Positions 1 through 55,937 of a stretch of 55,937 nucleotides of DNA are shown here, in pieces. Source of the stretch: Candidatus Stahliibacteriota bacterium (GTDB taxonomy: Bacteria > Hydrothermota > Tepidihabitantia > SM23-42); the NCBI GenBank assembly GCA_030602565.1, contig JAUVZL010000011.1:1-55937 (forward strand), in the 5' to 3' direction. Positions within the stretch are counted from its first letter, which is position 1. Each line of letters starts with the position of its first letter. The translations under genes and the position numbers were made by a program. The notes under the pieces were generated by a model, which was given only the letters and a program-made list of their open reading frames with translations, was not told the origin of the DNA and ran no database searches.

Positions 1-2
1 GT

Positions 3-2081
3 GTGAGTGATTCAGTGTATGGTGTGGTTAGTGGTGTATCTGGTGGTGTATTATTAGACAGTGTGGTTAATTTTCCCTTGGTGGTAGCTGGTGGTGTGGT
101 GTCGTCGCAGCCGGATTATTTTAGGGTTGTGGTTGATTCTGCGGGTTGTGAGGTGAGTTATCAGTATCGGGTGTATGAGGGTGGTGTAGGGGTTATCGAT
201 TATGCGGTAGTTTTGGGACCGCCCTCAGCAGTGTGTTCATTGCGTGTATTAGGGCGTCGTGGAGTGGTGTCATTAGAGTGGTTGCCCAGTGGTGGTGCAA
301 GAGGTTATCGTGTGTACCGTGGGTTGTCGCTTAGTGGTCAGTACAGTTTATTGAGTAGTTATTTAGGTGTGGTGAGTTCTTATGAGGATTATACAGTGCA
401 GCCGGGTGTGGATTATTATTATTATGTGGTGGCTTATGATTCATCGATGAATATCAGTATACCTTCAGATACAGTATGCGGTAAAACAAATAATATGTAT
501 GCCCCTGGCTGGCCGCAAACCGTATATGCAGGGGCTTATTCATCACCTAATTTTGGCGACATCGATCCTTTTTATCCGGGTTTAGAGATTGTGGTTTGTG
601 GGGACGATGGCTATGTCTATGCCTGGCACTGTGATGGTTCACCAGTAAGTGGTTCTGATGGTCGACTCTTTGATGCATATGCTGGGAAGATATGGTCGTC
701 ACCGGCAATCGGTGACGTAGATAGCGATGGTCATTACGAGATTGCCTTTGGCGTTCCGAGAAGCAGTGATAATCTATATATCATTAGGTATAACCCTTTT
801 TATGACGAGGTCTCAGTGGTTCCAGGGTGGCCAAAATCCATCGGCGGTGGTGGTTTGGTTTCTTCGCCCGTGCTTGCTGATATTGATGGAGACGGCGACT
901 TAGAAGTGTTTGCAGTGACTAATTCACCGGCTAATATCTATGCATTTCACCATAATGGTCAGCCAGTGTATGAAGACACTACTGGCTTACTGGATTCGTT
1001 GAGCGGCATTCTACGAGGCACTCCAGCAATAGGCGACTTGAATTGTGACGGCAATCTTGAAATCGTATGTTGCGGTGGTAGTGAATCGACACGGCTATAC
1101 GTATGGGATAGATACGGTAATTACTTCCCGCCCTTTCCAGTTATGGTTGAGCCAGACCAGGAATATTCTGTGGTGCTCGGTGATATTGTCGGTGATGAGA
1201 ACCTTGAAATATGCTTTTACACAGGTAACCCTTCTAATAAACTAAACCTGGTTGACCACAACGGAAACATCCTTTGGCAGAAGTCGCTATTAGCCAATTA
1301 TATTGAGTTATGTCCAGCATTTGGAGATGTGGATAATGATGGAACAGTTGAGGTCATCTTTGGCTACAATGACGGACTTAATCTTGGCATCGCGGTCTTT
1401 GATTCTGCTGGTAACTACCTGCCGGGCTTTCCTACACGGGGGCACGATGCTTATCCGCCAATAATCGTTGATGCAAATGGTGATGATGTCTTTGAAGCAT
1501 TGTGCGGCAGCACTGAATGGCAAGTACACGCATATGATGGGATAGGTCATTGGATTCCCGGATTTCCTATTAAGCTGGGCAATCGGGTGAATTCGTCACC
1601 TGCTGCGTATGACATAGATGGAGATGGCAAATTAGAACTTATGGTCAGCTGCTATGACTTCAAATTTCACGTATTTGACCTTGATGGCAGTTTGTTTGAT
1701 TGGCCCCGATTCCATTATGACCCGCATAATTCAGGGTGGTACAAGTCTGGGTATTATGCTGTACACGAGAATATGAGTATGGACAACATTACTCATTTTG
1801 GTTTAGAAGTTTATCCGAATCCATTTAAAAACAGATTAGATATCAGATGGACAATGGAACATGGAAGATGCAAGGCGGAAGATCTGTCCCTAAAGATCTA
1901 CGATGTTGCCGGGCGTTTAATAAAAGATTTTAATCTATCATCTAATATCAACCGTCTAACGTCTCCAATCACCTGGCAAGGTGATGATGACATGGGACGC
2001 TACGTGCCGAGTGGTGTATATTTCGTAAAATTCGAGCACAATCAACAAAGCCGGATCGAGAAAATAGTAAAGATACACTAA
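3..2081 (+). CDS. Secreted FnIII / FG-GAP beta-propeller protein with type IX sorting domain (5' partial)
   Basis: The frame is open to the left edge, so the GTG at position 3 is probably internal and the N-terminus with its signal peptide is missing. Residues about 75-165 look like a fibronectin type III domain (WLPSGGARGYRVYRG, then YYYYVVAYD). About eight FG-GAP/VCBS-like repeats follow (for example AIGDVDSDG, LADIDGDGDLEV, AYDIDGDGKLEL), which should form a beta-propeller with Ca2+-binding DxDxDG loops. The last 85 residues are a type IX secretion C-terminal domain: YPNPF, then IYDVAGRLIKDF, then VPSGVYFVKF. The likely role is a cell-surface or secreted adhesion or binding protein; I see no catalytic motif. 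The first ~470 bases are strikingly rich in G and T (GTG, GGT and AGT codons), unlike the rest of the gene. The stop is followed at once by the promoter of the inositol-phosphate synthase gene. Confidence 0.8.
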   Translation: MSDSVYGVVSGVSGGVLLDSVVNFPLVVAGGVVSSQPDYFRVVVDSAGCEVSYQYRVYEGGVGVIDYAVVLGPPSAVCSLRVLGRRGVVSLEWLPSGGARGYRVYRGLSLSGQYSLLSSYLGVVSSYEDYTVQPGVDYYYYVVAYDSSMNISIPSDTVCGKTNNMYAPGWPQTVYAGAYSSPNFGDIDPFYPGLEIVVCGDDGYVYAWHCDGSPVSGSDGRLFDAYAGKIWSSPAIGDVDSDGHYEIAFGVPRSSDNLYIIRYNPFYDEVSVVPGWPKSIGGGGLVSSPVLADIDGDGDLEVFAVTNSPANIYAFHHNGQPVYEDTTGLLDSLSGILRGTPAIGDLNCDGNLEIVCCGGSESTRLYVWDRYGNYFPPFPVMVEPDQEYSVVLGDIVGDENLEICFYTGNPSNKLNLVDHNGNILWQKSLLANYIELCPAFGDVDNDGTVEVIFGYNDGLNLGIAVFDSAGNYLPGFPTRGHDAYPPIIVDANGDDVFEALCGSTEWQVHAYDGIGHWIPGFPIKLGNRVNSSPAAYDIDGDGKLELMVSCYDFKFHVFDLDGSLFDWPRFHYDPHNSGWYKSGYYAVHENMSMDNITHFGLEVYPNPFKNRLDIRWTMEHGRCKAEDLSLKIYDVAGRLIKDFNLSSNINRLTSPITWQGDDDMGRYVPSGVYFVKFEHNQQSRIEKIVKIH

Positions 2082-2096
2082 ACAACAATATACCAG

Positions 2097-2124
2097 TTGA
2101 CTTTTCAGCAAAAAAATGTACAAT
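2097..2124 (+). promoter_or_regulatory. Promoter of inositol-phosphate synthase gene
   Basis: TTGACT (2097-2102), 16-bp spacer, TACAAT (2119-2124). A start about 7 nt downstream leaves a very short leader with AAGGAGG (2132-2138) before the ATG at 2143. Confidence 0.75.
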
Positions 2125-2142
2125 AAAACATAAGGAGGTTTG

Positions 2143-3240
2143 ATGGTTAAAATTAAAGTTGCTATTATTGGTGTCGGTAACTGTGCATCCAGCTTGGTCC
2201 AAGGTGTCTACTATTACAGAAAAGCAAAAGAAGGTACGATTATACCGGGTATCATGCATACCCGACTTGGTGGTTATCATATTGGTGATATTGACTTCAC
2301 TTTTGGTATAGATATCGATAGAAATAAAGTAGGCAAGGATTTAGCTGAAGCCATCTATACTAAACCCAATAACACATATAAGTTCTGCAGTGTTCCGAAA
2401 CTCAATATTCCAGTTGTCCGCGGCATGGCGCACGATGGTTTGGGATATTACTTGTCCCAGATCATAAAAAAGGCGCCGGGTCCAACCGCCGACATAATTG
2501 GTCTTTTGAAACAGACAAAGACCGATGTTGTCATAAACTTCTTACCGGTTGGCAGTGAAGAGGCTACAAAATGGTATGTCGAGCAAATTTTGACTGCGGG
2601 TTGTGCTTTTATCAACTGCATACCGGTTTTCATAGCAAGCCAAAAATATTGGCAGAAACGGTTTATTGAGAAGGGGTTGCCGGTTTTTGGCGATGACATC
2701 AAATCCCAGGTTGGCGCGACAATTCTCCACCGTGTTCTTGTCAATCTTTTCAATGATCGTGGTGTCAAAATCGAAAGAACATCGCAGCTAAATGTCGGTG
2801 GCAATACTGATTTCTTGAATATGTTAGAACGGTCACGTTTGATTTCCAAAAAGATTTCCAAAACCCAGGCCGTGACCTCTTTATTAAAATATGATATTGA
2901 TGCAGATAATATATATATCGGGCCATCAGATTATGTAGCCTGGCTAAAAGACAAAAAATGGGCATATATGCGATTAGAGGGCAGGACTTTCGGTGATGTT
3001 CCCCTCAATATCGAGTTGAAGCTGGAGGTTTGGGACTCGCCAAATTCTGCAGGGGTTGTGATTGATGCAATAAGATGCGCGAAATTAGCCCTCGACAAAA
3101 AGCTGAGCGGCGCGATAATTGAACCTTCTAGTTATTTCTTCAAGTCGCCTCCTGTTCAGTACCCTGACTATATTTGCCGTGAGAAAACCGGGAACTTCAT
3201 AAAAAAGTACGGGATGAAGAAAAAGCGAAGACGCAAGTAG
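2143..3240 (+). CDS. ino1: Myo-inositol-1-phosphate synthase
   Basis: Converts glucose 6-phosphate to 1L-myo-inositol 1-phosphate with NAD+ as a recycled cofactor. This is the first step towards inositol lipids or inositol-based solutes. The protein opens with a Rossmann dinucleotide motif ([16 protein letters not shown]) and continues with the family-typical [20 protein letters not shown]. The conserved block [15 protein letters not shown] follows, and a second one is close to [12 protein letters not shown]. At 365 residues it matches the short archaeal/actinobacterial type rather than the ~530-residue eukaryotic form. I chose the ATG at 2143 because AAGGAGG ends 4 nt before it; the in-frame TTG at 2140 is too close. 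tmk starts 7 nt after the stop, so the two are probably co-transcribed. Confidence 0.93.
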
Positions 3241-3247
3241 GTTTTCT

Positions 3248-3889
3248 ATGCACGGCGTTCGGCGCGGCGTTTTAATAACCTTTGAAGGAGTCGAAGGTTC
3301 TGGTAAGACAACGCAGGCAAAAGGTTTGGTCGATTGGCTCTGCGAAAGAGAAATACCGCATATCTTTGTCCGCGAACCTGGTGGTACAACTGTTGGCGAG
3401 GCGATCAGAAGCATTCTCTTGAATCCAGAACATAAAGAAATGCATCAGAAATGCGAGGTGTTGTTGTTCCTTGCGGCGCGTAGCCAACTGACTTACGAGA
3501 AAATTCTTCCAGCGATCCAGCAAAAAAAAGTCGTTGTAGCGGATCGGTTCTATGATTCAACTTATGCGTATCAGGTCTGTGGACGTGATCTTTCACCGCG
3601 ACTAATCTCTGTTTTTAATCGTTTTGCGACCGCCGGGATTAGACCGGATTTGACATTTCTTGTCGATCTTGACATAGCAAAAGGTCGCGTACGGGGTGTC
3701 TTTGATGATCGTATGGAAACAGCAGGTAAAACGTATCATCAAAAAGTACGTGAAGGATATTTGAAGCTGGCACACCGAGCTAAGAAAAGGATTAAGATTC
3801 TCAATGGTGAGAAACTTTTAGATGATTTGAAGCGTGAGGTAGTTGATTATACAAAGGCTTTCTTAATCAGAAAGGGGTATAAATTATGA
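3248..3889 (+). CDS. tmk: Thymidylate kinase
   Basis: Phosphorylates dTMP to dTDP with ATP, a step shared by de novo and salvage dTTP synthesis. The P-loop is FEGVEGSGKTTQ (about residues 13-24). The dTMP-binding DR(F/Y) motif is ADRFYDSTYAYQ, and a LID-like segment follows (FDDRMETAGKTYHQKVREGY). At 213 residues it has the normal family length. Its last bases overlap the start of ctpA by 4 nt (ATGA), so translational coupling is likely. No strong Shine-Dalgarno sequence precedes the ATG; it probably depends on readthrough from the upstream gene. Confidence 0.93.
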   Translation: MHGVRRGVLITFEGVEGSGKTTQAKGLVDWLCEREIPHIFVREPGGTTVGEAIRSILLNPEHKEMHQKCEVLLFLAARSQLTYEKILPAIQQKKVVVADRFYDSTYAYQVCGRDLSPRLISVFNRFATAGIRPDLTFLVDLDIAKGRVRGVFDDRMETAGKTYHQKVREGYLKLAHRAKKRIKILNGEKLLDDLKREVVDYTKAFLIRKGYKL

Positions 3890-5439
3890 AGAAACTGTTG
3901 ATTTTGTTAATTGGTCTATCCCTGATATGTGGTGTATTTATCGGCAATAGTCTGTGGGCACAGGCGGATACTTACACACAATTGCGCATCTTCAACAAGA
4001 TTCTCAAGGAAATCGAGAATAATTACGTTGACGAAATCCCTACTGATAGTTTGATTAAAGGCGCTATCGATGGGATGATTGCGGTTCTCGAGGACCCGCA
4101 CACTGATTTTTTATCAAAACAAGAGTACGAAGCCTTGATGATCTCAACCAAAGGTGCATTTGGCGGTATTGGTGCACAAATCGGTAAACGTAATAATAAG
4201 ATTACTGTAATCTCCCCGCTTGGAGGCACGCCTGCATACCGTGCAGGTTTATTACCGGGTGACGCGATTATTGCGGTTAATGGTGTACCTACTGAAGGAA
4301 AGGGCGTTGATATTGTTGTCCGGGAGATTAGAGGAAAGCCTGGTACGGTAGTTGTTCTATCCATTGAACGGATCATGATCGAGGAACCGTTTGATGTGGA
4401 AATCACAAGGGCGATAATAAAATTGGATGCGGTTCCTTACTACGGGATATTAGACCACTCAATCGGCTATGTACAGCTTGCCAGTTTTTCCCGATCTGCT
4501 GATATTGAGCTCAAGTTGGCTCTGGATTCGCTCTTTTCAGCCGGGGTTGAGAAAATCATCTTTGATCTCAGGTTCAATTCAGGCGGACTCTTGAATGAAG
4601 GGATATCAATCAGCGAGATGTTTCTCTCTAAAAACAAGGATGTCGTGATGACCAAAGGGAGGTTTGAAGGCGAACGTGTCTTACGTTCCAGGAAGTCCTA
4701 TTCATACGGTAATTTCCCGATGATAACTCTGGTCGATGGTGGTTCAGCTTCAGCTTCAGAGATTGTTGCCGGCGCTTTACAGGATTGGGAGAGAAGTTTG
4801 GTTATCGGAACGACGACGTTTGGCAAGGGGTCAGTTCAGCATATAGTTGGACCTTTTGAAGACAGTACAGCATTGCGTATAACAACAGCTCGGTGGTACA
4901 CGCCGTCGGGTCGTAGTATTGACAAACCGGCAAGTGAACAAGGTTACAATGATGACGAGCCAGAAGAATCTGAAGTGCAAGATACATTGAAAATCGAAAA
5001 AAAAGAGTTTACAACACTGGGTCCGTTAAGGCGTAAGATCTATGGTGGGGGTGGTATTACACCCGACATTATTATCAAACCTCCCCAAATGACCAAATTG
5101 GAAACCGAAATATACACAAAAGGATTGAATTTTGATTTCGTGGTACAATATACGGCACGACATAAAGATATCACCAAGGATTTTGAGATCACGGATGACA
5201 TACTGAAAGATTTTGCTGATTACTTACTGAAAAAGGATTTAGAGTTTACGGCTGAGCAATATGATTCAGTCAGGATTCAGTTGAAAAAGAGATTGAAACA
5301 AAATATACACACAAGCCTTTGGGGTTTAAAAGATGGCTATCGTGTGAGGGTCTCAAATGACCTGCTGGTTGCCGAGGCAGTTGACCTGCTAAAGGAGGTG
5401 AGCGCTCAGCAAGACCTTTTTCGTTTTGCTGCAGAGTGA
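3886..5439 (+). CDS. ctpA: S41 family C-terminal processing protease
   Basis: A periplasmic serine protease of the CtpA/CtpB/Prc family, which trims C-termini of envelope proteins. Residues 1-27 are a signal peptide (hydrophobic core, then WAQA). The PDZ domain is about residues 90-170, with PLGGTPAYRAGLLPGD as its binding loop. The catalytic Ser-Lys dyad is S289 in GSASASEI and K314 in TFGKGS, 25 residues apart as in CtpB. About 130 residues follow the protease core and probably form an oligomerisation domain. The gene overlaps tmk by 4 nt. Confidence 0.93.
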   Translation: MKKLLILLIGLSLICGVFIGNSLWAQADTYTQLRIFNKILKEIENNYVDEIPTDSLIKGAIDGMIAVLEDPHTDFLSKQEYEALMISTKGAFGGIGAQIGKRNNKITVISPLGGTPAYRAGLLPGDAIIAVNGVPTEGKGVDIVVREIRGKPGTVVVLSIERIMIEEPFDVEITRAIIKLDAVPYYGILDHSIGYVQLASFSRSADIELKLALDSLFSAGVEKIIFDLRFNSGGLLNEGISISEMFLSKNKDVVMTKGRFEGERVLRSRKSYSYGNFPMITLVDGGSASASEIVAGALQDWERSLVIGTTTFGKGSVQHIVGPFEDSTALRITTARWYTPSGRSIDKPASEQGYNDDEPEESEVQDTLKIEKKEFTTLGPLRRKIYGGGGITPDIIIKPPQMTKLETEIYTKGLNFDFVVQYTARHKDITKDFEITDDILKDFADYLLKKDLEFTAEQYDSVRIQLKKRLKQNIHTSLWGLKDGYRVRVSNDLLVAEAVDLLKEVSAQQDLFRFAAE

Positions 5440-5470
5440 TGAATCTAATCAGGAAAATCAAGAGGATTCA

Positions 5471-5557
5471 ATGGTCGTTTTAATTGCCATCGCTTGCCTG
5501 TTGATTGTGATTCTCCTTTTTAAAATAATCAGTGCCTTTAGGACCAAAAGGAGTTAA
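5471..5557 (+). CDS. Small single-span membrane peptide (28 aa), coupled to purL
   Basis: The ATG at 5471 encodes a 28-residue peptide, MVVLIAIACLLIVILLFK followed by a basic tail ending RTKRS. This is one hydrophobic span with a positive C-terminal anchor. AAGAGG lies 6 nt upstream of the start. Its TAA shares bases with the purL ATG (TAATG), and its last codons (AAAAGGAGT) supply the purL ribosome-binding site. No family is recognised. Real expression is plausible from this architecture, but a leader ORF with no product function is also possible. Confidence 0.5.
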   Translation: MVVLIAIACLLIVILLFKIISAFRTKRS

Positions 5558-8361
5558 TGAACTTGGTTATGTTTCGTGTTGAAATAACAAGAGAAAATGA
5601 CCCGCGCGGCAGGTTGATAAGAGATGATTTCGCGTCTTTTGGTGTTAATGACATTGAGCACATTGAAGTAAGGGATGTTTATTATCTGCACGGTGATATA
5701 TCTAAGGAACAAGCCAAGAGGATCGCAAGTGAACTGCTGTGTGATCCAGTTGTAGAACAATATCGCATTGGAGATCCCGCGGGATTTGAGATTTTGTACA
5801 ACCCCGGCGTTACTGATCCAAAAGAGGACAGCATTAAAAAGGCGATTGCTGATTTGAATATCACGATAGATGCCGCAAAAAGCGGCACTAATTACATTAT
5901 CAAAGGCAGGTATGACGAGGCACGACTTCAGCAAACTGCTAGTTTATTTCTGTTCAACCCTTTGGTTCAGCACATAAAACACGTTAAGGAAGAAGTCTAT
6001 AAACCAGCACCCTATAGACTTTCTGTACATACTATTGATCTTAGTGGCGATCTGAGCAGCATCAGCCATGATATGGGTTTATTTCTGTCTGAGATTGAAA
6101 TGAAACAAATAAGGGAATATTTCAACAAAGAAGGGAAGAAGCCAACTGATGTGGAACTTGAAAGTATCGCCCAAACCTGGAGTGAACACTGTCGGCACAA
6201 GACCTTTTTAGGTAAAATCACAATGAATCACGAACGGATAGATAATTTGTTGAAGAATACGATCATGCGTGCGACCAACGAAATAAGCCACCCGATGTGT
6301 CTTTCTGTATTCCATGATAATTCCGGGGTCATTGACTTTGATGAAGAATACGGTGTGTGTTTCAAGGTAGAAACACATAATCATCCTTCAGCCTTGGAAC
6401 CATATGGTGGTGCAGGTACTGGGATCGGTGGTGTCATACGCGATATACTCGGTACCGGGTTGGGTGCCAAACCTGTGCTGAATACAGATATTTTCTGTTT
6501 TGGAATACCTGATTTTGACTTTCAAAAATTGCCCGGGGGGATCCTCCATCCTCAGACGATCATAAGAGGTGTTATCCGTGGCGTTAGAGACTATGGTAAT
6601 CGTATGGGCATACCCACAGCAAGTGGCGCAATCTACTTTGATGATGATTTTCTGTATAACCCTTTGGTTTATTGTGGCTGTGTTGGACTCGTAAGAAAAG
6701 ACCGCATTAAGAAGAGTGTACAACCTGGTGACGCGGTGCTTCTTGTTGGCGGTCGAACCGGTCGGGACGGCATCCACGGCGTTACTTTTGCATCTGCTGA
6801 ACTCTCTGAGAAATCAGAAAAATCCTGTGTCCAAATCGGTAATCCGATTATGGAAAAGCGTGTTATGGATTGTCTGCTCCGTGTTTCTGATGAAGGGATC
6901 CTCAGTTCATTGACTGATTGTGGCGGTGGTGGTTTATCAAGTGCAGTCGGAGAAATGGGCAAGACCACCGGCGTGAAGGTTTGGCTTGATCGGGTTCCCC
7001 TAAAATACGCGGGATTATCACCCCGTGAAATATGGATTTCCGAGTCGCAGGAACGAATGGTACTCGCGGTTCCCCAGGAACACTTATCAAGGGTTATCAA
7101 AATCTTCCAGAGCGAGCGTGTACCAGCGACTGCCATCGGTGAATTCACGAATGACAAACGGTTACGTTTATTCTATAAGGATGAGTTGGTCTGTGATATT
7201 GATATGGAATTCCTCCATAATGGATTACCAATGCCCTTTAAGAAAGCAAAGATTAAGGTAGTTCCTGAACAACACTATGATTTGCCTAAGCCGATTGAAT
7301 TCAATTCAATTCTCCTTGCCATTGTTAGTAGTCTCAATTCCTGTTCAAGAGAGTGGGTAATAAGAGAGTATGACCATGAAGTTCAAGGTGGTAGTGTTAT
7401 CAAACCTTTATTAGGGGTTGACAATATTGGTCCCCAGGATGGGGTTGTTATTAGACCAAGACTCGATAAGAACCGCGGTATTGTAGTTTCCTGCGGCATT
7501 AATCCGAGCTATGGTAGGCTTGATGCATATAATATGGCGGTTTCAGTTATTGATGAGGCATTGCGTAACCTTGTGGCGACCGGGGGTGACATAAGAAAAG
7601 CCGCGATGCTCGACAACTTCTGTTTTTCTTCGCCTGAGCGCGAAGAGATATTGGGTGATATAGTTATGTCTGCCAGGGGTTGTTATGATGCCGCAGTTGC
7701 TTTTGGTGTGCCTTTTATTTCAGGAAAAGACAGTTTGTACAATGAGTGGGTTGATAATCAGGGTGGGATACATCTAATACCCCCAACCCTTCTCATATCA
7801 GCGATAGGTATTATTGACGATGTTGCCAGGTGCGTAACCATGGATTTGAAAGCTCCAGACAATGACATCTATTTAGTGGGTGAAACAGCTGGCGAACTCG
7901 GCGGATCTGAGTATTTTAGAATATTAGGTATCAAAGTCGGTCAAGTGCCGAAGGTGAATTTGGCGCAAGCACCAAAAATTATGAACCAGGTACACGCTGC
8001 CATGGAAAAAGGTTTGATCCAATCCTGTCACGATCTTTCTGAAGGTGGGCTTGGTCTTGCGATAAGCGAAATGGCTTTTAGTGGCGGGTTTGGTGTAAGG
8101 CTTGACCTGGAAGACGTCATTTTCACTAGTAAGGACAGACGTTTTGATTTTATCCTGTTCGCTGAATCAAATACAAGATTCTTGCTCGAGATTGAGAAAG
8201 TCCATACCGATAAGATAAAGGATATTTTTCAAGGTTTACCAATTGTAAAGATCGGCGAGACGACAAAAGCCAAATACCTAAGGATATTCTTCGGTAAGAA
8301 AAAACTGATTGATCTACCTTTGTCAGTTATTCGAGCAAAATGGAAAAGGAAAGTAGTTTAA
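5557..8361 (+). CDS. purL: PurS-PurL fusion: phosphoribosylformylglycinamidine synthase
   Basis: Fourth step of purine synthesis: FGAR + ATP + ammonia (from glutamine) to FGAM. Residues 1-75 and about 78-150 are two PurS-like modules, each ending in a 'DPVVEQY' or 'NPLVQHI' type segment. The PurL synthase follows from about 165, with the signature AQTWSEHCRHKTFLGK (H211, H214). Other conserved blocks are KVETHNHPSALEPYGGAGTG and HDLSEGGLG. There is no C-terminal glutaminase, so at 934 residues it falls between small PurL (~730) and large PurL (~1300), and a separate PurQ is expected elsewhere. The start overlaps the stop of the 28-residue peptide gene. Confidence 0.93.
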   Translation: MNLVMFRVEITRENDPRGRLIRDDFASFGVNDIEHIEVRDVYYLHGDISKEQAKRIASELLCDPVVEQYRIGDPAGFEILYNPGVTDPKEDSIKKAIADLNITIDAAKSGTNYIIKGRYDEARLQQTASLFLFNPLVQHIKHVKEEVYKPAPYRLSVHTIDLSGDLSSISHDMGLFLSEIEMKQIREYFNKEGKKPTDVELESIAQTWSEHCRHKTFLGKITMNHERIDNLLKNTIMRATNEISHPMCLSVFHDNSGVIDFDEEYGVCFKVETHNHPSALEPYGGAGTGIGGVIRDILGTGLGAKPVLNTDIFCFGIPDFDFQKLPGGILHPQTIIRGVIRGVRDYGNRMGIPTASGAIYFDDDFLYNPLVYCGCVGLVRKDRIKKSVQPGDAVLLVGGRTGRDGIHGVTFASAELSEKSEKSCVQIGNPIMEKRVMDCLLRVSDEGILSSLTDCGGGGLSSAVGEMGKTTGVKVWLDRVPLKYAGLSPREIWISESQERMVLAVPQEHLSRVIKIFQSERVPATAIGEFTNDKRLRLFYKDELVCDIDMEFLHNGLPMPFKKAKIKVVPEQHYDLPKPIEFNSILLAIVSSLNSCSREWVIREYDHEVQGGSVIKPLLGVDNIGPQDGVVIRPRLDKNRGIVVSCGINPSYGRLDAYNMAVSVIDEALRNLVATGGDIRKAAMLDNFCFSSPEREEILGDIVMSARGCYDAAVAFGVPFISGKDSLYNEWVDNQGGIHLIPPTLLISAIGIIDDVARCVTMDLKAPDNDIYLVGETAGELGGSEYFRILGIKVGQVPKVNLAQAPKIMNQVHAAMEKGLIQSCHDLSEGGLGLAISEMAFSGGFGVRLDLEDVIFTSKDRRFDFILFAESNTRFLLEIEKVHTDKIKDIFQGLPIVKIGETTKAKYLRIFFGKKKLIDLPLSVIRAKWKRKVV

Positions 8362-8376
8362 GTGCAGTAGCATAAA

Positions 8377-8586
8377 CGCAGTATCGTTCCTACGGAACTT
8401 GCAGTATCATACCGACTTACGTCGGAATTCGCAGTATCACCCCGACCTTTGGTCGGGGTTCGCAGTATCGTTCAGATGATATCTGAACTCGCAACTAATT
8501 TTTTTAATCTGACGAGCGGAACGATCCTGCGAGCCGAAGGCGATTCTGCGTTTCCTGCGAGTCCCGAGTAATCGGGACGATACTGC
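8377..8586. repeat. Tandem variable-stem hairpin array, constant word GCAGTATC
   Basis: Between the convergent purL and protease genes, CGCAGTATC (or one-base variants) recurs at 8377, 8400, 8430 and 8461, with CGCA again at 8490. A different perfect hairpin sits between each pair: GTTCC/GGAAC, CCGAC/GTCGG, ACCCCGACC/GGTCGGGGT and GTTCAGAT/ATCTGAAC, with 3-4 nt loops. A mirror set follows in the opposite orientation: GATCCTGCG, GATTCTGCG, and GTCCCGA/TCGGGAC closed by GATACTGCG. Some of these hairpins may act as a bidirectional terminator, but the constant word and changing stems suggest a repeat family. Confidence 0.85.
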
Positions 8587-8588
8587 GT

Positions 8589-11327
8589 CTATCTTATCAC
8601 TGCTATCTTTACGACATCACTCCCGCCACCGCGTGTGACCAGTAAGCAGTAGTACATACCACTTGGAACTTCTTCACCTTCTTCATTAGTACCATCCCAA
8701 ATAAACGCGGCATCGGCAGCTTGCGGATTTGTGTCAGTATAACGACCTGGTAATATCAGCCCTCTGTTTTCAGAGCGAATTAGACGACCAGTGATCGAGT
8801 AGATGCGGAATTCAACACTATTCGATACTTCCAATTGAAATGGGATATAGATATTGCTATGTTCGGTCAAAATAAAGGGGTTTGGGTACGGCGTTAGGAA
8901 CTTAGAACCTCCGAATGTATCAAAGGGCGTTGGCGAAGCGTAGAATGCAGCTAAGGCATCAGGCCAACCATAGCCCATACTGTCCGTTGGCGCACTGGCA
9001 TAGCTTGCAGTTTGAAAAAGGGCACTCTTTACTGAGTCGACATTCCAAGTGGGGTGTCCTTCTAATAAGAGGGCACAAATCCCTGATACCATTGCTGCAG
9101 CTCCAGAGGTTCCACTTGAAGCGAGATAGGAATTAGTAGAATCAGGATGGACAACGATCACCGAATGTGCCAAGCATACGATTTCAGGTTTTAATGAATG
9201 TTCAGCCGTAGTATCATACCCAGATGATTCCCAACGGTTAAATACCGAATCAATACCACCGACCGTAAGTACACCTTGGGCATCACCTGGTATGACAATG
9301 CGCGGTACGCTGAAATTGCCTGACGAGTTGACGATTATCATCCCTCGTTTGGCAGCTTCATTGGCAGCAATAGAGGCTGGTGAAGTATTACCATCGTAAT
9401 CATCGGGCCAGGAATACCCTTCAGTATAGCCCAGTGAGCTATTTACAATATCTGCTCCTTTTGATTCAAACCACTCAAGACCTGCGATCCAGGTGTCTTC
9501 TTCAACTGGGAACTCGTATGAATCATCAGGATTCTCGGTCTTTGCAACTAAAAATTGGACTGCTGGCGCGACGCCAACATAGGTGTCCCGAAGGTATCCG
9601 CCGATCGCGCTGAGCATTTCAGTTCCGTGACGGAGATGGGGATATTCCGGGTCATCAATTGAATAACCGTCAGTAATAGAATCACCGCGCGTGCAATGAA
9701 ATCTGATGATCTTAGAGTTGTCCGTACCTAAGGTAGGTAAATACACGAACTCTGCGGCTAATGAATCCAAATCAGCGAAATTGTTTCCATTATTATATGA
9801 TGTCTTGGAATATATCTTACCCTGTGTTTCCCAAAGCGCGGTGATTGTCTCACCGTTTTTTTGAAGCGATATTTTGCCAAGGGAGTTGAGCATGTCAGAC
9901 AAGTGAATCGGTGTGCTGAATGAACCACCAAAATCATTTGATATACGAAAGGCGAGTCTTGAGAGCGGGCTACTTGATCTATCTTCCCAAAGAAGGAATA
10001 TTGTGTCACCATAGGTGATTGCCTGAGCATTCTTACCAGAACCAATAATGCTTTTTACAAAGGTTGTTTCAGGTACTGAAGAACAGATAAAGTATAGCGA
10101 ATCATCAGGTGTGACGTGGTAAAAAACTCCTATTTTGCCGATACCGGCAACTACTTCAGGTGCGTGGATACGCATTGTTGAAGAACAGGTATCAATGCGT
10201 TCTCCTACGCCTGGGGAAAAACCATTGATATCACCTTTTTTGAGATACAAGTAATTCTGCGTGTGGAACACGATATGAACACTGTCGTCGATTTGTACAG
10301 CCGAAGGTTCACGATATATGTCAGCAACTAGCGTTGTCGGTTGAACGAGCACAGTAGAATCTGAAATGACCAGGTATTTCATGTCATAATATGGCGATAC
10401 CGTGCCGTAGCGATGGCGATAGAATAAAAAAATCGTATCCCGACCACACACGTTCAGGTCATTGACCCATTGATACATATAGTTGTTCGTTAATTTAATA
10501 AGTGGTGACCAGGTAACACCATTATCTGTTGAATATGTGTACAGAACATCGCGGACATTGACATTAAGGTTCATCGTGTCACCAGATAGAAACAGATAGA
10601 GCATTGAACCGTTCCTGTGAAAAAGCATTTGACTGAACACACCTGATTCCTGTGAAATTAGGATGTCATTCATATAAATTCGATCACCTTCAAGAAAATC
10701 GTGTTCTGCCAGCACAACAATATTATCAAGCGCCACATGCTTTCGTCTTAGACCAGTGTCGAGGATACCGACAATCACGCCGGAACCAAAAAAGCCCTGG
10801 CTGTGTAGTTCATCAATATTGAACATATTCAGTTGCTTATAGCTGATGCCAAATACTAATGAATCCAAGACTGTGGTTTCTGTATCCTTTATCCCCTGAT
10901 AAGATGCAACTTTATTTATTTTGTAAACGAAATCAAGGCTGGCAATTCGATCGATATCTTGCTTAAAGATCCAGAAACTTGCGGCATTGAGCCATTTGGA
11001 TTCTTCTATGAGCAACCCACCGAGTGCTTCGACCTCACTTATGTAGTCTCGGTTCAAAGGGACATCACCGTAGTCTATAATGCTACCTTTGCGCAGTCTT
11101 CTTTCATAAGCAGATCTCTCCATATTATTGCTGACTGTTTCTAATATGCGGGCATAGTTATCTTGACCAAAGCCTTTATCAGTGAAAAATATCCAGGCAC
11201 GTACATGATTGTCTTGGTAGCATTCTGGAGCGACTTTACCGGGGAGCGGTGCTCGATAACCGTACATCTCTTTCTGTTGCAGATTGCTGAGACACGTAAG
11301 GCATAAAATAAGCAATATATTAGTCAT
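8589..11327 (-). CDS. Secreted subtilisin-like S8 protease, catalytic domain split by a BNR-type insertion, type IX sorting domain
   Basis: A secreted or surface serine protease. A short signal-like N-terminus (residues 1-16) leads into a propeptide-like region. The catalytic triad is D190 (GILDTG), H567 (RHGTE) and S741 (GTSGAAA), with the oxyanion Asn in VNSSGN (N671). About 360 residues (roughly 201-560) lie between Asp and His where normal subtilisins have ~35. This insertion carries Asp-box/BNR-like strands (YSTDNGVTW, SNDFGGSF) and probably forms a sialidase-like propeller. The C-terminus is a type IX sorting domain: PYPNPF, IYSITGRLIRS, then VPSGMYYCLL. An AAGGAG lies 7 nt upstream of the ATG. 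A 7-bp hairpin (11341-11358) sits just upstream of that site. Confidence 0.9.
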   Translation of the reverse strand: MTNILLILCLTCLSNLQQKEMYGYRAPLPGKVAPECYQDNHVRAWIFFTDKGFGQDNYARILETVSNNMERSAYERRLRKGSIIDYGDVPLNRDYISEVEALGGLLIEESKWLNAASFWIFKQDIDRIASLDFVYKINKVASYQGIKDTETTVLDSLVFGISYKQLNMFNIDELHSQGFFGSGVIVGILDTGLRRKHVALDNIVVLAEHDFLEGDRIYMNDILISQESGVFSQMLFHRNGSMLYLFLSGDTMNLNVNVRDVLYTYSTDNGVTWSPLIKLTNNYMYQWVNDLNVCGRDTIFLFYRHRYGTVSPYYDMKYLVISDSTVLVQPTTLVADIYREPSAVQIDDSVHIVFHTQNYLYLKKGDINGFSPGVGERIDTCSSTMRIHAPEVVAGIGKIGVFYHVTPDDSLYFICSSVPETTFVKSIIGSGKNAQAITYGDTIFLLWEDRSSSPLSRLAFRISNDFGGSFSTPIHLSDMLNSLGKISLQKNGETITALWETQGKIYSKTSYNNGNNFADLDSLAAEFVYLPTLGTDNSKIIRFHCTRGDSITDGYSIDDPEYPHLRHGTEMLSAIGGYLRDTYVGVAPAVQFLVAKTENPDDSYEFPVEEDTWIAGLEWFESKGADIVNSSLGYTEGYSWPDDYDGNTSPASIAANEAAKRGMIIVNSSGNFSVPRIVIPGDAQGVLTVGGIDSVFNRWESSGYDTTAEHSLKPEIVCLAHSVIVVHPDSTNSYLASSGTSGAAAMVSGICALLLEGHPTWNVDSVKSALFQTASYASAPTDSMGYGWPDALAAFYASPTPFDTFGGSKFLTPYPNPFILTEHSNIYIPFQLEVSNSVEFRIYSITGRLIRSENRGLILPGRYTDTNPQAADAAFIWDGTNEEGEEVPSGMYYCLLVTRGGGSDVVKIAVIR

Positions 11328-11671
11328 TATTTCTCCTTTTATTCAGCAAAAGCTGAATACACAGATTCACACAGATAGTGACGCGGATTCATACAGATTT
11401 TTTCTTGTTTTAATCCCAACACTGGTAACTGTTCAATCCTCAATAAAGAGGCGTAGTTGCGCCTGTCTGCGTCTACCTGTGCCGTTGGCACGGCAGACAG
11501 GTGCGACGCACAGGCAGGACATTTATGGCGCATACGACAACACATTAGCAAGCTAATGAACTCGTGCATTATTTTGTACGATAAACCTGTCCCGAGCCAG
11601 TCGAGGGATTTCCTGTTTTATACAGACCCAAGGTAATATATGTTATTATTGGAACGGAATTTAAAGAGATA
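11328..11671. repeat. Non-coding spacer with scattered hairpins
   Basis: I see no supportable gene in this 344-base stretch. It holds ATTCAGC-aaaa-GCTGAAT (11341-11358) and the near-repeat words CAGATTCACACAGAT / GGATTCATACAGAT. Two small hairpins (GTGCC-gtt-GGCAC and GTGC-gac-GCAC) near 11480-11515 are separated by GGCAGACAG, the same design as the larger hairpin arrays. Confidence 0.55.
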
Positions 11672-12160
11672 TTATCCTTGAGAGGAAGCATAGATACTTT
11701 CTATTTCACATATCGCCCAGACTGCTATCGCTTTTCCTTCACCGACTTCGCCCATACCCTCGTTTGTTTTTCCTTTGATGGAAATTGAGTTTTCAGAGAT
11801 CTTTAGGATTGTCGCGATGTTTTTTTTCATGGCATTCACATAGGGCAGGACTTTGGGCGCTTCAGCAATAACAACTGCGTCGATATTCTTAGCAAAAAGT
11901 CCCGAGTTTTCAAGGAATTTACTTGTTTTGGTCAGTATTTCTTTGCCGGATATGTTCTTATATCTATTATCATCCGGCGGGAAGTGCTGGCCGATATCAC
12001 CGAGGTTTGCAGCGCCCAACAATGCGTCGCAAATTGCATGGAGCAGGACATCACCGTCTGAATGGCCTATTAGTCCTTTATCAAAATCGATTTTTACGCC
12101 ACCAAGATATAATTTACGGTTATCCACTAAACGATGAATATCATAGCCAATACCAACCAT
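11672..12160 (-). CDS. ispF: 2-C-methyl-D-erythritol 2,4-cyclodiphosphate synthase
   Basis: Fifth step of the non-mevalonate isoprenoid pathway; forms the cyclic diphosphate and releases CMP. The metal-binding residues are visible: D7 and H9 in GYDIHRL, and H41 in DGDVLLHAICDALLG. IGHSDGD gives the substrate loop, and the C-terminal block KTNEGMGEVGEGKAIAVWA matches the family. At 162 residues it is of normal length. The ATG is only 5 nt downstream of the -10 box, so the mRNA is predicted to be leaderless. Confidence 0.95.
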   Translation of the reverse strand: MVGIGYDIHRLVDNRKLYLGGVKIDFDKGLIGHSDGDVLLHAICDALLGAANLGDIGQHFPPDDNRYKNISGKEILTKTSKFLENSGLFAKNIDAVVIAEAPKVLPYVNAMKKNIATILKISENSISIKGKTNEGMGEVGEGKAIAVWAICEIESIYASSQG

Positions 12161-12165
12161 TTTTT

Positions 12166-12193
12166 ATTTTATCCCTTAATTTTCTCAAGTCAA
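12166..12193 (-). promoter_or_regulatory. Promoter of ispF (leaderless)
   Basis: On the minus strand: TTGACT (12193-12188), 16-bp spacer, TAAAAT (12171-12166), then 5 nt to the ATG at 12160. No Shine-Dalgarno sequence fits between. Confidence 0.75.
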
Positions 12194-12221
12194 GCTTTAA
12201 TATTGCCCGGTTGGAATACCG

Positions 12222-14069
12222 CTAAGTCCTTTGCCTTTTTCCTAGAAGCATAATGTCACGCAAATCTTCAATTTTTCTTGCCTCTAACCACTTCTTGTCA
12301 AAATCATGACGTTGTGCAATCTGAGCAATCGCCATAAGTGCGCGGAGATGGAAATTTCTCATGTCCTGTGTTCCAACTAAGACGAAAACAATATGTACTG
12401 GCTCTGGAGCATCGGGAAAGATGATGCCTTGTTTTGCTCTTACCAATAGCACGTCAAACTTTTTCTTACCACTAATAATGATATGTGGGATAGCAAGACC
12501 AGGTCTCAGCGCGGTGCATGATTGCTTTTCTCTTTCGATGAACAATGCAATAAGACTCTTTGGCTTTAACCCGGTTCTCTGGCTGAGTTTATCGGCAGCG
12601 ATTTTTATGAAGTCATCAAAGTGTATTTTTTCATCAAAATCGAAGATCAATGCATCTTTAACCAATTTATCAAATTCATCTTCAATGATTTCTTCTCGTT
12701 CCTTCACTACTTCTCTTAATTCTTCACGTAAGCTGTCAGTTACGATCTTTCGGTCAGTGATACGTTCAACCACGTACATTAATGCTGATTCTCTGCTAAT
12801 TCTCTGCCGGACATAGAATAAGTACCATAAAACTGCACAAAGAATAAAGATTGCGGTTATTAAAAGAGTATCTTTGCCCATATCGTAGATCAAAAATCCA
12901 TAGCCTATAATTCCTATGATTTGAATATAAGGATAAAGCGGCGAACGAAAGCTCGGCTGGTAATTGTGTAATTTACTCTCCCGCATAATAATTACTGCGA
13001 GATTCGCTGATATGTACAATAGCAATAGCATTGTAGATGCCGCTTCTATCAATACCTTGAGGTTCAAAAACAGAATTATCAATATCATGAAAGCCGAAGT
13101 GGCTAAGATTGCAATGTGTGGTGTTCTAAATCTATTGTTCACTTTTAGGAAGAATTTAGGCATAATATGGTCGCGGCTCATTGCTAAGGGATAGCGAGCT
13201 GCAGACATAATACCGGCGTTCGCAGTTGAAATAAATGCTAACATGGCGGCAATTGCAGTTATGACAACACCGGGAGTACCCCAGAAAGTTTTCGCGCCGT
13301 CTGATATTGGGGTAAGGGAATTCGATAAAGTATCATAGTTAAGTACACCTACCGTGATAAAGGTAACTGCTGCATAGAGTGCTAAAACAACGATAAAAGC
13401 AAGAAACATACCTACTGGCACGTTAATCTTTGGATTTTTAATTTCTTCTGCAACACTTGCAACTTTTGTTAGACCACCAAATGAGATAAAAACAAAACCC
13501 GCGGTTGAGAAAACCGGCAATAATCCATTGGGTGCAAAGGGAGTGAATCTTTCTGGTGTAATGGCCACGAAACCTCTCATAATATACAAGATCAATATAG
13601 CAATGAGGAAGAAGACAAGAAGAATCTGAGTGGTACCTGCTCCTTTTATGCCCAAGAGATTTATTGTCATGAAAATTAAGCACAAGACAATTGCGATGAT
13701 TTTTATCTCGGTCATGCTGAGACCTGGACTAATCAACAAAGCAAATATGCCCATTCCAACAAGCGCAAACGCAGTCTTCAAACTCAAAGAGATCCAGCTT
13801 GCCAAGCCACTTATTGTCCCGGCAGTAAATCCCATGCTTCTTGTTATATAAAAGTAATCACCACCAGCCTTGGGCATGGCGGTGACGAGTTCTGCTTTAC
13901 TGAAGATAGCCGGAATGACTAATATACCGGCGATAATATAGGCAAGGATCATTGCCGGACCGGCTTTGGCAAAGGCAAGCCCGGGGAGAATAAACAGTCC
14001 TGAGCTGATCATTGCTCCGGCTGCAATAGCAAATACGCCTAAGAGTCCAAGTTCTTTTTTAAGTTGCAT
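12222..14069 (-). CDS. APC-family amino acid permease fused to a PTS EIIA-like domain
   Basis: Residues 1 to about 430 are an amino acid-polyamine-organocation transporter with about 12 hydrophobic segments. It opens with the usual APC signature (AIAAGAMISSGLFILPGLAF). A charged linker (about 430-465) leads to a cytoplasmic fructose/nitrogen-type EIIA domain. Its phospho-acceptor motif is RPGLAIPHI with H529, followed by FVLVGTQDMRNFHLRALMAIA. The inference is an amino-acid transporter gated by phosphorylation or by metabolic state. Such permease-EIIA fusions are known, but the substrate cannot be read from sequence. The gene begins 20 nt after the K+ channel stop with no Shine-Dalgarno sequence, so it probably shares that transcript. 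Confidence 0.88.
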   Translation of the reverse strand: MQLKKELGLLGVFAIAAGAMISSGLFILPGLAFAKAGPAMILAYIIAGILVIPAIFSKAELVTAMPKAGGDYFYITRSMGFTAGTISGLASWISLSLKTAFALVGMGIFALLISPGLSMTEIKIIAIVLCLIFMTINLLGIKGAGTTQILLVFFLIAILILYIMRGFVAITPERFTPFAPNGLLPVFSTAGFVFISFGGLTKVASVAEEIKNPKINVPVGMFLAFIVVLALYAAVTFITVGVLNYDTLSNSLTPISDGAKTFWGTPGVVITAIAAMLAFISTANAGIMSAARYPLAMSRDHIMPKFFLKVNNRFRTPHIAILATSAFMILIILFLNLKVLIEAASTMLLLLYISANLAVIIMRESKLHNYQPSFRSPLYPYIQIIGIIGYGFLIYDMGKDTLLITAIFILCAVLWYLFYVRQRISRESALMYVVERITDRKIVTDSLREELREVVKEREEIIEDEFDKLVKDALIFDFDEKIHFDDFIKIAADKLSQRTGLKPKSLIALFIEREKQSCTALRPGLAIPHIIISGKKKFDVLLVRAKQGIIFPDAPEPVHIVFVLVGTQDMRNFHLRALMAIAQIAQRHDFDKKWLEARKIEDLRDIMLLGKRQRT

Positions 14070-14089
14070 ATTTAGACTATTTTAAGTAA

Positions 14090-15091
14090 TTACGAACATA
14101 TTTTCTTGAGTTGTTTAATCTGATCTGATGAACCGAATACAATGAGGATGTCATTTGGATTTATCTTAGTTTCAGAACTCGGGTTAAAGATCAATTTATC
14201 CATATTCGCAGATTTTATCGCGGGGATAATAATACCGATATTTTTTGAAATTTCCGATTCTTTTAATGTTTTTCTAACAATAGAAGAATGTTCTTGAACC
14301 TCGACTTCATCAAGGATAAGATCAAGGTATTCACCCCTGATTATTGTATCCAGAAAAGAAGTGACTGCTGGTCTCAGCGCAGCTGCAGCCAAACGTATAC
14401 CGCCGATCTTTTCAGGAGAAAAAACATAATCTGCCCCAGCTTTTTTTAGCTTGTCAATCGATTCACTTTCAATTACCCGCGCAATAATTCTTAGGTTTGC
14501 ATTTAATGAACGGGCAGATAGGCAGATGTAGAGATTGTCAGCGGTTTTTCCTAATACAGCAAGAACACCTTTTGCTTTTTTAATTTGGGCACTCCTTAGT
14601 ATTTCGTCATCGGTGGCATCGCCAATTATGTAAATTGTATCTGGGAAGTCTTTTAATAACTTATCTAAGATACCTTTATCTTTTTCTATTAATAAGAATG
14701 GTTGTTTTGCACGGATAAATTCATTTACTACATCTTCACCGACTGCTCCATAGCCGCAGATTATAAAATGGCTTTTAATTTTCGCCAACTTTTTCTCCAT
14801 TCTTTGCCTCCTGATAATTTCTCCAAATGTTCCTTCAATAATTGAGGAGAATATTAAACTAATTCCGCCTGTGATTACAACGATTCCACCTAATATCAAA
14901 AATATGGTAAAAATTCTACCTGTTCCTGAAAGCTGTCCGACTTCTTTGAATCCTACTGTCGATATAGTAATAATAGTCATGTAGAGTGCTTCGATGAATG
15001 TCCATCCTTCAATGATCTGATAACCAGCAGTGCCACCAAAAATCACCAGGATGATCAAGACAATTATCAACCCCAGTTTTTGATATATCAT
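14090..15091 (-). CDS. Two-TM potassium channel with RCK (TrkA-N/TrkA-C) domains
   Basis: Two transmembrane helices flank a pore helix and the filter ISTVGFKEV, followed by a Rossmann RCK domain (HFIICGYGAVGEDVVNEF, with IGDATDDE further on) and a TrkA-C-like tail. It should be a ligand-gated K+ channel of the MthK/Kch type. The filter reads TVGFKE rather than the canonical TVGYGD. I chose the ATG at 15091 (333 residues) because a strong promoter ends 7 nt before it. The more upstream in-frame starts lie inside the -10 or -35 box, so the longer frame cannot be translated from that mRNA. Confidence 0.88.
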   Translation of the reverse strand: MIYQKLGLIIVLIILVIFGGTAGYQIIEGWTFIEALYMTIITISTVGFKEVGQLSGTGRIFTIFLILGGIVVITGGISLIFSSIIEGTFGEIIRRQRMEKKLAKIKSHFIICGYGAVGEDVVNEFIRAKQPFLLIEKDKGILDKLLKDFPDTIYIIGDATDDEILRSAQIKKAKGVLAVLGKTADNLYICLSARSLNANLRIIARVIESESIDKLKKAGADYVFSPEKIGGIRLAAAALRPAVTSFLDTIIRGEYLDLILDEVEVQEHSSIVRKTLKESEISKNIGIIIPAIKSANMDKLIFNPSSETKINPNDILIVFGSSDQIKQLKKICS

Positions 15092-15098
15092 ATAATCC

Positions 15099-15127
15099 AT
15101 TATACATATTAATTTAGTATTGGTCAA
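15099..15127 (-). promoter_or_regulatory. Promoter of the K+ channel gene (leaderless)
   Basis: Minus strand TTGACC (15127-15122), 17-bp spacer, TATAAT (15104-15099), then 7 nt to the ATG at 15091. It is the only visible promoter here with a 17-bp instead of a 16-bp spacer. Confidence 0.75.
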
Positions 15128-15209
15128 GCTTGAGTCAATTTTAAAGCTAAATAAGCGCCGAGACCATTGACAAAGCGCAGCGCGTACAGATAACTGTTTT
15201 CAGTGTGAA

Positions 15210-15779
15210 TTACTTTACTCTACCGCAGCACTTTTTGTATTTCTTGCCGCTGCCGCATGGGCATGGGTCGTTCCTACCAACCTTGACCTCTGATTTTGCC
15301 TTTTTGACTGCAGTTTTCTTTGTGATCTTGCCTTTTTTGGCTGTTGTCTTTGTTGATATTTGTTTAGATTTTGGCAGCAATTTAAGAAATGCTCGATTGT
15401 TTTTCTTGACTACAGAACTCAATTCAGCACCGTTGTGTATATGACCTTCGTTGTCTAAAAAGATGACGAATTTTGATAATATTTCAACGACATTTTTCCC
15501 TGCTTCTGGTGCAAAGGAGAGCTTATGCGGCGCAAATTCGAGCATAAAGTGTGTTGCGTGTGTGTCATTCAGTTCTCGAATTTCTTTGTGCTGTTCAAAG
15601 AAGAGATAGTCAAGGAAACTCTTTGTAACATACTCAGCATTAGTTTTATAGAGTGCGCCTTTTGATTTTACTGCCTTCGAGTTCAAAAAGTCCCGGCTTA
15701 CAGCATTGGTAAAATGAACCAGTCTTTTGTCGCGTTGCCTTTCTTCACTTTGTTTTTTCTGTATGTCAGCTATACCCAT
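15210..15779 (-). CDS. SEC-C motif protein
   Basis: A 189-residue cytoplasmic protein ending in a textbook SEC-C zinc motif ([19 protein letters not shown]), as at the C-terminus of SecA. That motif is joined to the body by a Lys/Thr-rich linker (about residues 140-165). The N-terminal ~135 residues match nothing I recognise and show no SecA ATPase motifs. SEC-C tails typically bind Zn2+ and ribosomal or SecB-like partners, so a translation- or secretion-associated role is possible but unproven. The predicted mRNA is leaderless. Confidence 0.8.
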
Positions 15780-15785
15780 GAATTT

Positions 15786-15813
15786 ATTATATGCATTGCC
15801 ATGGAAATGTCAA
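15786..15813 (-). promoter_or_regulatory. Promoter of the SEC-C gene (leaderless)
   Basis: Minus strand TTGACA (15813-15808), 16-bp spacer, TATAAT (15791-15786), then 6 nt to the ATG at 15779. Confidence 0.78.
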
Positions 15814-15893
15814 GATAGTAAACATGGAACATAGGTTTGGGCATGTCCGCTTTGGGAGAACGAGGTTCTTCCGAGGAAGCGGGAAATTAAGAT

Positions 15894-16733
15894 CTATTCT
15901 ATCAGCGATTTGCTGAGTGACTTTAGGTTTTTTCTCAAATTTCTGTAAACTTCATTAAACTCAGGTAATTCTATCGTCTGAGTATTAAGGCGTTTTTCCC
16001 AAAGGCTTTTATAGTTACTTTCTTTTCGTGCCAGAATCTTAAGGATGTTGAAATCTGGTATGCTTTTATAAAGCCCTTTTGCTTTTATATTAGCTGCTGA
16101 ATATTCATATTCTAAGCAGTTGTTAGAAACTAAATACCATAAATCATATATATCTCTTGGTTCATTTCTACTTGCATCCAAAATACTTAGAAATTTTTCC
16201 ACAAATATTTCTTCCAACGGGTATACCTTTATTTCTGCATTTTCAGGTATGTCGTTATATTCATCGTATTCGCGTAAGAGTGTTTTCATGATAGGTTCAT
16301 GAATGATTTTTTCACGTATAGTGATGTCTACTTTGATTATTCCTTTCGATATATCAGCACCTAAAGGACCTGCAAAGTTAATATAGAAAACGTAGCTGTT
16401 TGTATGTATATCCTTCCTTTTTACTGCCAATCCGATATTGGATAACTCTGAGACAATATCAAATACATTCCGTAACATTTTTTCAATCTCCTCTATTGAA
16501 ATGTCAGTTAAGGGAGTGAAATCCAAATCTTCTGAAAACCTATAGTTAGGGAAGTAGATTTTTTTTAATGCTGTTCCTCCCTTGAAACATAAGGTGTTTG
16601 TCATCTTTGATTTGGTGATCCCTATTAGAACCCACGAGAGCACGTAATTCTTTTCAAGTGATTTCACTGAAATAGTTTTGGTCCCTTTTTTTAATCTTGA
16701 CTCCAGCCTAAAAAGATTTCGTGCTTCTATCAT
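15894..16733 (-). CDS. abiEii: AbiEii-type nucleotidyltransferase toxin
   Basis: Toxin of a type IV/AbiE-like toxin-antitoxin pair; family members are nucleotidyltransferases that modify tRNA acceptor ends and can abort phage infection. The motif CFKGGTALKKIYF is followed by YRFSEDLDFTPL, the GG(T) and DxD nucleotidyltransferase signature (about residues 50-80). Downstream DIYDLWYLVSNN matches the family's second conserved block. Length (279 aa) is normal. The ATG directly abuts the antitoxin stop (TAAATG), so the pair is translationally coupled with the antitoxin first. Confidence 0.9.
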   Translation of the reverse strand: MIEARNLFRLESRLKKGTKTISVKSLEKNYVLSWVLIGITKSKMTNTLCFKGGTALKKIYFPNYRFSEDLDFTPLTDISIEEIEKMLRNVFDIVSELSNIGLAVKRKDIHTNSYVFYINFAGPLGADISKGIIKVDITIREKIIHEPIMKTLLREYDEYNDIPENAEIKVYPLEEIFVEKFLSILDASRNEPRDIYDLWYLVSNNCLEYEYSAANIKAKGLYKSIPDFNILKILARKESNYKSLWEKRLNTQTIELPEFNEVYRNLRKNLKSLSKSLIE

Positions 16734-17561
16734 TTACGTTGTTATACTTTTCCTTATTTCTTCCGGACTAATATTCGCGATTATCTTCCATGAGTTCTTA
16801 TACGTTTTTTCAGTTGATAATAGCGGATCTAAAACATAGTATTTATTATTTGTTTTTTCTCTTAGACCTATTAAGGATTTTTCGTTCAGTAGATTAAGAC
16901 TTTCTAAGATATAACCCAATCTCTTGATTACAATATTTCTGCTGAATTTCAGCACATATCCAAGGAGTTTATCATAATCAACTGTATCTTTTTGTATCCA
17001 CATCCCTTTTGCTATTTCCAGAAGACCGCCACAATACTTGGGTTGGTATAAGCAGTCAGTAATGGTTCTTTCTAAATCACTAACTCTTACCTGCTCAGAT
17101 CTTGTAGCCCAATGATTAGTAATTCCCCAGATCGATTTTGCATTGATATATATAAATTCGAAAGCTATATTCCCCACAATCCTTTTTTTCCTATATTCTT
17201 GCTTAGGAGTAGTAATGAGCACTTTCGTAATAGGATGGGTAGTCATATTATGTATATCCATTGCACTATAATAAGAGATATAGTAATCAGGACTCTTGGT
17301 AATTTCTCTCGCAGCAATATACCAATTGCCAATGTAATCAGTATTATCTCCGAGTTCTTGTGGAATAATGATATATTTACCAGGCTTCAAACGTGCGATT
17401 ATCTCTCGTTTAATTAGGTCGTGGATAAGTTTTCTCGCATTATTACTTGCGAGGTCAGTTGTTTGTAGTACATCTTCAACGCCAAATAACGTCTTGTTTT
17501 GTTCATAAAGAGCTGTTATCAATTTAGCACTTAGCGGGCCCAGTGTTTTTGCTTTGTTCAT
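16734..17561 (-). CDS. abiEi: AbiEi-type antitoxin / autorepressor
   Basis: Antitoxin partner of the AbiEii gene. The N-terminal ~70 residues form a winged helix (LQTTDLASNNARKLIHDLIK, then GKYIIIP). The rest carries AbiEi-family blocks, including YYISYYSAMDIHNMTT and RVSDLERTITDCLYQPKYCGG. Family members repress their own operon by binding inverted repeats. Here a perfect 6+5+6 bp palindrome lies over the predicted transcription start. An AGGAGGT precedes the ATG. Confidence 0.9.
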   Translation of the reverse strand: MNKAKTLGPLSAKLITALYEQNKTLFGVEDVLQTTDLASNNARKLIHDLIKREIIARLKPGKYIIIPQELGDNTDYIGNWYIAAREITKSPDYYISYYSAMDIHNMTTHPITKVLITTPKQEYRKKRIVGNIAFEFIYINAKSIWGITNHWATRSEQVRVSDLERTITDCLYQPKYCGGLLEIAKGMWIQKDTVDYDKLLGYVLKFSRNIVIKRLGYILESLNLLNEKSLIGLREKTNNKYYVLDPLLSTEKTYKNSWKIIANISPEEIRKSITT

Positions 17562-17583
17562 TTCTACCTCCTGTACTCAATTA

Positions 17584-17600
17584 GTTACCTACCAGGTAAC
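17584..17600. promoter_or_regulatory. Probable AbiEi operator
   Basis: Perfect inverted repeat GTTACC-TACCA-GGTAAC, placed directly downstream of the AbiE -10 box, so it covers the expected transcription start. Position and symmetry fit autorepression by the first gene. Confidence 0.7.
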
Positions 17601-17628
17601 ATTTTACATAAATAAGGTAGTTTGTCAA
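17601..17628 (-). promoter_or_regulatory. Promoter of the AbiE operon
   Basis: Minus strand TTGACA (17628-17623), 16-bp spacer, TAAAAT (17606-17601). Unlike several neighbours it has a real leader, with AGGAGG before the ATG at 17561. Confidence 0.75.
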
Positions 17629-17663
17629 GGGTTTGGCGAACAACGATGCCTTTTCCTTAGTTA

Positions 17664-17691
17664 TTGATTTTTGCTTTTTTTTCACTATCAT
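17664..17691 (+). promoter_or_regulatory. Promoter of mnmG (leaderless)
   Basis: TTGATT (17664-17669), 16-bp spacer, TATCAT (17686-17691), then 5 nt to the ATG at 17697. The in-frame TTG at 17664 is the -35 box itself and cannot be the start codon. Confidence 0.72.
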
Positions 17692-17696
17692 ATACC

Positions 17697-19565
17697 ATGG
17701 CGCAGGTTGGGAAGTACGACATCATTGTGATCGGAGGTGGACATGCCGGGGTTGAAGCCGCTTTGGCACCTGCTCGTATGGGGTTCAGTGTATTACTTTT
17801 AACTCTTAATATCGATACTATCGGGCAGATGTCATGTAATCCTTCAATCGGCGGTTTGGCAAAAGGTCACCTGGTAAAGGAAGTTGATGCATTGGGTGGG
17901 GAAATCGGTATGCTCGCTGATAAAACTGCTATTCAACTACGTATGCTTAATTGCTCAAAAGGTCCGGCAGTTTGGTCTCCCAGGTCGCAAAACGATCGCG
18001 TATACTATAAGGAGATGGTGCGCCAGGTTTTGGAGAGTACTGAAAACCTGGTAGTAAAACAGGAAGAAGTAGCTGATATCCTTGTTGACGACAGCGCAGC
18101 GTACGGTGTGAGAACGAGTATTGGCAATGAATATCTTGCCGGTGCAGTAATAGTAACGACTGGAACTTTTTTGAATGGTCTGATGCATATCGGCATGGAG
18201 CATTTCCCCGGCGGGAGGCTAGCAGAATCTAATGCATCATCATTGAGTGAATCTTTGAAAAACCTCGGCTTGACTCTCGGGCGGTTAAAGACCGGCACAT
18301 CACCACGCATTGCAAAAAACACTGTTAATACGTCAGGCTTGCGCGTTCACCACGGCGATGAAAAGCCGTTCAAGTTTTCATTCCGTACTCGGCAGATCAT
18401 CAAAGACCAATTACCTTGCTATATTACACATACTAAGCGAGCAACTCACGAAATAATCAAGAAGAACCTTGACCGATCACCTTTGTACACAGGCAAGATC
18501 ATTGGTACGGGTCCTCGATACTGTCCCTCGATCGAGACAAAGATCGTACGATTTGCTGACCGCGATTCCCATATGGTTTTTATCGAACCTGAGGGTAGGG
18601 ATTCAGGAGAATTCTATCTCAATGGTTTGGCGACTTCACTTCCATATGATGTGCAATTAGATATGCTCCACACGATTGAAGGTCTGGAAAGTGTGGAGAT
18701 AACAAGGCCTGGGTATGCAGTTGAATATGATTTTATATATCCAATTCAGCTCTACCCGACTCTTGAAACAAAAGCAATCAAGAAGTTATTCTGTGCAGGA
18801 CAGATAAATGGTACATCTGGCTATGAGGAAGCAGCAGCCCAGGGTATTATAGCTGGTATTAATGCTGGGTTGAGACTCCGTGATGAGAAGCCATTTGTGC
18901 TCAAGCGATACGAGGCTTATATCGGGGTGCTTATTGACGATCTGATCACAAAAAACACCTTGGAACCGTACAGAATGTTTACTTCATTGGCTGAGCACAG
19001 GCTTTTGTTGAGGATTGATAATGTTGTTGACCGTCTCATGCCATACGGTGTGAAATATGGTTTGGTCAAGGAAGAAGAATACAGTGTTTTTTGGCAGCAG
19101 AGAAAAGATATTGATGGCGTGCTGCAAAAACTACCGACAACTATTGTGAAACCTGATATTGCTAACCCGATACTTACCGGTAAAGGTGAACAAGAAATAC
19201 CACAAGAGCGCGGTGGTCAGAGTCTATTTCAGATACTCAAGCGACCAGGTATTCATTACCAGGACATTGCCCGCATGGCAGATATTAAATTAAACGATAC
19301 GATTGGTTGGCGTGTCGAAATAGAAACGAAATATGAAGGCTATATCAAAAGAGAAGAAGAATTGATAGAAAAGCTGAAAGAACTCGAAATCGTGAGGATC
19401 CCTTTAGAGTTTGACTATCAAGGGATAAAAGGGTTATCTAATGAGGCTAAATCAAAGCTCAATGACGTTAGACCGGTCAACCTTGATCAGGCTTCAAGGA
19501 TACAGGGCATAAGTCCGTCTGACATACTGGTTTTGCTGCTGCATATTAAAAAAGATGGAAGATAG
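17697..19565 (+). CDS. mnmG: tRNA uridine-5-carboxymethylaminomethyl modification enzyme MnmG (GidA)
   Basis: With MnmE, installs the cmnm5 group at wobble U34 of tRNAs; an FAD enzyme using methylenetetrahydrofolate. The N-terminus is the FAD Rossmann motif ([22 protein letters not shown]), followed by family blocks [24 protein letters not shown] and [30 protein letters not shown] is the C-terminal FAD-contact region. The 622-residue product from the ATG at 17697 has the usual length. An upstream TTG would add 11 residues lying inside the promoter and is rejected. Confidence 0.95.
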
Positions 19566-19589
19566 GTTTGGGTGAGGAAGCAGGAAAAG

Positions 19590-20639
19590 ATGGAAGAGAT
19601 ACTTGAGTTTTTAAAATCAAAAATGACAATTGAAGAGGTTACTGGTAGCCTGATTATGACAAAGGTTACGGGCAGACTTTTTTCTCCAATTGAAAAAACG
19701 ATTAGCGAAATAAAAGAATACTTTGCGCAGACCGAGTATACGCCGTTGTTTGATACTGAAGGCAAGAACCAGGTAGTGAAATTCGGTGTTTTCAAGAAAG
19801 TGGTGGGTAGACAAAAATATTGGTTAAACATTGTGTTATTCACAGCGACCTTACTTTCGACAATTTTTGTAGGGGCATATAATGCTGGAGGGGATCCATT
19901 CAAGAATCTCTCGGACATTTTTCTCGGCATCCCGTTTTCCCTTTCTATTATGGCAATATTGACCTGTCATGAGCTCGGTCATTATTTCGTTTCGAAAAGA
20001 GCCGGCATGATTACAAGTTTACCTTACTTCATACCTGCTCCTTTTCACTTCTTCGGTACATTTGGGGCAGTGATTCGAATGAAATCAATCGTACCGTCGC
20101 GCCGTACGCTTCTCCGCGTCGGTGTGGCGGGTCCAATAGCTGGTTTTGTTATAGCATTACCTTTGGCAATTATTGGGATAGCATTGTCTGAAATCGCTCC
20201 GGCACCAGAAGGTTTGGAGTATTTCAGGTTAGGTGACTCATTGTTATTTTCTTTGCTTGCAAAACTCCTCCATCCTGAAATCCCAAGTGGCTATGATCTT
20301 TTTCTTCACCCGGTCGCCCTTGCTGGATGGATTGGTTTTTTAGTGACGTCTATTAATCTTATCCCCGTGGGTCAGCTTGATGGGGGACATATTTCTTACA
20401 GCTTGTTCTTGAAAAAGCGTAAATACTCGTATATCCTTATCCTCGCTATACTTGTAGGTTTATGTTTACTCTGGTCTGGTTGGATTCTTTGGATCGTGCT
20501 GGCATTTTTCCTGGCAAGACGAGATCCCACTGTCCAGGATTGTATTACGCCTTTAACGACAAAAGAAAAATTATTGGCAGTCATAGCTTTGGTTATTTTA
20601 ATCATCACTTTTATTCCAATACCAATTACATTCGGTTGA
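19590..20639 (+). CDS. M50 (site-2 protease family) intramembrane metalloprotease
   Basis: A multi-span zinc protease that cleaves substrates within the membrane. HELGH (in LTCHELGHYFVSKRAG) gives the zinc ligands and catalytic Glu. NLIPVGQLDGGH gives the third ligand (LDG motif). About seven hydrophobic segments follow an N-terminal ~75-residue soluble domain. The arrangement resembles EGY-like S2P homologues and has no PDZ domain. The ATG at 19590 has GGAAAAG just before it; a GTG at 19572 is an alternative adding 6 residues. It follows mnmG closely and is probably co-transcribed with it. Confidence 0.85.
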   Translation: MEEILEFLKSKMTIEEVTGSLIMTKVTGRLFSPIEKTISEIKEYFAQTEYTPLFDTEGKNQVVKFGVFKKVVGRQKYWLNIVLFTATLLSTIFVGAYNAGGDPFKNLSDIFLGIPFSLSIMAILTCHELGHYFVSKRAGMITSLPYFIPAPFHFFGTFGAVIRMKSIVPSRRTLLRVGVAGPIAGFVIALPLAIIGIALSEIAPAPEGLEYFRLGDSLLFSLLAKLLHPEIPSGYDLFLHPVALAGWIGFLVTSINLIPVGQLDGGHISYSLFLKKRKYSYILILAILVGLCLLWSGWILWIVLAFFLARRDPTVQDCITPLTTKEKLLAVIALVILIITFIPIPITFG

Positions 20640-20724
20640 TCCACTCGCCACAGCTTTTAACTTGGAATCCCCCGCTGCAATAGATTTTTTTCGCAGGATT
20701 CAGATGTTTTATTGAAATGAACGT

Positions 20725-20889
20725 TTACTCTTCGTCTTTTTTTCTGGTTTCTAAATAGGTGCCGATAAGATAACCCAGGGTTATCAAGAAGATAATCATC
20801 AGGGTTCGCCAAAAACCAACTGTGGCGAGGAAAATACCTAATATACCTACAATAATCGCACCTGATAACGCTTTATTGAACTTAAACAT
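20725..20889 (-). CDS. Small integral membrane protein, DUF2273-like (54 aa)
   Basis: A 54-residue protein: a short basic start (MFKFNKALSG), two hydrophobic helices separated by a turn (GFWRTLMIIF), then a charged tail ending RKKDEE. This pattern and the motif GFWRTL...GYLIGTYLE resemble DUF2273 small membrane proteins, whose function is unknown. A perfect leaderless promoter (5 nt from -10 to ATG) supports it as a real gene. It lies convergent to the M50 protease gene. Confidence 0.75.
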   Translation of the reverse strand: MFKFNKALSGAIIVGILGIFLATVGFWRTLMIIFLITLGYLIGTYLETRKKDEE

Positions 20890-20894
20890 GTTTA

Positions 20895-20922
20895 ATTGTA
20901 TTCAACATATCTGATTTGTCAA
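20895..20922 (-). promoter_or_regulatory. Promoter of the DUF2273-like gene (leaderless)
   Basis: Minus strand TTGACA (20922-20917), 16-bp spacer, TACAAT (20900-20895), then 5 nt to the ATG at 20889. Confidence 0.75.
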
Positions 20923-21005
20923 TACACTTCACACCTCAAATTATTGATTTGTTAATTAAGCAATTTCGCAATAGCTAAATGGTTAAATGGTGGATTGGGT
21001 GGTTA

Positions 21006-21821
21006 TTAGGTGGTGGGTTCTTGTGGTTTGTTAGTGTCGGCTGAAGGTGTTTCGGTTGCGTCGGTGTCAGCTAAAGGAGTTTCTGCGGTCTCTGATTCTG
21101 CGTCTACTGGTGGTTTTTCTTCTGCCGATGGTTCTTTTTCGGCTTCAAGCTTCAATCTTTTCTTGCTTTGCAGCTCGGCTTTTTTTAAGTCCTTTCGGAC
21201 ATATAATCCGAGTATGATTATGAGCACGATGACAAGCAGGGCGAGTAATGTCTGGGTTAACAAGAGAAAATCATAGAGACCGTGTAGGAAAATGGCGAGG
21301 AGCACGCCTTTAACAATGAGTTTCTTTTCTTTTTCTTTGTTGAATTTTGCGCGTCCGATATAATAGCCCATCAAGGCACCGAAAAACGCATGACCCGGGA
21401 TCGCTAAAAAAGCCCGGGCAATACCTGTACCAATACCATGCTGCAGCACGTACAAAATATTCTCGATCGTCGCAAACCCGAGTGATGCTGCAACAGTGTA
21501 CACAATACCATCCATAATCTCATCGAATTCAAGGGAACGATATATCCACTTCTTTACAGCCACGAACTTCAGCAATTCTTCAGTCGGTGCGATGATTATG
21601 AAAGACATGATAAAGATGTTGATAATGCCACTGATAATTGCGTTCAGACCAGATAATAGGATGGTTTCTACTATGGCTGCAGGGATGACCATGACTGCGC
21701 CGAGCAAGAATATCTTGAGGATTTTTTTCTTGGGTTCAGGTTCATATTTGTCACGGTGGTAAAAGTACCACATCATAAACAGACACGGAGCAAGGGCGAT
21801 TAATAGTAAAATAACAACCAC
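21006..21821 (-). CDS. PrsW-family intramembrane metalloprotease
   Basis: Relative of PrsW, the membrane protease that cleaves anti-sigma factors in Bacillus. The conserved glutamates are in APTEELLKF, with further family motifs SLGFATIENILY, GHAFFGALMGYYIG and FLHGLYDF providing the putative metal ligands. About seven hydrophobic segments are followed by a 60-residue cytoplasmic low-complexity tail rich in Glu, Thr, Ala and Pro. Translation begins with GTG at 21821, 6 nt from the -10 box, so it is a predicted leaderless mRNA with a GTG start. Confidence 0.88.
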   Translation of the reverse strand: MVVILLLIALAPCLFMMWYFYHRDKYEPEPKKKILKIFLLGAVMVIPAAIVETILLSGLNAIISGIINIFIMSFIIIAPTEELLKFVAVKKWIYRSLEFDEIMDGIVYTVAASLGFATIENILYVLQHGIGTGIARAFLAIPGHAFFGALMGYYIGRAKFNKEKEKKLIVKGVLLAIFLHGLYDFLLLTQTLLALLVIVLIIILGLYVRKDLKKAELQSKKRLKLEAEKEPSAEEKPPVDAESETAETPLADTDATETPSADTNKPQEPTT

Positions 21822-21827
21822 GTGTTT

Positions 21828-21855
21828 ACTTTAACCAAATTTACGTATGTGTCAA
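21828..21855 (-). promoter_or_regulatory. Promoter of the PrsW-like gene (leaderless, GTG start)
   Basis: Minus strand TTGACA (21855-21850), 16-bp spacer, TAAAGT (21833-21828), then 6 nt to the GTG. Confidence 0.65.
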
Positions 21856-21867
21856 TGTGCTAAAGTA

Positions 21868-22092
21868 AGCTCTTACAGAGCGGTAAACGTGCTTTCAGCA
21901 CGGTAATGAGCCCTTCCTCTCAAAAGGTCGAGACCTGCGGCGGGCGGTTATGAGTTCGAACGGGGAAAAAACCGCACAAAGTGCCATAACCGTTGCAGCG
22001 CATTTGCATGCATGTGCTGCAGACACGATTTTCTGTAGTCATGCTTCGCTGAAGACACGTCCGCCACATAATATGGCGGACTGAAGACACGC
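21868..22092. repeat. Variable-stem hairpin arrays, constant words GGTAA and GAAGACACG
   Basis: This 411-base gene-free gap holds two arrays. GCTCT-tac-AGAGC and GTGCT-ttc-AGCAC are separated and closed by GGTAA (21869-21906). Farther on, GCAGACACG, GAAGACACG and GAAGACACG (22019, 22051, 22083) frame CTTC-gct-GAAG and an 8-bp hairpin GTCCGCCA/TGGCGGAC. The middle part (21930-22015) is GC-rich with a longer inverted word, CGGTTATG/CATAACCG. No ORF is supportable. Confidence 0.75.
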
Positions 22093-22199
22093 TGAGTTGG
22101 TTGATTGGTTAATTACAATAACGCTCCAAACGTTATTCATCGGTTTCCATCTGCTGAAATCTGTTTGAATCAAAGTTTACTATGTAAACTAAAGAAATC

Positions 22200-22227
22200 T
22201 TGATTATTTCAATTATTTGATTACAAT
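22200..22227 (+). promoter_or_regulatory. Promoter of tsaD (leaderless)
   Basis: TTGATT (22200-22205), 16-bp spacer, TACAAT (22222-22227), then 5 nt to the ATG at 22233. Confidence 0.72.
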
Positions 22228-22232
22228 AAACC

Positions 22233-23225
22233 ATGATTACACTTGGCATAGAGACTTCTTGCGATGAGACAGCCATCGGAATTATTGAAGATAAAAAAAT
22301 TCTGGCAAATTTAGTCTCTTCTCAGATTGTGCATACAAAATACGGTGGTGTAGTTCCCGAACTTGCCGCGCGAAATCATATTAAAATAATTATGCCTTTG
22401 ATGAAAATCGCCTTAGAAATTGCTGATCTGGGGTTAGATGATATTAACCTGATTAGCGTGACGCGAGGTCCTGGTTTGATCGGTGCGCTGCTCGTCGGCT
22501 TGTCTTTTGCCAAGGCACTTTCTATAGCACTTAATAAACCGCTCATCGCGGTCAATCACCTTGAAGGTCATATCTATGCTCTGCAAATGGATGGTTCACA
22601 CTTGGAATATCCGTATTTGGTGCTTCTCGTTTCAGGGGGTCATACTGAAATCGTCTATGTAAGAGATGAATTCGCTTACGAAACCCTTGGAAAGACCCTT
22701 GACGATGCGTGCGGCGAGGCATTTGATAAGGTGGCAAAACTTATGAAACTTCCTTACCCTGGTGGGCCATATATAGAAAAAGAAGCCCTGCATGGTGAAT
22801 TGGGTACGGTACAATTCCCAGTGCCCAAACCAAAGGGTTATAATTTCAGTTATTCGGGATTGAAAACCGCGGTGTTGTATTATACACGGGATAACCCTGG
22901 TTATAGTTGTTGCGACGTCGCGGCGAATTTCCAGGAAGCCGCACTTGAGCATCTGGTTAAAGTGGTTTCTGCCGCTTTGGGTGTGAAGAAGGTGAAGCAG
23001 CTCGGCATTGTTGGTGGGGTTTCTGTGAACCGCCGATTAAGAGAGAAATTCCAGGGATTGAGCAAGGAAAAAGGCGTGAAGCTTCATATCCCGGATGTAC
23101 AATATTGTACGGATAATGCTGTGATGATTGCTCTTGCTGGAACAAGGCGCTTTGAAAAATTCGGGCCTTCGGATTTATCAATCGACGCAGTGTCCCGAGA
23201 AGCATTGGACAGGATACGTTACTAA
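22233..23225 (+). CDS. tsaD: tRNA N6-adenosine threonylcarbamoyltransferase TsaD
   Basis: Transfers the threonylcarbamoyl group to A37 of ANN-decoding tRNAs, together with TsaB/TsaE. The ASKHA-fold start (GIETSCDETAIGI) and the block VVPELAARNH are family-typical. The metal-binding HxxxH is in VNHLEGHIYA. LVLLVSGGHTEIVY and LGKTLDDACGEAFDKVAK complete the signature. At 330 residues it has the normal length. Confidence 0.95.
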   Translation: MITLGIETSCDETAIGIIEDKKILANLVSSQIVHTKYGGVVPELAARNHIKIIMPLMKIALEIADLGLDDINLISVTRGPGLIGALLVGLSFAKALSIALNKPLIAVNHLEGHIYALQMDGSHLEYPYLVLLVSGGHTEIVYVRDEFAYETLGKTLDDACGEAFDKVAKLMKLPYPGGPYIEKEALHGELGTVQFPVPKPKGYNFSYSGLKTAVLYYTRDNPGYSCCDVAANFQEAALEHLVKVVSAALGVKKVKQLGIVGGVSVNRRLREKFQGLSKEKGVKLHIPDVQYCTDNAVMIALAGTRRFEKFGPSDLSIDAVSREALDRIRY

Positions 23226-23296
23226 AATTCTAACATTCAGATCAAGATAAAAGCAGATTATTGAACGAACACGAATAACGAAACACAAATACGCGT

Positions 23297-24232
23297 TTAA
23301 ATATACTCTATCGTACTCGGTGGTTTCGGCGAAATGTCGTACAAAACCTTGGTGACTTGAGGTATTTCGCGTACTATTCGCTTTTGAATTTTCTCCAGAA
23401 CAGTATATGGTATTTTTGTCGGCGTTGCAGTCAATGCATCTTTTGATTCCACGCTTCTTATTATTATGATATTACCAAATGCTCGTTTGCCTTTTTTTAT
23501 GCCGGTAGCCCGATCCCTGAGAAGCACGGCAAATGCCTGAAATGGTTTGAATTTCTTCAGTTCTTTTTCCACGATGCTTGTTGCCTTGCGCACAATCTTG
23601 ACACGCGGAGGCGTTACTTCACCGACAACTCGGGTTGCTAGACCAGGTCCTGGGAAAGGCATTCTTTGATATATCGCTTTCGGTAAACCAAGTCCTTTTC
23701 CAACTTTGCGGACGCCTGGTTTATAGAGTTTCACAAGAGGTTCAATTATGGAGAGACCATATTTTTTTGGATTTATGCCGATCTGTGAAAGGACATTGTG
23801 TTGTGATTTAATTTTTCCTTTTGTTTCTTCAATATCAGCGGCAATCGTTCCCTGGATCAGATAGTCAGCCTTGTATTTTTTTACAGCCTTGCCAAGGGTT
23901 TTATAGAAAGTATCTCGAAACGCTTTGCGCATATCTTCAGGGTCTTCTTTACCCTTGAGCGCTCTAAAGAAATCCTTTGCAGCACGTATGACAACAGTTC
24001 TGATTCCTCGTTTTCTTAGCATTGTCGCAACGGTTAGTGGTTCGTTTTTCCTCATTAAGCCATCATCAATAAATAGCGCGATCAGATTTTTACCTAGGGC
24101 ACGGTATGCTAGAAACGCGCAGACCATTGAGTCTACGCCGCCGCTCGTTGCACATAGAGCTCTTGCGTTTCCAACTTTATTTTTTATTTCTTTAACTTTA
24201 TCATTAATAAATCTTTTGGTATTAAATGCCAT
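23297..24232 (-). CDS. guaAb: GMP synthase ATP-pyrophosphatase subunit (stand-alone GuaA C-terminal half)
   Basis: Adenylates XMP and aminates it to GMP. The N-type ATP-pyrophosphatase loop is ATSGGVDS; downstream blocks RMPFPGPGLATRV and the C-terminal RDISPKPPSTIEYI-like ending (YDISPKPPSTIEY) match GMP synthase. The glutaminase domain is absent from the protein and not adjacent, as in archaeal two-subunit enzymes, so a separate GuaAa is expected. I set the start at 24232 (311 residues) because AAGGAGG lies 5 nt before this ATG and the promoter lies inside the longer open frame. Confidence 0.9.
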   Translation of the reverse strand: MAFNTKRFINDKVKEIKNKVGNARALCATSGGVDSMVCAFLAYRALGKNLIALFIDDGLMRKNEPLTVATMLRKRGIRTVVIRAAKDFFRALKGKEDPEDMRKAFRDTFYKTLGKAVKKYKADYLIQGTIAADIEETKGKIKSQHNVLSQIGINPKKYGLSIIEPLVKLYKPGVRKVGKGLGLPKAIYQRMPFPGPGLATRVVGEVTPPRVKIVRKATSIVEKELKKFKPFQAFAVLLRDRATGIKKGKRAFGNIIIIRSVESKDALTATPTKIPYTVLEKIQKRIVREIPQVTKVLYDISPKPPSTIEYI

Positions 24233-24248
24233 TTGTCCTCCTTGATTC

Positions 24249-24276
24249 ATTCTATTCAAATATAATACTTTGTCAA
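24249..24276 (-). promoter_or_regulatory. Promoter of the GMP synthase subunit gene
   Basis: Minus strand TTGACA (24276-24271), 16-bp spacer, TAGAAT (24254-24249), followed by AAGGAGG and the ATG at 24232. Confidence 0.7.
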
Positions 24277-24421
24277 CGATGTTGGGATTGGGTACTGTTT
24301 GATAAATCACCTGTCTGCCTCAGGCAGAAACAACTACAAATTAATGAAATCTATGACCTTTCGTCTACCATCTATCATCCAGTATCTGTTATCTGGCATC
24401 CGACATCTGCTTCTGTTTTTA

Positions 24422-24449
24422 TTGACTTTTGGACATTTTCAACTACAAT
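24422..24449 (+). promoter_or_regulatory. Promoter of parA (leaderless)
   Basis: TTGACT (24422-24427), 16-bp spacer, TACAAT (24444-24449), then 6 nt to the ATG at 24456. Confidence 0.75.
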
Positions 24450-24455
24450 AACTGC

Positions 24456-25214
24456 ATGAGAAGGATTGCAGTATGTAACCAGAAAGGTGGTGTTGGTAAG
24501 ACCGCCACTGCAGTCAATTTGTCCGCCGGCTTATCCCTTGCCGAAAAAAAAGTATTGCTTGTTGACATTGACCCCCAGGCAAATGCAACGAGTGGTTTGG
24601 GGATCGATTATAGATGCTTGAAAATGTCAGTCTACGACTGCCTTTATGAACCGGCCCTTACTAAACAAGTAATAGTCAAGACAAAATGGCCGCGTCTTTC
24701 AGTATTGCCTTCAACCCCTGATTTGGCTGGAGCGGAGATTGAGCTCGTTGAAAAAGAAAGCCGCGAAATGCATCTGAAAAGAGTGCTAACTATATTGCAC
24801 GATGATTATGAATTTATCATTATCGACTGCCCACCATCTTTAGGGATTCTGACAGTAAATGGTCTGGTCGCCAGTAATAGCGTTATCATTCCAATCCAGT
24901 GTGAATATTATGCTCTGGAAGGGTTGGAAAAATTGCTAAAAACACTAAAGGCAATAAAGAATAGGTTGAATGAGAACCTTATCATTGAAGGTATTTTGCT
25001 GACGATGTTTGATGCACGGTTGAACCTTGCCCGGGATGTTGTTGATGATATTCAGAAGCACTTCCCTAATGTGGTATTCAGAACTGTCATACCACGGTCC
25101 GTACGTGTTGCTGAAGCACCATCCTATGGTGAATCGGTTATTCATTACCAGATTTCTTCAACCGGGGCTCAGGCATATTTGAATTTAACGAGGGAATTAT
25201 TGAATCATGCGTAA
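24456..25214 (+). CDS. parA: ParA/Soj chromosome-partitioning ATPase
   Basis: Walker-type ATPase that segregates the chromosome origin with ParB. The deviant Walker A motif is QKGGVGKTATAVNL, with the signature Lys at residue 10 and K15 in the P-loop. DIDPQANATSGLG is Walker A', and FIIIDCPPSLG is Walker B. At 252 residues it matches chromosomal Soj. The start at 24456 is chosen because it sits 6 nt past the -10 box; the longer frame would begin with a TTG inside the promoter. The stop lies in ATGCGTAA, a sequence repeated at the parB start. Confidence 0.94.
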   Translation: MRRIAVCNQKGGVGKTATAVNLSAGLSLAEKKVLLVDIDPQANATSGLGIDYRCLKMSVYDCLYEPALTKQVIVKTKWPRLSVLPSTPDLAGAEIELVEKESREMHLKRVLTILHDDYEFIIIDCPPSLGILTVNGLVASNSVIIPIQCEYYALEGLEKLLKTLKAIKNRLNENLIIEGILLTMFDARLNLARDVVDDIQKHFPNVVFRTVIPRSVRVAEAPSYGESVIHYQISSTGAQAYLNLTRELLNHA

Positions 25215-25413
25215 GAATCAATCTATCAATGTAGTTGTCCGATTTATCGGACAGGCACTTCTAATGTTCAATAAACCTGTCCTGTCTGTCTCGAGTATCG
25301 AGGGGAACATAATTGAAGAATTGAGCGACTACAATGATATGCTCAATAAATTGAGCGACTACAATGTCAATATTTTTATTGAATATCGTAAAAGGGATTT
25401 GATTTATGCGTAA
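25199..25413. repeat. ~200-bp insertion between parA and parB with hairpins and direct repeats
   Basis: TTGAATCATGCGTAA (25200-25214, end of parA) recurs as TTGATTTATGCGTAA (25399-25413, start of parB), 199 bp apart. Between them are a perfect hairpin TGTCCGA-ttta-TCGGACA (25236-25253), another CTCGA-gta-TCGAG (25290-25302), and an 18-bp direct repeat (25319-25336 and 25349-25366). The frame from the parA stop to parB stays open for 68 residues, but the product looks like translated repeats and I do not call it a gene. Confidence 0.65.
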
Positions 25414-26257
25414 AAGAGCATTGGGCAAAGGTCTGGAGGCGCTAATCCCGACAAAAGATGACGGTATGCTTCAAGAGGGGTATCGCATGATATCGATACA
25501 AGCCGTAAAGCCGAATCCTCATCAACCACGCGCCAAGATTGAAGAATCAGATATTAAAGATTTAATTTCTTCAATAAAGGAAAAGGGTATTATCGAACCA
25601 TTGATTGTCAAAAGAACTGGTAACACGTTTGTCCTCGCAGCGGGGGAGAGAAGGTTTCGAGCGGCACAATTTGCCGGTTTGAAAGAGGTGCCAGTTCTTA
25701 TAAAAGACCTGACTGATCAGGAACTATTGGAAATTGGGCTTATTGAAAACCTCCATCGCAAGGATTTGAACCCTATTGAAGAAGCATTAGCTTATGAGGA
25801 GTTACACACCAAGTTTGATTTGACACATGAGCGGATTGCTCAGTTGGTTGGTAAGGACCGTTCAACGATAACCAACGCGCTCCGATTATTGAATTTACCT
25901 GAAAAGATAAAGCGTTTCTTAAGAAACGGTAAACTCAACCAAGGACATGCCCGGGCATTGCTCGTTCTCGAAGACGAGCTGAGGATGGTGCAGATTGCCG
26001 AACGCATCGTTGAAGAGCAGCTTTCGGTCCGTGTTACTGAGGCTTTGCTCAAACGCTTACAGCGAAGACCAAGGATTGTGCCTGGTCCGGAAAAAGAACC
26101 GAATTTGCTTATCCTTGAAGATGAATTGTCAAAACTGCTCCATACGAGAGTGATTATAGAATGGAAAAGGAATAAAGGGACGATTACTATTCACTACTAC
26201 AGTCTTGAGGACTTTACGCGTATTCATGATATTTTGAAAAAAGGTAAAAAGGCATGA
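25406..26257 (+). CDS. parB: ParB/Spo0J chromosome-partitioning protein
   Basis: Binds centromere-like parS sites and forms CTP-dependent sliding clamps loaded beside the origin. The N-terminus (KRALGKGLEALIP) is the ParA-interacting tail. The CTP/sulfiredoxin-like ParB domain follows (KPNPHQPR, then AAGERRFRAAQFAG), with the clamp motif LIENLHRKDLNPIEEALAYEEL. A helix-turn-helix is visible at RIAQLVGKDRSTITNALRLL. The C-terminal dimerisation region runs from about residue 220. At 283 residues it is of normal length. Ancestrally its ATG probably overlapped the parA stop. Confidence 0.94.
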   Translation: MRKRALGKGLEALIPTKDDGMLQEGYRMISIQAVKPNPHQPRAKIEESDIKDLISSIKEKGIIEPLIVKRTGNTFVLAAGERRFRAAQFAGLKEVPVLIKDLTDQELLEIGLIENLHRKDLNPIEEALAYEELHTKFDLTHERIAQLVGKDRSTITNALRLLNLPEKIKRFLRNGKLNQGHARALLVLEDELRMVQIAERIVEEQLSVRVTEALLKRLQRRPRIVPGPEKEPNLLILEDELSKLLHTRVIIEWKRNKGTITIHYYSLEDFTRIHDILKKGKKA

Positions 26258-26281
26258 GCCTTTTTAGGCCTGGAGGTATTT

Positions 26282-27160
26282 ATGTATAAAGGTTCTTATG
26301 TGGCGATTGTCACGCCCTTTAAAGACAACGTTCTGGATGAAAAAGGGCTAAGGCAGAATATAAAGTTCTTGATTGAAAAAGGTTCGAGCGGCATTGTTGC
26401 ATGTGCGACTACTGGAGAATGCCCGAGTCTAAGTGATGAGGAATATGAGCACGTAATCAGAATTGCGGTTGAAGAGACAAAAGGCAAGGTGCCAGTCATT
26501 GCTGGTGCTGGGACCAACGCTACGACAAAAACAATAAAATTAGTTCAGCGGGCAGAGGAATTTGGTGCTCAAGGGGTTTTAGTCGTTACGCCTTACTACA
26601 ATAAACCCACACAAGAAGGTTTATACGAACATTATCGAGAGATTAGCAAAGCGAGCAACATACCGATTATTGTGTACAACGTGCCGAGCAGAACTGGCGG
26701 CAATATCCTGCCTAAGACAATTGCCAGATTGTATCACGATTGCAAGAATATCGTCGGTTTGAAAGCGGCCAGTGGTAACCTGGACCAGGTATCCGAGGTC
26801 CAGCGGCTATGTGGTGATGAATTTGATATATTATCAGGTGATGATTCACTGACTTTTCCCATGCTGGCAATCGGCGCTAAGGGTGTAATATCGGTAGTCG
26901 CTAATATTTTACCTGATAAGGTTGCTATGTTGTGTGAATCATTTTCTAATGGCGATTTGTTACAGGCAAGGAAGATCCACCTGGAGATTTTTCCGGTTAT
27001 CAAGGCTATGTTTATTGAAACTAATCCCATCCCGCTTAAAAAGGCAATGAATTTATTGGGTATGCCAAGTGGTAAACCGCGTCTGCCCTTAGTTGAGATG
27101 GGTGAAGAAAACGTATCCATTCTGAAAAAGGTTTTGATCGATTACGGAATAGAATTATGA
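26282..27160 (+). CDS. dapA: 4-hydroxy-tetrahydrodipicolinate synthase
   Basis: Condenses pyruvate with aspartate semialdehyde, the first committed lysine/diaminopimelate step. ATTGECPSLSDEE and the tyrosine-bearing YNVPSRTG are present, and the Schiff-base Lys is in VGLKAASGN. At 292 residues it has the usual length. GGAGG lies 7 nt before the ATG. The gene overlaps dapB by 4 nt, so the two consecutive pathway steps are translationally coupled. Confidence 0.95.
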   Translation: MYKGSYVAIVTPFKDNVLDEKGLRQNIKFLIEKGSSGIVACATTGECPSLSDEEYEHVIRIAVEETKGKVPVIAGAGTNATTKTIKLVQRAEEFGAQGVLVVTPYYNKPTQEGLYEHYREISKASNIPIIVYNVPSRTGGNILPKTIARLYHDCKNIVGLKAASGNLDQVSEVQRLCGDEFDILSGDDSLTFPMLAIGAKGVISVVANILPDKVAMLCESFSNGDLLQARKIHLEIFPVIKAMFIETNPIPLKKAMNLLGMPSGKPRLPLVEMGEENVSILKKVLIDYGIEL

Positions 27161-27924
27161 TTAAGTTAGTTGTTTGTGGCGCAGCTGGTCGGATGGGAAA
27201 GGAAATACTGAGTGCGGTTGAGGAATCGAGCGATATTCAAGTGATTGCTGGTATCGAGGCAAGCAACCATGAGTCAATTGGCAAGGTGTTCGGAAGTACT
27301 AAAATCATAGATAATATAGAGTCGGTAATTGAGGACACTGATTGCATTGTTGATTTTACAAACCACAAAGCAGCAATGGAAAATTTGGAAAAGGTCAAGG
27401 TTTACAAAAAGCCATTTGTAACCGGTACAACCGGTTTTTCTAAAAAAGAATTAGCCGATATCGAGACATTAGCAAAGGATCTTCCAGTTTTTCTGTCTCC
27501 CAATATGTCAGTTGGCGTCAATTACCTGTACAACTTAGTCAAGTCTTCAGCCAATGTACTAGAAGATTATGACATAGAAGTTATTGAAACACACCACCGA
27601 GCCAAGAAAGATGCGCCGTCAGGTACTGCAAGGGCTATAGCAAAAGTCATCAAGGATGCTAGACCAGATACGACCTTTATCTATGGCCGAGAAGGATTTG
27701 TCGGGGGGAAAAACAAGAACGAGGTTTGTATAAATTCAATACGCGGTGGTGATGTTGTAGGTGAACACAGGGTGTTGTTTCTGGGGGATGGTGAGTTCAT
27801 TGAACTACGCCATTACGCAACATCCAGGCGCTGTTTTGCTGCTGGTACGCTTGAGGCGGTAAGATTTATTGTAGGTAAAGCCCCAGGTTTGTACAGCATG
27901 AAAGACATGTTGGCGGTCAAATAG
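27157..27924 (+). CDS. dapB: 4-hydroxy-tetrahydrodipicolinate reductase
   Basis: NAD(P)H reduction that follows DapA in lysine/meso-diaminopimelate synthesis. The N-terminal Rossmann motif is VVCGAAGRMGKEI, the GTTGF loop is FVTGTTGFSK, and the substrate/catalytic block is IETHHRAKKDAPSGTA (catalytic His and Lys). The C-terminal dimerisation block reads RHYATSRRCFAAGTLEA. 255 residues. It starts within the dapA stop (ATGA overlap). Confidence 0.95.
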   Translation: MIKLVVCGAAGRMGKEILSAVEESSDIQVIAGIEASNHESIGKVFGSTKIIDNIESVIEDTDCIVDFTNHKAAMENLEKVKVYKKPFVTGTTGFSKKELADIETLAKDLPVFLSPNMSVGVNYLYNLVKSSANVLEDYDIEVIETHHRAKKDAPSGTARAIAKVIKDARPDTTFIYGREGFVGGKNKNEVCINSIRGGDVVGEHRVLFLGDGEFIELRHYATSRRCFAAGTLEAVRFIVGKAPGLYSMKDMLAVK

Positions 27925-27951
27925 ACTAAGTCAACTATTCGTATCGCTGGG

Positions 27952-27979
27952 TTGACTAAGATATAAGAATAAGTATAAT
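27952..27979 (+). promoter_or_regulatory. Promoter of the glycosyltransferase gene (near-leaderless)
   Basis: TTGACT (27952-27957), 16-bp spacer, TATAAT (27974-27979), then 8 nt to the ATG at 27988. The -35 box is one arm of an inverted repeat AGTCAAC (27929-27935) / GTTGACT (27951-27957), which could be a regulator site. Confidence 0.75.
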
Positions 27980-27987
27980 ATGCTTGT

Positions 27988-28872
27988 ATGAAGATCTCAG
28001 TCATTGTGCCAGCTTACAATGAAGCGGTGAATATCCCCTTTTTAGTCGAAGAATTTGATAAGTTCATCAAAAAACAAAGGAATTATGAGGTTATACTCGT
28101 TGATGACGGTTCTGAGGACGGCATGTCTGAAATAGCTAAGGAACACAAGAGACCTTATCTCAAGGTTATAAGGCACAAGAGAAATTTAGGGAAAACAGAG
28201 GCGATTATTTCTGGAGCAAAGGCAGCCAAAGGTGATATCCTTGTAATTTTTGATGCTGATCTGCAATTCGACCCTCATGACATCCCTGAATTGGTAAATC
28301 TTATCAAGAACGGCGCAGATGTCGCAACCGGCTGGAAGCAAGGTCACTATGAAAAGAAGTTTGTATCCAATGTTTACAATTTCTGGGCGCGCCGTCTTTT
28401 TCACCTTAGGATTCATGATATGAATTCAATAAAAGCACTTAGAAAAGGAGTACTCGATGTAATCCCGCTGCGTAAAGACTGGCATCGTTATATTGTTCCT
28501 TTAGCAAAAGAGGCGGGTTTCAAAATTGCCGAGGTTCGCGTAATACTCAGACCTAGAAAATATGGAATCCCTAAGTACCAACGCAAATCACGGATATTAA
28601 TCGGCTTCTTTGATCTGTTGGCAGTGAAGTTCCAGTTGACATTCAATAAGAAACCACTGCTTTATTTTGGATCGATTGGTTTGTTTTCAATCGCACTCGG
28701 GGTTTTGGTCGGTGTCGTTTCTATAATCCTTCGGTTTTTTGAGCACGGGTATCGACCTTTGCTGTATCTGGTCATTCTGCTTGTTGTTTCCGGTATTTTG
28801 TTCTTTTCCCTCGCCCTCATTGGTGAATCCATTAGGGCGATTCTCGATCGACTTGAAAAAAGAGAACCGTAA
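27988..28872 (+). CDS. GT2 family glycosyltransferase (polyprenyl-phosphate type)
   Basis: Transfers sugars to a lipid carrier at the inner membrane. The GT-A fold begins SVIVPAYNEAVNIPFLVEEF; LVDDGSEDG and IFDADLQFDP give the nucleotide-sugar and metal (DxD) motifs. The C-terminal ~75 residues hold two membrane helices, as in DPM1/ArnC-like enzymes. It overlaps the start of a flippase-like partner by about 20 nt and stands before the UDP-sugar genes, which suggests surface glycan or glycolipid synthesis. The acceptor and sugar cannot be read. Confidence 0.88.
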   Translation: MKISVIVPAYNEAVNIPFLVEEFDKFIKKQRNYEVILVDDGSEDGMSEIAKEHKRPYLKVIRHKRNLGKTEAIISGAKAAKGDILVIFDADLQFDPHDIPELVNLIKNGADVATGWKQGHYEKKFVSNVYNFWARRLFHLRIHDMNSIKALRKGVLDVIPLRKDWHRYIVPLAKEAGFKIAEVRVILRPRKYGIPKYQRKSRILIGFFDLLAVKFQLTFNKKPLLYFGSIGLFSIALGVLVGVVSIILRFFEHGYRPLLYLVILLVVSGILFFSLALIGESIRAILDRLEKREP

Positions 28873-29800
28873 GAGAATTTCGACAATACTGAGAATTGCC
28901 ATCGGTATTGGTCTTATGGCTCTTCTCGCCTGGCGTCTGGACTTAGGTAAAATACTCACTAATATCCAGTCCATAGAGCTACGCTACCTATTATATGCAC
29001 TCATCCCGTATTTTCTTTTCATCATCGTTTCTGCGTGGCGATGGCAGGTTCTTCTTAACCATAAGAAGTTTGGTATCCCATTTGGTCGGACTATTGTGAT
29101 ATATTTCATCGCGACCTTTTTCAATAATTTTCTTCCAACTACAATAGGCGGTGATGTCATGAGAGTCTTATATTCGATGAAAAAGCGGCGTGCCGATGCC
29201 TTGGCTACGGTTCTGGTCGATAGAATTCTTGGGTTTGTGGGATTATTCGTATTTGCTTTTTTTGCCGTATTATACCTCTTTATCATCAAGCATCAGACTG
29301 AGTTTCTTCCGTTTATTGTCATTGGTTTGATTGTTATTGTTGTGATTACTTTTTTATTCTTTTCAGAACATATGTACAAAAAGCTTTCTCCGATAGTCCA
29401 GAAGGTTAGAATTCTGAAGATTGGCGAGCGATTGAACCATTTACACGAAGCAGCTACTGATTTTAGCGGTGCATGGGGAACGATTACCTTATGCATAGTG
29501 CATTCAGTAGTAATCCAGGCGCTACTGGCAATCGGTCCCTTTCTTGTCATGCAGGGCATGTCTACCAGTAAGGTGAGTGTGTTGCCGTTCTTTATCTATG
29601 TGCCGATTATCAATGTTCTATGTATGATACCGATTTCTTTCAATGCGCTTGGGGTTAGGGAGTATTTCTACGTAATTCTTTTTTCACGGGTTGGCTTTGC
29701 ACCTGAAATATCAGTGGTTTTTTCTTTGGTGTCGTTTTTTCTGTATTTTCTACTTTCACTTGTGGGCGGAGTGTTTTTCATATTCTTTAAGAAGCGATAG
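28853..29800 (+). CDS. Lysylphosphatidylglycerol-synthase-TM / UPF0104-like membrane protein
   Basis: A 315-residue protein with about eight hydrophobic segments. Typical family blocks are present: SAWRWQVLLNHKK, then NNFLPTTIGGDVMRVLYSMKKR, then ATVLVDRILGFVGLF. Related proteins are integral membrane partners of lipid-linked glycosyltransferases or lysyl-PG flippases. The start is uncertain: the open frame extends upstream over the glycosyltransferase gene, and the best option is a TTG at about 28853, just before that gene's stop. It is probably translated by coupling. Confidence 0.75.
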   Translation: MKKENRKRISTILRIAIGIGLMALLAWRLDLGKILTNIQSIELRYLLYALIPYFLFIIVSAWRWQVLLNHKKFGIPFGRTIVIYFIATFFNNFLPTTIGGDVMRVLYSMKKRRADALATVLVDRILGFVGLFVFAFFAVLYLFIIKHQTEFLPFIVIGLIVIVVITFLFFSEHMYKKLSPIVQKVRILKIGERLNHLHEAATDFSGAWGTITLCIVHSVVIQALLAIGPFLVMQGMSTSKVSVLPFFIYVPIINVLCMIPISFNALGVREYFYVILFSRVGFAPEISVVFSLVSFFLYFLLSLVGGVFFIFFKKR

Positions 29801-29844
29801 TTTGCTTTTACCCCTACATCAAAGTTTTTGGTGTGAGGGTTTTA

Positions 29845-29880
29845 GGCATTTAGGTGTTTAGGAATTTAGGCATTTATTCT
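29845..29880 (+). repeat. Short degenerate tandem repeat, TTTAGGNAT-like
   Basis: TTTAGGCAT, TTTAGGTGT, TTTAGGAAT and TTTAGGCAT follow each other just before the UDP-glucose dehydrogenase Shine-Dalgarno sequence. The same words recur at 34579-34612. Confidence 0.6.
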
Positions 29881-29896
29881 GTAAGGAGGTTAAATA

Positions 29897-31186
29897 ATGA
29901 AGGTCTGCATGATTGGGACAGGGTATGTTGGTCTTGTATCCGGGACCTGTTTTGCTGAGATAGGACATGAGGTCATTTGTGTTGATAATGACAAGAAAAA
30001 GATCGATGTTCTTAACCAAGGTGGTGTGCCGATATATGAACCCGGGTTAGAAGAATTGATCGCAAAGAACGTTAAGGCAGGGAGGTTGCGTTTTACAACG
30101 TCGATAAGAGGGGGTGTTGAGAATTCGTTTTTTGTATTTATTGCGGTTGGAACGCCCCCCAAAGACGATGGTGAACCAGATCTCTCGCAAATTGAAAAAG
30201 TGGCTGAGGAAATCGGTGCAGCCATGAATGAGTATAAGATAATAATCGAAAAAAGCACAGTCCCTGTTCAGACCGGCAAGTGGGTTAGAACGGTGATTGA
30301 AAGGTTTAGCAAGAGGGTAAGGGATTTTGACGTAGCTTCTAACCCCGAATTTCTACGCGAGGGGTCGGCAATCGGCGATTTCCTACATCCTGATAGAGTG
30401 GTGCTCGGGGTTGAGAGTGAGCGGGCTAAGACAAAGCTCTTGGAATTGTATAAACCAATGGATGCACCAAAGATAGTGACTGACATTGCAAGTGCAGAGT
30501 TAATTAAGCACGCATCGAACGCGCTACTTTCCACCAAGATATCTTTTATTAATGCCATTTCTATAATATGTGAGAAATCAGGTGCTGATGTCCTGGAAGT
30601 TGCTAAAGGGGTCGGTTTTGACAAAAGAATTGGTCGTGAATTCCTCGATGCGGGTGTTGGTTTTGGTGGATTCTGTTTTCCCAAGGACCTTAGTGCGTTT
30701 ATCAACATCGCGGCGAAATTGGGCTATGATTTCCGTCTCTTGAAAGAAGTGGAAAATATCAATAATGAACAGATGCTGCATGCCGTTAACAAACTTGAGG
30801 AAATGTTGTGGAACCTTAAAGACAAGAAAATTGGGGTGCTTGGTTTAGCATTTAAGCCCAATACCGATGATATGCGATTTGCTCCGTCGATAACGATTAT
30901 CCAGGAATTGCAACGGCGTGGCGCAACGATTAAGGCTTTTGATCCAGTCGCGATGGATCGAGCCAAGCAAATCATGCCTGACATTGAGTATTGCGAAGAT
31001 GCCTACAGTGTGGCTAAGGATGTCGATGCGATCGCGCTGATTACAGAATGGGATGTTTTCAAGGAACTTGATCTGGAGAAGATCAAAGATCTTATGCGTC
31101 AACCAGTATTTTTTGACGGTCGCAATGTCTTTGAGCCAGAAAAAATGGCGGCGCGGGGATTTATTTACAAAGGTATTGGCAGATGA
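29897..31186 (+). CDS. ugd: UDP-glucose 6-dehydrogenase
   Basis: Oxidises UDP-glucose twice to UDP-glucuronate using NAD+. The Rossmann start is MKVCMIGTGYVGLVSG, and VDNDKKKI ends the second beta strand. The catalytic cysteine is in GVGFGGFCFPKDLSAF; the family usually reads GGSCFPKD, so Ser is replaced by Phe just before the Cys neighbour. FKPNTDDMRFAPS marks the C-terminal domain. At 429 residues the length is normal. AAGGAGG lies before the ATG, and the next gene overlaps it by 4 nt, giving a two-step UDP-xylose route. Confidence 0.94.
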   Translation: MKVCMIGTGYVGLVSGTCFAEIGHEVICVDNDKKKIDVLNQGGVPIYEPGLEELIAKNVKAGRLRFTTSIRGGVENSFFVFIAVGTPPKDDGEPDLSQIEKVAEEIGAAMNEYKIIIEKSTVPVQTGKWVRTVIERFSKRVRDFDVASNPEFLREGSAIGDFLHPDRVVLGVESERAKTKLLELYKPMDAPKIVTDIASAELIKHASNALLSTKISFINAISIICEKSGADVLEVAKGVGFDKRIGREFLDAGVGFGGFCFPKDLSAFINIAAKLGYDFRLLKEVENINNEQMLHAVNKLEEMLWNLKDKKIGVLGLAFKPNTDDMRFAPSITIIQELQRRGATIKAFDPVAMDRAKQIMPDIEYCEDAYSVAKDVDAIALITEWDVFKELDLEKIKDLMRQPVFFDGRNVFEPEKMAARGFIYKGIGR

Positions 31187-32115
31187 GGATCGTGATAACA
31201 GGCGGTGCCGGCTTTATCGGTTCCCACTTAGTTGATTACTATTTGAAGGCTGGAAATCAGGTAGTGGTGATTGATAATTTGATTACTGGTAAAGAAGAAA
31301 ATATCGCACCGCACAATGGGAATAAGAAGCTGGAATTAATAAAGCAGGATGTCTGCGTAACCCATGATATTCTTGACGATGTCGATTTTGTATTACATTT
31401 TGCGTGTCCGGCCAGTCCTTTTGACTACTTGAAGTATCCAATTGAAACATTGCGCGTGATGTCGGTCGGTACCTACAACATGCTTGAATTGGCGACAAAG
31501 AAAGGAGCAAAGTTCTTTCTTGCTTCGACGAGTGAGGTATATGGTGATCCAGAAACCCATCCCCAGAAAGAGGAATATTTCGGGAATGTGAATGTAGTCA
31601 GTCCACGTGCGGTATATGATGAGGGTAAGAGATTTGCTGAAACACTTACCTTGACATACCATAGAAAACTACACACAAAGATCGGTATTGGACGTATCTT
31701 CAATACTTATGGTGCAAGGATGCATGCCGGTGACGGACGCGTGGTCCCTACCTTCATATCAGAAGCTCTGAAAAATAATCCCTTGCCGATTTTCGGAGAT
31801 GGTAAGCAGACCAGGAGCTTCTGCTATATCAGCGACATGGTTAATGCCATTACTAAGGCAGTGGAGGTTGACTATCCACATCCTATTAATCTGGGAAACC
31901 CTGCAGAGTACACAGTACTCGAACTTGCTGATATGGTAAAGAGATTATGTTCTAGCGCAAGCGAATACCGATTTTATCCCTTGCCAGATAGCGATCCTAA
32001 GAAACGCCGACCAGATATCTCCAAAGCAAAGCAATTATTGGGTTGGGAGCCATTAATAAGCCTTGAGCATGGTTTAGAGAAAACAATTGAATGGTTTAGG
32101 GGGCAAAATGGTTGA
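31183..32115 (+). CDS. uxs: UDP-glucuronate decarboxylase (UDP-xylose synthase)
   Basis: Converts UDP-glucuronate to UDP-xylose with bound NAD+; extended short-chain dehydrogenase. ITGGAGFIGSHL is the NAD motif. The catalytic triad is ASTSEVYGD for Ser/Thr and YDEGKR for Tyr-x-x-x-Lys. Family-specific CPASPFDYLKYPIET, RIFNTYGARM and GDGKQTRSFCYISD separate it from other UDP-sugar epimerases. It directly uses the product of the overlapping upstream gene. 310 residues. Confidence 0.92.
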   Translation: MRIVITGGAGFIGSHLVDYYLKAGNQVVVIDNLITGKEENIAPHNGNKKLELIKQDVCVTHDILDDVDFVLHFACPASPFDYLKYPIETLRVMSVGTYNMLELATKKGAKFFLASTSEVYGDPETHPQKEEYFGNVNVVSPRAVYDEGKRFAETLTLTYHRKLHTKIGIGRIFNTYGARMHAGDGRVVPTFISEALKNNPLPIFGDGKQTRSFCYISDMVNAITKAVEVDYPHPINLGNPAEYTVLELADMVKRLCSSASEYRFYPLPDSDPKKRRPDISKAKQLLGWEPLISLEHGLEKTIEWFRGQNG

Positions 32116-32177
32116 GTGGGTGAGACTTCACGGAATTAGATCAATAGTTGTTGTCACGGTCGGTTCGAGATATAGCC

Positions 32178-32205
32178 TTGACAGGAATAAAATCGCAGTT
32201 ATAAT
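32178..32205 (+). promoter_or_regulatory. Promoter of the solute-binding/TonB fusion gene
   Basis: TTGACA (32178-32183), 16-bp spacer, TATAAT (32200-32205), both consensus. A short leader carries AGGAGG before the ATG at 32230. Confidence 0.85.
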
Positions 32206-32229
32206 GTATATGGATATTAGGAGGCAAAT

Positions 32230-34290
32230 ATGAAGAAATTTGCGTGTTTATTCATCAGTGTCATATTGATGATTTCTGCATGTACAAAAAAAGAAGAGAT
32301 GCTGACTGGTGAGCAGGGTGGTAAACTCGTTATTGGGACCACTGATCTGCCAGCCGTCATTTCACCACTTGCCCCATCTATGTTCGGTTCAAATGATATT
32401 CTTGATCTTCTTTTTATGCATCTCCATCGCATCGACCCTGAAACAGGTAAGATGAAGCCCGAACTAGCATCTTCTTGGGAGTTCTCTGAAGATCTGACTT
32501 CGATCACATATTATCTACGGACTGATGTGACATGGTGGGATGGTGAGCCAGTGACTGCCGCTGATGTATATTTTACCTATGAGAAGATGAATGACCCAAA
32601 AACGAACTATTCCAATATTGCCAGCCTGAGATTTATTGAGAACGTTGAGATTGTTGGACCTTATGCGATCAGATTCACATTTAACAAGATATACGCTGAT
32701 CTGCTCACTGATTCTGACATTATGGCGGTACCAAAACATATTTTTGAAAAAGCCGGCGCCGATTTTGGCACAAAAACTATTGTTGGCAACGGACCCTATA
32801 AAATAAAGGAGTGGATACCTGGATCAGGTCTTATCCTGATCTATAATGATGCATACTATCGTGGTCGGCCACCTTTAGATGAAATCTACATAACATACTA
32901 CGCTGATATCAACAAGATGATGAAGGATTTTTCTGCTGGTGATCTTGATTTGGTTTTCAATATTACACCTGCCCGGGCTAAAGAGCTTGCCAATAACAAG
33001 AACATTAAGGTCGATACAAAACCGGGTAATACGTTTACCTATATAGGGTGGAATTTCAATAATCAGCATCTGAAAAACAAAGAGATTCGTAAGGCACTGA
33101 CCATGGCGATTGACACGAAGCAAATTTTGAAAGAAGTTTTTGCTGGCATGGGTGCAATTTCGCTTGGACCATTGCCACCGTCATCATGGGGGTATAATGA
33201 AGGTGTTGAGCCAATTAAGCACAATCCACCTGAAGCAAAGAAGATACTTGAGAAGCTAGGCTTTGAGGATCGGAATCGTAATAAGATACTGGATATAGAC
33301 AGGAAGGATTTCACTCTAAACATAATCACCAATGTTGAAAACGCCGAAAGAGTAAAGATCCTTGAGCTGGTTGCTCAAGATCTAAAAGCCCTGGGTATTC
33401 GCGTCAATGCACGGACTCTGGATACCAGATCGTTTATTGAAGCCATTGTGAAGCGAGACTTTGATGGTTTTATTATGGGTTGGAGTGTGGGTGAAAAGAT
33501 CGATCCGACGGTTTATTGGTATTCAGACCCGGCAAAAGGGAGGTTCAATTTTGTTGGTTATAAGAATACGGTAGTTGATTCCCTTATTGACCTTGGTGTT
33601 GCTATGCTCAATAGGAAAAAAGCTGAAGAGATCTGGAATGAATTTCAAAGGGTTGTATATGAGGATATCCCCTATACCTTCCTCATTGTGGCTAATGATA
33701 TTTCAGCTTCATACAAGAGGGTCAAAGGTGCTGATCAAGGGTTTGTTTTAGCCAGTGCCTATACATATTGGATCCCTGAGGCAGAACGAAGGGTTGCGAT
33801 AGCTTCGCTTCCGCCAGCAGTCGATACAAGTACAACACCGACTGAAAAACCCGCAGAACCCAAAGCTGAGGTATCGAGCGAAAAACCACCAGAAATCGTC
33901 GCACCCGAAAAGCTCTTAGAGGCAGCTGCTAAGAGAGATACAGCGGCAATGTCTACAACATCCCCTGATACTGGAGCTGGAACCCCACCTATCACACCAC
34001 CTGAACCACCCAAACCATCAATTGTGACCAGGGTTACGATTACTAAACGGGTTCAACCAAGATACCCTGAAGCCGCGAAGGCAGTTGGTGCCGCAGGGAC
34101 GATTAACGTGCGCGTTGTTGTCGGTACGGATGGAAAAGTGAAGAGTGCAACCATTCTTTCCAGTTTTGGAAATCCAGCATGCGAAGCTGAAGCCTTGGCA
34201 GCAGCTAAGAAATGTGAATTCAAACCAGCAACCAAGGATGGAGTACCGTTCGAACAGAAGATAACAATTCCGTTTAAATTTAAACAATAA
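32230..34290 (+). CDS. Family 5 solute-binding lipoprotein fused to a TonB C-terminal domain
   Basis: Residues 1-17 are a lipoprotein signal with lipobox ISAC (C18). From about 30 to 525 the protein is a family 5 (DppA/OppA-type) extracellular solute-binding protein: SSWEFSEDLTSITYYLRTDVTWWDGEPVTAADV and VGNGPYKIKEW are typical. A Pro/Glu/Thr/Ala-rich linker (about 525-595) leads to a TonB C-terminal domain (VQPRYPEAAKAVGAAGTINV, then ILSSFGNPACEAEALAAAKK). I know of no standard role for this combination. It could be a periplasmic binding protein that contacts TonB boxes or other envelope partners. No ABC permease genes are adjacent. Confidence 0.87.
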   Translation: MKKFACLFISVILMISACTKKEEMLTGEQGGKLVIGTTDLPAVISPLAPSMFGSNDILDLLFMHLHRIDPETGKMKPELASSWEFSEDLTSITYYLRTDVTWWDGEPVTAADVYFTYEKMNDPKTNYSNIASLRFIENVEIVGPYAIRFTFNKIYADLLTDSDIMAVPKHIFEKAGADFGTKTIVGNGPYKIKEWIPGSGLILIYNDAYYRGRPPLDEIYITYYADINKMMKDFSAGDLDLVFNITPARAKELANNKNIKVDTKPGNTFTYIGWNFNNQHLKNKEIRKALTMAIDTKQILKEVFAGMGAISLGPLPPSSWGYNEGVEPIKHNPPEAKKILEKLGFEDRNRNKILDIDRKDFTLNIITNVENAERVKILELVAQDLKALGIRVNARTLDTRSFIEAIVKRDFDGFIMGWSVGEKIDPTVYWYSDPAKGRFNFVGYKNTVVDSLIDLGVAMLNRKKAEEIWNEFQRVVYEDIPYTFLIVANDISASYKRVKGADQGFVLASAYTYWIPEAERRVAIASLPPAVDTSTTPTEKPAEPKAEVSSEKPPEIVAPEKLLEAAAKRDTAAMSTTSPDTGAGTPPITPPEPPKPSIVTRVTITKRVQPRYPEAAKAVGAAGTINVRVVVGTDGKVKSATILSSFGNPACEAEALAAAKKCEFKPATKDGVPFEQKITIPFKFKQ

Positions 34291-34327
34291 CATTTATGGG
34301 CAATCGATTCTGATTGCCAAACTTCTT

Positions 34328-34380
34328 GGGGCCTCTGCTTTATTTGATCTTCGCCCTCCGGTGGGGGCCCCCCATTTTTT
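34328..34380 (+). terminator. Probable transcription terminator
   Basis: A GC-rich dyad (GGGGCC at 34328-34333 pairing with GGCCCC around 34366-34371, plus GGGGG/CCCCC immediately before the run) is followed by ATTTTTT. A separate 7-bp hairpin, GGCAATC-gattct-GATTGCC (34299-34318), stands just after the stop without a T-run. Confidence 0.5.
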
Positions 34381-34406
34381 AGGGAACAGGGAATAGGGAT
34401 TAGAGA

Positions 34407-34755
34407 GAAATGATGCTAAGCATAGAAGAGATACTTCTTATGGAAATGACTGCTTCGCACTTGAAGGGATACTTCGTATGGAAATGAGTGTTACACAATG
34501 GAATGGACCCACGCACTTTTGCTGAAAGTGCGGGATGGAATTTAAATCGTAAATAGCATTAGTTTAGTTTCTTTGGTTTATTTAGGCATTTAGGCATTTT
34601 GGATTTTAGGTATTTATTTTTCTCCGTTTCACCGTTTCTTCCATACTCCGTTTCATATTCAATTCCAGCGCAGCTCCCTTCCAGCGTCAGCTCCTTTCCA
34701 GCACGTAGTGCTCTCTTCCAATCCGTTAGGATTCAAAGGTTCCAATTACTTAATT
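34407..34755. repeat. Two variable-stem hairpin arrays (constant words GGAAATGA and TTCC)
   Basis: No gene is present in the 491-base gap. From 34407 to 34542, copies of GGAAATGA/GGAATGGA separate ATGC/GCAT, AGAAG/CTTCT, ATAC/GTAT, GTG/CAC and CGCACTTT/AAAGTGCG. Four TTTAGG-like words occupy 34579-34612. From 34663 to 34755, TTCC precedes each of five hairpins: AGC-gca-GCT, AGC-gtca-GCT, AGCAC-gta-GTGCT, AATCC-gtta-GGATT and AATTA-ct-TAATT. Stems vary while pairing is kept. Confidence 0.82.
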
Positions 34756-34781
34756 ACTGTTTTTCTCAGTAACTGTCTGTT

Positions 34782-36290
34782 TTACCGTGGGGTCATGATC
34801 GTGAACGGTAGGATCATTTCCTCCATTGATATACCGCCATGCTGGAAAGTATACTTGAACTCTTTTTCATACTCGGTTGGCTTTGTTGGGTAGATGAAGT
34901 AATAATCCTCCTTGGCAATGGCGAATCTTACTGACGGATCATCGCTTGGCAGTGATATCTCTCCGGGATTATTCAGTAGCCACGCGGTTTTTTTGTCTAT
35001 TCTAAGCGCTGGACCGTACTTATATCGGAGATTGGGTGATATTGACCGGCCGCCATAGATAATGCTGGGACGGCGTACCCGGATGAAACCATGATCAGTA
35101 GTGAGGACGATGCGACAATCCTTTTTGGATATATTCTTGAGAAGCTCAAAGATTGGGGATATCGGGAACCAATAGCTCAGTAAATTAAGGAAAACCCGTT
35201 CGTCGTCTAACATCCCCTTCATGTTGCCGCGTCCTGGTATTGAATGAAGGATGAGGTCAAAGAAGTTGATTACGGTTATGCAGATGTCTGCTTTGTCATT
35301 GCTGATTCTTTGGAGGTTCCGTTCGATCTCTTGGATTGAGGATAATTTGTAGTATGAGAATTTCAAACGGAGGTTATGTCTCTTCAGTTGTTCGCTGAAC
35401 AGCTCTTTCTCAAATCGGTTCTGTCCTTTAGATTCGAAAGACCAGTATTGTGGTAATTTCTCCACGATCTCAAGGGGTAAAAGTCCGGCAAAAAGGGCAT
35501 TTCTTGAGTACGGTGTTGCGGTTGGCAGTATCGAGTAATAGAACTGTGTATTTATCTCAAAGAAGTCACGCAGATAAGGAGATATTTTGAAATACTGATC
35601 AAGCCTCATTGAGTCAAGAATGATAAGATGGAGCGGTCCATCTTTCAATATAGGGAAGACATAATTCGAAAAGAGGTTTTGGGACAATACTGGTCCCTTG
35701 CCTCTTATAAAGTCTGTGTATTGGGTTTCGATATATTTTGCAAATCCGGCATTGGCTTCTCTTTTTCGCTCTTCCTGTATTTCTTTGAGGCTTTTGTTGC
35801 CAAATTCAAGAAGTCGTAAATCCCACGATACAATCGTCCGGTAGTATTCCACCCATTCGTTATAGTTAGTAGGATCAGTATGAGTTCTGAACTGCGTGGC
35901 GTACTCTTCGTTCATTTTTTCAGCGATTATCACTCTTCGCTTCAGCGTACGATTCAAAACAGAAAGCAATTGATTGAAACTGAATGGTTTTGTAATATAG
36001 TCATCGACCCAACCGCCGTATGCTTTCTTCATGATATCTTCTTCTTCGCTTTTAGTAATCATCACCACCAACTGTTGCGAGTTCTCATTTTTTATCTTTC
36101 TCAGCACCTCCAGCCCATCGACGCCCGGCATAATTTCATCCAAGAAGATAAGATCAAACACTTCTTTACTGGCAAGGGTTGCACCATCTTCACCAGAAGA
36201 TGCCGTCTTCACTTCATAGCCTTCTTGTTCAAGAAGATATATGAATGGCTTTAACAGATCTATTTCATCATCTATCCACAAAATTTTCAT
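34782..36290 (-). CDS. porX: PorX-like response regulator with PglZ/alkaline-phosphatase-superfamily effector
   Basis: Residues 1-120 are a receiver domain (ILWIDDEID; phospho-acceptor Asp in IFLDEIMPG; Lys in YITKPFS). Residues about 200-500 are an alkaline-phosphatase/PglZ-type domain, with metal-site residues suggested by LDSMRLD, TATPYSRN, TTDHGF and FQHGGISMEEM. This architecture is that of PorX, the response regulator that controls type IX secretion in Bacteroidota, and two proteins here have type IX sorting domains. It overlaps the upstream histidine-kinase gene by 4 nt, so that kinase is the likely partner. 502 residues. Confidence 0.88.
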   Translation of the reverse strand: MKILWIDDEIDLLKPFIYLLEQEGYEVKTASSGEDGATLASKEVFDLIFLDEIMPGVDGLEVLRKIKNENSQQLVVMITKSEEEDIMKKAYGGWVDDYITKPFSFNQLLSVLNRTLKRRVIIAEKMNEEYATQFRTHTDPTNYNEWVEYYRTIVSWDLRLLEFGNKSLKEIQEERKREANAGFAKYIETQYTDFIRGKGPVLSQNLFSNYVFPILKDGPLHLIILDSMRLDQYFKISPYLRDFFEINTQFYYSILPTATPYSRNALFAGLLPLEIVEKLPQYWSFESKGQNRFEKELFSEQLKRHNLRLKFSYYKLSSIQEIERNLQRISNDKADICITVINFFDLILHSIPGRGNMKGMLDDERVFLNLLSYWFPISPIFELLKNISKKDCRIVLTTDHGFIRVRRPSIIYGGRSISPNLRYKYGPALRIDKKTAWLLNNPGEISLPSDDPSVRFAIAKEDYYFIYPTKPTEYEKEFKYTFQHGGISMEEMILPFTIMTPR

Positions 36291-37423
36291 TTTTCCACCT
36301 TTGGGATTATTATTTGAAATGTGGTTCCTCGGGAACTAGTTCCTTTTAGCACTAACTTCCCCTTATGATATTCTTCGACGATACGCTTCGTCAATACGAG
36401 ACCCAAACCCCAACCATATTTTTTCGTTGTAAAACCTGGTTTGAAGATCTCTTTTCCTTTCTTTATTCCCTTGCCGGTATCCCTTATTTCAATGACCGCA
36501 CCACCGGCCACAAATGTCTTTATGGTAATCTCTCCTTTGTCTGAACCGATGGCATCCAAGCCGTTTTTTAGGATATTCTCAATTGCCCAGCCGAGCAGGA
36601 TATCATCGTATTTGACTGCCGGTAAGGGGGCGTATTTCTCGTGAAAGACAATGTTGGTGTGGGCACGTTTCCGCATATATTCCACTGACTTACGTATTAT
36701 GTCGGTTGGTTCTTTTTCCACCAACCTCGGTGGTAGACCAATTCTGGAGAACTTCTCCAGTACTTCTTTCATCTTTTGTGTATCTTCGCGTATACCGGTA
36801 TGGATATCCTCTGACACTTCCCCTTTGGCTGCCTCGAGCCAGCCGATAAGCGACGATAATGGGGTCGCGAGTTGATGGGCGGTTTCTCGAGCAAGAGAGT
36901 TCCATATTTTTTCTTCTTCGCTTTTTCGGTAAATAAGGTAACCCCAAAATCCCAGGAAGAGGAAGGCGATCAGAAATACTGTTTCAACGAAAGGTAAAAT
37001 TTGCAGAGATTTGGTGAAGGGAGATAAGCCATAATGGACATACCCAACGAGGGTTGAATCAGAATCATGGTGTATGATGATCGGAATCGGCGTCTGGTGC
37101 TTATTCAGTTTTTCGAGCGCCTTTTTTAGATCGTTCGTCTCGATATTCTTGGATGATGTCGGGTTACCTTCTGCATCGGTCATTATTACTGGGAAGTCAA
37201 TCTTTCGAATAACTTCTTCAAACAGCAACTCAAGTAGAGACTGTTCATCCATGGTCGGGCTCAAAGCATATTTGGCGAAAATTCTCGAGGTCGTTTCTGT
37301 TTCTTTCTCAATTCGCTGGATTAGGTAGTTGGAATAGATGTAGGTGACGATGCCGATAATACCTATGCCAATCAAGAAATATATCGCCAATGTCCGGGAA
37401 CTGAATTTGCCTTTAATATTCAT
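36287..37423 (-). CDS. Membrane sensor histidine kinase (probable PorX partner)
   Basis: Two membrane helices (about residues 10-30 and 148-168) bracket a periplasmic sensor of about 115 residues. The phospho-accepting His is in ARETAHQLATPLSSLIGWLEA. The ATPase core has ENILKNGLDAIGSDKG (N box), EIRDTGKGIKKG (G1), TTKKYGWGLGLVLTKRIVEEY and SRGTTF. I start it at 37423 (378 residues), inside the end of the diguanylate cyclase gene (11-nt overlap); the longer frame adds 14 residues without a good start. The 4-nt overlap with porX argues for a cognate pair, functionally like PorY. Confidence 0.88.
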   Translation of the reverse strand: MNIKGKFSSRTLAIYFLIGIGIIGIVTYIYSNYLIQRIEKETETTSRIFAKYALSPTMDEQSLLELLFEEVIRKIDFPVIMTDAEGNPTSSKNIETNDLKKALEKLNKHQTPIPIIIHHDSDSTLVGYVHYGLSPFTKSLQILPFVETVFLIAFLFLGFWGYLIYRKSEEEKIWNSLARETAHQLATPLSSLIGWLEAAKGEVSEDIHTGIREDTQKMKEVLEKFSRIGLPPRLVEKEPTDIIRKSVEYMRKRAHTNIVFHEKYAPLPAVKYDDILLGWAIENILKNGLDAIGSDKGEITIKTFVAGGAVIEIRDTGKGIKKGKEIFKPGFTTKKYGWGLGLVLTKRIVEEYHKGKLVLKGTSSRGTTFQIIIPKVEK

Positions 37424-39287
37424 TGCGTTTCTCAGCCTTTTGTTGATACAGGAGTCGGTCCGCATAGTCGATTAATGAACCCAGGTTGAGTCCGTTTCTT
37501 GGGTATACTGCGATACCGTATGAAAAGCTGCAGGGTTTATGGGCGCGACAAGTTTTATGTTTATTCGAATAGTTACCGATTCTATCGATGAGCGTCTTGC
37601 TGCTTTTTCTGCTGGTCTTTGGTAGCAGAATAATGAATTCATCACCGCCGTACCGCACAACATATCCGCGTTTGCCAATGGCATCAACAAGACATTCGGA
37701 AAACATCTTCAGTACTTCGTCACCATACAGGTGTCCGAGACTATCATTACACTCTTTAAAATTATCGAGGTCAATCATGATCAGGGAAATCGGCGAAACC
37801 CTATTTTTTATCAGAGATTTAAGTTTTTCCCTGAGGAACCGGTAGTTGTAGACATCGGTCATCTCATCAGTATTTGACAGCCTTTCAATTTTTTCAAACA
37901 ATTGAGAATTTTCTATAGCCATGCCGAGAAAGTCGTCAAATATTTCTAGAAGTTTAACGTTGTTTAATGTTGGCGCGAGGTTGTTCATCGGCATGTCGAG
38001 CGAAAGCAGAGCAACGATTTCACGATTTTTTGAATATATTGGCGAGACAAAGATATCACCTGGGTCCCACAATTCAGGGATACGATTTTTTATGGGTGTT
38101 GATTTATACAATTCATAATGCTTGACTTTCTTACAAATTATTTGCGCATCTTTAGCCGGCACATAATATGAATTTGATATACGATAACGATTATTGAATA
38201 GCTCCATAATTGCCTCGAGGGGCGGATGTATTGCCTGGGCTTCTTTTAATTTTTTTGCTGAGATACCGACGCCGGTTATGCGGCGGAAACTTTGTAGTTC
38301 TGGGTCATAAATCGAGAATAGGATGCGTTTGAAACCAAGAAACTCTTGTGCCCTTTGCAGAATTTCGGTAGATAAGGACGAAAGGTCGAGAGAAGATATC
38401 ATAATCTTTATCAGGTCTTGCAGTCCATGGCTTTCTCGTAATGCACTGTTCATTTTGCGAAAGAGATCAATCCTTTCCAGGGCAAGGCCAGCTTGGTTCG
38501 CCAAAAATTTGATACGGGTTAAGACAAAGTTTCTGCTTAATATCATTATGTTTCCAGGGAGCGTAAAGAACCCCCGCAATTCATTTTTTATAGTGAACGG
38601 TATGAAGGTAACATCACGGACAGTCTTAATCGGGATTATCTTCTTAAGTGAAGCGACTCGGCTTTTCGGTACGGTGAATATCTGTTGAACTTTGAAAAGT
38701 TTGCTGTAGATAGCCTTGGGTAGATTGATAATCTTGAATGAATTTTTGCTGCCGACAAAAGAATCATCACGGCGGTAGAAGATAAATATATCATTAATTT
38801 TGAGCATACGACGTGCCGCGGACTCAAGATTCCTAATGATTTTGTTTTCGTCAAGACTTGTGGTAATATTCAAATTAAGCTGATTTATGATCTGGGTTTC
38901 TGTGATTCGATCTTTGGAGACCTGTCTCATTGTTAATGCCATGGAAATTATCGAGAGCAGGGTATTGATGTCAGCTTTTTGTGCTTTTGTAAGATGGCGC
39001 TCCTTCTTCTGTAGGATTAAGAGCCGGTAAATCTGATCACCGATTTTCAAAACAAAACTCAAGAGGTCTTTCGGATTTTTCATTCTCTTAACGAATTCTT
39101 TTTTGGTGATGCCTTCATAGTACTCAAGCTTAGCTTTGCCATTTTTTTGAGAAATGACCGCACATCCGTAACCGCCCAGACCCATGCTCAGGGCGTGGGT
39201 GATTTTTGGCACATTGATATCCCCGAGATCGAGGTTGTTTATTTGACCCAGGATCTTTTTGACCGGCTCTGATATTATCTTTGTCAC
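37413..39287 (-). CDS. GAF-domain diguanylate cyclase
   Basis: Soluble 624-residue protein. Several GAF-like segments (about residues 125-260 and 285-445) precede a GGDEF domain (about 455-620). The active site is intact: RYGGDEFIILLP, with DLDNFKECNDSLGH upstream for substrate and metal binding. It should make c-di-GMP in response to a ligand or state sensed by the GAF domains. It overlaps the upstream gene by 4 nt and the histidine kinase by 11 nt, linking second-messenger output to the two-component pair. Confidence 0.88.
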   Translation of the reverse strand: MTKIISEPVKKILGQINNLDLGDINVPKITHALSMGLGGYGCAVISQKNGKAKLEYYEGITKKEFVKRMKNPKDLLSFVLKIGDQIYRLLILQKKERHLTKAQKADINTLLSIISMALTMRQVSKDRITETQIINQLNLNITTSLDENKIIRNLESAARRMLKINDIFIFYRRDDSFVGSKNSFKIINLPKAIYSKLFKVQQIFTVPKSRVASLKKIIPIKTVRDVTFIPFTIKNELRGFFTLPGNIMILSRNFVLTRIKFLANQAGLALERIDLFRKMNSALRESHGLQDLIKIMISSLDLSSLSTEILQRAQEFLGFKRILFSIYDPELQSFRRITGVGISAKKLKEAQAIHPPLEAIMELFNNRYRISNSYYVPAKDAQIICKKVKHYELYKSTPIKNRIPELWDPGDIFVSPIYSKNREIVALLSLDMPMNNLAPTLNNVKLLEIFDDFLGMAIENSQLFEKIERLSNTDEMTDVYNYRFLREKLKSLIKNRVSPISLIMIDLDNFKECNDSLGHLYGDEVLKMFSECLVDAIGKRGYVVRYGGDEFIILLPKTSRKSSKTLIDRIGNYSNKHKTCRAHKPCSFSYGIAVYPRNGLNLGSLIDYADRLLYQQKAEKRNEY

Positions 39288-40024
39288 TCTAATATTTCCC
39301 TGGAGAAAATTTTAGCAAACTCATAGAATACGTCATGCTGACCGGAGTAAGCATCAGCGCCGACAAGGAGTTTATATGCTTCAGGTGAGTCGGCAGATAT
39401 GTCTTTGCCAATAGTGATTGTATCACCTTGCCAGTCAATCTTGTCGGTACCGTTGACAAACAGTAATGGTCGTTTTTTCTTGTACTTCTTCATTGTACTT
39501 TTTATATCCTGAACATAAAAAGTAAAGATTTTTTTGGGATCATATTTTTTGGTTGCAAAAAAACTACACAAAGACTCGGCACTATCTCGGAGCATAATAT
39601 TGTAGTAAGGGAACTTGGTTTGGTCATATAAGCAGATCCTTCTTTCTGTAGTGGTCAGATAGGGGAGCGAGATATTGGCTGGTTTGTTCAACTCGATAAT
39701 ATAGTGAAACCGCTTTTGACTCAGTTGTCTTTTTAGTCCATCATATTCTTTTGATAGGACCAGGGGAGGGATGTTATAGAAGATGATCTGGAAGTTCTTA
39801 GGTTTGATGAAACTGCATATTGTCTCATGGTGCTGGGGTGCAATCATTACTATATCCCCGATTTTCTTCAACCCTGTCACATAAGGTATAACTTTCACAA
39901 ATTCAGCTGCTTGAGTGGGTGCGGAGACCAGAAAACTTCTTCGCTTTTTAGTGGACAAAGGCTTGAACGGCTTGAGGAACTTCCTTTTGCTGAAGTTTAA
40001 ATATATGTTTGTAAAAACACTCAT
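39284..40024 (-). CDS. Uncharacterised protein, weakly glycosyltransferase-family-9-like
   Basis: A 246-residue soluble protein with alternating alpha/beta character and no signal peptide. The order of strands (VKVIPYVTGLKKIGDIVMIAPQ, then YIIELNKPANISLPYL, then RPLLFVNGTDKIDW) recalls the Rossmann halves of heptosyltransferase-like (GT9) proteins, but catalytic residues are not evident. It could be a degenerate relative with a regulatory role. It sits between clpP (51-nt gap) and the diguanylate cyclase (4-nt overlap). Confidence 0.5.
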   Translation of the reverse strand: MSVFTNIYLNFSKRKFLKPFKPLSTKKRRSFLVSAPTQAAEFVKVIPYVTGLKKIGDIVMIAPQHHETICSFIKPKNFQIIFYNIPPLVLSKEYDGLKRQLSQKRFHYIIELNKPANISLPYLTTTERRICLYDQTKFPYYNIMLRDSAESLCSFFATKKYDPKKIFTFYVQDIKSTMKKYKKKRPLLFVNGTDKIDWQGDTITIGKDISADSPEAYKLLVGADAYSGQHDVFYEFAKIFSREILE

Positions 40025-40075
40025 TGCACCGGTCGTTTCTTATACTTCATACACCCTAAGTATACCTTTTTGGTA

Positions 40076-40663
40076 TTATTTTTTCCTCTTTTTCATGATA
40101 TCATCGATTATCTCGTACTCTTTGGCTTGCTGAGCAGACATAAAGAAATTTCGGTCAGTATCTTTGTCGATCCTATCTTCAGTCTGACCCGTGTGCTTGG
40201 CAAATATCTTGTTCAGAATCTCTCTTGTTGTGAGTACTTCTTTTGCATGAATGGCAATATCTGATGCTTGTCCTGAAAAGGCACCTTCTGGTTGATGGAT
40301 CATTATACGGGCATGGGGCAGGGCAAATCTTTTGCCTTTCTCACCGGCCGCCAACAAAAGCGCTGCCATGGACGCTGCCATGCCAATACATATTGTTGAA
40401 ACCGGGGGTCTGACAAACTGCATTGTGTCGTATATGGCAAGGCCTGATGAAACTACACCGCCTGGTGAATTGATGTAAAGCGATATGTCTCTGGATGGAT
40501 CGTCAGCTTCCAAGAATAACAACTGAGCAATGATTAAATTTGCCACAGTATCATCCATTGGTGTGCCAATAAATATTATTCGTTCTTTGAGGAGACGCGA
40601 GTAAATGTCATAAGCGCGCTCACCCCGGCCGGTTTGCTCTATGACGAACGGAACGGGTATCAT
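40076..40663 (-). CDS. clpP: ATP-dependent Clp protease proteolytic subunit, catalytic Asp replaced by Asn
   Basis: Barrel-forming serine protease subunit working with ClpX/ClpA-type unfoldases. The N-terminus ([28 protein letters not shown]) is standard. The nucleophile is S98 (GMAASMAA) and the base H123 (IMIHQPEG). The third triad position, D171 in E. coli, corresponds here to N172: the sequence reads [10 protein letters not shown] with an AAT codon. 195 residues. The gene overlaps the trigger factor gene by 44 nt. No clpX follows; the next gene is the glycosyltransferase-like one. Confidence 0.93.
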
Positions 40664-41852
40664 TGATGTCCTCCTTTGGCGATATTATCCGACTTTTTTT
40701 GCTGATTTTTGCATTCTTATAAAGAAAATCAATAGTTTTCTCTTTGGTCAGGACGTTGCCTATATAGCTGACAATGCTTTCTCGGTTTTCGTCGTTCAGT
40801 TTGACGCCCATTGCCGTAACGAGATTCATGATTTCTTCCTCTTTTACTTGAATATTTTCTTTATCAGCAATTTTATTTATTATCAGATCTAATCGAGCAC
40901 GCTTTTCAGCTGGTCCCCGGAATCTTTCCTTATTCGATTCTGAATCAGGCGTATTTGATCTTTGCAGTATAGTTCGGTATTCGTTCTCAATTAGTGCATT
41001 GGGTACTTCAAATTGATTTCTTTCTAAAAGGATATTAGAAAGCGATTCTTTGACAATATCTTCAAGTCTCTTTTCTTCGATTTTCTTGGCATTTTCCAGT
41101 AGTTTCTTGCGCAGTTCTTCGATACCTTCGAATTTCTGTGCTTTGGCAAAATCAGCATCGATATTGGGCAAGACTTTTTCTTCGACTTTCTTTATGTATA
41201 TCTTATAAGTTTGTTTATCAACACGTGCCTGCTTTTTTTCTGTTTTCCTTACACCGACCAATGCTTTATTTATTTCATCCGGCAAGTTCCGGTCACCAAT
41301 GCGCACCTTAAGATTTCGTTGATTTTCTTTTGTCTTGTCGTTCTCAAATATTTCAATATCCATGGTGATAAAATCATCTACAACAGCAGGGCGCGTAGTT
41401 TCTCTGATATTTGCATGTTGCTCACGGAGTTCTTTTATTGCCTGTTCAAGCAGAAAATCCTCAGGCAGTGGTTCTTCTTGGAAAACCTCGATGCCGACAT
41501 AGTCGTCAAGTTCAAAATTTGGGATGGTTTCAAAACGCAGACGGAATTTAATCTCATCGTCTTCCTTAAGGTTCTTCATTTCAGCCCGGGATGCTGGACG
41601 CCACTTATTTTCTGTAATGATTTTGAAAAAGGACTCAGTAACCAGACCATTCATTGCCTGGGCTTTAAGCGTATCGTGATATCTTGTTCTTATTAAACTC
41701 TCAGGTACTTTGCCTTTGCGAAAACCTTTGAGCGAAAGGTCTTTTCTTAAGTTATTGATTTCGATTTTAATGAAGCGAGCTAATTCAGTGGCGGGTACGA
41801 TTATATCAATTTCTTTTTCAGTCGCTTTATCTGTAGCAATATCATAGTGCAA
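40620..41852 (-). CDS. tig: Trigger factor
   Basis: Ribosome-associated chaperone. The ribosome-docking signature is [17 protein letters not shown] (about residues 45-60). The middle PPIase-like domain is short ([15 protein letters not shown] to KKVEEKVLP), missing the central FKBP bulge, so isomerase activity may be reduced. A long helical C-terminal arm follows. I chose the TTG at 41852 (410 residues, starting [15 protein letters not shown]) because GGAGG lies 6 nt before it. The ATG at 41870 would share a base with the tRNA-Leu 3' end and has no ribosome-binding site. Confidence 0.88.
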
Positions 41853-41869
41853 AGGGCACCTCCAGAACA

Positions 41870-41952
<83 letters not shown>

Positions 41953-41986
41953 AAAAACTGTAAAAAATTTCCTGCTTTCATTCTCC

Positions 41987-42014
41987 ATTATATCCCAAAA
42001 ATTTTAGTTGTCAA
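41987..42014 (-). promoter_or_regulatory. Promoter of tRNA-Leu and the tig-clpP-porX unit
   Basis: Minus strand TTGACA (42014-42009), 16-bp spacer, TATAAT (41992-41987), both consensus, about 35 nt upstream of the tRNA. No other promoter is visible before tig. Confidence 0.8.
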
Positions 42015-43471
42015 GTTCGCCTGGTCTTATTGAACAAATACTTGAACCAAATTGCTAAAAATATGTAGAGAAGCGGTAGAATAAGGAAGCGAAATCGCAT
42101 ATTTTCACTGACCTCAAGAAGATTCCCGGCAATTATGACATATATGATGTTGAACATGGCATAGGTGATGGTTATCAGTTCAACCCTGCGGTATTTGAAC
42201 AAAATTGCGCCCTTGGCAATTGTGATCAAACCCCAGATACAAAGTACCGGCACGAGGAAATACAGAAAATTAAGGTGTACTTTACGCTCCTTGTCGTAAC
42301 GGTTTGTATAGTGAGTATTCCAGACCCGACTCAAGATATCACCGACAAGGTAATTTTCGTAGATGTTAACCCAGGTTCCTATGACGCGGCGATTCTTGTT
42401 TCGAATGATCATTGAATCAGAGCAAGGTCTTAAAAAGGCATAGCATGCCTTAACTACTGATAAGCCATAATAGTGAGGGTATTTTCTTATCAGGTACTTG
42501 GCTGCGACAAAGTATTGCTGTGACACCTGTATATAGCCGATGTGATTGAGGTTAACAAATCCAGTTGACTTGTACTTTCTGTCGAGTACTCTGATACAGG
42601 TTAGGGTGTCGAAATTGGCATACTCCTGGTATGTCTCAGGTGTTTGAAAGGGCATAATTGTTGCAATACCAGATAACTCCCCTTTTTCCACCAGCGGCTT
42701 TATTTTATCCCAAGGCACAGTCAGTGTCATCTTTGCCAGGTTCATACCAAACCAAGATGAGAGACCAACCTGCTTAAAAAAGACGTAGTTTTTAACGTAG
42801 ACACTACCTATAACAAGCATAGGGAAAAGAGCACACAGTATTATTCGTTTAGCATTGTCACGGTTGTATGCGATTACCCCAATTAATATGATGATGAACC
42901 AGATGGGATGGAAAAGTGACCTGGTCAATACGATCAAAGAAAGAGTTGAGAAGAATAAGAATAAATAAGTGTATATGTGTTCATCAAGATAATAATTGAG
43001 GAAGATTACTGAAAGCACGAGCAGGCAGGTTACTGGATAGGTATAGAAGAGCCAGTTTTCGAGAAGGATTACTGGAGGACTTATCGCGAAAAACATAGTA
43101 AGTGGCAAGGCGATGCGTAAGGGAATAGCCAGTTTTCTAAGTACTAGGTAAAGGCTCAAGATCATGATTAGACCAATTGCCTGGTATGTTAGAGCAAAAG
43201 CAAGCGCCTCATTGTTATTGGCAAGTTTAATGATCGATCCGAGAAACAGGTTGAAACCAGGGGGTTGCGTGTGGAGATATAAGATACTCTTGAGCAACTC
43301 GGTCTGCAATAACTGAGGGTCGATGAATTGGAAAAACCAGTAAAGCGGAGTGATATCAAAACGAATACCTATAAGATAGTAGAATATCCGGGTAATGATG
43401 AAGGAAAAGAGCAGAATAAGAAAACCATGTTTCGTACTATGGATTCTTGGTATTTTCACCATGGCCAGCAA
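42011..43471 (-). CDS. Multi-span membrane protein, GT-C glycosyltransferase-like
   Basis: 486 residues with about ten hydrophobic helices. The first luminal-type loop (ITPLYWFFQFIDPQLL...LYLHTQPPGFNLFLGSII) resembles the acceptor-side loop of GT-C enzymes (ArnT/PMT-like), where a DxD or single Asp usually serves catalysis. A lipid-phosphate-sugar-dependent transferase is the most likely role, but I cannot name substrates. It starts 19 nt after the YbbR-like gene and probably shares its transcript. Confidence 0.6.
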   Translation of the reverse strand: MLAMVKIPRIHSTKHGFLILLFSFIITRIFYYLIGIRFDITPLYWFFQFIDPQLLQTELLKSILYLHTQPPGFNLFLGSIIKLANNNEALAFALTYQAIGLIMILSLYLVLRKLAIPLRIALPLTMFFAISPPVILLENWLFYTYPVTCLLVLSVIFLNYYLDEHIYTYLFLFFSTLSLIVLTRSLFHPIWFIIILIGVIAYNRDNAKRIILCALFPMLVIGSVYVKNYVFFKQVGLSSWFGMNLAKMTLTVPWDKIKPLVEKGELSGIATIMPFQTPETYQEYANFDTLTCIRVLDRKYKSTGFVNLNHIGYIQVSQQYFVAAKYLIRKYPHYYGLSVVKACYAFLRPCSDSMIIRNKNRRVIGTWVNIYENYLVGDILSRVWNTHYTNRYDKERKVHLNFLYFLVPVLCIWGLITIAKGAILFKYRRVELITITYAMFNIIYVIIAGNLLEVSENMRFRFLILPLLYIFLAIWFKYLFNKTRRT

Positions 43472-43490
43472 TGATTTAAGTGTATCCCTT

Positions 43491-44405
43491 TTAATAAATC
43501 GTGATTTTGAATTTTTTCGGCACTGAGTTTACCGGTTTAATATATTGTGGTAATACTATCGTGGCTGGGAGATCGTGGTCTCCTGCCGGTAGCTTTGTCA
43601 GCGTTATCTTTACAGTGATATCTTTTTTCTCAAGACCATGCATTCTATTACTCGGTCCCTGGACGATAAGTGTATCAAGACTTATTTTCTCAGATGACAC
43701 ACGCTGTTCAGGTGTAAAAAGCAGGGTTAGTGGTATATTCGTGAACAACTTCTCAATAGTTGTGTCTACTTTGATTTCAACTTGTACGTTTTCTCTAGAG
43801 AATTCGAATAGCTCTGACATTTCTGCGATTCTTAGTTTTGCCAAGAATGATGATCGTTTGTTCTTGACGTCGAGTGTTTCAGTCAATACTTCTTTCTGGT
43901 CGAGCAAGATATTGCGTGGTCCTGTAACGCTTACTGTATCCAACACGACGACCTCGCTTATTGAGTAACCTTGTTTAAGGGCACCTTTGAACGGTACATT
44001 AACCCCGATTATTTTTGTAATCCTTTTGTCTATTGTCACGGCTATTGATGGGGCATTGAAAGTCCACTTCAAGTCAGGAAAACCAGTTGGTATCAAGAAC
44101 TCACTTGTGGGGATCGTATTAGTTCCAATCTCCCTGTCGGCGAGGTCACAACGCGCCTTGGGTGGTGCTGCCCAGGTACTCAAAAGTGATCCACCGCGAC
44201 CAATAAATGAGACATTAATCGTTGGGACAGAGTCGACGATCATGAAAGAGTCGGCGAGGTTTGTGTAGGTTATTTTGATATCTTTCCGGTACGCGTAGTT
44301 TTCATCGAGGGCAACAAAAGACCAAAGACCAAATGCGAAAATTATGGCGAGTATTTTTCTAACAGGATTACTAATTAAGGAACGGATAATGCTTCTTGAG
44401 TTCAT
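43491..44405 (-). CDS. YbbR-like domain protein (CdaR-type)
   Basis: An N-terminal membrane anchor (about residues 16-33, NPVRKILAIIFAFGLWSFVA) is followed by about three YbbR-type beta-rich repeats, exported. In Firmicutes, CdaR regulates the c-di-AMP cyclase CdaA, which is usually adjacent; no cyclase gene is present here. Start at 44405 is fixed by a promoter whose -10 box ends 6 nt before it. The -35 box overlaps the stop codon of the upstream dehydrogenase gene. Confidence 0.82.
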   Translation of the reverse strand: MNSRSIIRSLISNPVRKILAIIFAFGLWSFVALDENYAYRKDIKITYTNLADSFMIVDSVPTINVSFIGRGGSLLSTWAAPPKARCDLADREIGTNTIPTSEFLIPTGFPDLKWTFNAPSIAVTIDKRITKIIGVNVPFKGALKQGYSISEVVVLDTVSVTGPRNILLDQKEVLTETLDVKNKRSSFLAKLRIAEMSELFEFSRENVQVEIKVDTTIEKLFTNIPLTLLFTPEQRVSSEKISLDTLIVQGPSNRMHGLEKKDITVKITLTKLPAGDHDLPATIVLPQYIKPVNSVPKKFKITIY

Positions 44406-44411
44406 TTTCTT

Positions 44412-44439
44412 ATTATACTTATGATTGAGGAATAATCAA
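44412..44439 (-). promoter_or_regulatory. Promoter of the YbbR-like gene (leaderless)
   Basis: Minus strand TTGATT (44439-44434), 16-bp spacer, TATAAT (44417-44412), then 6 nt to the ATG at 44405. The TGA of the dehydrogenase gene lies within the -35 hexamer. Confidence 0.78.
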
Positions 44440-45569
44440 GGAAAAAGTCTGTATTTCTTTGCAATATCCTCTGCTACTTCAAAGGTCTTTGATACGCCGC
44501 CTAAATCATAGGTCTTTACCTTTCCTTCTTTGATATTAAGGGCAATTGCTTTCTCTAATCTGTTTGCCTTATTATTTTCACCAAGCCATTCAAGCATGAG
44601 TCTGACTGTCTGAAGTGTAGCAATTGGATTTACTTTGTACTGGCCAGTGTATTTAGGGGCTGAACCATGCACCGGCTCAAATACTGCATATTCATCGCCC
44701 AGGTTTGCGCCGGCAGCAAAACCGAGTCCACCAACAAGTTGACCACAAAGGTCAGAGACAATATCACCGAACATGTTTGACGAAACAAGCACGCTATAAT
44801 TCTGGGGATTCTTTACCAACCACATGCACATCGCATCAATATTTGCCTCCCATAGTTCAATATCAGGATACTCTTCTTTTTGAATCTTTCTTGCTTCTCT
44901 TACCATCAATCCTGATGTTTCTCGTAATACATTTGGTTTTTCAACGATGGTCACACTTGGTCTATTCATCTTTTTCGCATAATCAAATGCCTTTCTTATA
45001 ATTCTCTGACAGCCCTCAACTGTGAATATTCTGCAGGACAAGGCAATCTTGTCAGCCGCAACATCTTTAAATTTCTTCATCTTTATGTGATGTTTAAGAA
45101 GTACTGCTTTAATCTCGTCGGGCAAAGGATGGAACTCGACGCCAGAATATAAACCCTCGGTATTCTCTCTGAATACTACAATGTCTATATCATCCCGGTA
45201 ATTGAGTGGATTGCCAGGATATGCCTTGGCTGGTCTCATATTTGCATACAGATTGAATAACTGGCGTAATCCGACAATTGGTGAATAATAAGATAACCCT
45301 GTACCCTGTAGTTCAGGTATAAGTTCTTTTTCAGACTCTTCTTTTGGTTTTGATGTAATAGCACCAAACAGACAGCAGTTTGTTTTCTTGAGCATCTCGA
45401 TTGTTCTTTCAGGCAGAGGGTTTCCCTCTTTACACCAGAACTCCCAGCCAATATCACCATAAATATATTCAGCATCGAGTGCAATCTCGTCGAGCACGAT
45501 TTTTGCGGCTTCAATGACTTCTTTACCTATTCCATCACCGGGTAGAATTGTTATTTTATGCTTAGCCAT
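44436..45569 (-). CDS. Isocitrate/isopropylmalate-family dehydrogenase, probably isocitrate dehydrogenase
   Basis: Beta-decarboxylating dehydrogenase. ITILPGDGIGKEV opens the fold; ANMRPAKAYPG and VFRENTEGLYSGVEF bind substrate; NMFGDIVSDLCGQLVGGLG holds the metal Asp residues. HGSAPKYTGQYKVNP carries Lys-Tyr at the positions that select NADP+ in E. coli isocitrate dehydrogenase. The Ser equivalent to its regulatory S113 is kept (YSPIVGLR), although the nearby Asn is Ile, so isopropylmalate or homoisocitrate cannot be excluded. Start at 45569 (377 residues) is set by GAGGAGG 4 nt upstream; the longer frame covers a repeat. Confidence 0.85.
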   Translation of the reverse strand: MAKHKITILPGDGIGKEVIEAAKIVLDEIALDAEYIYGDIGWEFWCKEGNPLPERTIEMLKKTNCCLFGAITSKPKEESEKELIPELQGTGLSYYSPIVGLRQLFNLYANMRPAKAYPGNPLNYRDDIDIVVFRENTEGLYSGVEFHPLPDEIKAVLLKHHIKMKKFKDVAADKIALSCRIFTVEGCQRIIRKAFDYAKKMNRPSVTIVEKPNVLRETSGLMVREARKIQKEEYPDIELWEANIDAMCMWLVKNPQNYSVLVSSNMFGDIVSDLCGQLVGGLGFAAGANLGDEYAVFEPVHGSAPKYTGQYKVNPIATLQTVRLMLEWLGENNKANRLEKAIALNIKEGKVKTYDLGGVSKTFEVAEDIAKKYRLFP

Positions 45570-45582
45570 AAAACCTCCTCGA

Positions 45583-45632
45583 ATCCGCCTAAGGCGGATC
45601 AAATACCTAAATCCGCCAAGTAGCGTGGCGGA
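45583..45632. repeat. Pair of variable hairpins just upstream of the dehydrogenase ribosome-binding site
   Basis: ATCCGCC-taa-GGCGGAT (45583-45599) and TCCGCCA-agtagcg-TGGCGGA (45612-45632) are each followed by CAAATACC or CAAAATACC plus AA. The first hairpin ends 2 nt from the Shine-Dalgarno sequence and could affect translation. Confidence 0.75.
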
Positions 45633-45662
45633 CCAAAATACCAAACTTACCTCGAACAGTAT

Positions 45663-48272
45663 TCACTTTTTTTGCCTTCTTCTTATCCACTTCGCTGTTT
45701 CAACTCCACAAAATACGACTGAGGATAGGAGTAAACAGATAATAAGTTCATTTAATGTTAATGGCTGGGTTTTAAATATAGAATTTAGAAACGGTATATA
45801 TATTATTGCCATCTGAAGCACAAAGGTCAAAAAGATAGCACCAACTAGTGGTATATTAGAAAATAGGCCTAAAGAAAAAAACGATTCTTTTTCGGAGCGG
45901 AGGGCGAGTACATTACCCATTTGGCTCAAACACAGGACAGTAAATACTATGGTCTGCCACGAGGTATGGCCGGTCTTTATTGCCCACGCCTGAGAAAATA
46001 TTGAAACACCACCCATTAGAAGGCCTACCCAGATAATATCCAGACCGAGGTGGTGAGCGAATATACTTTCCTTAGGGTGTCTTGGCGGCCTTTTCATTAT
46101 CCCTTTTTCTTCTGGCTCTGCAGTCAAAGCAAGTCCTGGTAACCCATCAGTTACAAGATTAATCCATAATATATGAATCGGCAAAAGAGGAATCGGAAGC
46201 CCGAGAAAAGGTGCGAGAAATATCGTCCATATTTCACCGGCATTACTGGTCATTGTGTATTTTATGAACTTACGGATATTGTCGAATATTCGCCTTCCTT
46301 CTTTCACCGCCCTGACGATTGTAGCAAAGTTGTCATCGAGCAGTATCATATCTGATGCTTCTTTCGAGACATCAGTGCCGGTTATACCCATGGCAATGCC
46401 GATATCAGCGCTTTTCAATGCCGGAGCATCATTAACACCATCTCCAGTCATTGCCACAAACTGTTCTTGATTTTGCAGTGCCTTCACAATTTTAAGTTTT
46501 TGTTCGGGCGCAACCCTGGCATATACCCTTATATCCTCAACTTTTTTTTCTAATTCCTTGATTGATAGTTTTCCAATATCTCGGCCCGTTAAAACTTCCT
46601 CATCATTATCAATTATATTAAGTTCTTTGGCAATCGCCTTTGCAGTTATTGGGTGGTCGCCAGTTATCATCACCGGATTAATGCCGGCGGATTTACACAA
46701 TGCTACTGCTTTTGTTACCTCTTTTCTTGGTGGGTCTATCATCCCTACAAACCCCAGGAATGTGAGGGCTGTTTCAGTGTTTTCCGTATTCATGTCTTCC
46801 GGCAAGTTCTCCCAATTTCTCATTGCAAACGCAAGTATTCTTAAACCTCTTTGAGCCATTGATTCACTCATACGGTGAATCTTTTCCTTGTCAATTTCAG
46901 ATTTTCCATTAATATTCAGCTCATTTGCAGATTTCTCGATTAAAGTTTCGATGGCACCTTTAGTAAAAGAAATATACCCCTTTTCAGGTGTTTTGTGGAA
47001 AGTAGTCATACATTTTCTTTGTGAATCGAAAGGAATCTCAGCAACCCGTGGATAATTCTTGAGCAAGTCCTCTTTTTTATATCTATTCTCTTCAGCAATC
47101 GTATAAAGGGCAATCTCTGTAGGGTCGCCAAGATATTCACCGTCTTTTTGCCGAGTTGCATCATTATTGAGTGCCATTGCCATGAATAGCTTGCTTATTG
47201 AGCGTTGTTGAGTGGAAATATTCTCAGGTTTAATTGTCTTGCCACTAATGTGTATCTCCTGAACCTCCATCTTATTCTGAGTTAAAGTTCCGGTTTTATC
47301 TGAACAGATATAAGTAACCGAACCCAGGGTTTCTACCGCTGGGAGTTTTCTTATGAGGGCGTTCTGTTTGACCATTTTCTTCGCGCCGATAGCGAGGGAG
47401 ATGGTTACGACTGCTGGAAGAGCCTCAGGGATAGCCGCGACTGCAAGGCTAATAGCAGTCAGAAACATCAATAAGGGCGGTTCCCCCCTGATAAGGCCGA
47501 TACCAAAGACCAGGGCGCATATCGCAAGTACTGCAATAGCCAGTTTCTTTCCAAACTTCGCAAGCCTCTTTTGAAGCGGTGTTCTTACTTCCACCTGTTC
47601 TTGAAGCATCGTGGCGATTTTTCCAAATTCTGTGTTCATTCCAGTTGAGACGACGACCCCATTTGCCCGACCATAAGTAACTATGGTTCCTTTGTACGCC
47701 ATGTTTTTTCTATCACCCAGGGGCATCATATCATCCTGAAGGGGATTTGTATGTTTTTCTACAGGTACGGACTCGCCGGTAAGTGATGATTCATCAATCT
47801 TGAAATGTGCGACTTTGATAAGCCTCATGTCTGCTGGTGTGATGTTTCCAGCCCCAAGTAATATCATGTCACCAGGCACAATATCAGAAGCAGGGATACT
47901 GCTTGACTCTCCATCCCTGATTACTGTTGCTACCTGTGCCGCTATTTTCTTCAGTGCCTCTATTGCTTTCTCAGCTCTGTATTCCTGGACAAAGCCGATT
48001 ACCGCATTTAGAATTACAATTACCAAAATAGCTATGGTATCTTTGGGTTCACCAATGATACCTGAAACGACCGCCGCGGCAATAAGCACCAGAATCATGA
48101 AATCCTTGAATTGATCAAAAACCATTTGTAAGATCGTTCTCTTTTTGACTTGTTTTATTGTGTTAGGGCCACAACTTATGAGGCGTTCCCTAGCCTCTTC
48201 TGTAGTTAATCCCTGTTCAGACGAATTCAGGGACTGAAGGATTTCATCAACCTCTTTACAATGCCAGTTCAT
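45663..48272 (-). CDS. P-type Ca2+-transporting ATPase (SERCA/PMR1-like)
   Basis: Cation pump of P2A type, 869 residues. The N-terminal cation-ATPase domain (EGLTTEEARERLISCGPN) precedes the actuator loop DESSLTGESVPVEK. The phosphorylation site is CSDKTGTLTQNKM, and the hinge is MTGDGVNDAPALKSADIGIAMG. M4 reads AAIPEALPAVVTISLAIGAKKM, with the PEALP variant of the PEGL ion-binding motif typical of bacterial Ca2+ pumps. About ten helices. Its start lies 10 nt after argF. Confidence 0.9.
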   Translation of the reverse strand: MNWHCKEVDEILQSLNSSEQGLTTEEARERLISCGPNTIKQVKKRTILQMVFDQFKDFMILVLIAAAVVSGIIGEPKDTIAILVIVILNAVIGFVQEYRAEKAIEALKKIAAQVATVIRDGESSSIPASDIVPGDMILLGAGNITPADMRLIKVAHFKIDESSLTGESVPVEKHTNPLQDDMMPLGDRKNMAYKGTIVTYGRANGVVVSTGMNTEFGKIATMLQEQVEVRTPLQKRLAKFGKKLAIAVLAICALVFGIGLIRGEPPLLMFLTAISLAVAAIPEALPAVVTISLAIGAKKMVKQNALIRKLPAVETLGSVTYICSDKTGTLTQNKMEVQEIHISGKTIKPENISTQQRSISKLFMAMALNNDATRQKDGEYLGDPTEIALYTIAEENRYKKEDLLKNYPRVAEIPFDSQRKCMTTFHKTPEKGYISFTKGAIETLIEKSANELNINGKSEIDKEKIHRMSESMAQRGLRILAFAMRNWENLPEDMNTENTETALTFLGFVGMIDPPRKEVTKAVALCKSAGINPVMITGDHPITAKAIAKELNIIDNDEEVLTGRDIGKLSIKELEKKVEDIRVYARVAPEQKLKIVKALQNQEQFVAMTGDGVNDAPALKSADIGIAMGITGTDVSKEASDMILLDDNFATIVRAVKEGRRIFDNIRKFIKYTMTSNAGEIWTIFLAPFLGLPIPLLPIHILWINLVTDGLPGLALTAEPEEKGIMKRPPRHPKESIFAHHLGLDIIWVGLLMGGVSIFSQAWAIKTGHTSWQTIVFTVLCLSQMGNVLALRSEKESFFSLGLFSNIPLVGAIFLTFVLQMAIIYIPFLNSIFKTQPLTLNELIICLLLSSVVFCGVETAKWIRRRQKK

Positions 48273-48282
48273 GAATACTAAC

Positions 48283-49182
48283 TTATTGTTTTAAGAGCCA
48301 GACCATGATTGCCTTTTGGATATGGAGCCGATTCTCAGCTTGGTCAAAGACAATCGAATGCTTGCCTTCTATTACCTCGTCCGTGATTTCTTCACCGCGA
48401 TGCGCAGGCAAACAGTGCATGACCAGGTAATTCTTGTTTGCCAACTCGAGGAGTTGGCTATTCACCTGAAATGGTTTGAATATCTCTTTGCGCGCCTCAG
48501 CTTCTGTTTCCTGACCCATTGATGCCCAGACATCAGTATAGACTATATCAGCATGAGTAACTGCCTTTTTTGGATCATTCACAAGGGCTACTGTCTTTGA
48601 CTTGGCAAGGTATTCTTTATTAGGTTCGTAACCCTTGGGCGTTGCGATATTGAGTTGGAAACCGAGTAGGGCAGAGCCAGCAATAAATGAATTACACACA
48701 TTATTGCCATCACCCAAATAGGCAATAACTACTGTGTCAAGTGAACCTTTCTTTTCAATAATCGTGAAAAGATCACACATGATCTGGCAAGGGTGTTCCA
48801 GGTCACACAAACCATTAATAACTGGTATTGTGGCGCTTTTCGCCAAATCCTCAACTGTTTTATGAACAAAGACTCGAGCCATTATTAAATCTACCCAGCG
48901 GCTGAGGTTTTTTCCTGCATCAGCCACGGTTTCCCGGGCGCCGATTTTCGCATCACCTGGTCCTAAGTATATTGCGTGGCCACCGAGTTGGGTCATTCCA
49001 GTTTCAAAGGTCACGCGCGTGCGCAAAGACGGTTTTTCAAAAATCATGGCTAAGGTTTTATCCTTGAGCATTTTGTGCTGGATACCTTTTTTTTGCGATT
49101 CCTTAAGCTTTTTTGTCAGTTCAAATATTTCAAAAATCTCTTGTTTAGTTAGATTAAAAATTGATATAAAATCGCTTTTCAT
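48283..49182 (-). CDS. argF: Ornithine carbamoyltransferase
   Basis: Forms citrulline from ornithine and carbamoyl phosphate in arginine synthesis. Carbamoyl-phosphate loop FEKPSLRTRVTFE (usual STRTR reads SLRTR here), then LEHPCQIMCDLFTI (HPCQ), ornithine loop DVWASMGQE (SMG) and HCLPAHRGEEI. At 299 residues it is of usual length. GGAGG precedes the ATG and a promoter is present. It is followed at 10 nt by the P-type ATPase gene, an unusual partner. Confidence 0.92.
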   Translation of the reverse strand: MKSDFISIFNLTKQEIFEIFELTKKLKESQKKGIQHKMLKDKTLAMIFEKPSLRTRVTFETGMTQLGGHAIYLGPGDAKIGARETVADAGKNLSRWVDLIMARVFVHKTVEDLAKSATIPVINGLCDLEHPCQIMCDLFTIIEKKGSLDTVVIAYLGDGNNVCNSFIAGSALLGFQLNIATPKGYEPNKEYLAKSKTVALVNDPKKAVTHADIVYTDVWASMGQETEAEARKEIFKPFQVNSQLLELANKNYLVMHCLPAHRGEEITDEVIEGKHSIVFDQAENRLHIQKAIMVWLLKQ

Positions 49183-49199
49183 GCTACCTCCACTTTAGT

Positions 49200-49227
49200 A
49201 TCATAACTGTTTTTATCGTCATGTCAA
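49200..49227 (-). promoter_or_regulatory. Promoter of argF
   Basis: Minus strand TTGACA (49227-49222), 16-bp spacer, TATGAT (49205-49200), then a short leader with GGAGG. Confidence 0.72.
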
Positions 49228-49353
49228 TCACGGAATTGGGGAGTCAATATCTGAGTTATTAGGTCATTCAGTCATTTTAAAAGAAATTCCCTCTCCCTTA
49301 AGGGAGAGGGATAGGGTGAGGGTGTCTTTTTCTGTTTAGCCATCTGTTCCATC

Positions 49354-49381
49354 TTGACTTCTCATAAAATTTATGTACAAT
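49354..49381 (+). promoter_or_regulatory. Promoter of tRNA-Phe
   Basis: TTGACT (49354-49359), 16-bp spacer, TACAAT (49376-49381), 11 nt before the tRNA. Confidence 0.75.
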
Positions 49382-49392
49382 GGTTTCACCAA

Positions 49393-49465
49393 GCCAGGAT
49401 AGCTCAGTTGGTAGAGCACCGGACTGAAAATCCGGGTGTCCGCAGTTCGATTCTGCGTCCTGGCA
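49393..49465 (+). tRNA. tRNA-Phe (anticodon GAA)
   Basis: Acceptor GCCAGGA/TCCTGGC with discriminator A, D arm with AGCTCAGTTGGTAGAGC, anticodon stem CCGGA/TCCGG with loop CTGAAAA (anticodon GAA), T arm with GTTCGATTC. CCA is not encoded. A run of eight Ts follows. It marks the left edge of the accessory island. Confidence 0.95.
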
Positions 49466-49485
49466 TTTTTTTTGAATACGCTTTT

Positions 49486-49743
49486 GTCATTTTCTCTGGA
49501 TTATCCAGTCCCCTGATCAAGTCAGAGGATGGCTGGATAATGACACTTGAACTAATGATGGTCATTGCCCGACTTCCCCTTATGCCTGCCCCGTAAAACG
49601 AAGTTGTACGGGGTCATTGCCCGACAAGCCCCTCTTGTCATTCCCTGGTTTAACCAGGGAATCCAGTTTTTCAGAGTCATCCCCTGGCTTGCTGTAGTCC
49701 TGAGTTATATGTCGAAGGAATCAGGGGGATCGGGCAATCCAGT
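49486..49743 (+). repeat. Hairpin-rich repeat block 1 (GTCATT ... AATCCAGT)
   Basis: Between tRNA-Phe and the ATPase gene, successive modules start with GTCATT or TCATCC and several end AATCCAGT, enclosing paired stems such as ATTCCCTGGT/ACCAGGGAAT and CTGGATAAT-type inverted words. Parts recur almost exactly at 51040-51142 and 52747-52966, including a 50-bp module (49617-49668). The stretch 49744-49797 shows nothing further. Confidence 0.8.
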
Positions 49744-49797
49744 TTTATCGCTTTACAGAGACCTGACCCTAATAACTAGGTCGCATGCAATTTGGAC

Positions 49798-49825
49798 TTG
49801 ACAACTCCAAAAATATACGTAAAAT
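49798..49825 (+). promoter_or_regulatory. Promoter of the AAA/DUF4143 gene (leaderless)
   Basis: TTGACA (49798-49803), 16-bp spacer, TAAAAT (49820-49825), then 6 nt to the ATG at 49832. Confidence 0.75.
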
Positions 49826-49831
49826 GGAATC

Positions 49832-50995
49832 ATGTATTCCAGATTGATTAAGCCCCCAAAAGCTAAGAGCTTCTTTTTGTTTGGTCCACGCGGTACTGGG
49901 AAAACCACCTGGGTCAAGCAGACTTTTTCTGGAGCGATCTATTTGGATTTGCTGGAGGCTGAACTTTTCAATGATCTTCTTGCTAATCCGCAGCGACTTG
50001 AAAATTTGATCCCGAAGGATTTTAAAGATTGGGTTATCATTGATGAAGTGCAGAGAATACCATCGTTGCTGCACGAGGTGCACCGGCTGATTGAGAAACG
50101 CAGGTATAAATTCATACTGACAGGCTCCAGTGCTCGGAAATTGAGACGCAAAGGACCGAATCTCTTGGGCGGACGAGCCTTCAGATATTCGATGCATCCT
50201 CTTATGGTTGTTGAATTAGGCAAAGATTTCAATTTAGAGCATTCACTGAAATATGGACAACTTCCTTGCGCCTATACTGAATCCGATCCAAAGCACTATC
50301 TTGAGAGTTATGTGAGAACATATCTGGAAGAGGAGATTCGTCAAGAAGGGCTAACGCGAAATTTAGGCGCTTTTTCCAGATTTCTCGAAGCGGTGAGTTT
50401 TTCACAAGCTTCCGTTCTGAATATTTCTGCAGTAGCACGCGAGTGCGCTGTCGAAAGAAAAGTTGTTGAAAATTACTTCTTTATTCTTGAAGATCTACTC
50501 ATCGCGTGTCGGTTACCAGTTTTCACCAAACGAGCGAAGCGTAGACTTGTGGCGCATTCAAAGTTTCTTCTTTTTGATGTCGGTGTTTTCCGTGCTGTAC
50601 GACCGATGGGACCACTCGACAGACCTGAAGAGATTGATGGTCCTGCTTGCGAAACACTGCTGTTTCAAGAAATGAGGGCGATAAACGAGATCTTTGATTT
50701 CGGTTATACAATATCATATTGGAAAACCTCAAACAATGCTGAGGTAGATTTCGTATTGTATGGCAAGAAAGGGATAAAAGCGTTTGAGATAAAGAGGACA
50801 CGCCGAATATCGGTATCAATGTTAAGGGGCTTAAAGGCTTTCCTCAAGGATTATCCAATGGCAAAAGCCTATTTTATTTATGGCGGCAAACGCTATATGA
50901 GAGAAGGGAAAATCGAGATTCTACCAATGGGGCGTGCTTTTAGAGAGCTTCATAAAATTCTAGGTCATTCTCTGGCTTGCCTGTCCTCTGACTAG
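49832..50995 (+). CDS. AAA_14/DUF4143 ATPase
   Basis: ATPase of a widespread accessory family with an N-terminal AAA_14 domain and a C-terminal DUF4143 nuclease-like domain. Walker A is FGPRGTGKTT, Walker B VIIDEVQRIP, and sensor/arginine region FILTGSSARKLRRKGPNLLGGRA. The C-terminal part has EVDFVLYGKKGIKAFEIK, which resembles a PD-(D/E)xK-like core. Its function is unknown; it is often found in mobile regions. The last ~10 residues (GHSLACLSSD) are encoded by the start of a repeat block, so the original C-terminus may have been different. It is flanked on both sides by copies of the same repeats. Confidence 0.85.
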   Translation: MYSRLIKPPKAKSFFLFGPRGTGKTTWVKQTFSGAIYLDLLEAELFNDLLANPQRLENLIPKDFKDWVIIDEVQRIPSLLHEVHRLIEKRRYKFILTGSSARKLRRKGPNLLGGRAFRYSMHPLMVVELGKDFNLEHSLKYGQLPCAYTESDPKHYLESYVRTYLEEEIRQEGLTRNLGAFSRFLEAVSFSQASVLNISAVARECAVERKVVENYFFILEDLLIACRLPVFTKRAKRRLVAHSKFLLFDVGVFRAVRPMGPLDRPEEIDGPACETLLFQEMRAINEIFDFGYTISYWKTSNNAEVDFVLYGKKGIKAFEIKRTRRISVSMLRGLKAFLKDYPMAKAYFIYGGKRYMREGKIEILPMGRAFRELHKILGHSLACLSSD

Positions 50996-51374
50996 ATCAG
51001 GGGGATCGGGCAATCCAGAAATAAAATCTTTCCTTTTCTCTGGATTATCCAGTCAAGCTGGATAATGACACTTGAACTAATGATGTTCATTGCCCGACAA
51101 GCCCCTCTTGTCATTCCCTGGTTTAACCAGGGAATCCAGTCTTTTCTTGCACTACGCACTACTCAACCCGCCTTACGCTTCAATTTTTATGTCTCTAAGC
51201 CTGCCCCTCACAACTCATTCTAGCATCTAACATCTGCCGTTGTGCCTGACCCTAATAACTTGGCATTGTCATTCTCTGGCTTGACCAGGGAATCCAGTCT
51301 TTTCGCTTAATTCATCACGCAGCTCGAAGAGCAGCGGTATGCTCTACCCATTGCACTCTACGCTTCATTCCTTA
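50964..51374 (+). repeat. Hairpin-rich repeat block 2
   Basis: GTCATTCTCTGG (50964) begins inside the end of the ATPase gene. GATCGGGCAATCCAG, CTCTGGATTATCCAG, the GTCATTCCCTGG/CCAGGGAATCCAG module (51109-51142) and another at 51267-51299 follow. The remainder (51143-51260, 51300-51374) is low-information spacer with words such as ATGTCTCTAAGCCTGCCCC occurring twice (51189 and 51371). I see no gene. Confidence 0.7.
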
Positions 51375-51428
51375 TGTCTCTAAGCCTGCCCCGTGAAATT
51401 TGTATATCTTATTACATCGTGGTGAAAC

Positions 51429-51770
51429 ATGAGATTATTTCATCGGGGTCAAGCTGTAAGTATCGAGTTTATCGAGATGACCATGACCCCAATAACCAAC
51501 TTTTGTCATCGTCCGACCAGATCGGACGAACCAGACCGTACCCTCCTGTCATTGCCCGACTTGATCGGGCAATCCAATAACCAGGATAATCCGGTATTTG
51601 TTCGAGCGAGCACCGCGCTTGTCCGCTATGTCGTGTAGAGGAAGTCGAGAACACCCTATTTCACCGCCCTGGCTGTCATTGTCGGATACAGGAAGTACGT
51701 GAAGAAGAGCTGCCGGGGGAAGAAGTTTAGCCTGGGCACATACAGAAATATTGTGAAGCGTCTTATCTAG
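51429..51770 (+). pseudogene. Amidase (endolysin-like) relic, copy A, interrupted by a repeat element
   Basis: The 3' part (51663-51770) encodes FTALAVIVGYRKYVKKSC...TYRNIVKRLI, the end of an N-acetylmuramoyl-L-alanine amidase (Amidase_2/PGRP type, where G-H-R ... C-P-G normally carries a zinc ligand). Here the key His is Tyr (GYRKY) and the CPG is CRG, so it is inactive. A possible N-terminal scrap is MRLFHRGQAVSIEFIEM at 51429. In between lies a 150-bp hairpin element (51505-51654). The N-terminal assignment is weak; the C-terminal one is good because two more copies exist. Confidence 0.65.
51505..51654 (+). repeat. Repeat element inside the amidase relic
   Basis: Begins GTCATCGTCCGA, contains hairpins TCGTCCGA/TCGGACGA and ATTGCCCGA/TCGGGCAAT, and ends GTCGAGAACAC. 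Its last 92 bp (51563-51654) match 52952-53043 at about 88 positions, and both copies stop at the same base before unrelated endolysin sequence. Confidence 0.82.
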
Positions 51771-51774
51771 ACAA

Positions 51775-52050
51775 TTATATCTTATACTTCTCTAAAAGTT
51801 TCCGCAAGCCTGCTTTCCCGATTTTTGATTGCTTAGGTCCTAATATAGCTGCTAGAGTCCCCTGGTCTAAAGGTTTTCTATCTTCCGGGATAATAATAAC
51901 CCTTTTACGGTCCCTAAATAATTTCCATAATGATCGGCCATGTTTTGCTTTGCGAGCATAATGCCAATTATCTTTTACGAAGAGTTTAATGAGTTGATAC
52001 CCGTTGAGTGCCGGTATCTGGAAGTTTCTCTTCTTGTCCTTCTTTGTCAT
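51775..52050 (-). CDS. hicA: HicA-like toxin
   Basis: 91-residue basic protein of the HicA mRNA-interferase family. LNGYQLIKLFVKDNWHYARK corresponds to the family start, IIIPEDRKPLDQGTLAAIL to the conserved 'PxHxxxLxxGTLxxIL' region. The catalytic His is probably in KAKHGRS; the usual GSHH motif is degenerate, so activity is uncertain. It overlaps HicB by 4 nt (ATGA), and antitoxin-first order is seen. Its stop is 4 bp from the end of amidase relic A, in convergent orientation. Confidence 0.75.
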   Translation of the reverse strand: MTKKDKKRNFQIPALNGYQLIKLFVKDNWHYARKAKHGRSLWKLFRDRKRVIIIPEDRKPLDQGTLAAILGPKQSKIGKAGLRKLLEKYKI

Positions 52051-52367
52051 GCAGTAGCTGTAGCCATTAAGGGTTGTATACGCGGTTGCACCAAAATTCT
52101 ACTATTATAAGGTGCACATACCTCAACTTCTTTGGCTTTTGGCTTATGGGGATAAATTTTGATTTTGTGCTCTTTGAAGAAACGTTGACGTTCACCTAGA
52201 TCTTCTAGTGTGTTAAGATGGCACAAGACAGCATCTTCTAGCTTCTCTTTGATATCTTCAAAGGACTTACCAAATGTAGCTGTACCTAGCTCAAGGCATT
52301 TCCCTGTCCATCTGTCGTCATGTTCTCGGAATACAAAAGTCACCTTTATATACCCCCTTATTTTCAT
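52047..52367 (-). CDS. hicB: HicB-like antitoxin
   Basis: The partial RNase-H-like HicB fold is visible: IKVTFVFREHDDRWTGKCLELGTATFGKSFEDIKEKLEDAVLCHL. The tail after about residue 75 is short and has no clear DNA-binding domain. I start it at 52367 (106 residues), where AAGGAGG precedes MKIRGYIKV. The longer frame is within the promoter region. Confidence 0.78.
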   Translation of the reverse strand: MKIRGYIKVTFVFREHDDRWTGKCLELGTATFGKSFEDIKEKLEDAVLCHLNTLEDLGERQRFFKEHKIKIYPHKPKAKEVEVCAPYNSRILVQPRIQPLMATATA

Positions 52368-52387
52368 TGTTCCTCCTTCTATAGATA

Positions 52388-52415
52388 ATAATACTCGTAT
52401 TTTAGCCGGCGTCAA
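52388..52415 (-). promoter_or_regulatory. Promoter of hicBA
   Basis: Minus strand TTGACG (52415-52410), 16-bp spacer, TATTAT (52393-52388), then a leader with AAGGAGG before the ATG at 52367. Confidence 0.65.
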
Positions 52416-52668
52416 GTGGACGAAAACACGCATAACACATATCATTTCTATAACTCCCGAAATTTAATGGACTTCCAGGCTGTCGTGATATTACAATATT
52501 ATTGTATTTATAGTGGGCTAATTAGCAAAAATCGTTCGAGACGGCTTAGATCAAAATAAGAGGTATCTCACCCGTAGGAGATAACTCCCACGAGCAACAT
52601 ACCTTCTCTATTTATTATAGAAAATGCTGGTGGGATGTTAAGGGTGTGGTTCTGAGATAGGAGGTATT

Positions 52669-53260
52669 ATGAAAACACTCACTGATCGAGAGATTATTAA
52701 ATACTTCGGGAACTTCGACTACAAGGAAGGAGAGAGCGGTCGAATGGTCATTCTCTGGCATCCTCTGACCTGCTGTAGTCCTGAGTTATATGTCGAAGGA
52801 ATCAGGGGACCAGGGAATCCAGACCAAGTCTTCTTGTCATTGCCCGACAAGCCCCTCTTGTCATTCCCTGGTTAAACCAGGGAATCCAGTCTTTTCAGAG
52901 TCATTCTCTGACTTGCTGTAGTCCTGAGTTATATGTCGAAGGGATCAGGGGGATCGGGCAATCCAATAACCAGGATAATCCGGTTATTGTTCGAGCGAGC
53001 GCAGCGCTTGTCCGCTATGTCGTGTAGAGGAAGTCGAGAACACGCCACTCACGGCATTCCTGGGGCATTGCGATAGATCTTAACGCAAACACCAATCTGT
53101 ATGGCTCGAAAGGCAAATGCATAAAGGCATTATCAAGGTGTTTAAGGATAACGGTTTTCTATGGGGTGGAGACTGGAGAACGTCAGATCCCATGCACTTT
53201 GAAGTGGGGAAGGAGTGGCAGCCGTTCAAACCAGTAGTTATAATAAACCAGAAAGCCTGA
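52669..53260 (+). pseudogene. M15-family peptidase (endolysin-like) relic, interrupted by a repeat element and frameshifted
   Basis: AGGAGG precedes an intact start, MKTLTDREIIKYFGNFDYKE (52669). After about 27 codons the sequence switches at 52747 to a hairpin repeat element of ~297 bp. Peptidase sequence resumes at about 53044: HSWGIAIDLNANTNLYGSKG, then, after a frame change near 53117, MHKGIIKVFKDNGFLWGGDW and DPMHFEVGKEWQ to a stop at 53258. HSWGIAIDLN and DPMHFE contain the M15 zinc ligands. The middle of the domain is missing, so this cannot be active. Confidence 0.8.
52747..53043 (+). repeat. Repeat element inside the M15 relic
   Basis: Starts GTCATTCTCTGG like the block at 50964 and ends GTCGAGAACAC like the element at 51505-51654. 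It contains two copies of a CTGTAGTCCTGAGTTATATG module (52770 and 52915) and the ATTCCCTGGT-type hairpin (52860-52890), each also found at 49617-49743. Confidence 0.85.
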
Positions 53261-53295
53261 TTATTGCTCTAATTTATAGAGGGTTATATTCATGG

Positions 53296-53323
53296 TTGAC
53301 AACGTACGGGATATGACTAAAAT
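53296..53323 (+). promoter_or_regulatory. Promoter of the unknown two-gene unit
   Basis: TTGACA (53296-53301), 16-bp spacer, TAAAAT (53318-53323); a short leader with AAGGAGG leads to the ATG at 53342. Confidence 0.78.
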
Positions 53324-53341
53324 AACCTATAAGGAGGTATC

Positions 53342-53677
53342 ATGGGGTTGTTGGTTAATCCAATTGTTCTTGGTATGATAGTAGGGATACCACTAGGTAT
53401 TTTCTTGCTATTTAAAACACCTGTAATTGGTTCGTTTGATTGGTTCAAGAGGGCGAAAAAAACCATACCTTATTTAAGATTTGTAAACCCAGATAAAATC
53501 GGTGAACAATTGAAACATGAGGGCATTATTCTTGGTGGAGATACAAGATGTTCAGTCTGCGGTAGGCTTGTGACCTATAGTAATTTTGGTGCTGTTAGAC
53601 AAACAGGAGATGAGATAATTTTTGTTTGCTCTGATCCTCATTGTATGAATCTTGGAAATATCATCACAATTAAGTAA
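53342..53677 (+). CDS. Unknown membrane-anchored protein with zinc-knuckle
   Basis: 111 residues. An N-terminal hydrophobic helix (NPIVLGMIVGIPLGIFLLF) anchors a cytoplasmic domain that carries CSVC and, 31 residues later, CSDPHC, a likely four-cysteine zinc site. I do not recognise a family. It is followed by another unknown membrane-anchored protein at 10 nt. Both are noticeably A+T-richer than the core genes, consistent with acquisition from elsewhere. Confidence 0.75.
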   Translation: MGLLVNPIVLGMIVGIPLGIFLLFKTPVIGSFDWFKRAKKTIPYLRFVNPDKIGEQLKHEGIILGGDTRCSVCGRLVTYSNFGAVRQTGDEIIFVCSDPHCMNLGNIITIK

Positions 53678-53687
53678 TTTACCATCA

Positions 53688-54692
53688 ATGCTACAAATTC
53701 TTCTCTACATAGTTGTGTTTGTGGGATCCGCTGGCGTAGTAATAGGTGGGATTTTTGCTATAGCAGCCCTATTTAAAGCAGGTAAAGATATATGTGATGG
53801 TTTTCAGGGGACAGGATATGAAAAGGATTATCATAAAACTGTAAGCAAACTAGTAAAACGCGGGATTCATGTTCAACCAAAGAGTGAAATAATCGGGGAG
53901 ATTATCATTGATGAGGGAAGAGGAGGATTAAATACTAGGGTACGGAAATGGTACTATAAGAAATGGAAAAAATTAGAGCTTGAAAAAGTACTTATTCAAC
54001 AATTCCCCACAGAAACAAAGAGAATTTCCTTTCTAATTAAACAGGCAGTTAGAGAAATTTTAACTACTTGTCTTCTGCCAGATGATCTAATGGAAGCTTT
54101 TATAGTATATGTAGCCCATAAATTTGCACATAGAGAAACAAACATAGGTAAGTCAGTTGAAGATTCTTTGATACGCGAACTTGCCAACTTAAAATATGGG
54201 AAATGTTTGTTAAAGTTAGATTCATCAGATTACGAGAAAATGATCGTACTCAATGATGAACCTCAAGCAAAACCTTTGCTTGAGGAAACGATAATTCCTA
54301 TACTGGGTATACAGTCAGCTAATTTTTATAAGTCAACATATACATCAAATGGAGAGCGGGGTAAGGCACGCAATGATCAATGCGAATTTTTCACCGATTG
54401 GCTAGGTCGACTCTGTAATGATAAAGTCCGAATAATTTGGATTGGTGCCAAGAGTGCTGGTTTATATCTAAAATGCTTGAAGAAAGATGCTGCAATCGAT
54501 AGTTTTGATTTTTTTATTTTTGGAGCTAGACGTGCCAATATAAATATACTGAATCATTTCATTGACGAAAGGCTTCCTCAAAAGTACACACAGTATGATT
54601 TCAAAAATGTAGCAGTAGAAGGTATTTGGGAAAGAAGGTTTAAGTCAATCAATCATAAATGGGTTTTTTGCCACAAATTGTTGAAAAGATAA
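53688..54692 (+). CDS. Unknown membrane-anchored protein (334 aa)
   Basis: One N-terminal hydrophobic helix (MLQILLYIVVFVGSAGVVIGG...IAALF) and a long cytoplasmic region. Its middle is helical and basic (KWYYKKWKKLELEK); the C-terminal ~110 residues (from GERGKARNDQCEFFTDWLG) look like an alpha/beta fold with RIIWIGAKSAGLYLKCL and FFIFGARRANINILNHF. I recognise no family or catalytic motif. The ATG at 53688 is used because it lies 10 nt after the previous stop; a TTG at 53652 would overlap that gene. Downstream it runs into amidase tail B. Confidence 0.72.
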   Translation: MLQILLYIVVFVGSAGVVIGGIFAIAALFKAGKDICDGFQGTGYEKDYHKTVSKLVKRGIHVQPKSEIIGEIIIDEGRGGLNTRVRKWYYKKWKKLELEKVLIQQFPTETKRISFLIKQAVREILTTCLLPDDLMEAFIVYVAHKFAHRETNIGKSVEDSLIRELANLKYGKCLLKLDSSDYEKMIVLNDEPQAKPLLEETIIPILGIQSANFYKSTYTSNGERGKARNDQCEFFTDWLGRLCNDKVRIIWIGAKSAGLYLKCLKKDAAIDSFDFFIFGARRANINILNHFIDERLPQKYTQYDFKNVAVEGIWERRFKSINHKWVFCHKLLKR

Positions 54693-54700
54693 CACAATCC

Positions 54701-54823
54701 AAAATAACAATCACTGCTGGCTGCATTGTGGGACACAGGAAGTACGCAAAGAAGAGTTGTCCGGGGGAGAAGTTCGATATTAATAGCTACAAATATTATG
54801 TGAAAAACGTGAATGAGACATGA
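54701..54823 (+). pseudogene. Amidase 3' tail, copy B
   Basis: Open frame KITITAGCIVGHRKYAKKSCPGEKFD...VKNVNET to a stop at 54821. It retains the His and CPG of the amidase C-terminus (GHRKYAKKSCPG). No 5' part precedes it: the unknown membrane-protein gene ends at 54692. It is DNA-similar to copies A and C across about 75 bp. Confidence 0.8.
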
Positions 54824-54833
54824 TAGAATATTC

Positions 54834-55751
54834 TTAAATACTAAAATCACCTTCAGTTTGCCAGTCTGTATTTCCCTTGAAGTCTATTGATATACCTATT
54901 GCATGTAACATATCAAGTAACTCTTGTCTTTTTTTAACACTTCCATCAAATTTAATAATATGTCTTCCTACTGTATCACTGAAAGGTCGGAGCTTCCCAG
55001 GAAATTCAACAAGTATTACCTTCTTCGGTGCATGACCAAAAGCTAATCCCGCTTCAAATATTACATTAGGTCTAGCTTGTGGTGTAAGATTTATTTCATA
55101 ATCTTCATCAGAGGATGATATAAACTCTCTTTTGAGTTTTGCTTCATCATCCGGGGTTAAGAGTACAATAAATGCTCTCGCTTTTGGAAAAATTGTTTCC
55201 AGAATTTTACCAATATAAGGAGAACCTTCATGGGTTGACATTTTGGCTTTTGGCCATTCAATTGGTTTTACTCCAACAGCTCTCAGAAATTGATGCATTG
55301 CCCTTTTTATTTTAAGGTTTCTACCATGTATTACGAAAACAGTTTTTTCATCAATAGTAATATCCGAATACTCATTACCTGTGCTCTTTTCCTGAGATGT
55401 TGCAGATTGCTTTGCCATAAAAAAATACTCAGGATCATCCTTGATATTTTGTTCAAGTTCATTGAGGAAATCCTGATACTTCTGCAGCTGATTACTGACA
55501 TCAGCCAATATTGGTGGCTGTGAATACCAAAAAGTGATTTCTTTCAATCGCTCTGCGCGTTGCTCACTTATGTAATTTGCAATAAGTTCTATAGTGGCTC
55601 CGTGCCAATTTTCCAAACGACTGATTATGATATCGATACTATTTGGCTGTGTATTCGTGGTATAAAATTCTGAAATTAGCTTTTCTAACTTTTTAGATTG
55701 TTTATCGATAATTTCCAAAGCTTTTGCTTTTCTATCATCATTTATAGTCAT
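54834..55751 (-). CDS. TIR-like nucleotide-binding domain protein (anti-phage effector type)
   Basis: 305 residues. The N-terminal ~130 residues are helical and charged, possibly a sensor or oligomerisation part. From about 136 the protein has the bacterial TIR-like fold seen in CBASS (Cap12-type) and Pycsar effectors: VFVIHGRNLKIKRAMHQFLRAVG, AFIVLLTPDDEA, then ARPNVIFEAGLAFGHAPKKV, where the Glu of FEAG is the usual NADase residue. Related proteins degrade NAD+ during infection. No cyclase is next to it in this window. Its 3' end is 10 bp from amidase tail B. Confidence 0.85.
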   Translation of the reverse strand: MTINDDRKAKALEIIDKQSKKLEKLISEFYTTNTQPNSIDIIISRLENWHGATIELIANYISEQRAERLKEITFWYSQPPILADVSNQLQKYQDFLNELEQNIKDDPEYFFMAKQSATSQEKSTGNEYSDITIDEKTVFVIHGRNLKIKRAMHQFLRAVGVKPIEWPKAKMSTHEGSPYIGKILETIFPKARAFIVLLTPDDEAKLKREFISSSDEDYEINLTPQARPNVIFEAGLAFGHAPKKVILVEFPGKLRPFSDTVGRHIIKFDGSVKKRQELLDMLHAIGISIDFKGNTDWQTEGDFSI

Positions 55752-55765
55752 ATTACCTCCATCCG

Positions 55766-55793
55766 ATTATACTCCCACCACCTGGGCTGTCAA
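55766..55793 (-). promoter_or_regulatory. Promoter of the TIR-like gene
   Basis: Minus strand TTGACA (55793-55788), 16-bp spacer, TATAAT (55771-55766), then GGAGG and the ATG at 55751. The -35 hexamer lies just left of amidase tail C. Confidence 0.8.
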
Positions 55794-55797
55794 GTAA

Positions 55798-55881
55798 CAC
55801 AGGAAGTACGCAAACAAGAGCTGCCCGGGGGAGAAGTTTGATCTGGACACATACAGAAATATTGTTAAGCGGCTCAGCTGA
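55798..55881 (+). pseudogene. Amidase 3' tail, copy C
   Basis: HRKYANKSCPGEKFDLDTY then RNIVKRLS and TGA at 55879. It is preceded in frame by TAA (55795), so nothing upstream can feed into it. It is the copy most similar to A (same TACAGAAATATTGT core), but its CPG is intact. Confidence 0.8.
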
Positions 55882-55937
55882 TCAATCTAATACGTCTCAT
55901 GTCATCTTCAGACCAACCGGCATCCCTAAGCAGATCC
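55874..55937 (-). CDS. Partial CDS, C-terminal 20 residues only
   Basis: Reading in from the right edge on the minus strand gives DLLRDAGWSEDDMRRIRLIS and a TGA at 55874. It looks like a real protein end but I do not recognise it. It overlaps the end of amidase tail C by 8 bp in the opposite direction, the same arrangement as hicA and the TIR gene at copies A and B. Confidence 0.4.
   Translation of the reverse strand, partial: DLLRDAGWSEDDMRRIRLIS

Follow-up and report, generated by a model that had tools for sequence, protein, structure and literature searches.

Strings of short TTCC-tagged hairpins in a Candidatus Stahliibacteriota genome look like an undescribed relative of REP repeats

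REP-type palindromes are known from many phyla. They are defined by GTAG or CGTC tags, measure 20-40 bp with stems mostly of 6-9 bp (5-13), and occur singly or as head-head and tail-tail dimers, head-tail dimers being reported as absent or under-represented; the GTAG types accompany RAYTs, and dimers that join different stems have been argued to escape SbcCD clearance (PMC3733652). IHF, DNA polymerase I and gyrase are reported interaction partners of REP sequences (background of PMC6006769). At the ends of IS200/IS605 elements and in TnpA_REP guides, a guide tetranucleotide lies just 5' of a hairpin and is read as single-stranded DNA (PMC6006769). Furthermore, DNA hairpins of the d(cGNAg) type are unusually stable (PMC5815330; PMC10527192). 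For example, four base pairs and a GCA loop closed by C-G give a hairpin that melts near 69 C (PMC5815330), and for an extraordinarily stable hairpin with two base pairs in its stem the value given is 76.5 C (PMC10527192).

Here we describe an array of short hairpins in the window, by which is meant the whole 55,937-nt stretch of contig JAUVZL010000011.1 that was analysed, from an uncultured bacterium of the candidate phylum WOR-3. In our reading, whose chances seem about even, the array represents one half of a REP-like multi-hairpin repeat that is dispersed and non-coding, would fold as single-stranded DNA and is present here in a degenerate copy. Its right arm, on the forward strand, has four units in strict register, with 3 nt from each hairpin to the next TTCC: TTCC-AGCGCAGCT (34663-34675; AGC-GCA-GCT), TTCC-AGCGTCAGCT (34679-34692; AGC-GTCA-GCT), TTCC-AGCACGTAGTGCT (34696-34712; AGCAC-GTA-GTGCT) and TTCC-AATCCGTTAGGATT (34716-34733; AATCC-GTTA-GGATT). 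The first-pass annotation had reported five tandem TTCC-hairpins, and all five are perfectly paired at the positions it gave, five of the six TTCC words in 34601-34800 being followed by a perfect hairpin. As a tandem series the description fits units 1-4 with their fixed spacing and does not extend to the fifth hairpin, TTCC-AATTACTTAATT (34740-34755, forward strand; AATTA-CT-TAATT), which is out of register after a 6-nt gap (CAAAGG), forms part of a flanking TTACTTAATAACT-like or TTACTTAATAACTG-type word, and is a marginal member of the array. Nor do the stems share nothing, as had been stated, since the first three all start with AGC and end with GCT.

Two features had been missed: a second constant-word array at 8378-8488, discussed below, and the opposite arm at 34413-34540. 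This left arm consists of hairpin-GGAA units that read TTCC-hairpin on the reverse strand; its six hairpins (34413-34423, 34431-34441, 34449-34461, 34469-34479, 34487-34499 and 34507-34536) are each followed by GGAA or a variant, and because several carry a stem mismatch the arm is regarded as a decaying copy. The strandless stretch between the arms (34541-34662) contains TTTAGGCATTTAGG-like words and CTCCGTTTCACCG words; it spans about 10-35 nt in other copies of the element, and the window copy is split. Both arms sit in the gap between two convergent genes, assigned by eye: upstream, on the forward strand, a 686-aa ABC-type substrate-binding protein with a TonB-like C-terminus (32230-34290) and downstream, on the reverse strand, a 502-aa PorX-like protein with a response-regulator receiver and a PglZ-like C-terminal part (34782-36290). 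The single-copy sequence TCTTCGCCCTCCGGTGGGGGCC (34348-34369), downstream of the 686-aa gene, occurs without mismatch in 9 of 41 genomes, in the five inspected at the orthologous gap, while the remainder of the gap around it is not conserved; it may be a conserved terminator or RNA element.

Intergenic DNA rich in A+T often contains short stems, and chance or base composition was weighed as the source of the array. The shuffling test that the earlier reading had proposed places the array beyond chance: dinucleotide shuffles of 34601-34800 averaged 0.107 hairpin-bearing TTCC words and had at most three, and none of 5000 reached five. When the word was left free, the 200-nt bin 34601-34800 was still the maximum of the whole window. 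In a sample of five genomes, about 800 kb in all, TTCC leads all 256 tetramers as a hairpin-framing word, and 133 of 468 TTCC-x-NNN-TTCC segments hold a perfect hairpin (29 distinct hairpins) against a background near 1%. Similarly, 147 genomes of the phylum were searched for the pattern TTCC-A-stem-GNA-stem-T-NNN-TTCCA, with pairing not required; of the 78 matches listed from beyond the genus and G016, 19 were perfectly paired, where 0.88 would be expected. On the shuffles and the all-tetramer scan the chance reading was rejected, and it is scarcely credible.

The element of which the window array is one half is dispersed, intergenic and about 190-210 nt long, and is laid out as two opposed arms of around four mini-hairpins each. 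Head-tail runs of three to four hairpins predominate, and two such runs face each other. The unit format is TTCC, a hairpin (A...T), exactly 3 nt and the next TTCC, with TTCT as a variant of the word; a typical unit measures 13-19 nt including the tag, with a stem of 3-6 bp and a loop of 3-5 nt, and 300 of 314 chained units have a spacer of exactly 3 nt, in a count that overlapping loci enter repeatedly. Strings of four species align as a single repeat, whose left arm (reverse strand) carries ATGCnnnGCAT, ATACGAAGTAT, AGTGYGAARCACT and ATTCGAAGAAT, whose centre takes up about 12-35 nt, and whose right arm carries AGCACGCAGTGCT or AGCGCAGCT at position 1, AGCGTCAGCT or AGCCTATGGCT at position 2, AGCACGTAGTGCT or a longer ATCCC...GGGAT hairpin at position 3, and AATCCGTTAGGATT or AATCCCCTTGGGATT at position 4. 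As these strings align position by position, the variety of stems within one array is mostly inherited: positions of the dispersed element carry characteristic hairpins. Plain tandem duplication, which had been set aside as giving identical units, does occur as well. In G013, 14 TTCC/TTCT units alternating ATGCCTCGCAT and AGCGCAGCT (L183, 434-670) mark the recent expansion, in tandem, of a block of two hairpins.

Genome-wide counts are based on BLAST and pattern searches, plus sampled stretches. The element has 32 (G000), 29, 24 and 14 BLAST matches in four genomes of the genus, four in G016 and one in G013, with no BLAST match in 35 other relatives. Constant word-hairpin strings, for which the first-pass annotation had suggested scanning the genome and its relatives, recur in the genome, the genus and wider WOR-3. 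A scan of genome contigs with one specific unit as query found matches in WOR-3/Stahlbacteria only; the commonest unit had no match in viral contigs, on which ground a virus-borne origin was rejected. Within G000, one 41-kb contig (C48; L021) has far more TTCC strings than the other sampled stretches.

Turnover of the strings is rapid among close relatives. The orthologous gaps of G003 (about 95% identical), G002 and G001 all lack the window array, and at another site G003 and G002 bear strings in place of which G000 has 82 nt of different sequence. Since other repeats fill the orthologous gaps, neither a clean empty site nor a target-site duplication was found there. A comparison of L136 (10281-11680) with L021 (17201-18500) shows intergenic repeats ending just before TTGAC promoter-like sequences, the gap content being replaced between species and the presumed promoter conserved. 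Across a larger distance, element copies of G001 and G016 are 89% identical against about 70% for genes of the same pair, which points to recent transfer or strong constraint. The 19 perfectly paired matches outside the genus and G016 comprise 14 distinct stems in six genomes, and G025, from another family of the same order, has a two-arm 4+4 string whose hairpins are all different. Judged from these sequences, the TTCC format is older than its stems.

How the stems change was followed in a collection of units for which pairing was not required. Most stem variants within arrays are either compensatory double changes that restore Watson-Crick pairing or G.T pairs, and loops vary freely. For example, two paralogous strings in G054 differ by AGCC/GGCT to AACC/GGTT (AGCCGCAGGCT and AACCGAAGGTT). 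Distinct G.T and A.C variants number 7 and 1 among in-array units (hand sorting), 5 and 3 outside the genus and G016, and 12 and 4 when pooled (p = 0.04); this wobble bias, although weak, suggests that the TTCC strand is the folded strand. Moreover, whole hairpins are exchanged. Copies in G001 have AGCACGCAGTGCT or ATCCCGAGCAAGTCGAGGGAT between identical CCT-TTCC and CTC-TTCC and are otherwise identical around the position, and at another place ATCCCTCGACTTGCTCGGGAT stands for AGTGTTTCACACT between identical GGAAATG and GGAATGG. In G054, ATCCTGAGCGAAGTCGAAGGGT replaces AGCACGAAGTGCT with the TAC spacer kept, and a fourth copy lacks one entire unit. Stems thus do change as whole units between copies, as had been asked, by exact hairpin swaps with flanking spacers unchanged in two lineages. 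The proposal that either selection for pairing or a writing mechanism was at work divides accordingly: selection is well supported by the compensatory double changes, the wobbles, the free loops and the other stems of other WOR-3 families, whereas a mechanism that writes new palindromes at a fixed word was not demonstrated.

A purely mutational account would have template switching at quasi-palindromes, together with microhomology (TTCCA), correct, copy and swap hairpins during replication, with no selection involved. Hairpins replaced whole at TTCC(A)...(T)NNN junctions, their spacers intact, are in line with it, as are the tandemly duplicated unit pairs of G013 and the same habit at several other words. 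It does not explain, however, why GNA/GNNA loops lie on one strand or why the intermediates are G.T and not A.C, and loop letters vary while stems covary. This account is unlikely to be right.

The loops bear more directly on which molecule folds. GNA loops occur in 31 of the 47 distinct triloop hairpins found in chains and TNC loops in none, compared with about 6.5% per strand for such loops in background hairpins; as the 47 sequences are not entirely independent of one another, the p-value of this contrast is nominal. Most units use the loops and closing pair of the extra-stable mini-hairpins d(cGNAg) and d(GCGAAGC), which are known mainly from biophysics and aptamers and are here recurrent in genomic strings; the loop pattern is a signature of such DNA hairpins. 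GNA/GNNA loops are present in both arms, each on its own TTCC strand, and since the arms lie on opposite strands, DNA folding fits better than one transcript. ViennaRNA energies with DNA or RNA parameters show almost no difference between strands; to our knowledge, these parameters carry no GNA triloop bonus. In several copies the predicted minimum free energy structure is a rod in which the arms pair with each other. The hairpins need not be the sole functional fold, as the arms can, on this modelling, pair as a long rod. As the main explanation the rod was rejected, because strings with a single detected arm (L081, G011) keep the word and format.

An element acting at the RNA level, with transcribed hairpins serving as terminators, mRNA-end protectors or a protein sponge, would also select for pairing and could make use of G.T wobbles. 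All 38 classified strings are intergenic, and 11 of them (29%) occupy convergent gaps, as the window copy does, compared with 54 of 373 background gaps (14%). Nevertheless, a single transcript has just one of the arms in TTCC orientation although both arms have the same GNA loops, many strings lie in tandem or divergent gaps, orthologous gaps occur without strings, and 4-bp AT-rich units are predicted at about 0 kcal/mol as RNA. An RNA-level role is distinctly improbable. An Rfam search returned no family above the gathering threshold, and a known RNA family was rejected on this basis.

Other words show the same habit. The second, independent window array (8378-8488, reverse strand) combines CGCAGTATC with four different perfect hairpins, GTTCCTACGGAAC, ATACCGACTTACGTCGGAAT, ACCCCGACCTTTGGTCGGGGT and GTTCAGATGATATCTGAAC, with stems of 5-9 bp; read on the reverse strand, its word is GATACTGCGA and its loops include GTA and GTAA. 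The array lies 26 kb from the TTCC array, and similar units are found in G016 (L146). Further formats are AACC/TACC/TCCC with a hairpin and 3 nt, and GTGTCTTCA with a hairpin. In sampled stretches (L004 1300-1540; L066 1-200; L136 10281-11680 and 17601-18800), GTGTCTTCA strings and AACC/TACC/TCCC strings with a G...C hairpin and CAT also have GNA/GNNA loops.

Conventional systems are present alongside. Genomes of the genus and G016 have 5-13 Y1_Tnp genes each, and some RAYT genes are flanked by GTGG, GTAG or GGAG hairpins with varied stems, as conventional RAYT/REP systems. At 25231-25362 the window has opposed GTAGT-tagged hairpins (GTAGTTGTCCGATTTATCGGACA ... CTCAATAAATTGAGCGACTAC), a conventional REPIN-like pair, and similar GTAGT-tagged hairpins flank the RAYT of contig C31 in G000. 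Around 73 RAYT loci in eleven genomes no TTCC string was found within about 1.5-3 kb, bar two more than 2 kb away, nor does the number of RAYTs follow the occurrence of the strings: G017, with 12 RAYTs, has no pattern match. As none of the 73 loci adjoins a TTCC string, RAYT was rejected as the cognate enzyme.

Compared with REP, SMAG, BIME and REPIN sequences (PMC3733652), the TTCC strings share short palindromes with a constant unpaired tetranucleotide at the foot and sub-families with alternative complementary stem residues; they are likewise extragenic, dispersed in many copies (14-32 BLAST matches per genus genome) and opposed in orientation. REPs favour heterodimers with different stems, and TTCC strings also join different stems. 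They differ in the tag (TTCC with TTCT variants rather than GTAG/CGTC or GTRG), in stems of 3-6 bp rather than mostly 6-9 bp, in running head-to-tail with about four different hairpins at fixed 3-nt spacing, in exchanging whole hairpins within a string and, compared with GTAG REPs and their REPtrons, in having no RAYT beside them. CGTC REPs are tagged palindromes also without a known dedicated transposase (PMC3733652), although tag and organisation differ. Because tag, stem length, head-tail order and RAYT linkage depart from the definition, the strings are not filed as REP members; on the best reading, by analogy, they would work like REPs and look like an undescribed relative. TTCC is placed like the guide of IS200/IS605 ends and TnpA_REP (PMC6006769), yet the strings have no transposase gene, cleavage site or IS boundary identified. 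CRISPR arrays similarly alternate a constant word with variable segments, but their repeats are 24-48 bp with regular non-repetitive spacers, whereas here the word is 4-7 nt and the variable parts are 9-30 nt, far shorter, and self-complementary.

The constant word and spacing, and the reported interactions of REPs with IHF, DNA polymerase I and gyrase, could also suit arrays of double-stranded binding sites for a nucleoid or gyrase-like protein, the word being the site. A double-stranded DNA reader of TTCC needs neither perfectly paired, ever-changing stems nor GNA loops, and this explanation is very improbable.

On the favoured reading of a REP-like repeat, the TTCC strand would fold as single-stranded DNA during replication or repair, in REP fashion, and at every hairpin TTCC would serve as unpaired foot or guide word to a putative ssDNA-processing enzyme that may copy or move the elements and swap their hairpins. 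The elements are then best read as non-autonomous. Stems would be kept short and mutually different since palindromes with the same sequence would slip out or make up long perfect inverted repeats; the argued escape of REP dimers with different stems from SbcCD clearance (PMC3733652) suggests a reason for the differences within strings. A bolder and rather doubtful extension treats the mini-hairpins as cassettes: an ssDNA activity in WOR-3 would read the linker word and the fold, with its stable GNA-type loop, rather than the stem letters, and would insert, remove and replace whole hairpins. If so, strings with different linkers (TTCC, AACC/TACC, GTGTCTTCA, GATACTGCGA) would accumulate interchangeable hairpins.

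To summarize, a format of word, loop type and spacing is kept across the phylum while compensatory changes and exchanges of whole hairpins renew the stems, with several steps of this turnover visible among paralogues of one genome. This makes selection on a DNA fold and a palindrome-writing mechanism directly testable against each other. The pattern points to a putative ssDNA-processing activity in WOR-3 and bears on how new stem sequences may arise under one tag.
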